From Tubulanus polymorphus (lineage: Eukaryota; Nemertea; Palaeonemertea; Tubulaniformes; Tubulanidae): 64,000 bases of DNA. The notes under the pieces were generated by a model. It was given only the letters and a program-made list of their open reading frames with translations, was not told the DNA's origin and made no database searches. The position numbers were made by a program, and so were the translations under genes. Positions 1 through 64,000 of the stretch are shown piece after piece. The stretch covers positions 3,015,855-3,079,854 of the forward strand of contig NC_134030.1 of the NCBI RefSeq assembly GCF_964204645.1. Direction: 5' to 3'. Position 1 is the first letter of the stretch. Each line of letters starts with the position of its first letter.

Positions 1-110
1 CTACGTATGACGAATATATTGTAACTTGCGTCCGGTTCGGCTTTCAAACGTCAGTCCGGTTGATTTTTGGTCCGCAATCCGAATCCGACTTTTAATCATC
101 GCCATTTCCT

Positions 111-3100
111 CTATCGTTGGGCTTTCACTCGCCATCGTAAAACGAGGTAACACCCGCCTCGAAGTACGACGAAAAATGCACACAGCACAATGAAGTCTAT
201 ATAGAAACGGGCGCTGTCGACGTCTAATTCTTTCAGTACGTCCCCGGCTTTACTGAAGTGACAATACTTGTCAGTTTCGCAGTACAGCGGTTCTCTGTCG
301 AATCCGTATATAGCCTGCAACACACCCTCGAAAGAATACCTGAAATTGAATATACAACTTTGGTATGAACAGATTTTGAATACTTGAAGAGTCCTTAAAG
401 TGTCGAAAGTAATTTGTTATTGGTGTTTGTACACATGTATAAGGATCACTGCAATGCCAATCATGATGAGATGATGAGCACATTTTGAAAATTGTCCATT
501 TTATGTTACGGGCGCCTCTGTAAGGATAACTGAACTGGCAAACATGTTTCGGAGTTTGTGACGATCAAGAAGGCCTGCCACTTCACTTATGTACATTTAA
601 TAACGTACCCTTTTAAAAAGACGCTATCTCAATATGCGCCATGATATTTTAGGGAATAAAAGTTTAGGGTGCTATACACCTACCTGATGTAAGACCCGTA
701 AGAAAGCCATTGAAGATATTTGGGAATTGTATCAAAGTTAACGAAAAATCCGGAAAACAACAGAATCGGTATAGCTGTCACTGGACCCAGGAATACAGCA
801 ACCTACAACATCAAAACGATAACAATGATAGAATGAGAGCTGCAGTAAAACCTTCACTTTGAGATTGACATGATTATGTTGTGTCAGCTGAACGATAATC
901 CTTTACAATGACAGGACGAGAATCCTCGTCAAGGATGGATCTATGGTTATTTTTGGGGAACCACATATGCTGGACACTTTTTTTGCGTCTTAAGTGGTAA
1001 TTCCGAAAAGCTTAAAAAATTCTGAAATTCATGTCTTCCGATGCCATTCCCAGGCATTCTAAAGTTTGATCACGGATCATGAGACCGAATCAGATAATTC
1101 AAAAAGATTTCATAACAAATGTGTGTCAACAGTTTTGGGCGCCTTGAATCCACCTCGTCTCGTAAATGTGTTTATAATGAGTACCTGTAGTGAGGTGGCG
1201 GCGCCTATCAATAAGCCGAGTGACTGAGCGACTAGTGCTGTTTGCGTGGACAACGTTAAAAACATCACAAAGCGAACAAAATCGTTCGGTTGATTCGTCA
1301 TCCAATAAACGATACTGCCGTACACTAGAGGATAGAAGATCTATAAGACAAAAAAAAGAAATCATCGATACAACTCAATAAACATATCTATAATCATAAA
1401 TTGAGAAAATGATTTAAAACGATAAAGCAATTATGTATAATTATTCGATAAGAAATCAATCGCGCAAAATCGTTTTCATGGTATACATCGTTTTCTTTTT
1501 ATACAAACGCACATTGTTAAACGCTAATGCACGTCGCTGTAGTGATTGGAGTTACGGTGAAGAAATTCGCGAATTAATACGTCTCGTAATACATTCAAAT
1601 AACGTGCTTATTGCGCTTAATTCCAGAACCTCCTAACAACAGACAATACAGGTGTGTAAATCTATTTATGATATCTTTGATTTGGTAAACGGGTGTGGTA
1701 GCTTCAAGTTCAAGTTCAAGTTCATTTATTTCATAGAAAAGAACGTACAACATAAGCTTCGGTGTCACTTTCCTATACATATGGATAATAATGATATGTT
1801 ACGCACCTGGAACGGCATGTCAGCCATCGTCTTGGCAAGATAATACGCCTTCAAACTGTACCAATAATTCATATGTTCCTTCACAAACACTCCCATCTCA
1901 GTCGGGACTGTAAACATAACATGTTTATTGAAATTGTATTTAATCCAATTCTATTCATTATTACTGTTACACGCTGACTATCCGGGGTGCGATTGAGGTC
2001 AACTCGAAGTTTTATTGGTCTTTAATGGATTTTAAGTCGATATACGGTGACTCAGAGACACCAATAGCCTCTACCAGGCCTCCATCCGTCTGTGATGTTG
2101 ATGATGATGATGAGAGACCAATTTCACAGCCATGGCTTAGATTTACGACAAATCTAATACCATCTTAGTACTAATGGTCGATCAAACAACTTGAACACCA
2201 GTCTTGAGCGCATTTTGGACGGCACGTTAGTTACGACTGTGCAACTGGGCCCCTGCAGATCGCTTAAGATTACCAGCAAATCTACGAGCACTTCAGCAAA
2301 TCTCGATCATTACGCAATGCCTTTTTGTAACTGCGCAAATGCGCGATTGACACATTTAAAATGATCGTCAACACCCACTCGACATCGTTTCTCTGAACAA
2401 CGACATTTTTTTAAACGGTTTCAACTTAAAGTTCGTCGGCACACAATAGATTTTCAAATTTCTACTTCGCAGTTTTACATAATCCTGTGCACCTAGTTAA
2501 ACATACATTTCTCGTGAATAAATGTAAATAATGAGAAGTGGTAACCTAACCTGTCATACTTTAAGATGACATAATGAAGCTCTTATTGAAGCAGAATCAA
2601 AGCAATTCATTGACTCCAGTCCTTTAATGAGCTTAAACTTGAATTCTTAATTTGACTTTTTTTCTAATGTGCCAATGACATTAAACGCCAGACGACCCTT
2701 GAGAATCGCCTACTATTTAGTATTTAATGTCTAAAGCTGACGACGTTCGAGTCGCTGTTACACTTACACGTCAGAACTGTCGGCATGAGAGCCGTGAACA
2801 TCAGGAACAACATGCAGAAAAACAAACAACCCGCGTTGTTATACGCCTTGCTGGCCTCGTTGCCGATCTTGAAGTAGAGAAGACCAATCAAAATTCCGAC
2901 CGTTAAATGTGAAAATAAACGCAGCCTTGTCAACGTCTGAAATTAGAAAAGTGCGTTTAAAAATTCTGTCGGTGCTCGTGTACTGAAACTCAGCGCGGAT
3001 CAATTACAATTTATATCGGGGAATAGTAAATAGCGAAAGGAGGTTTCAGTTTCATGGATCCGCGGTTAAGTTGATAACGTGGTACTTTGACGTTGCAGGT

Positions 3101-6100
3101 GAAATGAAACCCGGTTCGTACAAACAGGAATGTCTAAAGAGGAACCACAGCAACGTTGTAGTCAGAAGGGAATGTAATTCAACTGATGAGTTTGTGGTCT
3201 CTGCTCATAAAACTCACCGTATCGCGTATTATGGAAGTGAACGTTCGCACGAACAGAATCTTGAATTGAGTCAGACAGCTCGTGTTGAAATTATGCGTAT
3301 CTATATCGCTTCCACTTTCCTGAATAATCAAACGAATCGAACAAAATATTAATTTTCATTTAAAAACTTCCGATACTGTCACTTTTAATATTGTTGATTT
3401 GGTTGCTGTTTGATTTTCGGTGTTCGATTTTATATTTTCGTCAAACAAACTATATACACTTTCTATACGTATTTCTGATTTCAAATCAAGCCTCTAAAAT
3501 GAATCTATCTATTTGCAGAACATCACTTTCATAATAATTATAATCATGCTGCTTGGAAACTTTGGTTTCATTCAAAACACGACAAAACACTTTCATTACA
3601 AATTATCATCACTATAAAACAGACTTGACAATGAATTTTTGCCGGTCAGACAAAACCAAAATACAGACTAGTACTCGTACTTCTATAGACACCAATCAAT
3701 CATGAATATTGTAAACTAATGTTTCAACTGAAGAGAGATGCTTTGAGAAACTATATGAGTAATATATACATGTATATATTGAAAAATTCAACATATTAAG
3801 TACCAAATAAGAGTAGGTAATTTCGTTTGGCGCGTCCATCCTATACATACCACTTACAGAAGGCTTGATAATAGAAGAAATGCGTATGAAAATGACTACG
3901 AATGGTTGCCGAAAGCTTTTCTTGGGTTTAGAGCAAGATTTCGAGCAAGATATTCATTTCAAGAAGAGAACTATAAACATCCGCGAAAGTTTTAAGAAAT
4001 CTTGATAAAATGGAGTCGTTATAGAAAAAAAAAACGATTTTTTGCACAGTGCACATTCCGAATCACTTTTGCATGCAAAATGTTCCGAAAGTAATATACA
4101 AACATACACGGGTACAATAATAATTCAGCAAAGGACAAAAATACACGAGAAAAACTTTATTTTGAATAAAAAAGAAAAAAACACGCACAGAACTTTTACA
4201 ATTAAATATTGTGAACCCGCTTTGAAAAATGGTTCCAATTTGACAAATTACTCCTGACATTTGATTCAGTCAGATTGTTGTGTATTTTCGTTAGATCCAA
4301 AGTCATCGTTGTTACTAGAATGGGATACCCGTGTTACCGCTATCCCACTAGATGGTGTGTCTGGCAGTAGGACATAACATTTCCATAAAATTTCATTCAG
4401 TCAATCGTTATCTTCTTTGCGGCAGTTTTGGATAGGATTGTATTATACATGAAAATAAATTCAACATTAATATCCTACTGGACACTAGCGCGCCTGGTGG
4501 ATTCTCACTTGCCATAAGTGGAATCCTAAACTGCACAGCAGCTGATGTCCTACTGCACACCTGCGTGCCTGGTATATCAACACTTGTAAAAAGGTGGAAT
4601 CCACGATTACAGTAGTTGATGTCCTACTGCATTCTAGCGACACCTAGTGGATCCTCAGTTGCCACTAGTGGAATCCACAATGTTGCAGTAGTTTATGTCC
4701 TACTGCACACTAACGACACCTAGTGGATCCTCAATTGCAACAAGCGAAATCCACAATTGCTGCAGATAGTTGATGCACTAATGCACACTAGCGCACCTGG
4801 TGGATCCTCGCTTGCCACAAGTAGAATCATCAACTGCCACAGTAGCGGCGTTGTCGGGTTGTTATTCACAACAGGGTTTTATGTTGGTTGTTTTGTGGTG
4901 TTTTGGTGATCGTTCATAGAGATTAAACACCGATATTTTATTATCGTACATGTATTTACCGTGACTGATTTCGGACGCAGCAAGCCACTACTGTCACGTG
5001 ATGACGGAGGTGGAAGCGGCACCTGGTGGTGATAAATTACACTCATATATGGACGAGATGATTTTGACCTAGATCGGGTAATCCGACATGTCGAAAGAAA
5101 GCTCTCTAAAGATGCAATAGCGGGGAAATGGTCTTCCAAAGTTCTACCAAATGATTGCTCAACCTCTGCTTATATTCGGATGCTGTTTTATTGGAGGATT
5201 ATTTCTTTCGACACCGGTCTTTGACACCACACCCACCTTATTTTAAACACAGCAGCACATTGCATTTTTAAATACACACAAATATAGGGTATTTTAATCA
5301 AAATAATCAAAATAATCCTTATTACCGGATAGGTTAGTCGTAACAGCCCAATAGCGGGTTAGACTTAGCGAAATCACCGTTTAAAACCCAACATGCAAGC
5401 GAGGAGAAAAAGGTCTAGGATATGAGGCCATATAATATCTTACTCACGCTATTTGAATCGTCGTTGAGAAGTCCGTTAAGTTCGGCGCCGGCGCCAGGTA
5501 ACTGTAGCGGGTCGAGATTTATATGTCCATTCGTGGCCTGTTTATTTTTATTGTCCGCGTCGCTGTTGTTTGTGTTGTTATCGGTAACGCCCCCCTCGGC
5601 AATGAGATCTACTCGCTGTAACGCGGCCAGTTCCGTATTACGAGGTTTTCGATAAGCTTCTTGAAAGATATCACATTTGCTCATTTTGACGGCAGCGACA
5701 AGATTCGGTAACTTGTCGGCTCCGTGTTCACCGCACGCCACTTCCATACCTACAATAGAAGGAAGGCATAGTATAATAACGTACGATACATCGAACTAAT
5801 CTTCACCCATCACAATCAGTACATCATCAAACACTCAAAAACATAGAAAAATAGTGGTTTAATTAAGGCTTTCGTGATAAAATCTATCAGTTTTCCTATC
5901 ATAAAATCTACTTAATGGTCGTCTCAAGGGAACTAACACAACCCTGCGAGCGAGGAAAAGCAGTTCGAGCCCTCAAAAGAGAATGCCCACCACAGCAATG
6001 TATAGATGATATCCCTTCCCGAGAGACAGATCTCCATGCTGAAAGATTGACCCGTCTGGCAGAGGACCGTCTGCAGTGCAGGCTGCTAATAAAGGATGGC

Positions 6101-9100
6101 AGTAGTTGGAGGGATGATGACGGTGATGATGAATGGTCATCACTGTCAATGAAATTTAATAAGTTCTCAGACTTCGTTTCGATTTTAATAAGATTTACTA
6201 TAGTGGGTATAAGGTGTTGTTCTGATTATCGGGAATCTGCGAAGTAATGCGATAATTAACAATATCGGTGTTAGTTATTGATGTAGAAACTTACAGAAAT
6301 CTGCAGGATTGTGATATGAAGGACAGACTAGACATTGAGAACTGAGATACGGCACCAATCCTGCCACATTTCCTCTATAAATGCATTCACCATCCGCCAG
6401 AAAATACAACTGAAAATATATATAATTATTTAGATTAGATACATGTTTTGCATAGTATCTAAGGTATCGTGGTTGTGGGTTAAAATTGGAATCATTTCAA
6501 GGGGTCGTTTACTCATTTTCTTTTTAACTCGAATAACCGAATGTAGAACGCCGACCAGGGTATGCTGCTGCCCGCTTGAATGGCACATAAAAAGCTCGAC
6601 ATGAAAACCACTTCATACTGCTCTTAAACGTAAGATGCCTTTTAAATTCACGCCTCTTCCCTCCATATAGTATGGATTTTGAAGGTATATGCATCACAGC
6701 TAGTAGAGCCACGGGAACTATGGGCTAAAAACCCGAAAATGCTTTGCTAAATCCGAGTCAGGCCTGTGCCCCTTTCGTCTCGCTGTTTTTATCGTGTATT
6801 GGAGATCGGACTAAGAAGCACTTACATGATCGAACATTTCGAATAGTTTGGCACTGGGTTGATGTATCGTGCAAATGATTGTTCTGCCTCCTTGAGCCAA
6901 CTTCTTCAACAGGGCAACACACTGAAAGCACGATGCGCTATCCAGACCACTTAAAAAGAAAAACAACGACAAATAAAATATGCGTGTTGTTCAGGAGTCA
7001 CATTGTGTTTATAACCCCTAGGTTATAAATAAATAAGTGATTACCTAATTTGACATATGTCCCAAATTGACAATAAAAGATGAGAGATTATATACATTTT
7101 GGGTTTTTTTTTCCAATGTTCGCGAGGTTCCGGAAGGGAAACAATTGTTAATTGTTCACTATCATTTTTAAATCCTGTTTTCCGCATTTTGCAACGTGAA
7201 GTAGGCTTGTTAATATACAAGTTTAATCAACCAACATAGAAATGTAAACCTTACATATTTCTATGAGTTCAAATAAAGTTCTTGATACTTAAGTAGGTAT
7301 CTATTCGGTACATATATTGTATTTATATCTATTTTGACAAATAGTATTTTATTTGTATACTGTTCACAATAAGAGCAATACGAAAGACACGCAATTTTAT
7401 CAAAAGCTTCCGATTTCGATTGAACTATGAATCAATAGACTTGTAGGTACTTTATTTCTGCAAAAGAAAAAACAGAACTGTTTATAAGTTTCAGATGGCA
7501 GACGTACCTGGTCGGTTCATCAAAGAACATCACCGGCGGGTTGTTCACCAGTTCTAATGCTATCGATAGGCGTTTTCTCTGTCCCCCGGAGAGATTACTG
7601 GTGTACGTATCTTTAGCCTCCGTTAAACTTAGCATATCCAATATCTCCCCCACCTGCAACCGAGCGATAAGCAACAAATTCAGCAATAATCAGGCATTTT
7701 CAGGAACAATCTCAGCTAAAACAGCTTAAAATTAAAGTTGCAGCTTTGAATTTCGGAATAATCTTGAAGACAAATATGAATGAGAAATGTAGGTGCTACT
7801 GGCGACCAGTAATACGGTGCTGAAAACACTAAAATCCCTAAGATCAAGGAGATTAGGACTAATATATGCAGCAATTATTTTCGCTAATTTAGGGTCTATA
7901 CATCGTTGGATGTGAAGTACAGGTAATTATTATATGCATTGCTAGATGTTAGAATTATTCTATGGAAAATATAATGAAGTATTCAGAACAGATTAAAACA
8001 GTAAGTTGCAACTTAAAACTTCGGCGTAATCTGTAGCTGAGATCATCGCATCGATAGAATATATAGCGGGGATTATACAATCCTCGGGAACTGAGATTCG
8101 TCGTCACCGAGGTTTGGGATATCAGATGCCTAAGGGTAACTTTGATACCCAATATGTAGACATGGATAATAACCGATTGAAGTTGGTATTTACTGTTGTC
8201 TACTTACAGTATGCTTTTTATCATCTGACGATAGTTTCTCGTCCAGTTTCAGGTTTGCTGAACACATCATCGCCTCCTGGACGCTTAAATGCGGTAACAG
8301 ATGATCGTCTTGCATGATGTAACAAGACATTTTACGGAATTTCCTCAGATTTCGCTCTTTGCCGTTCACAACTATATCGCCGTTGATGTTTTTTGTTCTG
8401 AAACGTATAGCAGATATTGATATGATGCGACGACGATGTACGAACCGTTCCCTCCATCGAAACCTTTGGAGATAGCATCATATATCGCATCAGTAATGGC
8501 ATACTCTTCCAGGGCTGATGTCATGTTTCATAGTATTATTATTCATATCCACAGCTGATTGTTTTTTTCTGCTGTTGTTTTTCTTGTAGTTTTTTTTTAA
8601 ATGTATGTTTGGGTTCCTATCGTCTGGTCAGTGGGTATGGAGATAATGTGCGGTGTGGATAGTGGATACAGCTTGAGACCTTAGAAGACTCTGCATGCGT
8701 CAACCTTTGGCAACATTTATTGCTTACTTAATACTAATAATGTCCTTATGGACTTCAGTATTATGTAAAAAACAAGGAGAATAAACTTCTTATATATATA
8801 TACAAAAAAAAGTAATTGCTTGCTTAATGAAATAATAATATCTTTCCATATCAATAATCGATCAGTTTCGACAGAGATTCAACTACTATAAAGCCAAAAA
8901 TCAAGAGCCGAGTTTCGACAATCCCAGGAAACTGAGACTTGTTGTCACTGAGGTTTGGGAAGGATCTCTAGGGGTAACTTTGATGTAGACATGGATAGGA
9001 GCGACAATATTCTATAAGGATAAAATCACGACCGTCTCGTAATATCTTACACATACGCACGATTTATACTCTTTGTACATTTTCGGGCTGTATATAGATT

Positions 9101-12100
9101 GTGTTTGTTTGACCCTGGGGGTAAGTTACAAATCGATGACCTTTCTTTCAACTAAACTATAACGATGAAAATACGATTGTTGTTTTCTGAAAGTTACAGT
9201 ATATCGTCTATCTTTAGCCGAACACGATTCCGACATTTGTTAGATAAAATGACCGGCGCGGTCAGCTTAAAATACCCAAACAAGTGTGACATTTCCAGTG
9301 AAAGCCAATTTCGTGTACGCTTCTGAAAGATTTCCGTCAAAATGGGATTCAATGCCACGTCACCCGTCGTGGAGTAATTAATTTAAAAGTCTGCCTGATA
9401 TTGATCGCCTTTCACCCGACTCAAAAGGAAAATGTTTCTTAATTAAACTACTGTCTGTCACACCTACTCTCCGTGCGACGTTTTGGTCCGTAATTTCGTT
9501 AATAATCGGTTTATCTACCTTTATTATGCATCAATTTGTTCAGTGAGGAATTTGCATTCAGAAATAAACAACAATTTTCACTTCAGTTGTTTTTGTTTTC
9601 ATTTATGAGCGATAGTTTACTCAGCATACGCTCGCGTAATGCTTAAAAATCCGCTCCGCGGACGCTCGGAAACGTTACAGTGACGTCATCACCTGCTCAT
9701 TAGCATATCAAAATACAGTAGGTGGCGCCACGTGACGGGCCATAAAAGCCGTTTTTCAGCATTACGCGAGCGTATGCTAGGTAAACTATCGCTGATAGAA
9801 GAAAACACAAACAAATTTATGCCAGTTCATGATTTATTTCTGAATGCAAATTCCTTACTGAACAAATTGATGCATAATATTTACAGATCAACCGATTATT
9901 AACGAAATTACGGACCAAAACGTCGCACGAAGAGCATGTGTGACAGACAGTAAGATATTTTTGTATTCATTCTGTACGCGGGTGACAACATTCCGAGTTT
10001 TTTTCCGTCAGAAAAAAATATTTCGCAAAATTCTAAACGGTTAAGAATAGATGAAAGGTTATACATGTATATAGCCTATACTTACCGATATCCTGCTAGG
10101 ATATTCATTAGAGATGATTTGCCGGCTCCCGATGGTCCCATTATAGCCGTCAGCTCTCCCGATAAAAATCGACCAGATATGCATTTCAGTATCTGTTTCT
10201 GGCCTACAAGTAGATATGCAAAGAGTATAGAGTTTCTTTATATGGAAAATATCGATGATGCGGCAGGGCAGAATATACAACCAAGCGCTGTAAAGAAATT
10301 ACAAATACATGATAAGGATATTCGGGTAAAAATTAGATTCCAATCTGGTTTAACTCTTTCAGTCAAATATAACTCATAACTGATTTATATGGTGATCCTC
10401 GGACCCCCCAGTAAGTTCTTATTTCTAGCAGTTTGAATTTAACGACGACCAACATGATTTTTTATTTAGAGTTCAAATCCTAAAATAAATGGCCTTTTCT
10501 CTTTAGAAGTTGAAATTTTTAGTTTCATCGACATAAGGAGCCAGCTGGAAATCGATCCAATCATGACGGAATATAGATTCCCTAGCAGTCGGACAGCCAA
10601 TAGTTTAAGAATGGCCATAAATCCAGTTTCTTGCGTACCACCGAATGTGGACGATACGACAAAAGGTGCCGCGTTCTAAGCCTAGAGGCCGCATTCAAAT
10701 GTGAATTTCTTTCGTAAAACGGCACGCTCAACTTTTTCCCGGAGATTCTGTACAAATAGATAATCATCGTTACAAATTACTGCAATATACACTTATGTAT
10801 GTAAAAACACGGGCGTTCAGAGATAATCATCACTTCGTGTCAACATAAAACATAATATAAACATACATTGCAATGATCATTAAACAGATGATTTCACTGC
10901 CTTCAACAAGTGTTCGTATGCAATATCGTTATTGTTGTTATCAATCTAATTTCGTGAAGTATATACACAAACTACAATAGATCCTATACTGGAAACGATT
11001 TTGGTTTGGTTTTGTACAAAAACAATCGCAATATCTAAAATGTGAATTGTTGAGACTAATAACAATGATAAAATCTCAATGACAATGACGTTCTGTTAAA
11101 GGTTTATATCAACTTCTGAAAATCGGAGAGATTTTAGTCGATGTTCTTATATTTTTCTCTTCAGAAAATATAATTCTTTGAAACTCTCAAAATGGCTTTT
11201 AGTTTCTGCTAACACTAGTGATAGTGTTAATACTGTTGATGTATTTCGTGGCGAAGTCTCTGAGTTAGTCGCCCGAATGAACGACTCTATAAACTCTGAC
11301 CTGAAATACGACTTTATTGAAGCCTCGTTCGTTCTGTTGTGTATGAATTCATCGATTCCCGTAGGATACGGGATGGTTACCAGGCAACGCGAATAATGAA
11401 ATGACGGAGATAATACGGACGATTGCTTTAGTGCACGAGCACTGAACTCCGCTCGACAACATGGCAACCGAGATCCACCAGCTTTTACCACATCAGAGAT
11501 TGTGTAAAATTCAACCGCGAACAAAGCTGCCATATGGCACCAGGGTCAATTGTTACATTAATTCGCGCTTTCCAGTACGCAACATATCGAAATTGCTGAA
11601 TTAAATCGACTGAAAATGTATCAAATTTTAGCATTTTTAATTTCATTCATAAACCACACGTAAATCGTGCGTCACACGTGGATAAATGATAATTCCTGTC
11701 AGACACAAACAAAGCGGATTTTGTAGCTCGTGTCAGTAGTGAAAATGTGAAAGACCAGAGTCTTTTTACCGTATACCCCTCAAACCGAAGCTTTGGTAGA
11801 AAATTATAGATATTGTCTCGTTAGTTTTGATAATACACGACGCGAGATAGCAGCTATATTTGGCATCACAATCCACCGTGTAAAACATTAGTGTAATCAA
11901 ACAGAGTAGACGGAATATGAGTATAGCAATTATACTGACACACAATTTGATATGATACAATTAGAAAACTCGATATTTGCAACAACCCGTTTAGAATTTC
12001 GGAATGATACGAGTGTTCGCTTCAATAATTCAATTCATCGTAATTTCAAAGCGATATTAGAATAATGAGTAACCCGAATAATAGCATCCAAAAACAGCAA

Positions 12101-15100
12101 CCAGTTTCACATCACTGCACATTCAAAATTAGTTCATTTTCAGTCGTTTCGGCTATGAACATCAATCTTTCATAGAATTGTTGAACTGAAAAAAGCCGAT
12201 ATGTTTTTCAATTTTCACCCATTGATTATTATAGATATTTCATAGCCCGTTTATACTGGCTTCGGGTATACATTATCGGAAATATTATTATCTTATATAT
12301 TTCAAGTATTGGATATTTATGACGCCCGGTCGGGCGGGCACGAGAATATCAATACATATACAAACGCTTTTAATGCTGCAATTTTTTATGCATTCATTCA
12401 AACCCAACGACAATAAGTAGTTAGTATTTAAGTAATAATGATCGAAAGCATTAGGATTGAGTCGAGCAACGAAAGAAAAGAATATGTATATATATAATAT
12501 ATGGTTAGATTATGGGTAGCATAGATTTAAAGCCATCACCGAAAAGATGAACTGATTCTAGACACATTCAAACAGTGAGTTTGTATTAGACACCGTCACC
12601 GTTAAACAGAACGTGTTTGTCCTGTTCGTTATCGCACTTACCATCGTCGTCTTGGCGTTTTTTACGAAAAAACGGTAAACCTAGATTGGTGAATAAACGG
12701 TGAAAATTTACAAAACAAAAAAAAACAAAAGAAGAGAAGAAATTAACGCGAAGAGAGAAACCACGAATTACAGGACTCTCAAATCAGATCGGTATATTTA
12801 CTTAATGGATGCGGAATTGATTCGTTACGTTCAAGAAAATTTTCAAATATTCACATAACAATGAATTACGACAGACCCTCATTTCATGCATCCCTTAATT
12901 AAGAAATTCTATTACAGAAATTAAATCACGTTAAATTTACAATGCGTTATTGCAAATGATAAGTCATCAGCTTTAATTTCTGCCCATAAATTCGACGATG
13001 AAATATTATAATGTCGTTGTTTGACGTAGATCTTATGCAATTGATGTGTGTTCGTAAGAACATCACGCAAAATAAGGTTTACGACTGAAAACAATAGATT
13101 ATCTATCAGAAACAGATGTTACCAGGGTGTTCCTTACAGTCACATGGCGTCTCGTGTCTTTTCTTCTTTGGTGCGTATGCACTTATCAAGGGCTCGTTAC
13201 ATTTGATAATGAGTCGGTCCACTCTCAGTGACCACTTTCTATAAGTAGGGATAGTGGGCATTGTTAGTGGACCAATGTGACCAAGAAATGTGACAAGCCA
13301 CTGAGGTATTTAGCATTCCTTATGGCCATTTCATTTCGATTAAATGAATTTTCCCTTTTTCTCTATTAACTCTAGTTTTATTTTTCTCCATGCCGGCACC
13401 ATCCGACGGTGTTACGATTCCAGATTTTAGATTTAAGACGCGAAGTCGCACTGGTGAAATTGGGAAGCGGGAGGTTATAGGTGATAATACCGATAATCAA
13501 TGATATTAACACGATCTGAGTGGATTCTGATTCGTGTCGACAGCGCTACGGCGCTGGAGCATGGAAGAGACTTGGAAGAGACTCTTGGTCTTGTTCAACA
13601 CCAATACCACCTGATAGGTCGAAAAGATGGGCGATGCCTGGAGTCCCCGAATGATCAATTCTATTTTAGATCTCGTGATTAAAAAACAATTGCAAAAATA
13701 TACCTTAATCATATTAATCTTAATCTTGATAATTGAAAATTATTCGAAAGCAATTACTCTAGAAATTACCCGCATTGATGAATCAAGCCGGGCGATTTCT
13801 AAATGACGGTTAAAAATACGATTATTAATTAAAATTGTTAAAACTATCTCATGTGATCGGATTTTTTCCTGTTGGTCGCGCATTGAATGTGTCGATATAG
13901 AATAAATGTGAAATCGGTTGTGAAATAGACAGCTGTTTCAATCCAGTACGCTCGCACTAAGCGTTCGTTCGTTCGTTCGTTCGTTATTGCGCTCAATACA
14001 TCTCAAAATAGACGAACATTTCTACGGTGTAAATATCATTGAGCAATCCCTCGACACGTTTGGTCTTGTTATTATTACTAACCAGGTAAAACCAATTTCC
14101 GTTCAGCGCTGGACATCGGCCAAAACCCTGCAAATCGATGCGTCGAAGCTCAATAGGTAGATGACCGTTTGGTATTTCAGATTTACGCACTATTCTAAAA
14201 CAATTTATCTTATTTTCGTTCGTAAAGCATCGAATAAACTGATTGACGAACGAACGCAACAGCGAATGAATACTTGAAAAGTGAATGACAAGAACAACGT
14301 TGAGAGAATTGATATTTTACAATGTTACTCGTTGTATGTTGCATTTGACGAGTATTTCATTACTCAGACCTCATAAATACTGTACATTTTTAAATGTTTG
14401 TATTACCAGCTTTTAGTTTTTGGTGACGGGAAACTCCGCGAAATATACCACTTTCGCATTGATGAGGGTGTTAGAATTACGTAAGTTTATGGTCATTGTG
14501 AGAACTTTTATATATCATTAATGGAAAAATAATGTCAAGGTTTGACATATTGCGTGTTGTATGAAAGGGTTTATCAAATTAGAGCTACGAGCATTCTATC
14601 AACAGACTGGCGTTTCTCACTGTATCTCGATCCAGGCACCGCGAGGATTTTAAATGACCAACTGCGCCTATACAGCGCGACGGTTTTCAGCGCTGAGTCG
14701 AGTTGAATCTCTAATTTTCCAAGGATTATCTCAGCCAGCTAAATGAGTACTAATATACCCGTATATAGTTAACATCGAAAAATATAATGATCAATCATGT
14801 CGTGGACTGCGCAGATGGTGACAGCGTCTGTCGGTCGACCAGGCGGCGTTGATTCAAGTATGGGTTTATGGGGGTCAGTAATCGGTGACATATAACAACA
14901 ACCGACCACTCGATAGACAAAATCGAAAGTGGCATTCGTCAACTCTTTTTACAGTTTCTACGAATACTAGCCATTTTTTTTCTGGGATTCGAACCTGATG
15001 ACACTGGATGTGTACGCTACGCGTCACTCGACTCAGTCGAACCTGATGGCATCGCGAGACTCTTCCACGGCACAAAACTGTATTCTCCACGAGGATAAAA

Positions 15101-18100
15101 TTTTGTAGAAAATATTTGAATTTTATTTTGTCAGTTGCTTGGAGCTCCTGACCTGACTTTTCACCGCCACCACAGTCCATGCGCACTAACTTGCAAATTG
15201 CAGTTTTAAATTCCATGATTAAAATTGAGTATACAATATGTTAGTGGAATTGATTAAGCGGCCAGATTTGCACAAATCATCAGGTCACAGTGCACGCACT
15301 ATATTCTGATATATGTAGCATGTATCAGAGATTTGCGTAGGGTAACACCTGTTACGAATGTGAATATATGATATACACTAATTAATACCATCCACGGGTA
15401 TGACACAACTCGAACTTCGATATATGATATGATTAAGGATTTACTCTTGAACGGCTCCATCTCTAATCAACAATCCGATTATCAACCCCTGTGGACAGTC
15501 ATTCATTAAACTCTAAGTCGAGAACAACCGTTTTTACATTGGAAACTTATTGTCATTGTCATCAGTTGGTATCATCACCGAGGCTTTTAAGAACAAGGGC
15601 CATCCGGAATATCCGAATAGGGGCATCACGATGTTTGTACCGATAAATCCTCCTGCGAAATTATTTATTCTGGTTTTGGCCATCTTTTTGGCCACCTTGT
15701 AACATATTGCATGACAGAATTTTCTGATTCTAAAATCAATTTTTGTAAAATATGGAGCAATTATAGATTATCAATTATAGACCAATAACGCGCAGGAATC
15801 GATGACGTCACAGTAACGGACGTTTCTTTGAAAAAGTGATGGGAGAAAGAAAAGTGTATAGACCTTTAGACCGCGAAGCCATTATTTTTGCACTGGTCGG
15901 CCCACTCTCATCTAATACTCGCCATACTCTTTAGAATGTTTGTCTAAGATGATTACGCAACACGCAATCTCTTGCTCGATATTGTCGCAATTAGTAATGT
16001 AAATATATATTTATTATTGAATGCTATGTGAAACTATGGAGTCTATAACGAAGAATCCGTGGTTTAACCTATCGTTTGCTAAATTTGTTTTAACGAGATT
16101 CCGCTGGAAGAATAGAAATATTTTAGATCGATGGTTGATTTCAGTTCACCCAGTCCTGGGAGTATTTGTATCCACGCTGATCTTCATCACTCTACGATCT
16201 TAGTGTACCCGGCACCTGTGGTAACGTCAGAAACTCTTGGTGAACATTGCAGTGGAGTTTCAGAGTGCATCAAGAATTTTAAATCTTTGTGATTAGATGT
16301 AATGACGTTCAAAATTGAGTAAATCATGCCCTATATGTGTGAATTCTATTATTGTATACAACTGACTGTTGAAAATTGGTAATAAAGAAAAAAAATTTCG
16401 AGTCGAGTTTGAAAATTGGCGTGACGTTTTTTCCATTGCTGTGAAGGTCATCGACGCCACGTGTCTAGGTCAATACGACATTTTACAAATTGCTTGGCCT
16501 TGACGACGACAAATAATATACATAATAATGTGACGTAATGCGCAAACGATTCTATCAGATCGATAGAATTATCATCAGTAACGATTGATATTTGTTACTG
16601 ATAGAATCTCGGTTGTAATATATTTACATCTAAGCGTGGAAACTAATTACCGAACTGGCCTTTATATATATATAGGTGCATACCGCATGGACTTTACGAG
16701 GAAGATTCTATGCTATCACGTAGAGCGCGTTTGAACGGAGGTTCGTTGCTGATTATCATTTACTCCTGTTGATCGAACGCACACAGATGTGAGATCAATT
16801 GAAGGATCTCTTCCTGTATTCACCCAGTTTAATCATCACCTGCATCAGTTCGCCAGTACGACGCTTAGTGCAGCCGTACTAACGCGTTCTCTCCCGCATC
16901 GAAAATCGATAATGCTGCTGACTCGTCTGTCATTTTGAATAATTTATGAAAGAGACGGAGCCCCATATACCGGGACACACCGCCAGGAGAAAATATCACT
17001 GCCGCCGCATACACTCATATCTTGAATATAATGGCATGCATTACATTATCACATTGTGTTGAAATACCTCGTCGAGGTGCGCGTCTTGGGCTTCCGAACA
17101 ATATCATGAAAATCATTCCGATCATGAATTTCACGGGTTCCTAATTATTTGTATTGCAAAAGAACAGAAAATATCGACAAAAAATTTCGTAAGTTTATCC
17201 AAGTAAGAAAGAAAAGTCGATGTATTAACGTTGTGGTAACGCAAATTCGTCATTCTCGGTAATAAGCCGTTAGTTCTAGGAGTCAGACACTTCTAGGAAC
17301 TAACTGATCCTGCGTGATTATGCGGTTAGACGACGCACGATTTTGCATATTTCGACTACGATCGTGGTCTATTTTTGTCAACGTTAATTGTAGGGAAATT
17401 TCCTAAAATAGACGAAAAATGGGTTTGTGTACTATCCGAACTTTAGCCCGATGGCACATTATTCTATTTGGTGAATAGGGACAAAGGAAATTGCGGGTGA
17501 CACGCGTCCTAAATATCCAGTCACCTGATGAGCAAATGCTACTTTGTCTTTTTCCCACGTCACGCGTGTGGGCCGGGCCTGAACCGAATCTCTATATTAC
17601 AGAGATAAATCATTCACAAACCATTTTACGAAAACCAGATGCGCCGCTACAAAAAGTTAACAACGCTAAAAAATTCACGCCTCGCAGGCTCGATAAAAAT
17701 GCCGTAAATTGGAGTAAATATTGATTGAGTAAGCGTTGAGGTTCAATATCTTTTTTTAATAAATGAAAAGCAAACAACAGTGAATTAAACAAGTCAAAAC
17801 CTTCTCCCACTGGGACTACACGAAGACAATGGAATTTAGTGAAAAACCTTCATAAAAATATTTTCAAATACTAACATTTCCCTTTTTTGGCAGATGATGA
17901 TATCGAACAAAGAATTCTAACATTTAGCATAATTACCTTTTTTGCGGCCGAGAGATACGGAATACGTTAAACCTTTGAATTCTATGTCGACCGGTCTTTT
18001 CTGAGTTCTTTGTAAGAATTTCGTTTTATTATCGCGACACAAATTGTCAATTTTCTTCAATCCGTAAGTCGGTTTACATTCGTGCAATCCATTGTTCTGA

Positions 18101-18252
18101 ATAGTTGCTCCGGCGTCCGAATCTCTGACCGCCGCCGCCGCTCCGGGTACGATTTGTATTTCGACGCTGGGTACCGGTATAGTTTGGGCGGCTTGCGCGC
18201 CCTCCGTGTCGGCCATAGTGTTCTCCGTTTTCTGACTGTTCGAATCAACCAT
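111..18252 (-). CDS. ABCG1/ABCG4-type half-transporter, 13 coding exons
   Basis: Sterol/lipid-exporting ABCG half-transporter of membranes; the family dimerises. Coding exons: 18252-17937, 10203-10086, 8397-8208, 7653-7508, 6949-6826, 6409-6295, 5749-5448, 3319-3218, 2936-2768, 1907-1807, 1340-1185, 802-684, 339-111. All junctions are GT-AG and phases agree, giving 728 codons plus TAG (human ABCG1 is about 680). Visible order is nucleotide-binding domain then membrane domain: Walker A GPSGAGKS (128-135), Q-loop YIMQDD (174), signature LSGGQ (229-233), Walker B VMFFDEPT (249-256), H-loop CTIHQPS (His286), a low-complexity Asn/Asp linker, then the [12 protein letters not shown] segment, TM helices including [16 protein letters not shown], and [33 protein letters not shown]. 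Motifs match ABCG1/ABCG4 better than White/ABCG2. The start is the first ATG of a long open exon followed by Ala/Thr-rich sequence. Intron 1 is 7.7 kb. ABCG1 versus ABCG4 is not resolved. Confidence 0.95.
4470..4850. repeat. 75-bp minisatellite, about 5 copies
   Basis: Five diverged tandem units spaced 74-76 bases; TCCTACTG marks unit starts at 4473, 4548, 4622 and 4698. Each holds two short direct repeats of the form CTAGTGGATCC / CTAGTGGAATCC. It lies in an ABCG intron, with no coding potential seen. Confidence 0.8.
4960..5022 (-). CDS. Candidate 63-nt optional linker exon of the ABCG gene
   Basis: An open 63-base segment lies between a CCAG acceptor and a GTAAAT donor in the intron between the linker exon (ends 5448) and the LTQF exon (starts 3319). 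It is phase 0 at both ends, so it would insert 21 residues rich in Pro and Ser ([11 protein letters not shown]). The ABCG1/4 linker before the first TM helix is variable and Ser-rich, which suits this. The acceptor pyrimidine tract is weak and the same frame stays open upstream to about 5139, so the boundaries are tentative. Confidence 0.35.
7955..9000. repeat. Two copies of a dispersed intronic repeat
   Basis: About 8030-8170 and 8890-9000 share a diverged block with GAACTGAG, GTTGTCAC/GTCGTCAC, GAGGTTTGGGA, GGGTAACTTTGAT and TAGACATGGATA. The first copy lies just beyond the 3' end of ABCG exon 3. No reading frame is conserved, so this is probably a short interspersed element. Confidence 0.5.
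9451..9950. mobile_element. 500-bp palindromic foldback/MITE with TA target duplication
   Basis: The left arm (9451 to about 9655) and right arm (about 9755 to 9950) are imperfect reverse complements over roughly 200 bases. Ends are CTGTCTGTCACA and TGTGACAGACAG; further in, GACGTTTTGGTCCGTAATTTCG pairs with its complement near 9900-9925, and AGCATACGCTCGCGTAATGC meets its complement near 9760-9775. Both ends are flanked by TA, the target duplication of Tc1/mariner-type insertions. There is no transposase frame; the central 100 bases form the loop. It sits in ABCG intron 2. Confidence 0.8.
12642..12680 (-). CDS. Candidate 39-nt cassette microexon of the ABCG gene
   Basis: A 39-base open segment in ABCG intron 1 has a T-rich tract and CTAG acceptor upstream and a perfect GTAAGT donor downstream. 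It enters and leaves in phase 1, exactly like the junction it would split, so it adds 13 residues (reading about [13 protein letters not shown]) between the exon-1 end (GRKKG) and QKQILKC of exon 2. This basic/acidic insert falls where human ABCG1/4 have a short variable WRKKG-type segment, just before the Walker A strand. Use is inferred from splice signals only. Confidence 0.6.
14985..15075 (-). repeat. tRNA-derived SINE fragment
   Basis: The reverse strand reads GTGCCGTGG ... GATGCCATCAGGTTCGA, with a B-box-like GGTTCGA occurring twice (a partial duplication). The same head occurs at 44690-44765 (minus) and 44950-45030 (plus). Only the promoter-like part is recognisable. Confidence 0.5.
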
Positions 18253-18971
18253 AACGATCCGCGCTAAGCATAATTACAAACGATCCACTCGCCTCGCAGC
18301 CTAGAGCTGGTATTGAGTCGATAGAGTGGCGCGCGCGCACTCACTCGCTAGCTACCGCCGCCGTATCGATGAACGAAACGGATTTTGCCTCAAACGTCAA
18401 TATCTCAATAATTAAACCGTTATAAACAATCACACGACGCCGATAGCGCGAGATATGTCGACGTTAAACCAGGGTATGTCGAAATAGTGCTGCACGTGTT
18501 GAATTTTATCGCTATTTCAAGTGATCTCAGCTGTTTTTTAAACTATAAATAAAAAACCGCTTTGACAGCTAGGCGAACACACGTGTGCGTAATGTTTATA
18601 CTTACACGACCAATGCGCCATCTACAGGAGTATTGATGTCGAATGAAAGAAACGACCGATCGCTATCCTCACTTGCCAGGGTTTACGAATTTCGTGGTCA
18701 TTTTACGAATTCTATATTTACGAAGAGAATGTATGAATTATTTCTACAATTGATTATTTTGTCGTAACAAGTTACTGTTAAAACGCCAGAAAGAAATCAC
18801 GCTTTTCCTAATAGGACCGAACTATTTCAAGTCGTAAGTCGTGTATTGCTTCGATAGTTGTAATGTCTAGTGTCACATTTGGATAATATGTGTCTCTAGT
18901 AGTAGTCAAACGGTCGTTTCACCGTAGAATTATCGGCATCTCCTGGCTGCATCCCTGCCACTTGCCACCAG

Positions 18972-19068
18972 CAGCAGCAACAGCAGCGACAAAGATACGG
19001 TTGTAAACAGCTCGAGTATGGTGCAGCACGCGACGGCGCAGTTTTGGATTTCACACGATAAATCAGTC
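18972..19068 (+). CDS. Possible exon encoding Ser/Asn-rich extracellular-type sequence
   Basis: A pyrimidine-rich stretch ending CCACCAG precedes an open segment of about 97 bases that stops at a strong AAAG/GTAAGC donor. The frame reads SSSNSSDKDTVVNSS, then SMVQHATAQFWISHD. It carries N-glycosylation-like NSS sites. It could belong to the plus-strand membrane protein ending at 34644, but its exit phase does not join directly to the 28782 exon, so at least one more exon would be needed. The opposite strand also has an open frame, and the coordinates are approximate. Confidence 0.25.
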
Positions 19069-21461
19069 AAAGGTAAGCGATTGAAATTAGAGAAATTAAA
19101 TCGTCGATTACATTGACGACACGTTAAAACATTATCGAGCAATTCAATCACATCAGCGAAAAGCCTATTCGAGAATCGATATCATTTGAAATGTTTCACA
19201 GTCGAAGGCGTTATGAATTGATTGACGAGTTCGCTTTATTTATCGGGGAATCGACACACGTAATAAACACTCTTTCTTTTAATCAAGAGACCGTTCAGTC
19301 AATTTCTATCAACGATATGAATATCAAACGACGATTTCGTTGTTTCTTGCATCGATGAGATGATCAGAGAATGTATGAGTGCACGATGAAATCGTCGAGA
19401 ACTTTTACAAGTAGCAATAGATTTATCGCACATACTTTTTGACAGATTCTGAAACTACTGCAAACTTTCACATATTTTCGTGTCTTCTGATACGTGAAAT
19501 GATTGCGAGTAATGATGATTAATAATTTCACGCGTAGAATCGTAACGATACTCGTCGATGTTTCCCTGCGGGAAAACATTTGCGTGGATATCATTTCAAC
19601 ATCGGTGTATGATTACAAATACACACGCGTATATACATATTTCATCTTGCGGCGAAATCAGCCGTGAAACGAAATACGTAGCAAACGATTAAAGTAGTTT
19701 ATCAATATTGATACGCGAAAAATGATCAACGTGCCGTGGAAGAAAAAGCGCCCGCAATGAAACAAAGACATTCTTTCATAATTTCTGGCGTGTGTGAACC
19801 CAGTGAACCCTGACAAATAAACGATTATAATTTCTTAAATGATCAGTGGATCATACCTTTATAAATAAAACCAGCTCACTAGAAAACCTCGCCATCAGGT
19901 CGTCGAATCGAAGGTCGGGTCAAATTTTTTAATGAAGGAAAATCCCCGTTTTTAATCTATGTGAATTTTTTTATCGTGGGATCTAATTCATTATTCAACG
20001 TCCGAGTGTGGCTCTTGTCTGTTTCAAAGCGAACACCGGGTTCCATTACTCAAGAAGTCAATTATTCTGGTATCAAATATCTACTGCGAGGCCTTGAAAT
20101 GACCGGCACAAATAGGCAGCTGAACTGCAGGTTTCGATTGAACGTATCTTCCGACTCAACAATTGCAAATCCGGATTACAAGCTCTCTCGCGGCAGCTTC
20201 TATCTTCTATCGGTTTTACAGATTATGCTTTTCCGAAATAGGCAGGCCGTAGGGGGGGTTAACCCTCCATTTGGCTGATAGTGGTACTTATTTGATTTAA
20301 ACCCCTTTCCTTCTTTACCTTGGGCACACTTTCCACGAAAGGGCACTTTCATTGACGCAAAAAGGGCAGTTTCCATGCATAAGAGGGAACCAGAAAGCGC
20401 CCTTTTATATCAAATAACCCCCACACTTTAAATCTGGCTACGGGCCTGGCTAGAAGGGGAAATCCATAATCGGTAGAGACCAATCCAAAACCTGCCTAAA
20501 ACATCGCTTTTCAAGCCATTTTACACTGTCAAACAATTTGAAATAGACATTAGCTACTATCGTATTAGTGAAGATTGCACAGTCTGCATGAATTGGTATC
20601 GTGACTGGATAGTGAAAGCATAGACAGATATTTGATCAATTAACTTAATTGATGTGTACGACATTAAACGCATTTATATATATGGGTACATCGGACCAAT
20701 ACGTGATTCAAATAATGAAATCTAGTTTTGCGTTTATACAAGTGTTAGCGCTTGTCACGAAGCAACTTCGCCGAGGAGGTTTGCAGTTTCGTGTATTTTG
20801 TCGCTACCATCCTGTTGCTGGACCTGAATTTTTCTAATTAAGGCCGCGACACGTTTCTGCAATTGAATGATAATCCGATTTGAATAGCATTGACACGACG
20901 ACGACGACGACGATATACCCGCCTAGAAATTAAACACACAAGCTTTGACTGCTTTTGAAAATCCACTAGGGATTGCACAACCATATACTACTTTATCGGG
21001 AACTGCGTTAGAAATAACACAAATTACCAACTAATGCTTTTACATTATGTAGAGACCTATCTTCTTTGGGAATTCGTGTTTGTCCGAAATATCTCAATCG
21101 GTATCTGTTATCTGCCTCGATATATCGGCAAGATTCACCAGGGATTGCACCATCATTACTAGTTTATCAAAAACTGCGCCAGACATGACATAGAATATCA
21201 ATTTTACATCATGACAATACTTTTTTTTTGATGGAAATTTATATCAAATATAAATTTTCCTAAAGGAAAATAAAACTTCATGATGTGAAATTTTGTCTGA
21301 GATATATTTCTCTAATTTTCTTCGAAAAAACGCCCGATAAAAAAGTTCTACGTTTCATAAACCCGGGTTATACAGTCGCGTGGGTTGAATTCGAAAATTC
21401 CAGGGTCCACGTTATAGAGGGTCTCGGGTATCTTTACAGAAAAATAGGATAGGATTATTAC

Positions 21462-21639
21462 CTGAGTGGGAACAGCTATGATAAATTGATTGTTCGCTAA
21501 GGTGCGTGTAACATGATGATATTTCATATATAGCCAAGAAAAAGACGCACGAACTGGCGACGACGACGAGGAAATAATGAAAATCCGGAGTCTGCTTCAA
21601 ACATTCGTCAGGAAATAAGGGAAATTCTTTTTCTGTCAT
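21462..21639 (-). CDS. Possible first exon of an unknown membrane protein
   Basis: A 59-codon open segment from an ATG in moderate context (GAGAGATGA) ends in a CAG/GTAATA donor. It reads MTEKEFPLFPDE, then a hydrophobic stretch VVVASSCVFFLAI and a Cys/His-rich end. Its exit phase (1) matches ABCG exon 1, so an alternative ABCG first exon is formally possible, but that product would lack the N-terminal NBD strands. No downstream partner exon is identified. Confidence 0.2.
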
Positions 21640-24435
21640 CTCTCGCCTACTTTTTTTTCAATAACCACCACACGCGTGCGTCAAAACAATTTTCGCAATT
21701 ACCGGCTGCACCTACGTGACGAGAACCGACCGACTTACGACGTCGATTGCTTAGCTCTGATTTTGTGAATAAGTTTTCTGTTCTGCTTTAAAGTACTTAA
21801 TGATAAGATAAGAACCCACTATTTACATCTCTCATACCCGATGACGATCCTTAGTCAACGGGAGAAACGTCGTGTATTTTCTATCAAATAAATTCTTGAG
21901 TTTGAACTTTGAATTCTGTTTATACTGGATTTTATCATCTTTTTTCATTTTAGTGGATCTTATCATCTGTTCTCCACGTTTGACTATTCTACCATACTTG
22001 ATGATATTTTGTTTCTTTAGTCGAATTCGTTCTGAGTGTGGGTTTTGCTGTTTTGAACATATTCAGAATGGATAGTTTTCAATTCGATTTCAGACCTGTC
22101 CGTATTGAGGCTCGGAGCCAGTCGTGTACTCACTACTACTCAGTGAATAATTAATGGTGAACGGTGATAGCACTCATCAACTCAACACAACTGAAGATAA
22201 TGACACTTTCATCTCTCGTGCATGTCAGAAATTCCAGGCAACCGTCACAGGAAACAAAGACAATCAATCCATCTTTTCTCATTGGACGTTGAATAATTAA
22301 TAGTCGCAGAATTCGTACCCGTAAACATACCACACCTTACCCGTTACAATCATCACTAGACTGACTAGATTCCTAACTAGAAAACCGATTCTCCGAAAGT
22401 GTCATCGAACTATAACTTGCTGGAAGAGTCGGGGGTTCGTCAGTTTAAACTACTTGTAATACATGCCGAACATCAAGAATGCATTACCAGTATCCACTCG
22501 TATACCCTACTCGTGACGTTCAGGCAACGACCTCAGCCGCCACTACCGGTGCAGCCCGCGGAGGGGCAGGTTAGCTTCATTTAAAGGCCCTAAGAGTACC
22601 CTACTCGTGACGTCCTAGCAACTACCTCTGCTACAGTTTGGGCAGCCTAGTAGCAGGTCTGCTCTGCTTGGAAATCCTCCGATCCTTTGTTAGGAGACCG
22701 TGACGTGGCTTCATAAATGAAGAAAAGGCTTACCACGTCTTATCATAGCTTCTGGTAGCACCACGATGTTTAGTTCTGTGATGTCTTTACAACCATTTAT
22801 TTTCATGGACTGCAGCCAATATATAGAAGTCTCCATCCTCCTCGGTTTGTGAAGTGATCACGAATCCATTACCAGTTCCCACGAGTGTCTCATGTATAAT
22901 GAATACCTACTTATAACATTTATTACTTATTTCTGTTTTCGCCCTCAACCGTGACGTCACTCAAACTGAACAGCGGGAAAATCAATATCGCAGCCAAATC
23001 TATCGACTTTTCATGAGTTGAATCGTTTCGCTGTAGATTCCCAGACAGTCTGATATTTTCAATTCCCCCGAGAATGAATATGGAGTTGATTTGTATATTT
23101 TTGTGGCGCCAATCAAGGGTCTGGAGGTAAACTTCTCTTCTCTCTCGAACAGGAGATTTCAATCTCGTATAGAATCATCGCGCTCTGTTGAGTAGATCTC
23201 GTCGGCACCGCGCGGGTTTATTTAATCAGCGCAATAATTCAATGAGCGATGACAAGATGCGGTAAACCGTCGCGCGCGCATTAATCCGTGAATTCACGCC
23301 CGGTGCGTTCCGAAGTCAAATTCAATTGTCTCGTTTATTGAAATAGAATTACACGAATGATAGACTGAATCTTGGTACGGCTACATTTGCCAGAATCGTA
23401 GATAAGGTTGATTCTCTGCGACCGCCAGCGATATCCCGTCGAGATTCACACTTTTAGAGCAAAGACTGATGGGGACTAGTTGCACACCGCCGCTAACCAC
23501 AACGTAGTCGACTACGTGCACTCATGCAACTGATCGTGTAGTGACGTAAGCAGTCCCGAATCGATGCTAAACGCCCGCCTTAACAGACATTTCTTTAAAT
23601 CCTATCTCGATGAATCATTCTTGGGTCCGTCTTTTTTCGATCTGAAAATAGGGATTGTCCCTGTTATTTATTTGGTTGGTAAATTTCGTTTGATTTTTTG
23701 ATTGTCCGTGTTTTAGCGGTTATCTCCTTGAGCTAGGGGTTTATTTCTACGATGATATGTAAGGTAACGATTAGTCATCTCCAGGAATACTTGATATATA
23801 TATACGTAATAATTCTAAAAAAGCTAATTTTCTCTTCTATCATTCGGTATAAACAAGTCTCGTGCAGCACTTCAAACCAAAACAACGTGATTATAGTATT
23901 TCACAGGATATACTTAAATCACTTGTGGCAAAATCTACAATTTTATCGTTACTTTGTTTACCTCGGAGGGCGTGCATTTACCAGCGTCGTATCTATTAAC
24001 CGTATGATATAGACAGTGGTATAATCTGTATATACACGAGCGCAAAACGCTTTAAATAAACTCATTAGAGCTTCAATCAAAAGCTACCACAGTCTATAAA
24101 AACACTTACCACCATCTTTAATGTATATTATTATTCCACGATACAAAATAAAAAGAGCCCGAAATTTTTCCTCGGGCTAGTATTCGATATAACGACTATA
24201 CATGTAGTGCCATCGCCAGGAAAACATCATATATTTATTTTTCGTATAAATTTTTTACAGAATTAATGAATAAACATTCTCTCTGGGCAATACATCATTC
24301 TTGGAGATGACTACTAGGATGTAGTTCGAAAGTGTTCTATAAAGACTATCATTGTCTAGAAATTAGTAGTTCTAATCAATACGATTTATTGAGCCTGAAT
24401 AGAATACAAGAAATAAACCTCATGGATTTACATTG

Positions 24436-24733
<298 letters not shown>

Positions 24734-27111
24734 ATACGCATTCATAAAAACAAAATGTATTATCACAACACGAACACTTTGTTGCATCGTGATTACCACC
24801 GTTGAGTCGAGTAGATACACAATATCTGAGTAAGAATAACAAGAGAAACCGAACAATAGATTCAGCCAAAAAATGAATATTTCTGAGGTGTAAAACTGGT
24901 ATATATTTCGTGCGACGTCTGATGATGGTTTTGATAGTATTAAGCCGACACGTTGCTCGGAATATATATTTCAGTTTTACCTTAGAACTATTCATTTTTT
25001 TTCTGAATTTATTGTTGATTTTCTCTTTTTATTTCCACCGCTGTCGTTATTGAAATGTAATTTTCCGATATTTAGTCCGATGAATTGTAAGGATTAGGAA
25101 ATGAGGTCCGTATATATCGGTTATTAGCGGGTGAATTCATTGCGCGTAGTTTTATGGTCGCGTAATTTGAATTATCGATAAATCGCAGTTTCGGGCGCAG
25201 ACTCGATCGAAATTCAGTTAATAACACGACGATACTCGTGATGAAGAGATAAAGCACGATCAGGTAATAGGTTTAACGGACCTCGCGTTAATGCTCGAAC
25301 CAGACATCTTATACAAAATCAAATCCCACATTAAGATAGCAAACAAATATTCATCGGACTTCCTATTTTTATACGGTATTCCTGAAGTTGACTGTCGACG
25401 CTTTGATACAAATCATTTTAGTTCAAGGAAGCAACTAAAGATTTCACTTTTTATCTTATATTTAATCATTTGGATTTTATTTTGTCGTTAAAACACGGAT
25501 TCGGAATGTTAACAAAATATCTGATATCATAAAACGATATTATCAATGAGCTGTTGAAGAAAATGATATTTCAATCTGTAGTTATCTGCAAATATCTTAC
25601 ATCAACCTATCGAGTAAAACTGATGGCCACCGTTTCACGGTAAACGCGGACAAAGGGTTAAATACCGACAGTACCATCTTAAGAATTAACTTAAACATGT
25701 TTAGAAGAAAAGTAGCCACATTTAGAATAGATAATTAGGTTAAACCCTCAGGAGACTGGTTTTAACCTTATTATCTAAAAATAAAACTAGCGCTAATAAG
25801 GTATTTGATATCGACGCATTGTTTTTAATTAATGTTCAGTAAAGAGAAAGCCTATAAACGCTTTCCCCGCTGAAAACAAGCTGTTTATTTTATTAACGGC
25901 GTCAAAACAGTTTCACGCGATTGATTAAATCTTCGCGGCACAAACCGACGACGCTTTTCGTTAAGACCCGAAAAGCTATCATGCTACGCAATAAAATATG
26001 ATCATTCCGGCTCCCCGAAGCTTTCTGAAGCTTTTCTTGTTAAAATTGTCGATTCCTCGCCGACGTCCTATCTACACATTCTGATGTATCGGTTACCATG
26101 GAAACGACGCTAACAGCCCAGCAATTTCTGGTTCTCTTGAGCGATAACCGTGATCAAATATCATTAGCGTCACGGACGGCAATGGTCGAACGCGATATCT
26201 TACGTTGAAAGGAGCATTTCGTCGCGGAGATAAGATCAAGAGCCTCTCTATATTTAAACATTAACGTTTCCTCTTTACGGCGCGGTTTATCGCCCATTTC
26301 TGTCCGTTTACGCATAAAACCGAAACCGTTTCCACCAGAGAGGAATTCACACAGCTTCTGACCATAACGTGTATATTATTTTCTCTTCTGAATCTAGTAT
26401 AGTCTAAGGGGTAAATTACTACACCGCGATGCGAGTCGTTAATTTTGATTCGCTAAGATGAGCAGTTAGTTCGCAAGTTTGTATCCAGGGTATCTCGTAG
26501 GTCTTGTTCAAGACCCTCAAATGTTTTTGAGTTGCCCTCTTCCGAATGAGCTCTTAACTTTTTATTACCTTATAACATGTATATGCTTCGTACTTGTAAA
26601 TCAGCATCAGTATCAGCATATAAGTGAGTGACCGCTCTGCGATCGTGCACCGTTTTGATGGTATTAGAACTAGAGTAACCCGCAGTCTATAGGTAAATCG
26701 ACTAAAGCATCTGTCACAAAGTACCCTTCCCTTTTAGAACAATTTAAGAAATCTTCACATTGGCCCGTTTTTTGTTATTCTTCGCACGAGAATTCAAAAC
26801 TTTCGGTTCTCTCGCGCGAGAATTGTAAAAGTTTGGGGTTTTCTCGCTGTTCAGTTCATAAAGATTTTTCCAACCAAAATGTTTTTTTGAATACTCTCGC
26901 GCGAGATTTGTTTTCATCGTTCCCCTAGCTGTACAGAAATTATTTTTAGTATGGCCCGAATCAGCTACCATAGTTTTATGTCGTTCGATATATGGAAATC
27001 AAATATGAAATCTGCATTATTTCAAGCATCATTTATAAGAGAAAATAGATATACAATCGAACCGAAGGCAAAGAAGAAAAACAATTGAAAATCGGAAGAT
27101 GAAATATTAGT

Positions 27112-27408
27112 TTAACCCTTTCAGTGCGTCTACACCGCAGTGCGGTGTACGAATCAGTGATGGATTTTGCTAGTACACCGCACTGCGGTGTATTGATTTA
27201 ATTAGTAATTACTAATTATCTCTCTTGAAAGATGGCAGCACCTGTCAAACATAGTAAAATATTAGTGAATAACGATACACCGCGCCGCAGTGTAGACGCA
27301 CTATAGTGCTATTCCTGTTATTCAACACACTAGGGTGGAATTTTAAAGAATTTTTCAAATTATCTCCAGCACTTTAGGGTATTAATAAGTCAGCACTGAA
27401 AGGGTTAA
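27112..27408. mobile_element. piggyBac-like MITE, 297 bp with TTAA duplications
   Basis: Terminal inverted repeats CCCTTTCAGTGC (27116) and GCACTGAAAGGG (ends 27404) are each flanked by TTAA, the target duplication of piggyBac-superfamily elements. It is non-autonomous, with no transposase frame. Subterminal CACCGC-type palindromes (ACACCGCAGTGCGGTGT near 27131, ACACCGCACTGCGGTGT near 27175) and a related block near 27278 suggest repeated transposase-binding sites. Confidence 0.88.
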
Positions 27409-27987
27409 ACATGAAAAGACTCTCATCTCTGCATCGACAGTAGATCTGTTTTTGACTTTTGGGTGTGTCGTGGATATCTGAATATCTATGAATCAAACGA
27501 GAATCATAACTCATACTGCTGCTGTTTATAAATATATACGTATTTTGTTTTCAAAGTATGCACCATATACGGATAGATCGATGCATGCTAGCACACCTAT
27601 ATAGCGCACCCTCGAATCGTATTCCAACGCGCGACCTTGAGGGGTTAAATGTAACTGAACCTACAGATATGAATATTGAACGGATTTACGTTTGTATCGT
27701 ATATCGTCTGTCATCGTAAAATCAAGTGTATCAGTTAACTTCGAATCAATACATCGAAACATTAAAGCTTACTCGACTTACTCGAATCTTTACGACGCCC
27801 ATTCCTCCTATAGACGTATGAACAAATAATGCGTATATTGAGAACAGTTTGATGTTGTTTTGCGGTTTACACATTGTTGTCAGGGATCGATGTTGATTGA
27901 AGAGAGTCCTGAAGCAATCATCTCTCCGCGGGCGCTTCTTCGTCGTTCGGTAACCATGGATATAAGTCGACGCATTTCGTAGCCAAG

Positions 27988-28220
27988 CTCTCATTTCTCT
28001 CTCTCTCCCCCTCCTTCTCTCCCTCTTCTCCCCTCTTTCTCACTCTTCTCTCTCCTCTCCCTCTCTCCCTCTCTTCTCCCCTCATTCCATCTCTCTCCTC
28101 ATCTCTCATTTCTCTCTCTCTCCCCCTCCTTCTCTCCCTCATCTCCCCTCTTTCTCACTCTTCTCTCTCCTCTCCCTCTCTCCCTCTCTTCTTCCCTCAT
28201 TCCATCTCTCTCCTCTCATC
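27988..28220. repeat. CT-rich tract with 115-bp tandem duplication
   Basis: A pure pyrimidine-rich run beginning CTCTCATTTCTCTCTC at 27988 repeats almost exactly at 28103. Only a few substitutions separate the copies, so duplication is recent. Arg/Glu-rich frames on the minus strand are artefacts. Confidence 0.9.
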
Positions 28221-28781
28221 GTTCTTCCCTCTCGTTCCCCTAATCTCCCTATCACTGGATCCTATCTCTCGCCCTCTCGCTTTTCTTCTATCGATGAGAA
28301 TAGTGATCAAGGTAAATTTGATATAAACGCCCTGAAATATATCATTCATCCTGGAAATACCCGGTTTCGCAGTAAAGTGAGTCATGGGCTGAATGCAGTT
28401 ATTCAATTTCCAATGAGTTAACCCTCGAGTCAAATGTTAAATCGAGAACTCTGGGATTGGGTCCGGTAAGTCAAAGTGGAATATCGAGTTGTTTCTTCAA
28501 ACCATAAACTCACGTGATGCCCGCGCTGCTTAATCATCTTGTTCGTTGAAAGAACCGCATTTCTGCTCTTCAAAAAAAAAACCCGGGCAGTTCGGCGGAA
28601 CAGTCACACGGCGCGAATCCGTGCGTAATTAGCGATATAGTGTGTACTCGATCGAATTCAGAAGGTTTGCAACCGGAATCACATGTCAATATTGAGTCGA
28701 ACAGACTATAACACCGATATACGGATTGTTTGCCGAGTAAATCGCAATTACGATCTACGACAGTAACGCCTCTCGTTGCAG

Positions 28782-28864
28782 TACCAAGGATGTAAAATCC
28801 TTGATGAAACCCTTAAATGGCGAAATCCAATTTTCCGTCAATTTGAAGTTGCCGAGAAAAGGAC
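28782..28864 (+). CDS. Candidate internal exon of the plus-strand membrane protein
   Basis: A good acceptor (CCTCTCGTTGCAG) opens an 83-base segment that in one frame reads TKDVKSLMKPLNGEIQFSVN then LKLPRKG. It ends at a weak GAC/GTTAAG donor. The leftover base joins in phase with the AG start of the 30558 exon to make a Gln codon. A second frame from the same acceptor is also open (YQGCKILDE), so the assignment is tentative. Confidence 0.3.
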
Positions 28865-30557
28865 GTTAAGTTTGTGCACTAAATCATTCAATTTCATTGA
28901 AACTTCTAAGAAAATCATGTTCTAGTTTTTGTGGATACATTCCGCGTATGGATAATTACAGACCTACGTTTCAATGATAATGATAACAATGATATATAGA
29001 TAAAGCTGCTTCCAAAACTCGTCGATAACAACGAAAATGATCAGACTTTCAATGAACCTATGTTCTCGGATGCTGCCAAACTATAATTTGTGATGTCTTA
29101 AGGATTATCAGGACGCCGACATTCTTTGTGCAACTCGGAATGGAATCTGAAGAATTGGTCGTGAGTTAAGGCTCGGAAAATACTTAAGGAAGTCCGGAAA
29201 ATAATTTCGTTTTTGCTCGAAAGTGTGTCAAAAGTCTGTGTTCGTCATGTTCGAAGAGAGAGACGAGATTACTTCCTTTAGACCTGTTCATTACAAGGAC
29301 TTCGAGTTCAACTACGCGTTAACCAGTGATTTAGCTCTGTGCTGGGGGAGTGGGGGGGGGGTGTAGACATGGATTATCGGATTGACTGATTTGACCGGTA
29401 CAATATCTATCCATGTATAGGAATGAGCAGCGACCTAATTCGACGTCATCGGTTTGTGTTGACGTCAGCCTTCTCTAATTCGATTCCGCGTAATCTCAAT
29501 ATAAGACGTATCAACCATTCCCTTCATCTGTCTACTTGTATAGAGTGGGCTTAAACCAGTAACCTTTTGAAAGCTACCGTGCGACACAAGAAATACCGCG
29601 CAGAAATCACTGTCATCTTCTTCTTGCAGTCGTATAGCCAGAGCTGCCAGTTCTTGATTTTCAGTATTTGTTACTATTTTATAACGAGAGATACTGATTT
29701 CATTTTTTCATGCGTACTGAAATGTGAAAAATGTTACTGATGATCTCGTTATTGATTACTGATTACTAATTTGAATTATTTTCATTCATTCAATAAAATG
29801 TCAATGAAAGAAAATTCGATCTATTTGACAGCACTTTTCAGAGGTTGGAAGCCCTGTATAGTTGAGATTTTAGACCAGTCTACAACCATCAGTTCTATAG
29901 CCGATCTACATAACAATAGTTTAGACCGGTCTTAATAGTTCAACGTTTCGACTTTAAGTCTTGACTAGAAAACCGGCCCCTGAACCTATCGAGGTTCAAA
30001 CCTTTTTCTTGACCACCGTGTTTCTAAATCTAATTTGACCTTGGAAGTCAACATCAATTCATATAGACACGTATCATCGGAGAGAACCGAATCCCAAGAT
30101 AATTTACGGACGGTTGTGCGTGTGTGACAGACCTATTATCGGTACACGGTATAAATCTAGGCGATCTGAATGACGGAATGCCGATCACGTAAAGCTGAAG
30201 GGGGAACTGATCCTTAGGGAAAATAATCATCGCAAGCAGCCCTGGCAATCAAAAAACAAGCAACGCCTACAATATACTAGATCTTATACCTTAGACGCCA
30301 TGTTGTGCAAACCGTTTTTTCGATTGTCGAAAATGATCGAAATTATGGCCAAAAAGTTCCAACCCTTCTGACTGATTATACATTATACCAAGGCACTGCT
30401 GCAAAATAAATGCTCGGACTAGTTATCGTTCAGAGAATTCATATAAGATCAGATACATTTAGGAAAACTCGTGGGTTGTTGGAACCAAGTTACGTATGTA
30501 CCAAATAGCCCATGCATCCCTTCAAAACCTACACACAATTATTGTTTTGATTTTCAG

Positions 30558-30710
30558 AGACAGACGCTTTTGAGAGGAAGTTTGATCAAAACATGTTTTC
30601 ACTCCACAACCAACTGAGTGCAATCTCAGGGCATTATCAGCAGTTGAGTGTTTCACAGGTTCACCCGATCCTGAGTTGTTCTACGGCGCTATATAATCCT
30701 TGTTCACTGG
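30558..30710 (+). CDS. Candidate internal exon of the plus-strand membrane protein
   Basis: A strong acceptor (TTTTGATTTTCAG) precedes an open frame reading TDAFERKFDQNMFSLHNQL and SAISGHYQQLSVSQ, with coiled-coil-like heptad character, then CSTALYNPCSLG. A CTGG/GTGAAG donor at 30710 leaves one base that completes a Gly codon with the first two bases of the 33941 exon. Without splicing, the frame stays open to a TAG at 30851-30853 through a Cys-rich stretch (ECGCSEMRTC), so it could instead be a terminal exon. Confidence 0.4.
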
Positions 30711-31205
30711 GTGAAGGGGAGAGCTTGGAAACCAGAAACTATGCCGTCACGGGATTCGTTTACGACATAATCGAACTAGAATGTGGCTGTTCAGAAATGC
30801 GAACATGCTCGGCGTCCCTCGTCGTTACTAAATCTCCGAATCCCATTCGGTAGCGGCATCCTCTATAAGTCCCTTGTTGTAATGATCGCTGAATCTCCGA
30901 GTCTATCGTTACTCGCTGACGTCATTTTGTAATACGAACCGCTTTAAACGAATGGTTTCTTATGACGACGACTAAGACGACCTCAGTGAATACACCAGCA
31001 CCAGCAGCACCCGCATGGCTCGTGTATTTATGCATAGACAGTAGTGCCGCGGATTGATTCCCTCCCGTGGGTGAATTACAACGATCTACTTACTCATCAG
31101 ACGCCGTTAAATTGCCCATAATTCTATAAAAAGACGGTCGACGAACTTAACGACGTATAACCGTTAATTATTTTGAACTTGAGACTAATAAAATCACATC
31201 ATAAC

Positions 31206-31442
31206 GCGAACTATTTAATCATCGTATACCACGTCGTCGGGTAGACTGATGTTATACTGGTGGAACTCGATCAGTTCGTGCTGTAACGATATGTAGATGT
31301 ATGTCTTTCCAACGGTGCCAGAAAAACCGTACGACCACCGATTGAACAACCGATATTTTCTAGCCAACTTTTTTGCAGTCATGTCCCATACCCATGATAA
31401 CATCCCTTTATTCAAAACGATAAGTAGTTCGAAAAGATTCAT
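31206..31442 (-). CDS. Unresolved open frame, 75 codons
   Basis: The reading includes MLSWVWDMTAKKLARKYRLF and SYGFSGTVGKTYIYISLQ and ends DDVVYDD. Composition looks protein-like, but an in-frame TAA lies directly before the ATG, and no good splice acceptor or family motif is visible. It may be an exon remnant or chance. Confidence 0.2.
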
Positions 31443-31490
31443 TTAGGTGTAGTTTATTTCGACGTTTTGACTTATCCAAATTTTAATCAT

Positions 31491-31604
31491 CTGGACCCAG
31501 TTTCACAAAAGGGATTAAGGCCTCAATCGATTTAAGATGAACTGAATTGATGAAGAAATTAAATCGATTTAAGAGATAAACCTTTTTGTGAAACTGGGCC
31601 CAGG
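31491..31604. mobile_element. 114-bp foldback element (family F)
   Basis: Ends CTGGACCCAGTTTCACAAAA and the near-perfect complement TTTTTGTGAAACTGGGCCCAG make a 23-base terminal inverted repeat. It is the best-preserved copy of a family also seen at 31969-32048, 34960-35050, 35048-35183, 37995-38110, 50451-50549, about 61205-61290 and about 61960-62170. Confidence 0.75.
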
Positions 31605-33940
31605 AATACTGGATCAGATATAATCCTGAAACCGTTACTTTGAATATAGAATAATATCAATCGTTCGCCATACGACCACGTATTTTCTATTTCAGAAACC
31701 GCAGCCACCACAAAGCTTTCGTGTGTGTGAAAATGATTGAATCTAATGAAATCGATGATGAAATGTCGTCTATACACATATTCGTTACTTTCAGATTTTT
31801 AGCTGACGAACAACTTTTTTGTAACTGAATTATGGCCTAAGGGTCGATAGTGAGACGATGCGATTCGTACACGAGCTGAGGATATGAAACTGCAGGGTAT
31901 GTGTGCGTGTGCGTGTGTGTAAAAAAGCAACACGAATAAGGATAATTCAGACCCCTACCCCGACAGTTCCACAGTTGCGAATTAAGATTCGACCCCATTT
32001 TGATTTTAACACAGAGTTAACCCTAACTCACAACTGCGAAACTGGATTCAATTGTCGACCATGATTATTTGACTCGAGCGTAAAATAGATTTTATTGCGG
32101 GACTTATTCGCCCTAATCATAGTTTCGGAAATGAGTGTAGCTGACTCCTCTGGAATCTGCGATCAGTAGTATACGACTGTGTAGATTGTATATAAAGCTT
32201 TCCTCGGTCGATGCCGTGACTCTAAACGTGTATCTGATACTGCGACGTTTGAGCGAATCAATCATTTTATTATGTTTGTTTCTGTCCAACTAATCCGTTT
32301 CGATTAACTAGAATATACAAGGCGTTCAAAGTGATATGAGCTTAAGTAAAATGCATTTACGCCCGTGTGTTACGTTTACAAATAAAGCTCAGTATGATAC
32401 CAGTTGCGGATACCAACCAATACAGGTCCCATATATTTTGATTGGATTTAGTAAAATACTAAGTAAAGATATCTTCTGCAAAAATTCTTGATCCACAGGA
32501 CGATTTCACTGGAACCTTTTGCAGTGCAGCTGCACGGTGCAGCGTGATAGACATAATAATTCAATATAATGATGATGATAATTACCTTACATAGAAACCA
32601 AATTGGAAATGATAATATCAGTGATGATAATACAAATTATAATAATTATTATTACTATTGATCCTTAAATCATAATAGTATCATAAGATTTATATTATAT
32701 TATTTATTGTCAACAATATTACGCAATATATGTGTTATTTTTCAAGGCTTCAATAAAACTTCAAGTTAGTTTTCTGGTTTCTTTCTAGCAGGTGAGATAC
32801 TGTGATACTGCAGTAAGGCACAAAACTGGAAACATCCGTATAAGTGGATTAGAAGTGATCGGGATCTGAGTCTATATTATATTCTATGCAGGCGTTCATC
32901 GATATGTGTCATGTCAAATGTGACGTCACCCAATACGACAGCGAATCATCCAATCACAACAAGCACCGCCAAGTCGTCATCAACGACCGTCATCGTTCAA
33001 ATCGAAAAACAATACAGTTTATTCGGTTTAGGTAAGAGATAATAAAAAACGCGTGGGGAAGGCGAAACAACTGTCTTCATCACTAAGAATACAGCAGTGT
33101 ACCTGCACCATAATATCATTTTGGTACGATGTGTTATTGAGATATGACCGCAATGTGCAATGTACTATCGAAAAAGCGTTTGCCGGGACGCCTGAACCCA
33201 GGGGCTCAAGAACGTTGAAACACAATATTGAGGGAAATATAAAATTCCACACTAAGGATGCGACGAGTCCGAAATATTTCCTTTATCTATAATAATTTAA
33301 TCAGATGTTTGAAGTATATCTGAAGATGACTAGTCTAAGTCCAAATGTCGAATAGATTATCATCTCAAGCAAATTATCATTTCTCAAATAATTATCATCT
33401 CTCAGACTGTTCGGTTTACCTTTGCTTATTCTTAGGGTAGGATTTTATAATATCTTTAAACAACATTAACAGTCTTTCAGCGTTTCTTAATGGTTGATAT
33501 AGCGATGAATCCGTGAACGCGTTCTCAAATGTTTTGATACTTTCTCAGTTTGTATCAAAAATATTGCCCATTTTTGGTCCTTAAGTCCTGAAAAATTATT
33601 TATTTTCAGCACAAATTCATACAAACGTGTAATCTATACCACAAAAAACTTTATAAGGCGGACCAATTTATGATGTTATGTGTGGGCCATAGAGCTCAAT
33701 ATCTGCCTGCGATCACAACTTTCAATTAAGATTACGTAAGCTACTCGTGCCCATAATGCGGCAGGTACTACGAAATAAATCCCAGGACGTGGAACCCATG
33801 TAGATTTACTGCGTGTCGTTTCACCTCGAAACACATCAATAGAACAGTGAACTCAAAACGACCCCATTGCTTAATTAGAATTATTGGAATATTCACTAAA
33901 TCGAATGAATTTCTAATTATTTGTTGATTATTTCATGCAG

Positions 33941-34644
33941 GTGACAGGGCCAGCGAGGAACTGTTAAACGTTATATGGGTAACATCAGCGATAGTATTAG
34001 GAGTCGGAATAGTAATTATGGTAATGATCGGAGCCACTCATTTTGTTCTTCGTCTACGGCGTCGAATGAAACACGACTATATCGCGGATAACGCGTCGCT
34101 CGACGATATCGGCGAATTCACCGAGCAAGGTTTGACTTTGCGTAGTATTAAGATTCAACAAGATTTCAGCGATTTCGACGTAGGCTCGGTATCTATGCAG
34201 CCTATCGATGATTTTCTAAACGACAATATGGGCTACGAAACGGACGATATGGAGGACATGATAATGCCGGGCAGTCGGCGACCTTCGTCGACGTTCGGGA
34301 CGAGTTTCCGCGATCGGAAAGGTTCGGATCGCAGCGGCGGAAATCGTACTAATAAACCGGGCATCAGGGGGGAATCTAAGAAGCATCGATCGACGAGCAA
34401 AAGTTCGGATCGTTTTACTTCATCGGCTGGGAAGTTATTAATCACGGATAATCATCATTTGACCACGGATGATCGACATTATCGAAAGACGTCTGACGAT
34501 GGCAGTTACAACGGTCGATATTTGAATCCGGCGCAGTCGCAAAAAGAACAAACAGTCGCGATAATCAGTTCGGACATGCGCAACGATACGATTCGACCTC
34601 AACCGAATCCGAATAAACCGACTCATAAGCCGGTCAGGTTTTGA
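33941..34644 (+). CDS. Last exon of an unrecognised single-pass membrane protein
   Basis: The acceptor TTTCATGCAG is followed by two bases finishing a codon, then 233 residues and TGA. A hydrophobic helix (VIWVTSAIVLGVGIVIMVMI, residues about 10-29) is followed within a dozen residues by a basic stop-transfer stretch LRLRRRMK. A cytoplasmic tail of about 190 residues follows, first acidic (DDIGEF, SDFDVGS, ETDDMEDM), then Ser/Arg/Lys-rich and disordered, ending PTHKPVRF. This is the plan of a type I receptor or adhesion protein whose ectodomain is encoded upstream. I do not recognise the family. A polyadenylation signal candidate is AATAAA at 35490. Confidence 0.6.
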
Positions 34645-34959
34645 TATATCCAGTAATCGTTTAAACTGTTTTAGAATTTCGGGTTCAATCTAGGCTTCAT
34701 CGTCCATGTTTTTTTTTCTTGATAGAAACCTCTGCTGAGGAGAATGCATAATGATTTATCTATATAGGTGTCCATTTTCGATATCATAATTATCATACGT
34801 ATAATATTTCCAGCGTCGGCAGCGACATTCCTCGTGAATTCAATATTTCTAACTTTCCACTTTAGAAGAGCATATTCAAGATCGAAGATCTCACAAACTG
34901 TAATTCTTTCAATCAACAAAACTATGTAATATCTTATCAGTTCTCTTTCATATAGACAT

Positions 34960-35183
34960 CTGGACCCGGTTCCACAGTCAAGGCTTAGACTCAAGACCAG
35001 TCTTGAAGATTCAAGATCACTTAAGTCTCGAATGTGGAACCTGCCCCTGGACCTGGTTCGGCAGTTTTGGGTTAAGTTTGAAATTTGAATTATTGTAAAG
35101 ATTCATTTCCAATTATTGCACCCTAGAGTCAAATTCAAACTCACAACTGTTGAACTAGGTCAAAACTGTAGAATTGGGTCCAG
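34960..35183. mobile_element. Two adjacent family-F foldback elements
   Basis: 34960-35050 has ends CTGGACCCGGTTCCACA and TGTGGAACCTGCCCCTGG. 35048-35183 begins CTGGACCTGGTTCGGCAG and ends ACTGTAGAATTGGGTCCAG. Both are short hairpins with GGACCCRGTT-type ends and no coding capacity, lying in the 3' UTR or flank of the membrane-protein gene. Confidence 0.65.
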
Positions 35184-36354
35184 TACGTAGGGTGTTAGCT
35201 TAGAAAAGGACACAAGATTGGAGTGAGGTGAATGAGAGAGGTTGGTTAAAGGAGAGAGGGAGAGAGAGAATTTATTCTATTACGATATGATGAACGTTTT
35301 TTAGATATTTCAATCTTCTTGTCACCAACAGATATTATCAGTGTTTTATGCCTGCAAAATACAAAAGCACTTTTAAAAAGCTTGATAATTGATCTCAGTA
35401 TTTAAGAAACATCATTTACTAAAAACATCATTTCTGCTTCTCGCTGTAGATAATAAGAAGTTTTTACAATTTCTCGAATTTGTCCATTGAATAAAGCATA
35501 ATGTTAATTACCAGGCGTCGCATGAAGTCAGACGTCAAACTTTTTAACAACACGACTTCTCCATACAATCTGCATGTTAACAAAATGTCAAATTGCGATG
35601 TAAAAAGAACAATATTGTAACCATTTTTGGTCAAAGTATGATATCGACTACCAGCGCGCCACCTGGCGTGAAGATACTTTCAAGACTCAATATTCACTTA
35701 CAACATAGTTAGACGTCATTCATATGAATAGCTATAATGTATCGCGAGGTAGGAGGTAATATCATAAACCGAATTCGTGGAACACATAGCAAACACTTCC
35801 TCTTCTGGTCAATGATGCAAACTTGACAAAATCCTGTGCAGTTGAACTCGCTCGATTCGTTATCTATCTCCCTTTTTGAGTTTCAATATCTATCTATATT
35901 CAAACCAATTCATTAAAGTGTGAGTGGTCATTTGGATAAGTTTTGAACCCAATAATCGTCCCAACTACACGCTATGACTTAAGGCGAGTTTAACTGAACT
36001 TAAAAGACGTCATGTCGCATTCGATATGTTCAAATACAGTAAATAGATTATTATTGTTGGTATGAATCACAGACACAGAGATATTCAACAATCTATTGTT
36101 CTTCATTAGATATACAATTAATAGTTGTTTTATTATATATTATTCAAAAAATAAACCATTTGTTGAAGAGTTCTATAGTTTACGTGTTATGTAGATTGAA
36201 TGCCATGGATTGAACGTCCCAAATTCAGTCCAAAAATGTGTTTTGAAATGAATATTTCATACTAACAGAATGGTGTGATATTTTACAAATTCTGTTTACT
36301 TTCCCTTATTTGACAGTTGACGTTAACGTGGATTCATATTTCCATTTCGTAGTC

Positions 36355-36460
36355 CAACTGCTCATCTGTTCAAATTAAACTGCAAAAACAGTCGTTTTGA
36401 GTTACTCGTTTACAGCCCCTCATCCAACTATTTTCTAACGTCAATATAGCTATTCTTATT
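36355..36460 (+). promoter_or_regulatory. Conserved upstream block of peptide gene A
   Basis: This block (TCCAACTGCTCA ... CAACTATTTTCTAACGTCAA ... ATAGCTATT) recurs upstream of gene B on the minus strand (43640-43500) and again on the plus strand at 43683-43775. Conservation between otherwise diverged upstream regions, at a similar place relative to the gene, suggests a promoter or first transcribed segment. No unambiguous TATA box is assigned. Confidence 0.45.
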
Positions 36461-36625
36461 TTATGATCAATTCAGCGATTGACATGGACATTGAAATGCA
36501 AGCAGTCTATACCCGGTACTCAATCTAGACAATATGGACGTATATACTTACTATATGAACGTATTGGAGTGAAAAAAAATCGATCACTTCATCAAATCGA
36601 TCACTTCAAGTCTATGTTTGGTCAG

Positions 36626-38502
36626 CTAACACTTGCGCTAGGCCTGTGGGTCCATATAACCAAGAGTCAGAACTGATGATCATGACTCGAATCAGTTGTT
36701 CTACCAAACACGTAAGTAAAAGACATGTAGATATCACAACTTGGCGAGGCCATAATGTTCGCTGTAGCGGGTCGGGTGAGACGAGTCACGACTGTTCGCT
36801 GTAGCGGGTCAGGTGAGACGAGTCCCGACTGCTCGCTGTAGCGGGTCGGGTGAGACGAGTCAGGACTGCTCGCTGTAGCGGGTCAGGTGAGACGAGTCCC
36901 GACTGCTCGCTGTAGCGGGTCGGGTGAGACGAGTCAGGACTGCTCGCTGTAGCGGGTCGGGTGAGACGAGTCAGGACTGCTCGCTGTAGCGGGTCGGGTG
37001 AGACGAGTCAGGACTGCTCGCTGTAGCGGGTCGTGTGAGACGAGTCAGGACTGCTCGCTGTAGCGGGTCGGGTGAGACGAGTCAGGACTGCTCGCTGTAG
37101 CGGGTCGGGTGAGACGAGTCAGGACTGCTCGCTGTAGCGGGTCGGGTGAGACGAGTCAGGACTGCTCGCTGTAGCGGGTCAGTTGAGACGAGTCAGGACT
37201 GCTCGCTGTAGCGGGTCAGGTGAGACGAGTCAGGACTGCTCGCTGTAACGGGTCGGGTGAGACGAGTCAGGACTGCTCGCTGTCGGGTGAAACGAGTCTG
37301 GACTGCTCGCTGTAGCGGGTCATGTGAGACGAGTCTGGACTGCTCGCTGTAGCGGGTCAAGTGAGACGAGTCAGGACTGCTCGCTGTAGCGGGTAAGGTG
37401 AGACGAGTCAGGACTGCTCGCTGTAGCGGAACGGGTGAAACGAGTCTGGACTGCTCGCTGTAGCGGGTCATGTGAGACGAGTCTGGACTGCTCGTTGTAG
37501 CGGGTCATGTGAGACGAGTCAGGACTGCTCGCTGTAGCGGGTCAGTTGAGACGAGTCAGGGCTGCTCGCTGTAGCGGAACGGGTGAAACGAGTCTGGACT
37601 GCTCGCTGTAGCGGGTCAGGTGAGACGAGTCCTGTGATTGTATTTTGGGTTAAGCGTATAAAATGCCTGGATCTATTTGGGCCACTTGATGGTTCTTAAT
37701 TGAATTTGTAATTTATTTCAATTTTCGTGTCATCAATATAGGAGCGATTTCTACAAGTATCTGCTGTACAATGATCAGTAAGTATTCTAGATCCAGGTTC
37801 CAAGTTGTCACTTACCGTTAACATTCGGGTCGAAACAGATCATTTTTATTGTTTCAACTCCAGTCTAAACAGTTAAATTTTAACTTAAGCTATGTCCTGG
37901 TAACATGTATATTATCTGAACGATCGTTTTTTTTTGTGGTTGGATTTTTTTTTTTGTCGAGTTCGTCGTATCGTGGCTGGCTATTGCTTAGTGATCTGGA
38001 TTCAGATCCACAGTTCTAAATTGAATATGACCTTTAAAGTTATATGATTGGAAATGAGCTGATTTAACTCGCTGAGTTAACAGTAACTCACAACTGTGGA
38101 CCCGGGCCCCGATGGTATTTGCGAGAGTGCGCGGGGTCTTAATCGTATGGTTCTGATAGATTTAGAGGTGGTCATCTTGATGTTCCTCAGTTGCAGAACC
38201 TTGTTAAAAAGATGGACCCCGACCAACCGGGAAACCGGTCAGTGAGGAGACCCTAATACTACTACCGCGGTGGTTGGCTCGAACATATGTAAAAGTCTAC
38301 CTAAACTTATCAAAATTGTTTTATTTCTACAAAATAGCGCACTGTCACTGTTCATCAATCGACTCTATACATTTCAGGAAACGTTTTGCGTCTTGCACTT
38401 TTTATTGCGTCTGTAATGGCCATGGCGGTCGCTGAAAATAATGAAACACCTTTAGAGAGAATTGCTCGATGTGATCATAATGGAGCATGCAATTGTGGAT
38501 AG
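36626..38502 (+). CDS. Peptide gene A: 43-residue secreted Cys peptide precursor
   Basis: Exons: 5' UTR exon about 36626-36711 (donor CAC/GTAAGT), mini-exon 37742-37777 whose last seven bases ATGATCA start translation, and final exon 38378-38502 to the TAG. The 43-residue product has a hydrophobic signal peptide ending MAMAVA (residue 21), an acidic spacer (ENNETP), the family motif LERIAR, then a ten-residue end CDHNGACNCG with three Cys. Cleavage after the Arg is plausible, and the final Gly could be an amidation donor. AATAAA is at 38669. Copy D is almost identical in signal and UTRs. A secreted toxin, antimicrobial or signalling peptide is inferred from architecture only. The TTCAG before 36626 may be an acceptor, implying an earlier exon. 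Confidence 0.75.
36757..37632 (+). repeat. 37-bp satellite array A, about 24 copies
   Basis: The unit core is CTGCTCGCTGTAGCGGGTC followed by GGGTGAGACGAGTCAGGA, 37 bases, with point variants and one shortened unit near 37277. It starts 46 bases after the gene A exon-1 donor and fills most of intron 1. Each unit contains a five-pair stem CTCGC/GCGGG around TGTA. Open frames within it are artefacts. Confidence 0.97.
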
Positions 38503-38576
38503 ATGGAAGAATGAACCAATCTTCAATTACTGTCATTAAAAAAAAAACATCTCAGTGTTAGTTATTTCTAGAAGAA

Positions 38577-38628
38577 ACGGTTGTATCAATGAATCCTCTG
38601 TAGAGATGTGATTCATAGAAACAGCCGT
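38577..38628 (+). other. Conserved 3' UTR hairpin, gene A
   Basis: ACGGTTGT pairs with ACAGCCGT (one G-U), and ATGAATC pairs with GATTCAT around a loop containing CTCTGTAGAG. The same element sits between stop codon and AATAAA in every family member (about 39329-39383 plus, about 40921-40869 minus, about 47634-47698 plus), and in decayed form near 39900-39815 minus. Confidence 0.7.
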
Positions 38629-39112
38629 ATTTTCATAAGAATGTACTGAATGTGATGACTGTAATTAGAATAAAGATGAATGAATAACATGATAAAAAAT
38701 TGACGTATTGCGTTTATTTGTACGAATGACACTCGTAGTGACATTTGCTACGATTCTATGGCGTGTTATGTTAAAATTGAATGTTTTAAGTTTATTTCAC
38801 TCATCGTTCGTTTTTAAAGTTATCAAATCATAGAAATACCAACATCCGTTGCCATTGTCACGCAGCTGAGAGCAGAGGCAGCAACTTATGATTATTGGAC
38901 TTTCTTTTTTCGAGTTTTTCTTTGTCATTCGACCTAGAAATCATTCGAGCAATTATCGGCTGAATTTTTGGGAACCGGCGACTGAATGCACGGTGGGCCT
39001 TATTGATATATATTGACCTAGAGGTTGTCACCGGGTAGTTAAACGTTGATGTTGTTTTAGGGTATAATAAATGCCACCTATGATAGAAGTACATATATTA
39101 CGTTTATTGCAG

Positions 39113-39258
39113 GTCACGTATTAGGCCATATTGTGCTTTATGGAGTTTTTGCGTTTCTCGCCATGGCTGTAGCCGAAGATGAAAATGCGAATCTGGATGT
39201 TACTTTAGAGAGAATTGCTCGACGAACTTGTGATTCACGTGGACAATGTGGCAGTTAA
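39113..39258 (+). CDS. Peptide exon C: orphan final exon, two-Cys type
   Basis: A TTTATTGCAG acceptor opens a frame in the same phase as the other family final exons. It encodes a signal-peptide core ending AMAVA, spacer EDENANLDVT, LERIARR, then TCDSRGQCGS and TAA. AATAAA is at 39423 and the 3' UTR hairpin is present. No matching mini-exon ATGATCA/GT or satellite array is visible between 38502 and 39113, yet gene A exon 2 upstream is phase-compatible. It is therefore either an alternative terminal exon of gene A or a partial duplicate. If spliced to a seven-base start exon the product would be 50 residues. Confidence 0.6.
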
Positions 39259-39744
39259 TCGACGACACAATGAACTAATCTTCAATTACTGTCATTAAAC
39301 AAACATCTTGTTAGTTATTTCTAGAAGAAACGGTTGAATCTATGAAATCCTCTGTAGAGATGTGATTCATAGAAACAGCCGTATTTTCATAAGAATGCAC
39401 TGAATGTGATGACTGTAATTAGAATAAAGATTAATATATAAAAATACAATTCAAAGTTTTGTGTTTATTTCACTCTGCGGCCTCAAAGTTATCAATCATG
39501 GCATTAACAACATCCGTTGCTATTGTTACACAATATTGAGAGCAGGCAGCAATCTGTAAATATTAGACTTTGTTTTTGCGACAGCCACGACACTAGAATA
39601 TATCAGAATGGAATGGCCTCCTGGTATCTTCCTACACCACCACCTAGTGGGCTTAGTTCTATCATGGACTCTAAAACGAAAGAGCCCATGGTTCTATTCA
39701 ACTCGGGTTCAAATATACAAACACAAGACGTTGAGTTGTATGTT

Positions 39745-39965
39745 TAAATATTCATCTTTATTCTCATTACGGTCACTATGTCCACTTAGAATTCTAAATC
39801 ATTGTTTAAAATACGGCTGTTTTTGTATGAATCCATATATTACATCATCTCTACTGAGGATGTCATTAATACAACCGTTCCTTCTAGAAATAACTACAAG
39901 ACGTTTATTAGATGACAGTACGTTCGTTCCATCTATCCACATTTGCAGTCTTTTCCATTTTTTCC
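39745..39965 (-). pseudogene. Decayed peptide-gene 3' end (relic P)
   Basis: On the minus strand the end of a final exon survives as GKDCKCG plus TAG, followed by the family 3' UTR: TTATTTCTAGAAGGAACGG, a degenerate hairpin and an AATAAA (plus TTTATT at 39757). The signal-peptide part and acceptor are replaced by unrelated AT-rich sequence, so the copy is broken. Overlapping plus-strand frames (39517-40012) are antisense shadows. Confidence 0.6.
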
Positions 39966-40822
39966 TTTTATTTTATTTTAGAAAGAAAATTAGTATATCT
40001 AAATGTGCTTAGAAGGTAACTAGATATGTGGGCTGAGTTCCTTTCAATGTAAAGATCCTTTGGTCCGATGTGAATTTTTCAGACAGCCCAAAAATAGTCT
40101 TGAATACATTTAAACATTTTACATTTTGTGGTGTGTGATATTTCACAAAATTTTGACATCTGGCTATAAGTGGATCATATTTCGAATTTGCAGTACGACT
40201 GAACAAACTAACCCTACAATACGTCGTTTCACGCTTCTCCGTGCGTTAAATATTCACATCATCCATCAAAACTATTAAGCTTTCCTACTGCTAAAAGTTC
40301 ATATGCATTTTCGCTATATACCGACAATAACTAGAAGCATTCCGAATAGATCATTCCAGTGAATAAGGGAAGGCCTTTTGTGATCTTTCTCGACACAAGG
40401 AAAGAAAATTATCCTCAATTCAACTTGCCTCCATCGAATGGAAAGAAAACTCATTTTGTAACGTAGTGGTTAAAACGCCTACTTTAGATTTCGTGTCTGT
40501 GACGTCGTAAGATTGTTGTTGGAGATTGTGCGTACAACAGAAGATAATCTATAGTCGTTTACTAATTTCAAAGATTTTTCACGTAACCATCGTGTTTGAC
40601 CGTCAATATATAATATAAGGTGGCATCGTCGCGAGATAGAAGTACATTGGTGGCTATAGTAATCCCCTCAATAAGGAATCACTAACGGACAATAGACAAT
40701 AGACTGTGTTGCGGGAGGGGGCTAGTGACGTGATTTGAAGTAAGAAAATTAAATGTCATTCCAGGTTTCGTTCGTACAAACAAACACACAATACATTGAT
40801 TTATATGTTTTATCTATTCATC

Positions 40823-42839
40823 TTTATTCTAATTACAGTCATCACATTCAGTGCATTCTTATAAAAATACGGCTGTTTCTATGAATCACATCTCTACAGA
40901 GGATTTCATAGATACAACCGTTTCTTCTAGAAATAACTAACACTGAGATGTTTTTTAATGACAGTAATTGAAGATTAGTTCATTGTGTCGTCGATTAACT
41001 GCCACATTGTCCATTTGAATCACAAACTCGTCGAGCAATTCTTTCCAAAGAAATATCCAGATTTTCATTTTCATCTTCATCGGCTACAGCCATGGCGACT
41101 GATGCAAAAATACCACACAGCGCAAGTCCTAATATGTGTCCTGAAATACACATAATATATGTACAGTCGAAGCCCGTTATAATCACACTATTTTAGACCA
41201 ATGGTAAACATTGGCAGCTTTATAAAGAACGGTATTTTCCATGAATTAAGGTTAGATTGAGCGAATTTGTTCCCTGAAAAGAATATTTGCGTTTAGTGAG
41301 CAATGGCAACTATTTACGTTTGATACTTGCAGTGACAATGATCAATATCAGTAAGGCCCAGTGCGCACTCAGTCACCGGTGCACAAAAACTCCACGACCG
41401 ATTTGGCCACGTATGATGGCGTTGGCTGATATCAAACTTGTTGAATGATAGTAGGGAATTATATCAAGACAGCAGACTTTATACGAACCCCAACCTTTTC
41501 AAACATATTTTATTAATAAAAACCAAAAATAGAGCCGAACTTCGTAAATTGTGTATTTTTATTGGTAAAATTATGAGATTTTTCACTTTTCCTTAAAAAT
41601 CAGACTCAAATTGTCTTTGTATTAAGACCACGAGTTTGTCAAATAAGTTAAAGTAAAGTAAAGTAAAGAATATTTTTGTCGGCCCGACACTATCGAACAG
41701 CAAAGCAAATACATCGGTCATCGTAATGGCTGCTGGGTATCCGACAAATACCCGCGCGAGGAGCGTTAGCGCTCGAGGATTTAACCAAACGTGTCATAAC
41801 CTATAGCAAGCGAATGATCGAGAAAAAAATCATTCAGACCTATACATGTTTGAATACAAACTAAAATACTTACTAATCATTGTTCAGCAGATTATGAAGT
41901 TGAAATCAACCTACAAATATATAAAAACGACATGAATATTATCAAATTTGCAAACATCCGGGCACTTTTTCACAAAACAAAATATTCTGTGAACGTTATG
42001 AAGCTTAAATAGCTTCCTCAACGAGATAATGCAAAGCACCAGTTGAGCAGTACTGACTCATGTCACCTGACCCGCTACAGCGAGCAGTCCTGACTCGTCT
42101 CACCTGACCCGCTACAGCGAGCAGTCCTGATTCGTCTCACCCGACCCGCTACAGCGAGCAGTCCTGACTCGTCTCAACTGACCCGCTACAGGGAGCAGTC
42201 CTGACTCGTCTCACCTGACCCGCTACAGCGAGCAGTCCTGACTCGTCTCACCCGACCCGCTACAGCGAGCAGTCCTGACTCGTCTCACCTGACCCGCTAC
42301 AGCGAGCAGTCCTGACTCGTCTCACCCGACCCGTTACAGCAAGCAGTCCTGACTCGTCTCACCTGACCCGCTACAGCGAGCAGTCCAGACACGTCTCACC
42401 TGACCCGCTACAGCGAGCAGTCCTGACTCGTCTCAACTGACCCGCTTCAGCGAGCAGTCCTGACTCGTCTCAACTGACCCGCTTCAGCGAGCAGTCCTGA
42501 CTCGTCTCACCCGACCCGTTACAGCGAGCAGTCCTGACTCGTCTCACCTGACCCGCTACAGCGAGCAGTCCTGACTCGTCTCAACTGACCCGCTACAGCG
42601 AGCAGTCCTGACTCGTCTCACCCGACCCGCTACAGCGAGTAGTCCTGACTCGTCTCACCCGACCCGCTACAGCGAGCAGTCCTGACTTGCTATAGCGAAC
42701 ATTAAGGCCTCGCGAAGTTGATATCTACGTGTCATTTACTTACGTGTTTGGTAGAACTAACTGATTCCAGAAGTGATGATGATGATGATCAGTTCTTGCT
42801 CTTGTTTATGTGATATCACGGGCCCAGTGACAGCGTTGC
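40823..42839 (-). CDS. Peptide gene B: 50-residue secreted Cys peptide precursor
   Basis: Minus-strand copy with all parts: 5' UTR exon 42839-42744 (donor CAC/GTAAGT), satellite array in intron 1, mini-exon 41910-41874 ending ATGATTA/GTAAGT, final exon from 41140 with TAA at 40997-40995, and AATAAA at 40828-40823 closing the 3' UTR. The product has a signal peptide ending SVAMAVA, spacer DEDENENLDIS, LERIARR and the end VCDSNGQCGS. Two Cys four residues apart would allow one small disulphide loop. It is closest to exon C. The RR before the Cys segment resembles a dibasic processing site. The family is unrecognised. Confidence 0.75.
42061..42700 (-). repeat. 37-bp satellite array B, about 17 copies
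   Basis: Same unit as array A in reverse complement, matching the reversed orientation of gene B. It begins about 44 bases after the gene B exon-1 donor. Units vary at the same positions as in the other arrays (GGGTCGG/GGGTCAG/GGGTCAGT). Confidence 0.97.
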
Positions 42840-43499
42840 CTGAACAAACAATGTGTTAGTTGATTGTAGAAGAGATCAATATTTCGATGGGATCTCATCG
42901 CATATGTATATGATGATATGACGTGGCAAATTTTCAAACATGTAAAAACATTTTTTTCATGACGGTTAACTACGTGTGACTTTGATAACCAAAACATACG
43001 AAAATGTATTACTGGTGTTTTATTCTTTCGATCTTTCAAAGTTCTATTGTGTCTTACATCAACCACCATATACCAGCTACCCAACCAGATGGTGAGAAAT
43101 ATTTCATTTCACTCATCTCTCTTTGCTCCAGAATGAGAGAAATGTAGAAGAAATTGAACGCGGGAACCTAGCGAACCTAGCGGCTCCTCTCTCGAATCCT
43201 CAATTGCCTCAGTAGCGTTGAAGGTCCAATTTACCTGGTATAGGGAAACTCGATTCAATAGCACCGCCCCACCGAATTTGGTTTAAGAATACGTACAAGA
43301 AAAATGAGCTTTAAGAAGGAGGACATCTGCGAGTAGAAAATTAGCATAATTGTTATAAATTCTTTCTTGGTGTCGTGAAAATAACTGTAATTTTTTGAAA
43401 TGGCAATTCGGGTCACATTGGATTAGTTAATCTACGCATTATGAATGATTCGATTTTATCATAAATGTCAATCGCCGAATTGACAGGGAATGCTGAATA

Positions 43500-43775
43500 A
43501 TCTAGCTAGATTTACGTTGGAAATAGTGGGATGAGGGAGCTTCAAACGAGTAACTCGAAACGATTGTTTTAGTAGTTTAATTTGAACAGTCGTGCAGTTG
43601 GACTGCGGAATGGAAATATGAATCCATTAAATCTATAAACATGAAGTAAATGAAAATATGCAGAATATCTAAAATATCACACTAATGTCCAACTGCTCAA
43701 ATGAAACTGCAAAAACACTCGTTTGGAGCTCCCACACCCAACTATTTTCTAACGTCAATATAGCTATTTTCTACT
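43500..43775. promoter_or_regulatory. Head-to-head duplicated upstream block
   Basis: The upstream block of peptide gene A occurs here twice, divergently: minus 43640-43500 (toward gene B) and plus from 43683 (toward gene D). Both keep TCCAACTGC, TTAAACT/GAAACTGC and the CAACTATTT/CCACTATTT segment, about 40 bases apart. It looks like a palindromic junction between inverted gene copies that could serve as a bidirectional promoter. Confidence 0.5.
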
Positions 43776-43930
43776 TGTCAGCGATTTACATTCAAAATAA
43801 AATAGAAGCATTCAGCAATATTTCTAATATCCAAAACCCCCTGTATACTTGTATTACAGACATGTGCTTTTGCGAAGTGACTCACCCGATATTATTGGTT
43901 AGCATACGAAATCATTTACATGACAGCTAA

Positions 43931-45890
43931 GTTTGTAAATCCCTTGCAGGCGCGGATTCAATGGGGAGCCCAGCCGGCCCGAGCCCCCCTTTTTCAAGCT
44001 TTATTTCTCGGGTGAAGGAAGCATATGGAATGTTACTGAAATGATTGTGAGCATCATTAAATACAGCAGTAACAGTAACCGAGTAGTATATATATGGTTA
44101 TTTTAAATACTGCCACCAAACGTATATAATCTGAAAGACACATATCTCTCTTTTGAAAAATCCTCTGGAAAACGATGGAATTTGACAACAGTTGAGCGAT
44201 GGTTTCAGTAAAAGTTATGACAGCCTGCTTAGTCATAGCCATGCCGCGGCCAGGATGAGTGTTAATAGGCCTAATTTTATGATGAGCGCTGAGCGGGAAC
44301 GTGTCCGCCCTAGAAGTCGTGGGCGATGTAATAGATCAATGAATGGTTTGCGGCCAGGATGTGTATTGGCGTGAGCGCGAGCAGGCGGCAATCAAACCCT
44401 GGCAAGTGAGGATGGCTGCAAATAGTCCCAAAACATTTTCATATTCTTAATTCACAAACAGCGGGAGTAATCAGAATCGCTACATAAGTCAATGTGAAAA
44501 GATCTCTGATCTTGCGCTTATAGGTAGCCTTGCTCGTGCAGAACTGGCGCGCTTTTGGTTGCGATTTCGATTTCTCGTCCGAGTCAAGCATGACCTAAAG
44601 CGCTAATGCTAAACTGCCGTGATGACGAGAGATAGGCTACTTACACGAAAAGGCCCCGTTTAAGAATTTTCGGAAGGCATTACAGGGGCATCCTCCCCCG
44701 GCAGGGATTCGAACCTGATGGCATCGAGATTGCCACGGCACGAAACCCTGCCATAATCGACCGTGTGCGCAGATACAGGCGCAGTTCAGATGATGTGATT
44801 TTTAGCCAATCAGAAATCCCGTTTTATTTTAGCCCGGGTTTTCCCATTTATAGTTCATCCTTGAAATTTTCCTCAACGATTATACAACGAGCAATCTGAT
44901 TGGTGCCGCCAGTTTTCGTTCGGAAAGCTGCGCATGTACCTGCGCACCCGGTCTAGTGTGGCAGGGGTTCGTGCCGTGGCTGAGTGTAGTGATGCCATCA
45001 GGTTCGAGTCCCTGCAGAGGGAGGATGTTACAGGGTCTGCTAGCCACCCTATTCACCCCCTAGATCCGCCCCTTAAACCCCTAGGAGACTTCGCATCTAC
45101 GGCGCTCGTCTCGCGTCGGCGCAGGTATAGTTTAGCATTTTCTTTCAACTCAGCCCCCCACCCTATCCAGAAATCCTAGATCCGCCCTTGCTTGGTTTCT
45201 TTGTCAGCCGATGGCAAGTCTCAAGCATGGTTGCTTGGCAAAAAACTGTTATGTCGCGTGCAAGACCTGTGTAGGGCCAGTTATCGGGGCTAGTAAACTG
45301 TCAAACACGGAATCATTTACAAAAAGTGGGAACCACTTCTTCCACCCTGATGAGAAATAGAATTCATTTTGCTACACGGCGCAAGTTAGAATGCGAGGTA
45401 ATCGGCCCCGTGACAGTCTATACGCTATAGGGACCTATATACTTTTGCAGTATAGACCTAGATACTTTAGTAAACTTTTTTTATTCTTCCTGATTTTTCC
45501 TTTCATAAACAATACAAAAATAAACCGTTCCGAAAAATCACCGCACAAAAACGCAAAGAAATTCGACGCCAAAAGAGTTCGTTTTGCGGACGTATTTGCG
45601 TGAAAAAACGGTATATATGTATAATAGAATTCTATGTGTTTCGGTCAAGTACACGCACTCAGAATCTTGAATGTTACTCACGCCCTGAATTACAAGACTT
45701 TTCAACTAAGACGTGTTCTTTTAGTAGATATCACTCGATCTCCGGTTCTTTCCACAATATTGTGAAGGCTGCACAAGATTTCACAGAATGTATATTAGTG
45801 AGACAGTGCATTTTTCTGTATCTCAAACACGTGATATTATAATTTCCATTTTGCAACGGTTCAAAAACCATCAAATTGATCATTTCAGTA
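43931..45890. other. Repeat-rich insert before peptide gene D
   Basis: Between the plus-strand promoter-like block and gene D lie SINE-like fragments (44690-44765 minus, 44950-45030 plus), a GGCAATCAAACCCTGGCAAG repeat at about 44386 (also near 58333, and reversed near 18672), and a CCTAGATCCGCCC-type element edge. No gene is seen. It may be transposon insertion that separated gene D from its promoter. Confidence 0.5.
44950..45030 (+). repeat. tRNA-derived SINE fragment
   Basis: GTGCCGTGGCTGAGTG resembles an A box, and ATCAGGTTCGAGTCCC is a B box. A reverse-strand relative is at 44690-44765 (GGATTCGAACCTGATGGC on plus). It does not fold as a full tRNA, so it is not called as one. Confidence 0.55.
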
Positions 45891-45929
45891 AACAGAGCAT
45901 CGATTGATCATAATGTATTGTTTGTTCAG

Positions 45930-47568
45930 CTAACACTTGCGCTGGGTCTGTGGGTCCATATAAACACGAGAGTGAGAACTGATGATCATGACTCGAATCA
46001 GTTGTTCTACCAAACACGTAAGTAAAAGACATGTAGATATAACAAAGACTTTACGACTTAGTGAAGCCAGGACTGCTCGCTGTAGCGGGTCAGTTGAGAC
46101 GAGTCAGGACTGCTCGCTGTAGCGGGTCAGGTGAGACGAGTCAGGACTGCTCGCTGTAGCGGGTCAGGTGAGACGTGTCTGGACTGCTCGCTGTAGCGGG
46201 TCAGTTGAGACGATTAAGGACTGCTCGCTGTAGCGGGTCAGGTGAGACGAGTCAGGACTGCTCGCTGTAACGGGTCGGGTGAGACGAGTCAGGACTGCTC
46301 GCTGAAGCGGGTCAGTTGAGACGAGTCAGGACTGCTCGCTGAAGCGGGTCAGTTGAGACGAGTCAGGACTGCTCGCTGTAGCGGGTCAGGTGAGACCTGT
46401 CTGGACTGCTCGCTGTAGCGGGTCAGGTGAGACGAGTCAGGACTGCTTGCTGTAACGGGTCGGGTGAGACGAGTCAGGACTGCTCGCTGTAGCGGGTCAG
46501 GTGAGACGAGTCAGGACTGCTCGCTGTAGCGGGTCAGGCGAGACGAGTCAGGACTGCTCGCTGTAGCGGGTCGGGTGAGACGAGTCAGGACTGCTCGCTG
46601 TTGCGGGTCAGGTGAGACGAGTCAGGACTGCTCGCTGTAGCGGGTCGGGTGAGACGAGTCAGGACTGCTCGCTGTAGCGGGTCGGGTGAGACGAGTCAGG
46701 ACTGCTCGCTGTAGCGGGTCGGGTGAGACGAGTCAGGACTGCTCGCTGTAGCCGGTTAGGTGAGACGAGTCAGGACTGCTCGCTATAGCGGGTCAGGTGA
46801 TGAAGCTGTCTGTAATGTTCACAGCCAATGATCTATTGTTGAGACAAATAGTCATATAGTCGTAGTAAAACATGTCTTATTTATAAAAACGATCTTAATT
46901 TTGATTCAGTGAATAAAATGCCTGGATCTATGCGGGCCACTTGATGGTTCTTAATTGAATTTGTAATTTATTTCAATCCTCGTATTTTCCTGTAGGTGCG
47001 ATTTTTACAAGTATCTGCTGTACAATGATCAGTAAGTATTCTAGATCCAGGTTCACGGTTGTGAGTTACAGTTAACTATGAGTCCAAATAGTTCATTTTC
47101 AAAGTTCAAAAATATCTGAATGATCGGTCGTTCGACTTTTTTTGTCGAGTGAGATGTTTGCCGTAGTGACATCGTAGCTGAGTTAAACCCGCTTTTGGCT
47201 TGGAAATCTGATATTTGCGAGAGTGTTTGATATGTTGCTCCTCAGTTGGGGAATCCCGTTAAAAAGATGTGGCCCCGACAAACCGGGAGCTCGGTCAGTG
47301 AGGAGACCCTAATACTACTGCCGCGGTGGTTGGCTCGAACATCGTAAAAGTCAACTTGGTATAAACTTATGAAAGTTGTTTTATTTTTACAAAATAGTGA
47401 TCTGTCACTGTTCATCAATCGACTCTATACATTTCAGGAAACGTTTTGCGTCTTGCACTTTTTATTGCGTCTGTAATGGCCATGGCGGTCGCTGAAAATA
47501 GTGAAAAACCGTTGGAGAGAATTGCTCGACTGGATTGTAATCATAATGGAGCATGCGATTGTGGATAG
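45930..47568 (+). CDS. Peptide gene D: 45-residue secreted Cys peptide precursor
   Basis: Exons: 5' UTR exon about 45930-46017 (CAC/GTAAGT), mini-exon 46996-47031 ending ATGATCA, final exon 47438-47568 with TAG. AATAAA is at 47739. The signal peptide is identical to gene A; the spacer ENSEKP, LERIAR and end LDCNHNGACDCG differ, with three Cys again and a terminal Gly. Intron 1 holds satellite array C. Intron 2 matches gene A intron 2, including a conserved block CAGTGAGGAGACCCTAATAC before GCGGTGGTTGGCTCGAACAT. High similarity outside the peptide end points to recent duplication or conversion with gene A. Confidence 0.75.
46068..46801 (+). repeat. 37-bp satellite array C, about 20 copies
   Basis: Same 37-base unit in the same orientation relative to transcription as in genes A and B, starting about 50 bases after the exon-1 donor of gene D. 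Variants such as GAAGCGGG and GTAACGGG recur in several units, suggesting local amplification. Confidence 0.97.
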
Positions 47569-47769
47569 ATGGAACAATGAACTAATCTTCAATTATTGTC
47601 ATCAAATAAACATCTGTAGTTATTTCTAGAAGAAACGGTTGTATCAATGAGATCCTCTGTAGAGATGATGTAAGAAGTGGATTCATAGAAACAGCCGTAT
47701 TTTCATAAGAATGTACTGAATGTGATGACTGTAATCAGAATAAAGATTAATGAATGATATAATTAAGAA

Positions 47770-50003
47770 TAGACATATTGCGTTTATTTGTACGAATGAC
47801 ACTCGTAGTGACATTTGCTCGGATTCTATTGCATGCGTTTCGCTGCGAAGAATAAACTTCAAGCGATTGGCTTTTCAAGAAAGCGCACGAGGAACACGAG
47901 TCAATGACATAGTTTGTAAATCACACGATCCTTCCACAAAACACACTGCTATTTTCAGAATTATTTTTTTCGTCTTAGAATAGGGATTGTGCATTTTGTC
48001 TAATTTGTTTTGATGTGGTATCCTCAACAAACCCTGCACACCTGCCGGGAACGAAAAGGAGGTTCAGGATTCTTTTAACCATTGTACTTCATGTAGTTTC
48101 GTAGGTTCACTTATTCTTCCTAAACTCCTCAGAATTCATATATTCGACGGATATTCGAGTTCAAAACCACGAATCGAAAAAGTAAAAATCAAACTCAACA
48201 TATTTTGCATATTATCCGTATTTATTACAATGTCTTCGAAATAAGGTTTATAATTTCAAGCTACTTTGGGATTGACCGAAACATTCAGACACCGATCATT
48301 GAAAAGCTTATATTCGCTATTCCGTGTATTAATCAGTAAGTACACTTCAGGTGAGGGTACAACAAAAAGCGATGATAGTCTCGAGAAAACGATCAACACC
48401 AAGCCAAATAAAGCGATTCCACAATCAATCCAGTTTTTTTGATTTGTTTCAGCTCCTGTTCACACTATGTTCATCACTACCGATCGAATTCCTTCCAGAA
48501 AAGCATTATTATTTATCAATAATCATATGGCTGTACGTAAACTGTTTCGGTATGAATTTCACAAATGGTATTTTTCTCAACGGTTTCAACTGGTGTCGAC
48601 TGCATTTTCGATAGAAATTCACACAGGACGCAATAAAAGCTGAAAATATATTCGAAAAGCGTGATTTTAAAGTTAGGAAATTACTGGCAAAAGGTCCCGA
48701 GGATATAAACGGATTGATCGCCCTCCCGCAGCGAAATCAATATCAATCAGAAACTAAATCAACGTTTATTGGAAAATTCCAAAGGGTAAGATTTATTACA
48801 TTTTCATTCGCAGGTTGAAATAATTCCTGCTGTATCCCAGGTGTTGTCCGTATGCAATCATGTCTGAAAACTATTTCATTTTTCCTGCAGAAAAATGCAT
48901 TTAATATCAGGTTGGTCTTAGTTGTACACGATGGAGTGATGTTCAGAGGTTAGAGGAAGGCCCGGCGCCCATGTACATGCACTGGATGATATTTTTAGGC
49001 TTACATTTTGCGGGCCAATTCAAATCAATGAAGGAAAAGCGAAACTATTCGTATAGTTAGTTCTATTTCTTTCTTCGAGAGGACCTACACTTATTTCATA
49101 AATAAACAGTGGACAAATTGTACAAGATATTCGCCATTCCAACAGGTACATGTACGTACCGGGTATATACTTTGACTAATAATTTGCAGGGGAAGAAAGC
49201 TTTTTGACCGACCGTTGGTGCGCGGCCGTAATTTTCTGATGAATAATGTTCTCTTTGATGAGCGTCGTAGCCACTGACTGCGCCTAAATTGCGTATAGCT
49301 TTTATCTCTAACTTATACCTCAACTTAACAGCGAAATTGACCCAAAAATATGTTTTTACATATACACAATCAGTGCGGCAGGGACATACAGTCATACGTG
49401 ACAGTGAAATGGACATTCCATCTATATATCAGACTACATTTGCGAACCACCAACTGATTTTTTGGTTTGTCTATTAATCAACGGAGGACTTTTTCCTGAG
49501 ACAAAATCGAAAATGTATATAGTAAGAATAAGCACTGATTCTATAATGATTTTCCTATACCGAATAATAACATTCGTTTTAGAGCTTTGATTCGACAATC
49601 AATAAACATGAAAAGAGATAATTATTTTACAACAAAATGTACTTTTCATTGTCTATGCGTGTATCAGTTTTTCCGGTGTGTTTCCATACAACTGGCGCGT
49701 CTACAAAATCGACCAGTTACAGAAAATCAGATTTTGTTTGTTTCTGGAGCGATGTCTCACGGGCGGCTGGCAACTATATCGCGGTCGAAATGTGAAACCC
49801 CATCGGGAAAAACTGCTTCCATTGAATTCGTTTACCCCTACCTAACCTTATCTGTGTATATATATATATATATATATGTACAGTACGGCAGATATCTTTT
49901 AAGATACCTAATCATTTTTAAACCCACGTAGTTCATATGTTACTTGGAATCGTCGTGATGTTCGCTGACCATGACCGTTTTAACTTACTTTAGACACATA
50001 TCT
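47770..50003. other. Non-coding stretch after the peptide cluster
   Basis: 47770-47835 matches downstream sequence of gene A (38700-38760), so the duplicated unit extends past the poly(A) signal. A dispersed repeat (TTAGAATAGGGATTG ... CACCTGC) at about 47975-48060 recurs near 57510-57620. A short (TA)n lies at 49856-49876. No gene is supported. Confidence 0.5.
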
Positions 50004-50360
50004 TTAATCTTTGATTTCACCGCTGTCGCTGTTTTCTGTCTGCGAACCGAACGGTTCCTGCGAAAACCCGAATCGCGAGCACGTGTTCATTGCGTGAACG
50101 CAGTACATTCTGGCCTGGTTTGCCACGTCTATCGAGTCGTCCATCGCGCCGCCGTCGACCCTTTTGCCGAAAAGTAAATTCGAATTGCGCTTCCCGAAGA
50201 CGAGTCCCGACCCTCTTCGACTGAATTCGTTGGCGCGTTTACGACCGAACAGCAGCGAAGAGCGCTTCTCACCGAATCGAATCTTCTTTCCGCTGGAGAA
50301 ATCCAGCACTAGCAACATGGCGAAAATGAAAATAACGCAAACTTTATAAGTTGACTGCAT
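50004..50360 (-). CDS. Neuropeptide precursor with LLF/LVF-amide repeats
   Basis: The 118-residue secreted prohormone starts at the ATG four bases after a strong acceptor (TGTTTTTCAG, exon from 50364), so an upstream 5' UTR exon exists. Signal peptide: QSTYKVCVIFIFAMLLVLD, cleaved near FSSG. Then come amidation/dibasic sites in series: IRFGEKR, SSLLFGRKR, ANEFSRR, GSGLVFGKR and NSNLLFGKR. Predicted mature peptides are short amides ending LLF or LVF. A C-terminal spacer contains two Cys (MYCVHAMNTC) and an acidic tail. Short N-terminal Phe-amides plus a Cys pair near the C-terminus recall SIFamide/FFamide precursors, but the SIF or FF core is absent, so orthology is not claimed. The secreted peptides would act on GPCRs. 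Confidence 0.85.
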   Translation of the reverse strand: MQSTYKVCVIFIFAMLLVLDFSSGKKIRFGEKRSSLLFGRKRANEFSRRGSGLVFGKRNSNLLFGKRVDGGAMDDSIDVANQARMYCVHAMNTCSRFGFSQEPFGSQTENSDSGEIKD

Positions 50361-50450
50361 GACTCTGAAAAACATAAACAGAACGACATGTTGTGAATTT
50401 CAATGCAATTCGTCTTTACGTAAAAGTTACAATAATCTAAAGAGATTTGT

Positions 50451-50549
50451 CAGGACCCAGTTCCACCACTTCTGTGTTCAGATTTGAATCATTAACCCAT
50501 TGAAAATCTAATCTTAACTCGGAGTTAACCCACGTGGAACCGGGTCCTG
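50451..50549. mobile_element. Family-F foldback element, 99 bp
   Basis: CAGGACCCAGTTCCACCAC at the left end is complementary to GTGGAACCGGGTCCTG at the right. It lies just upstream of the neuropeptide exon. Confidence 0.7.
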
Positions 50550-51393
50550 ACATTTTATGCATAATGAAAGACTTTTTACATCGATTTTACTTAGAAATAT
50601 CGTTTAGAAAATTACTATCGTTCAAAATGATCGTTTTAAATAAGTTACTCCGAAGAAGGTTTCCATCTCTTAAACGAAAGAGAGAATCTTCTATTGCGCT
50701 CTAAGAAATTAGTTGCATTCTTAAATCCCATAGATTTGTAAATGCATGGATTAGTATCAGTATCGTTATTACTATTGTCTAGAATTTATACAGCGCCTTA
50801 TTCCTAAAAAGGCGCTTAACAGAACATAAAAAAGAAAGACATACAATCCAAATGAAATAAAACGATGAAAATAATACAGTATGAAAATAGTGAAATAGCA
50901 ATTAATATAGCGATATAATTGAGGGATTTTTTTTTCTCCGCAAAAGAATACGTTACTTATTGACCCGATGTTTGTATTATCACAGCGCATATATTGAGAG
51001 AGATACATGCGCCGTAAAAATATGGACGTTTGAACAACTAGTAATTAGCGTAATGAAGAACGCCCATCCATCTATCCAATACAACTATCAAGTGGTTTTA
51101 TATAGCAACATTGAACGTGCAATTATCCGTGTCTTACTGACGGCAATTGCTCGTATGAGATCCGTGTCTAGTGAATCTAAGTGCAAATAATTGCTGTTTC
51201 AATGTACGTACGTCGCTCTCTTACAAACATCACCTGCGAAAAAAATACTCGAGCTTCAGTAATTGATTTATCTTATTTTCATCGCCTTTTTTTTACATCG
51301 CGTTCACAATTCTTATGGAGTTGGCCAACCGTTCGCAACGATGCCTAATAGGTCTTTGCCTGTTTGAACAAAAACATTTGGCGCGTGCTTTAT

Positions 51394-52459
51394 TTAGCAC
51401 CGGTTGACGTCGAATTTGGACTCGAGTCTGATCGTCTCCGTGTGATCGCGGTTTACAATCCCAGCAGCCATGTTCATTTCCTATTTTGGCAACCAACCAG
51501 TTAACAGAACGAGCGAGTTAAAGTTTCATTAGTTGCGGTTTGCAATGAAATACTGGTGAAAGTCTCCTGGTGATCGAATTATGTCAATGAGACATCGAAT
51601 TGGCGTAAATAGGCGTTGAAATACAAATTAGAAAACGCTGCCATGGTTTTGTTGTCGTGATTATTATTAGCACAAATAAAATGTGCGTGACACCTATAAA
51701 CAGTGACGTAGCGTATAAAAGATGGACGTAGGCAGACTAGGGACCCGTTGTGTAGTTCTATGAAATGAATTCCCCGGTGTCCATCGTCTCCGAGTTTACA
51801 AGATCGTGTATCCTTATTTATCAACATTGAGCGTGAATTATGATACGAGACGATATGAATATGATAATTGTCTTGAATTTCTTATACTGTTTAAGAGCTG
51901 ATGTGTACGGCGTATAGCAATTGTCGCGCTCTTTTTGAGAAAACATTTTATTCGGTATCAAATGCAAGGCAAGAGAAAAAGAAACGTTAAGAGTCGAGTG
52001 ATCTGTGACTCGGATTCGGTTTGCCATTATATAACAGCGTATAAGGAAATTAGATACGATTCCCACAAACGGCTCGACCTTTTTTATTCAAAATCTTATC
52101 ACGTTTTTAGCGATTCAACAGTTAGGTGTATACTAGTTCGGGTCGTGTTTCCTTACCGGAGTTTGTAAAAAGAAGACCAAAAGGTAGGTATATTTTGAGT
52201 AAAATGATGCGGTTTTACCGGCACTCACGTTAGCTCGAACCAATCGTCGGATGGATATGATACTCTCCGCGTAGCTCTGTTTTTCGCTATTTCTTTCGGT
52301 GTCGGTTTTACGTGGGTTTGATGAAAATCTTTTGTCGAAAAATGACACGGCTCTACGGACTCGACCTGTAATTTCTGGTGTAGCGGGATCATTTAATAAC
52401 CAAACCGGTTGGTTAGATTTTGATTTGGATTCGATTGACCATGGATGAAACTGGGCCAT
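51394..52459 (-). CDS. Two-exon gene for a 105-residue orphan protein
   Basis: Exon 1, 52459-52229, runs from ATG (MAQFHPWSIESKSKS) through 77 codons to a phase-0 AAC/GTGAGT donor. Exon 2, 51480-51394, follows a CAAAATAG acceptor and encodes EMNMAAGIVNRDHTETIRL to TAA, with AATAAA overlapping the stop. The protein is small, basic and has no signal peptide or TM helix; visible stretches are QPVWLLNDPATPEI and RRAVSFFDKRFSSNP. Size and composition recall small ciliary or sperm microtubule-associated proteins, but I recognise no family. The second exon is the weaker part. Confidence 0.5.
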
Positions 52460-55400
52460 GTTTATTTAAAGCCGCATTCTGAAACTGGTAAATAACACAC
52501 TAATAACATTTGCATTTTTAATCATCTTTTTTTCAAATGAAATTACTTCAGTTATTTGGGTGTATCGATGCTGATTTTGACGCCATCAAAACCGTTTACT
52601 GCGTGAGTCGATGTGCACTACGTCATCAATATCGGCGCTCAAAATATCAATTGTGAATTTTGGCATCAAATTTATAATCAGATAAATTTTTCTCTTATTT
52701 TCCATTTAATGAATTTTCATGTCTTTTTGATACCGGATTTTGATGGCAATTACGATTAGCGAGTGAGTGCGTGTGTCATCAATATTGAAACTAGACTGGT
52801 TGCCGGTCAATTCAATTCAATTGTCGGATTTAGACAAATCAAATATAATTTTCCGATCCGTGATATTATATCATTTATATCATTTCATTGATTGCCGACA
52901 GCATCAAAACAATATTTTCAAGGCCTCAATAAACTTTCTTCAAGTTATAGTATTCTTATTCAATGAAGTGATTTTCTGTTGTATCTGACCGATGTTGATT
53001 GTTCCACGCTGGTTGTTCCCTCGCAGATTGTTTATACAGACACCTTTCAAATTATTTTTGATCATCGATCGTTGCTCGTATAGATAATCGTCGTTGATTA
53101 CTGATTACCCGCGTGCGCGCCGGCACTTATCCGTACTTACCGTAAGCTCTTACCCTACGCGATGAAGATGAAGCCCATCCGAAATTAGTTACAGCCAGGT
53201 GTAAACAAAACGTTCGTATATCCTCTTTTATCTACGCGTAAAAAATACGAGATGAATTTCACGTAACGTCGAAATAAAATATCTTGCGTCGAGTCGATTT
53301 TTCAATTCATAGACGCGTTGAATTATGATCATTCATATCGTGAAAATAATAAATAGTTCTTAAAAACTTCTCCGAAATTTTCGGGTGACCTAAAATTTCG
53401 TATCGATATATTAAACTTTAGATCACATGCATAAAAAAAACTTGAGAATTCACCGCATCCGCGGTAACGACGAACCGCTTAAAATGCGTCGAAGGTCCGC
53501 TTTTGAAAAATGACTTTTCAGATATTTAATGAAATCATAGGCTTGTCTTACGTATGAACCAACGGGTATTCATTGTCTGTTAGTATAGAACTCAATAGAT
53601 GACCAGAATTGTGATTGTATTTGTGATCATAGCGTGACGTTTTTTTTCCATCGAGCACCGTTTCAAAAAAGCTCCGCGTGTTAAAGAAAACGAACTTCCC
53701 ATAAAATCAGTCACGCTACGGACCCGCAGTATTTCTATCATTTGAACTATTACTATACGGATTGTACTAATATTCCTGAAACTGACATTGACGCAATGGT
53801 ATCAACAGATATATCTAAATCTGAAACTTAAAACATTTAGTTTTCTGGGATTTCCCTTTATCAAATCAGTACGTTCAAGCATTTCGTTCGTGTTATTCTA
53901 AATGTGTTTGAAGTCCAGTGTATTAATGCGTTCGTCTCGTCGATCACAATTTGTCACTGACTACGCGCGGCCTGTCCTCAGCATTCTAAACATGTCCTCA
54001 TCAGTCTTTGCTGATCGCAACAGGAACGCGTATTTGTTTGTAGCTGTCCGATGTCGTATTTTGTTTGACGACCCAATGTGACGAACGTCCATCACTGGAA
54101 TTACAGTAACTCTTTGTTTTTATACGTCGGGTGCTAAGCGCGTAAACCTCTGAGTTAATTAGAAACTACAATCTTGACCCGATCGTTGACCTCGCCATGA
54201 GTCAACTGATCTGAGATGATCCTCGGAGAAATCCCGTCGCAGATACAATATATCATTAAGAAACCGAAACTACTCGTTTATATTCAATTATGCATTTATA
54301 AGATGGTCGCAATTTGATAAGAGGGCCGGTGTACTTTTCCATCGCTGTGCCGTAGTTTCAAGTTTGAGGCTTGAAACCGCCTTTAGTTTTTTCGCCTGCG
54401 CCACCCAACGATCTTCAAATAACTCTCAAATAACTATCCTACATCTTAAAAGTTCTAGTTTTTTTCAACAAATAAAACCGAAATGCAATCGTTCAGATCT
54501 ACGAAAATTTTATGAAAATCAAGGACAAAAAAAAAGATTTTCTTCACTAAGTTGCAAAAGTTTTTGAAAAAAAACACCATCTTCATAACCATTTGATGTT
54601 AAAATCGCAATTTCTTTAGAATATATCAGTAGTTATAGTAGAGACTATTCAACAAACAAAACAATTAAGAATATGAAGTAAGAATCCCACATTAAAGATT
54701 TGTAGCGTGTTCAGGATTTTGTCTCGCAAGATATTTCGTCATTCGTGGAATTTCTACTTAACGTCTTTACAAACTGAGTAAAACATTCAGTTTTACCGTC
54801 AATAAAGAACGTTTATAAATAAAGTTGAACTTACCTCGGTGATATTTGTTGAGAGATAAGTAATGCGAGTTTGTTCGTGTGTCTTCTGTGTTTGATTCGG
54901 AGTCGTCGGAATTACGAAGTGACAATGATGCGCGCGCGGCTTTCACAGATAAACTCGATCACTCGATCTCTTCATGTGTCGCGTCTCTCACTAGTTTTTC
55001 CGTAACATCCACACGCTCGGCTATACCCTATCCTATATATATACACACATCAGAGTATGGTCGCATATACTTATCTAGACTTATGAGTTTAAAAACCTGG
55101 TGTCGTGTCGATGATTGACGGGTTAAGTTACACCTCCTCGCTGGTTAATTGAAAACAATACCGTCTCATCCGGGCGGCGGAACTTTTGTGCTGTTTTTCT
55201 TAATTTAATTTCCTGATTTTTGTTCTGTTTAACATCGAGCGCGTGACTGCGAAATTCATACACAAGCGACAGAAGTTGATTATTCTGTAGTGACCTCGTG
55301 GAAGATTTCGAAACAAGAAAACAATAAATATAATTTTTCGGGTTTTCTGCTTATCAAACTTGTAATATACACATAATTAATACACAATATCAATTTTTTC

Positions 55401-58400
55401 ATATTTATGTAAGAGAATTGTTTCGATCAGCTAATCTTCCACTTCGTATATTCTATTTTTAGGTGTATCATCATTATGGCGTTGAATTACATTTTACGAT
55501 ATTTTCAGTGAATACTTGCGCGGAATCAGTTATTGATAGTTACGCCCATGTTGTACGGTCGTGACTCAAGCCGGGCGTAGGTCGGCCTTGCGACGGCTTG
55601 CGACTCACGACCTATACACCCGGCTTTAAGTCCAAGAGTGGTTCATAATCTATGACTTGTCCGAAGTTGTTAGAAATAGAATCAAGATGATCTTAGATTT
55701 TGATTGATCTTATGATTGTGCGACTGGTCACTGGTTTTACCACCTTCTCCCTGTATAGAATTGTTGCTGTCCCTCATGTTGTAATTAAGTTTTATATGAT
55801 ATACTTTTGGGTAATTTTTCGGCTTCTCTTTGAAAAGAAAAACCCAAAACGCCTCTGATTGGTCTGTCTACATCTTCACTATTATACAATAGTGTGATTT
55901 TTATCGTGACCAGCGGACGGCCAGAGTAAATAATCCGCATCCTTTGATGATAGCCTTTTCTTGCGTTTGACCAGTTCAGGTAGAATTAACAGTAGTTAGC
56001 CAACGTAACCGAGCGCCTACATCAAACATTTACGAAATCGTGAGATCGCCGCGAGAGCTTTGACTATTTCGGGGAATAACCTCTACACGCTGAGAACAAA
56101 ATAGCTCGTACGGTTTGTAACATATGGAGTAGAACCAGAAAAAAAATATATGAATTCTCGTAAATGACAATACGCGATGTGCAGACCCGAGTTTGCGTTA
56201 AACTTCAAAGCAGCGATTGCGGATTCGATGGTACTTTTCTGACAAAACCCTCTCAACCTGAGACCGATCCCGTGATATCCAGCGGTAAGACTATCGATTA
56301 CCTGAATGACGACAAGAAAAATCCTTTTGTTTAGAATTCGTCTTCGAATTTGAATATCGCGAACAACGGTGTCGATCTTTCGTTGAAAACACCGAACAAT
56401 GGCCTATACGACGCGAGTTCGCATTATCAATTATTTATGTTCAACTTTTCAAGTAAAAAACGCGTTTGTTTCGTAGAATTATTCTAAGATGACGGTAAAT
56501 GAAGATATTCGATATATTTACATTTGATTCGATCGTGCCTATCCAAGGCCCGTTTCCTACTGTATTCCGAATTGAGAAGGGTGCTTTTTATTCTGCATAG
56601 AGCAGCCTTATATGACCACTGAAGTAAAAATTAATTATTTCTAACATTCCATTTTAGTCAGCGCCTCAATGGGCATAAAATGCAACTGACACAAATCCTT
56701 TTGTAGAATTGTTTAGATTGTACGTGTATTGAATGTGACAGAAATTTAAAAGGGCAACTTCAGGGTGGAAACGGCACTTTTTTCAATCACCACTGTATTC
56801 TGGAGAATACACAGAATACGGCATGGAACCGAACCTGCACCGGCTACGGAGTTGCTCTGAAAAATATTTGCCATCAAAACCGAATGACACGACGTGTAAA
56901 ATACACACAGAGTCTATATATTCGATGTACATAATTCATAACAAGTCGAAGGTGCGGATAAATTGTGGATATTTTTATGGTCTAGATTTCGGCGATCTTT
57001 GTATATATTTGATCAATTCTCATTCATGAAGCGTCTCGTTTTAGGCGCCGTAGACAGCGATTAGTTCGTTAAAGACAGTCTACAAATTGACCTTCGCCTG
57101 GTGGGATAGACGTCTTACATTCGCGTCCCGGAATTCTAACTCATTCTCTGCTGATGATGACTAATTGATTGTTATTTTTTGTTTGTTTTGGAATCGTTGT
57201 ATCATTGATAACGAGATTCCCAATCGTCAAAACGATGATCAGTGAATATTGATATCAATACCTCAGAAAAAAAGGATTATTCTCGGGTATTTTTAATGAT
57301 ATATATATACATGTATGTGTTTATTAGATGAAATAGAACTAAATGGAGGTGATGAAGTATTCCAGTCGTGTCCCCTCGGACGGGAAGTCAACTCATTTTA
57401 CGTTAGAAATCTCTTCGAAAAATGTCTGAAAAAAGAAGCTGGAAAATAAAAAAACTGTCGGTCGGATTTTGCGAGACCCACGAGTGGCTCGAGAGAGGTT
57501 GTTTTTGTTCTTAGAATAGGGATTGACCCTGTTATTTATTTCATAGCTAGATTTCGTTTGATTTGTTTTAATTTGATGGGTGTCCCATACAAACGCACCA
57601 CACCTGCACCGGGAGCAAAACGGTCAGCGGTCGACAGAATTTACAGCGTTTACAGAATGTTTGTTTAAATCGACACATAATTGGAAATTTCAGTTCCGGT
57701 TCATTCGATCAATCTTCCAACCAACCTGAACCGGCAAGCGAGTAAGAGGGGTTGTTCTTTTGTGCAATATAAGGCACAGGTTTCTCAAGACGTTTATCGT
57801 CAATTGTGTATGAACTTTTCGCTTCTAGAAACGATATTTATACGTCTTTATTTGATACTAACACGTAGCATCCACATGCGTTATGATATCTTCGTGTCGG
57901 CCCCCAGTAATACAAGAGAGTATGTTCCAACCTCCGAAACCTTCAAACATTTTATCTGTGGGTATGAAATATAATACTTATAGAGAATAAGCCACTTAGA
58001 AAATTACACCTCATATTCGAGACAAACGTGTGAAAAACTGCAGGGAAGGTGCGGCGAAACATTAGACTTAAAACATCAACTAACTATATTTTTGTAGCGG
58101 TAAATTTTACTGTCGAACTCGAGTATAATGATTCATCTATTGCTCACAAACTGGGAGATCAGTGACGTTTCGACTTGATTTCGAAGTTTTTGTTGAATCA
58201 CAGACAGGCACTTGCCTATGGCTATTTATCTTTTTTGGTGATGCCGGTTTTAGAGGTGTGCAGGGTTTTGTTTCCTCCGGCCGAAGTTCACGCCAAAACA
58301 GACACTATTTCTTGTTGACGGAGTGAGGCAATCAAACCCTGGCAAGGGAGGATAAGGTGTGTAACCCTAGACACTGACTGGAATGGATGATATCGTCGGG

Positions 58401-60240
58401 TTAATCAGTTTCTGGAGTCTGCGCCTCGCCGAGTTGACCGGATGCAATCGCGGGCTGGGCTAATAGTGGGCTAATAACATTAAATTGAAATTCATGTGCT
58501 AAGTAAGGAAATATCGTCGTACACGAAGTGTTGATGATCGCCTGTGAATGCCCTGAAGTTTGAAAACGTCGTCCTTAAAAAATACAAACTAACTCAGAAA
58601 TACTCGTTATTTACAATAAATACAATGTACTTTATTAACAAATTTTCATATAAAAGTCATACATATATATTATACATGCATTTTAAACATTCTATCGGTA
58701 TCAGAAGTTATTTCGGTGCTCACGGATTACGAAATTTGCAGCAATCATACACATCAAAAAGGCAGTCATTTAGAATGAATTATTAGAAAAACAAATGACA
58801 CATGAAATACTTTTGTTTGTTTCTAATGATATCAAAATCATTATACAATATATAACACTCTTGTTCATTACGATGCTTTATTATATTAGGATCTACGTGT
58901 GACGTCACAACACGTCACAGATAACATTATGCAATGTAGTTATATGCAATGCTCCATAGTTAGGTTGCACGACGTCACACGCGTCACAAAGCTGTTAACC
59001 ACAGTGAGTAATGAATAATAGACGCCAATATGACGCGTACACGGTACATGAATACGTCGCTGGATAACTGGCTTACAACGCCATCAGGTTCGAATCCCGT
59101 GCAATCTTCGATTTGAGGACAATACTTATTCACAAAAATATACACGGATTAACTATTCAGTTTTCTGTCATGATATTGTGATTTATCGAAGTTTAATGTA
59201 AACTGAAACAAAAGGTCTTCAAAAACAACAAATCAAAATATTTTGCTCTGCAGATGCCGAAGTCAATAATCATGATTGAGGTGCAAAAATAGTCTTAAAT
59301 CATAAGATCTTGTTGTGTTTAGAATCAAGACTTGATTTCAGAATAAATCGAAGCCTTGACTGCACCCTACGGTTAAATCAATAGAATTCTAAAACTACGA
59401 GTTTAAAAACGAACCAAAAAATGATTCAACTGATTCAACTAAGTTGATTTTACATGCTAAGTGTGTGACCTGATCGAATATTAACTTTACTTGTGATGTT
59501 TATTGCAAAAGAACCCGATAATATAGCAATATTATTATAGAATGCTATACTATAGCCGCGATCACAAGCGGGTGATTTGGTGCGAGTGAAACTGGTCCGG
59601 ACCAGGTCAAATACAGCCCCTATTAATTGAGAAAGCGCGTTCACACGTAAATCACGCCGAGTCACTTCCAGAACCATCGTTGAACTGTGCTCAAATTCGA
59701 CATTTTTTGTCATGCCAAATTAGAACAGGCCTGGGCCAACCGCTCACAAGTACCGAACGGCACCTTGCCTGTCTAATGATATGGCCCGAAATCGGCCTGG
59801 CTCAACAATGCTCGCATGATCGTGGCTTATATGATAGTAATAAACGCACACAACAGTACCGGTAAGTCAAGTAAGATAATTTACTAATAAACTCCTCAAT
59901 TCTCAGCAGCAAAACAATTGATTATTACAAGCCTTTCAACACTCTGACTAATTAAGTATCTATCAACTTACTTATAAATGTACAGCGAATGCCCCTCCCT
60001 CCTCCCCATCCCCCAGTGAGTCCTCCCCTCCCAGTTCTGAGTAATAGTTTATTTGTTCATTCAAACGTTTAACTCAACAGTCTGTCTTTGGACTGTTTAA
60101 CTTGTTCCTGATGACCATGGCCCTGTTTAAAATAAATAACACCACCCCTGATATCGCATTTCCACAGGTTTCGTACAATTTGCAGTTACTTGATTTTCGA
60201 TACCTTTTCCAGGATAAAACATCCGAATTTCGATAGCACT
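52460..60240. other. Long stretch without a convincing gene
   Basis: AT-rich with short repeats: a hairpin element at 55570-55628 (CAAGCCGGGCGTAGGTCG against CGACCTATACACCCGGCTT), dispersed repeats at 57510-57620 and 58320-58350, and a B-box-like fragment near 59081-59100 (CATCAGGTTCGAATCCC). The open frames present show no motif and no credible splice context. Confidence 0.5.
54835..54900 (-). other. Possible 5' UTR exon (donor at 54835)
   Basis: On the minus strand, CACCGAG/GTAAGTT is a strong donor with no long coding frame before it. It could be the leader exon of the neuropeptide precursor whose coding exon begins at an acceptor at 50364. Its 5' limit is unknown, and the link is only positional. 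Confidence 0.25.
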
Positions 60241-60241
60241 A

Positions 60242-60773
60242 CTTAAGGCAGAATTGAAACTTTATAAAACCAAATACCCGACCTATGGTACTACTAAACT
60301 TTCGGATTTGAATCTGCGTTTGGATTCCCTGCCGAAGGAGGATGAACTAAGCCAGGGTCCCTACAGATCAGCCATTCCTGGATTTAAGGGGTTTTCGAGA
60401 AGAAAATTTCAAATTATAAGGAAGCATCATTCATGAAATCTTCTTCTATATGATGATCATCTACATAATTAATTCGGCAGTCTATATCATTAAGACTGCT
60501 AAACTTGGTTTCTGCCGTAATTCAGTAACTGCCGAATTGGGTAAAAATATCCAGGTCCCATATTCCATTTTGAAGGCGGTTTTAAGGAATCATGTCGAAG
60601 GGACCCTGATATCCTGGATTCTAGTACGAAGCCCGTGTTTTCCATTATCGATGTTGCTTTCGAAAGCAATTCGTCGAATTCGGTCGAAGCGAAAAAACAA
60701 AGCTTTACAAATAGAGAAAGTCTTTAGCTCGTTGAAATATCACAGGATTAATATCGACTGGCGCCCCCTATGA
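60242..60773 (+). other. Two adjacent protein-like open frames, unresolved
   Basis: 60242-60436 reads TKYPTYGTTKLSDLNLRLDS and PKEDELSQGPYRS; about 60480-60773 ends AIRRIRSKRKNKALQIEKVF and INIDWRPL. Composition is protein-like, but neither has an ATG in good context; the first is bounded upstream by TAA just after an acceptor-like TTTCCAG, and an AT-rich gap separates them. They may be remnants of one gene or element. Confidence 0.2.
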
Positions 60774-60782
60774 TTAATGACG

Positions 60783-63371
60783 TCATAGCACTTGGTCAGT
60801 TTCCCGCGGGTCGTGAAACTGTTGATTACCGCTGTAGTTGGAGTAATTATCATCATCCGACCGGACATCTTTAAACATCGCGGCCGGAGTCGGAGACTGG
60901 TTATTTACGTCCCAATATAGTTCCTTTCGGTAATTAGCGTTATCGTATACGTCCCCATTCGCAAGCGGACGATTGTCTAATTGTTCGTTGGTGTTGTATT
61001 CATTCTGCTGCTGCTGCTGCTGCTGCTGCTCATTGTGATTAGTGTTCAATGAATCAGCGTATGATCGTAGGTGACTGAGGAATTCAAACAGCACGCCGGA
61101 TAAAGCCTGGTCGATTACAACTTGCGGTATCCAACCCTGAAATCACGAGAAACGAATGATAAATAATTTCCAAATAAGTTATTAATGATGGTAATCGAAG
61201 CCGGGATTCAGTTCCACGATTCTGAGTTCAATTTGAGTTAAGATATTGAAAATGAGCTCGGACTCGGATTGTGGACCTGTATCCGGGATGTTAAGGATTT
61301 CAATCGACTTCGACAGTTTTGAGTCATCCTTGAGTCTTCAAAAACGAACTGATTTTAACTCTAATCTAAATGAAGAACCATTATACCACGAGATGCTGAC
61401 CATTCTAGCAAAATTCTGTATGGTATTTCAATAATCAACTCACAACCTTACAAAGTTAGTTTTAAATTCCGTAACCAATTCGCATTTTCAATGGCTGGTT
61501 TTAGTCATGCTGTCATTACACACCAGATGGCGTTGAGGTAATTTCAAGTCATGCCATCATTTTAATTTTTACGGTACATACCTTCAAATCTGAACAGAGA
61601 ATAAACACAAAATTCGTCCTATTCGGATCTTCAGGGTCCGGTACAAACAGGAATCCACCAGGATGGTTTTCACCGCTGAAAAAAGTAGAAAAGATGTTAA
61701 ATGTAGAGAAATGTGAAACATCGCGATGATGTTTGTATCGGTTGGTGGACATACCGGACATATTGTTTTACTGGAGGTTTATCTTCGAATTCACATGATC
61801 TACTGGCTATGAAATAAACACCATCTCGAATACTCCAACGCCTGACTTGAACAAAATCCCTGCAAATAAAATCCATCATCATATACGCGATCGGCGATAG
61901 GGGATGAGAGTGGATTAGTCAGATTTGAAAAATCTATTTGTCCTAATATCTCAAGTTTCTGGACCTAGTTCCGCAATTCTCGGTTCAGATTGAAACAGAT
62001 CCTGGACCCAGTTTAAGTCCAAAAAGGGCCATAAACATTAAAATTGGGTTTTAGTTGTAAGATTACCCATCCAACTAAGATCGTCTTAGAACTGATCTTT
62101 AGTTGTTAGATTGGATATAGAACCAAATTGGTCCTAAGTCTAAGCCATGACTGACTAACTAGTCCCTGGTATTTATATCTATTGAGTTTAGGTTAGGCTG
62201 AGTAACTACTGTACCTGGCTGTAACGAGGCCACCAGCAGCCTCAGCAGCAACGCTGTAAACTATATCCGTCTGTTTATCAAGCGTCTGTAAAATCTATAA
62301 TAATAATAAATATACATGTACATCAATAGTGTAGGTCATCAATAATATACATGTACATCAATAGTGTACATCAATATTATAGATGGAAGAGTGAGGAAGA
62401 TGAATGAGGATAGAGGGGGATTGGGGAGTAGAGGGGGGAGGGGGAAATGATTACCTCAGCATTGATAACAGTAGGATTCCAAGTAGGAGTATTGTGTACG
62501 TCATAGAATAAATCTTCCATTATCTTCTGTGGAGCTATATCGACTATACCCTTAAAAACAAACATTTAAAACACCATGTAATGTAAGTCATCATAAGACG
62601 TTAACATCAGATCACCTACACACTGCAAATTCTCAAACTATGTAATATTTTTCATGGCTCCACCCCCACGAGTATCATAGGCTATATACATATTTCATTT
62701 ATATACAAATCCTAGACGTAGCACATGTTCTGAAATACATACATGTTCAGAAATACATCTCAGTTCTGAGAAAGCTGTCACTGTTAGATCGATATAAAAC
62801 ATCGATTAACAACCAGCAAATAATTACAGATGCTGCTTCATACAGCTCTCATCATAATTCATCAATATTCTCATTCAATATATGAATACATTGTCTACAT
62901 ACAAACATACATATAACACATCATCGTCATTAGATAGTTATCTATATTTATGACTGAACGCAAAAAATTCATAAAGACTACTTAATGAACTTAAACTGCG
63001 AGGTGTACTCGCTGAGTGGTCTCAACAATCGGGGTACACGGGTTTGAACCGGGTAGCTGCAGAGTTTCTTGGTCAAAGTTTCTTCTCTAGGCTCTGTCTC
63101 TTTTTAATCAGGATAGACAAGCCTAAAACCTGCCAATATTTTCCTGAGTGGCGCTCAGTGGATCGCGAGGGAAACCAAACTTTGAACCTGCTAATAATGC
63201 GTTATTTTTTCTGATTACCTCTAGACGGAATATTTTTCCTATTTTCGGCACGGCTTTACTGTGAACTGTGGCATTGTTTTTACTGGCTTCCAATTTCCAT
63301 CCATCAACGACTGTATATAATTCCCACATAGAATCGACTGTCTTTTCAGCCATCTCCGAAAAATCCTGCTC
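60783..63371 (-). CDS. START-domain lipid-transfer protein, STARD3/StAR-like (C-terminal part)
   Basis: Binds and moves sterol between membranes in the STARD3/StAR group. Six exons in phase: 63371-63219, 62550-62455, 62285-62215, 61859-61755, 61675-61582, 61136-60783 (TGA), giving 290 residues. START signatures in order: GWKLEASKNN, VPKIGKIFRLE, WNPTVINAE, TDIVYSVAAEAAGGLV, RDFVQVRRW, YVRGENHPGGFLF, CSDLKGWIPQVVIDQAL and FLSHLR. RDFV, GENGPGG-type and DLKGW(I/L)P motifs are typical of STARD3/StAR. After the START helix there is an unusual tail of roughly 85 residues with Q8 (CTG repeat at about 61005-61028), rich in Asn/Asp/Gln. The N-terminal part (a MENTAL domain if STARD3, a transit peptide if StAR) would lie beyond 64000. 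A poly(A) signal candidate is at 60053-60048. Confidence 0.93.
62294..62380. repeat. Short tandem duplication in a START-gene intron
   Basis: TATACATGTACATCAATAGTG occurs twice about 45 bases apart within AATAAT-rich sequence. It is intronic. Confidence 0.7.
63000..63070 (+). repeat. tRNA-like SINE head
   Basis: CGCTGAGTGGTCTCAACAAT resembles a Leu/Ser tRNA A box, and ACGGGTTTGAACCGGG a B box. No acceptor stem pairs, so it is a derived fragment in an intron, not a tRNA gene. Confidence 0.4.
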
Positions 63372-64000
63372 CTAAAATAAGAGAAAAGTGAATATAGCGG
63401 TTGGATCTACACCGGATTACTGATTCCAAGGGCAGTATCTGAAACTATGAAAAAATTATGTTATGTCATAGGTGGATTTATTGAGGGGGCCATCTTTTTC
63501 TTGAGTTCTATATTTAGCGATTTCTAAACGAGTTGAAAGTGAGGTCAATTTTGATTTGCTGATAAAATTTCCACCCAACAGTGATAAACGAAATGTGTAA
63601 AATTAAACAATGACTTGGAAAAGTCATGAACTGACGACTAATTCATTCTGCCATAGATCAATTGTGTCGGGTTAAATGGGTTAAATATACTCGAATGTAA
63701 TGCATCTACACCCTTTATTCTTTTCCTACTGAAAAGCGCTGAACAATGACGAACTCAGAGACAAATAGTCGTGAATTCACAAGCAAATAATAGTTAAATC
63801 TTTAAAAAGTAGAAATCCTTTTAAAAATACTTCACAATAGTAATTAATTCACCATCATCATTAATATTTACACGGTATTATTCCTAGCCACCAGAGAGGA
63901 CACGGAGAACAAGATTAGAACCCACTGTAAACATATTCAAATTAGTAAAACAAAAGATTTAGACATCGAGAATCAAATGGTATGACGTTTAAGGTATTGA

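What the first reader, a model, noticed from the sequence alone, without database searches (positions are those of the whole stretch)
36355..47770. Undescribed cluster of tiny secreted Cys-peptide genes in both orientations
Three complete genes (A plus, B minus, D plus), one orphan final exon (C) and one relic (P) share a three-part plan that gene finders would miss: a non-coding leader exon, a mini-exon with only seven coding bases, and a final exon of 125-146 coding bases. All share a signal peptide, an acidic spacer, LERIAR and a 10-12 residue Cys end. I cannot match it to a named family.
Basis: partly seen in the sequence, partly recalled or inferred. Interest (0 to 1): 0.88.

Follow-up and report, generated by a model that had tools for sequence, protein, structure and literature searches.

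The report
Genome-wide family of tiny secreted peptides
The stretch holds four members and one relic of what looks like a large, so far unnamed animal gene family that makes very short secreted peptides closed by a cysteine loop; the delivery part is kept nearly constant while the released peptide varies, as in cone-snail toxin genes.

Summary
A, B, C and D belong to a superfamily spread over this 268-Mb genome: 40 loci match at E<=0.01, counting A, B and D (C: 0.011). Of 38 final exons counted, 37 have an R/K-x-x-R/K site, and 36 of those tails (about 8-19 residues) have two or three Cys (C-x3-6-C). 24 of 34 loci outside the window carry the 7-coding-base mini-exon (ATGATNN|GTAAG; antisense control 0 of 34, downstream 1 of 34). 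Signal and spacer are conserved; the tail diverges three to four times faster at nonsynonymous sites, with synonymous change raised too, as published for conotoxins. Here all three parts lie on one exon. The cluster's 3'UTR is more alike than the coding exon in 5 of 6 pairs and folds into one long hairpin. No relative was found in the libraries and papers searched. Best reading: prepropeptides cut by a furin-type protease to release single-disulfide peptides, diversified like venom, defence or recognition peptides. Transcription, tissue, target and species are not shown.

The parts
36625..36659 (+). gene A core promoter: GCTAACACTTGCGCT element and TATAA in GTCCATATAA
   Evidence: identical in D; promoter role inferred
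36685..36711 (+). gene A non-coding leader exon (5' end inferred, donor after 36711)
   Evidence: donor CAAACAC|GTAAGTAAA shared by A, B, D
36759..37631 (+). 37-bp minisatellite in intron 1 of A, 23.8 copies
37742..37777 (+). gene A exon 2 (36 nt, last 7 coding ATGATCA)
38378..38502 (+). gene A final exon, coding part; tail CDHNGACNCG
38503..38677 (+). gene A 3'UTR, one long hairpin up to AATAAA
   Evidence: z -6.4; alignment
39113..39258 (+). gene C orphan final exon; tail TCDSRGQCGS
   Evidence: no ATGATNN|GTAAG between A and C
39259..39431 (+). gene C 3'UTR hairpin
   Evidence: z -4.0
39754..39959 (-). relic P: end of coding tail plus decayed 3'UTR
40820..40994 (-). gene B 3'UTR hairpin
   Evidence: z -5.8
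40995..41140 (-). gene B final exon; tail VCDSNGQCGS
41874..41910 (-). gene B exon 2 (last 7 coding ATGATTA)
42045..42687 (-). 37-bp minisatellite in intron 1 of B, 17.4 copies
42744..42775 (-). gene B leader exon (5' end inferred)
   Evidence: donor at 42744, alignment
45929..45963 (+). gene D core promoter with TATAA
   Evidence: role inferred
45990..46017 (+). gene D leader exon (5' end inferred)
46068..46800 (+). 37-bp minisatellite in intron 1 of D, 19.8 copies
46996..47031 (+). gene D exon 2 (last 7 coding ATGATCA)
47438..47568 (+). gene D final exon; tail LDCNHNGACDCG
47569..47747 (+). gene D 3'UTR hairpin (weakest: 3 of 200 shuffles fold as well)
   Evidence: z -2.4

Best explanation
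A, B, C and D are members of a genome-wide gene superfamily of secreted mini-prepropeptides. Each transcript has a short leader, an exon 2 that ends in only seven coding bases (ATG ATN N), and one phase-1 final exon coding for signal peptide, acidic spacer, an R-x-x-R cleavage site (LERIAR in the window) and a short Cys tail. In the secretory pathway the signal is removed, a furin or proprotein convertase cuts after R-x-x-R, and the tail is released as a single-disulfide (C-x3-6-C) peptide; some end in Gly and may be amidated. The family grows by local duplication and dispersal, and its tail is diversified while signal and spacer are kept, so the products are most likely outward-acting gland peptides (venom-like, defensive or recognition) rather than one conserved hormone. 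Shown by sequence: gene plan, family, site, Cys pattern, divergence gradient. Inferred: transcription, signal function, processing, disulfide, amidation and role.
For: 40 loci at E<=0.01 on nine contigs (union). Mini-exon in 24 of 34 loci, antisense control 0 of 34, downstream control 1 of 34, plus 3 of 4 window genes. R/K-x-x-R/K in 37 of 38, and 36 of those 37 tails have 2-3 Cys, against 276 of 3149 (8.8%) 14-residue pre-stop tails in the window's six frames. Pooled over 12 pairs, amino-acid identity is 230/266 signal, 178/199 spacer, 104/155 tail; nonsynonymous differences per site 0.065, 0.048, 0.200. In 5 of 11 pairs, those with 3'UTR >85% alike, tail nonsynonymous change 16.5/137.8 exceeds 3'UTR change 29/728, Fisher p 0.001. 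Tail net charge: 10 negative, 14 zero, 13 positive of 37.
Against: No transcript or peptide data, and no signal-peptide program was available. dN does not exceed dS in the tail overall (pN 0.20, pS 0.23-0.26), so positive selection is suggested, not shown. 10 of 34 loci show no mini-exon within about 1.5 kb; one member (L053) has no Cys tail, and one (L020) no R-x-x-R-type site. The pattern search for the AMAVA[DE] codons gave 7 matches against 5 for its reversed control. The window's own subgroup keeps a C-x-x-N-G-x-C motif (C-x-x-R-G-x-C in C), shared with pairs on C4 and C9, which looks more like a constrained ligand than free diversification.
Confidence: 0.6

Rival explanations
1. A hormone or neuropeptide-like ligand family: small cyclic peptides with a conserved C-x-x-N-G-x-C core act on receptors of the animal itself; paralogue number reflects many receptors.
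For: NG-type core conserved between the window, the C4 pair and the C9 pair; 8 of 37 tails end in Gly, as amidation needs; C-x5-C is the commonest loop, 18 of 36.
Against: About 40 paralogues with widely differing tails; the cut site is mostly R-x-x-R, not dibasic, and there is one tail per precursor.
Confidence: 0.2
2. Antimicrobial peptides with a single disulfide.
For: Short, Cys-bearing, duplicated, apparently secreted.
Against: Net charge of the tails is near zero: 13 of 37 positive, none above +3.
Confidence: 0.12
3. The exons are cargo or parts of a mobile element, and the hairpin 3'UTR is the element's inverted repeat.
For: The 3'UTR is largely one palindrome; copies lie in both orientations beside a shared minisatellite.
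Against: Only five DNA-level copies found in 268 Mb, all in this cluster; of 28 distant members folded, 2 have a hairpin at z below -3; gene plan and coding frame are kept.
Confidence: 0.05
4. C is not a broken gene but an alternative last exon: the leader and mini-exon of A can splice to the final exon of A or of C, since every final exon starts in the same phase.
For: C has acceptor, frame and poly(A) signal but no mini-exon of its own; an in-phase acceptor is present in the 34 loci counted.
Against: No transcript data; C may simply have lost its 5' part.
Confidence: 0.3

Closest known systems
Conotoxin gene superfamilies (Conus), as in PMC3862624
   Same: Conserved signal, propeptide, variable Cys tail; both Dn and Ds rise toward the mature part (section 22 of that paper; here); intron 1 is phase 1 in all the superfamilies of that paper but I2 (passage), as the intron here.
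   Different: Conotoxin precursors spread signal, pro and mature parts over 2-3 exons (abstract); here all three sit on one final exon after a 7-base coding mini-exon. No conotoxin model among Pfam hits at E<=0.1. Most tails here have only two Cys.
Contryphans and other single-disulfide peptides (recalled, no call)
   Same: Short peptide closed by one disulfide; C-x5-C is commonest here.
   Different: No sequence relation tested; core residues differ (recalled).
Schistosoma micro-exon genes (MEG), PMC10526429
   Same: Secreted, multigene (35 genes), very short exons (abstract).
   Different: MEG genes are built of short exons of 3-81 bp with long introns (abstract); here there is a single coding micro-exon and then everything is on one exon. 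The abstract describes no Cys tail or R-x-x-R plan; the rest of the paper was not read.

Membership tests
Conotoxin superfamilies | match to a conotoxin sequence model | tested here: not met
   no conotoxin model among Pfam hits of 30 members at E<=0.1; very short proteins give such models little to score
Conotoxin superfamilies | signal / pro / mature parts on separate exons (A superfamily: two exons) | tested here: not met
   all three on one exon; conotoxin structure from the abstract of PMC3862624
Conotoxin superfamilies | conserved signal with fast-changing Cys-bearing tail | tested here: met
Conotoxin superfamilies | made in a venom gland of a cone snail | not testable with these tools
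   species unnamed, no expression data
Micro-exon genes (MEG) | gene built of many short exons | tested here: not met
   one 7-base coding micro-exon, then one final exon
Furin/proprotein-convertase processed prepropeptides | R-x-x-R-type site before the bioactive tail | tested here: met
   37 of 38 members, allowing R or K at either end; cleavage itself not tested
Furin/proprotein-convertase processed prepropeptides | cleavable N-terminal signal peptide | tested here: inconclusive
   hydrophobic start followed by A-x-A and acidic residues, judged by eye; no signal-peptide program was run
Transposable element | dispersed DNA-level copies | tested here: not met
   the 5 DNA copies found all lie in the cluster
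Cationic antimicrobial peptides | net positive charge | tested here: not met
   13 of 37 tails positive, 14 zero, 10 negative, range -3 to +3

The most novel reading that the evidence does not exclude
An undescribed conotoxin-like superfamily of hypervariable one-disulfide peptides, in an animal that is probably a protostome. A 7-base start mini-exon and uniformly phase-1 final exons form a cassette system in which one promoter can be spliced to different final exons, and a sharp mutability boundary lies inside a single exon, at the protease site.
Probability: 0.25. Interest if true: 0.85.

Novelty: new variant of a known kind. Interest (0 to 1): 0.72.

Why it matters
If transcribed, this is a source of about 40 short disulfide peptides in one genome that ordinary gene finders would probably miss, because only seven coding bases precede the last intron. 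It also bears on an old question. In cone snails the contrast between constant signal and variable toxin has been linked to their lying on different exons (PMC3862624, section 22). Here the same contrast appears inside one exon with a coding part of under 200 bases, so separate exons are not needed.

Tried and rejected
Selenoprotein with SECIS element: rejected, because the stops of A-D are TAG or TAA and Rfam found nothing above its thresholds in the window. Transposon or MITE: disfavoured. Covariation of the 3'UTR hairpin: four near-identical sequences give no power, so I did not count it. 3'UTR hairpin as a family trait: rejected; of 28 loci outside the window that were folded (of 34 counted), only L044 and L057 reach z below -3. 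The 5.8-billion-protein search may hold few animal proteins, so absence there is weak. The search with D missed B and C of its own cluster, so family counts are lower bounds.

Rows left out of counts: of 40 loci at E<=0.01, A, B, D and 34 others were counted, with C added (38); L052 (no in-phase acceptor at a sensible place) and two loci on C6 at 17.82 and 18.33 Mb (never read) were not. L033 (E 0.016, no acceptor) and L037 (unrelated frame) were read and dropped. Many loci L001-L073 are the same place fetched twice or more and were counted once. In one search the tail of L018 is cut too early by the script's rule (20 residues instead of 13). Pairs are not all close: L044/L045 share 3 of 12 aligned tail residues and raise both rates; L054 is in two pairs.

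Full report
What is there. The window lies at C6:3015855-3079854 of an unnamed 267.8-Mb genome in 77 contigs. A (+) has exon 2 at 37742-37777 ending in ATGATCA and a final exon at 38378-38502. D (+) has 46996-47031 and 47438-47568. B (-) has 41910-41874 and 41140-40995. C (+) is a final exon at 39113-39258 with no mini-exon of its own. P (-) keeps only the last codons and a decayed 3'UTR (39959-39754). Aligned, the precursors share a hydrophobic start, AMAVA, an acidic spacer, LERIAR and a Cys tail: A CDHNGACNCG, D LDCNHNGACDCG, B VCDSNGQCGS, C TCDSRGQCGS.

Surroundings. Intron 1 of A, B and D holds a 37-bp minisatellite of 17 to 24 copies; allowing two mismatches, the 56 genome matches found all lie in these three arrays, and the reversed control has none. 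The leader donor is identical in A, B and D, and a 15-base element plus TATAA box is shared by A and D. All five copies have AGAATAAAGAT.

The 3'UTR. Between stop and poly(A) signal the RNA folds into one long hairpin in A (z -6.4), B (-5.8), C (-4.0) and, least clearly, D (-2.4, 3 of 200 shuffles as good). In 5 of 6 pairs it is more alike than the coding exon: A/B 163/171 against 78/125, B/C 170/172 against 121/143, D/B 151/168 against 83/128, A/C 157/169 against 73/125, D/C 155/168 against 75/128; A/D is the other way, 156/167 against 119/125. A DNA search with it found no copy outside this cluster, and of 28 other members folded only two have a hairpin at z below -3. Whether this is selection or gene conversion is open.

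The superfamily. A protein search of the own genome with D found, besides A, a weak match on C5 (E 0.035). Its frame reads ASVWAMAVAEEEKRDLDRVARLCNPYLDDCC-stop: same plan, new tail. Three searches with this and two further members gave 25, 43 and 34 matches at E<=10; merged they give 36 loci at E<=0.001 and 40 at <=0.01, A, B and D among them, C at 0.0113. The 40 lie on C2, C4, C5, C6, C7, C8, C9, C10 and C55, with nine members on C7 at 3.137-3.166 Mb and tandem pairs elsewhere. A degenerate DNA pattern for the AMAVA[DE] codons is a weak tool: 7 matches, 6 of them in family members, against 5 for the reversed control.

Same gene plan. Of 34 loci counted outside the window, 24 have ATGATNN followed by GTAAG upstream of the final exon within the roughly 1.5 kb held, against 0 of 34 on the antisense strand and 1 of 34 downstream. 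The pattern was relaxed after a first look, and close paralogues are not independent. Introns between mini-exon and final exon are 98 to 927 bases where both were seen. The same acceptor phase was required when choosing acceptors, and one locus, L052, has none at a sensible place.

The tails. 37 of 38 members have an [RK]xx[RK] site; of these tails 28 have two Cys, 8 have three and 1 (L053) none; the first loop is C-x5-C in 18 of 36, x6 in 9, x4 in 7, x3 in 2; 8 of 37 end in Gly; net charge is negative in 10, zero in 14, positive in 13. A C-[DN]-x-N-G-x-C core joins A, B and D with pairs on C4 and C9 (C has R for N), so the window's subgroup has a constrained tail.

Divergence. In 12 pairs identity is 230/266 in the signal, 178/199 in the spacer and 104/155 in the tail. 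Nonsynonymous difference is 0.065, 0.048 and 0.200, but synonymous difference also rises (0.102, 0.053, 0.230). This joint rise is what the conotoxin paper reports from exon to exon (PMC3862624: abstract, one passage and section 22 seen). In L047/L050 the 41 residues before the tail are identical with one synonymous change, while the tails share 7 of 13 and the flanking intron is 112/150 alike. In the five of 11 pairs with 3'UTRs over 85% alike the tail's nonsynonymous change (16.5/137.8) exceeds that of the 3'UTR (29/728), p 0.001 (sites taken as independent, and the threshold not fixed beforehand). Positive selection is therefore suggested, not proved.

Known or not. No homologue for A1 (no candidate reached scoring) or for A2, 30 members (509 candidates, none at E<=10) among 5.8 billion proteins; Pfam and NCBIfam gave only scattered matches at E 0.038 or worse; PDB sequences gave nothing better than E 1. 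Paper searches for LERIAR (58 papers hold it, 20 were listed, none on such peptides by title), for six other stretches (0 papers) and for words describing such a family (3 papers listed each; of these six the relevant ones by title are venom papers) found no description of it. Comparators were taken from listings and read as abstracts, one passage or one section.

Mechanism. Most likely: secretion, convertase cut after R-x-x-R, one disulfide, release. The role as outward-acting gland peptide is inferred from family size, tail turnover and neutral charge. I put about 0.85 on the processing model, about 0.5 on venom, defence or recognition together, about 0.2 on hormone, the rest on antimicrobial or unknown.

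Noticed in passing
window 50004-50399 (-): ORF with signal-like start and three spaced SxLxFG copies before basic sites (SSLLFGRKR, GSGLVFGKR, NSNLLFGKR): looks like a neuropeptide precursor giving SxLxF-amides; no Pfam hit; paper searches for such strings gave 0 papers and one on barnacle adhesive proteins.
   Followed up: partly
window 33928-34644 (+): ORF with one apparent transmembrane stretch and a long acidic, serine-rich tail; no Pfam match and none at E<=0.001 among proteins.
   Followed up: partly
G000 C7:3137472-3165846: Nine superfamily members within 29 kb; L054 has two mini-exon candidates upstream of one final exon, possibly alternative starts.
   Followed up: no
window 38217-38286 and 47273-47342: 70-nt element, 93% alike, in intron 2 of A and D (CCCCGACCAACCGGG...GGTGGTTGGCTCGAACAT), resembling a small repeat; copies elsewhere were not searched for.
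   Followed up: no
L069 and L018: On C5 the 3'UTRs of two paralogues are 145/150 alike while seven nonsynonymous and no synonymous changes separate their signal-spacer parts.
   Followed up: partly
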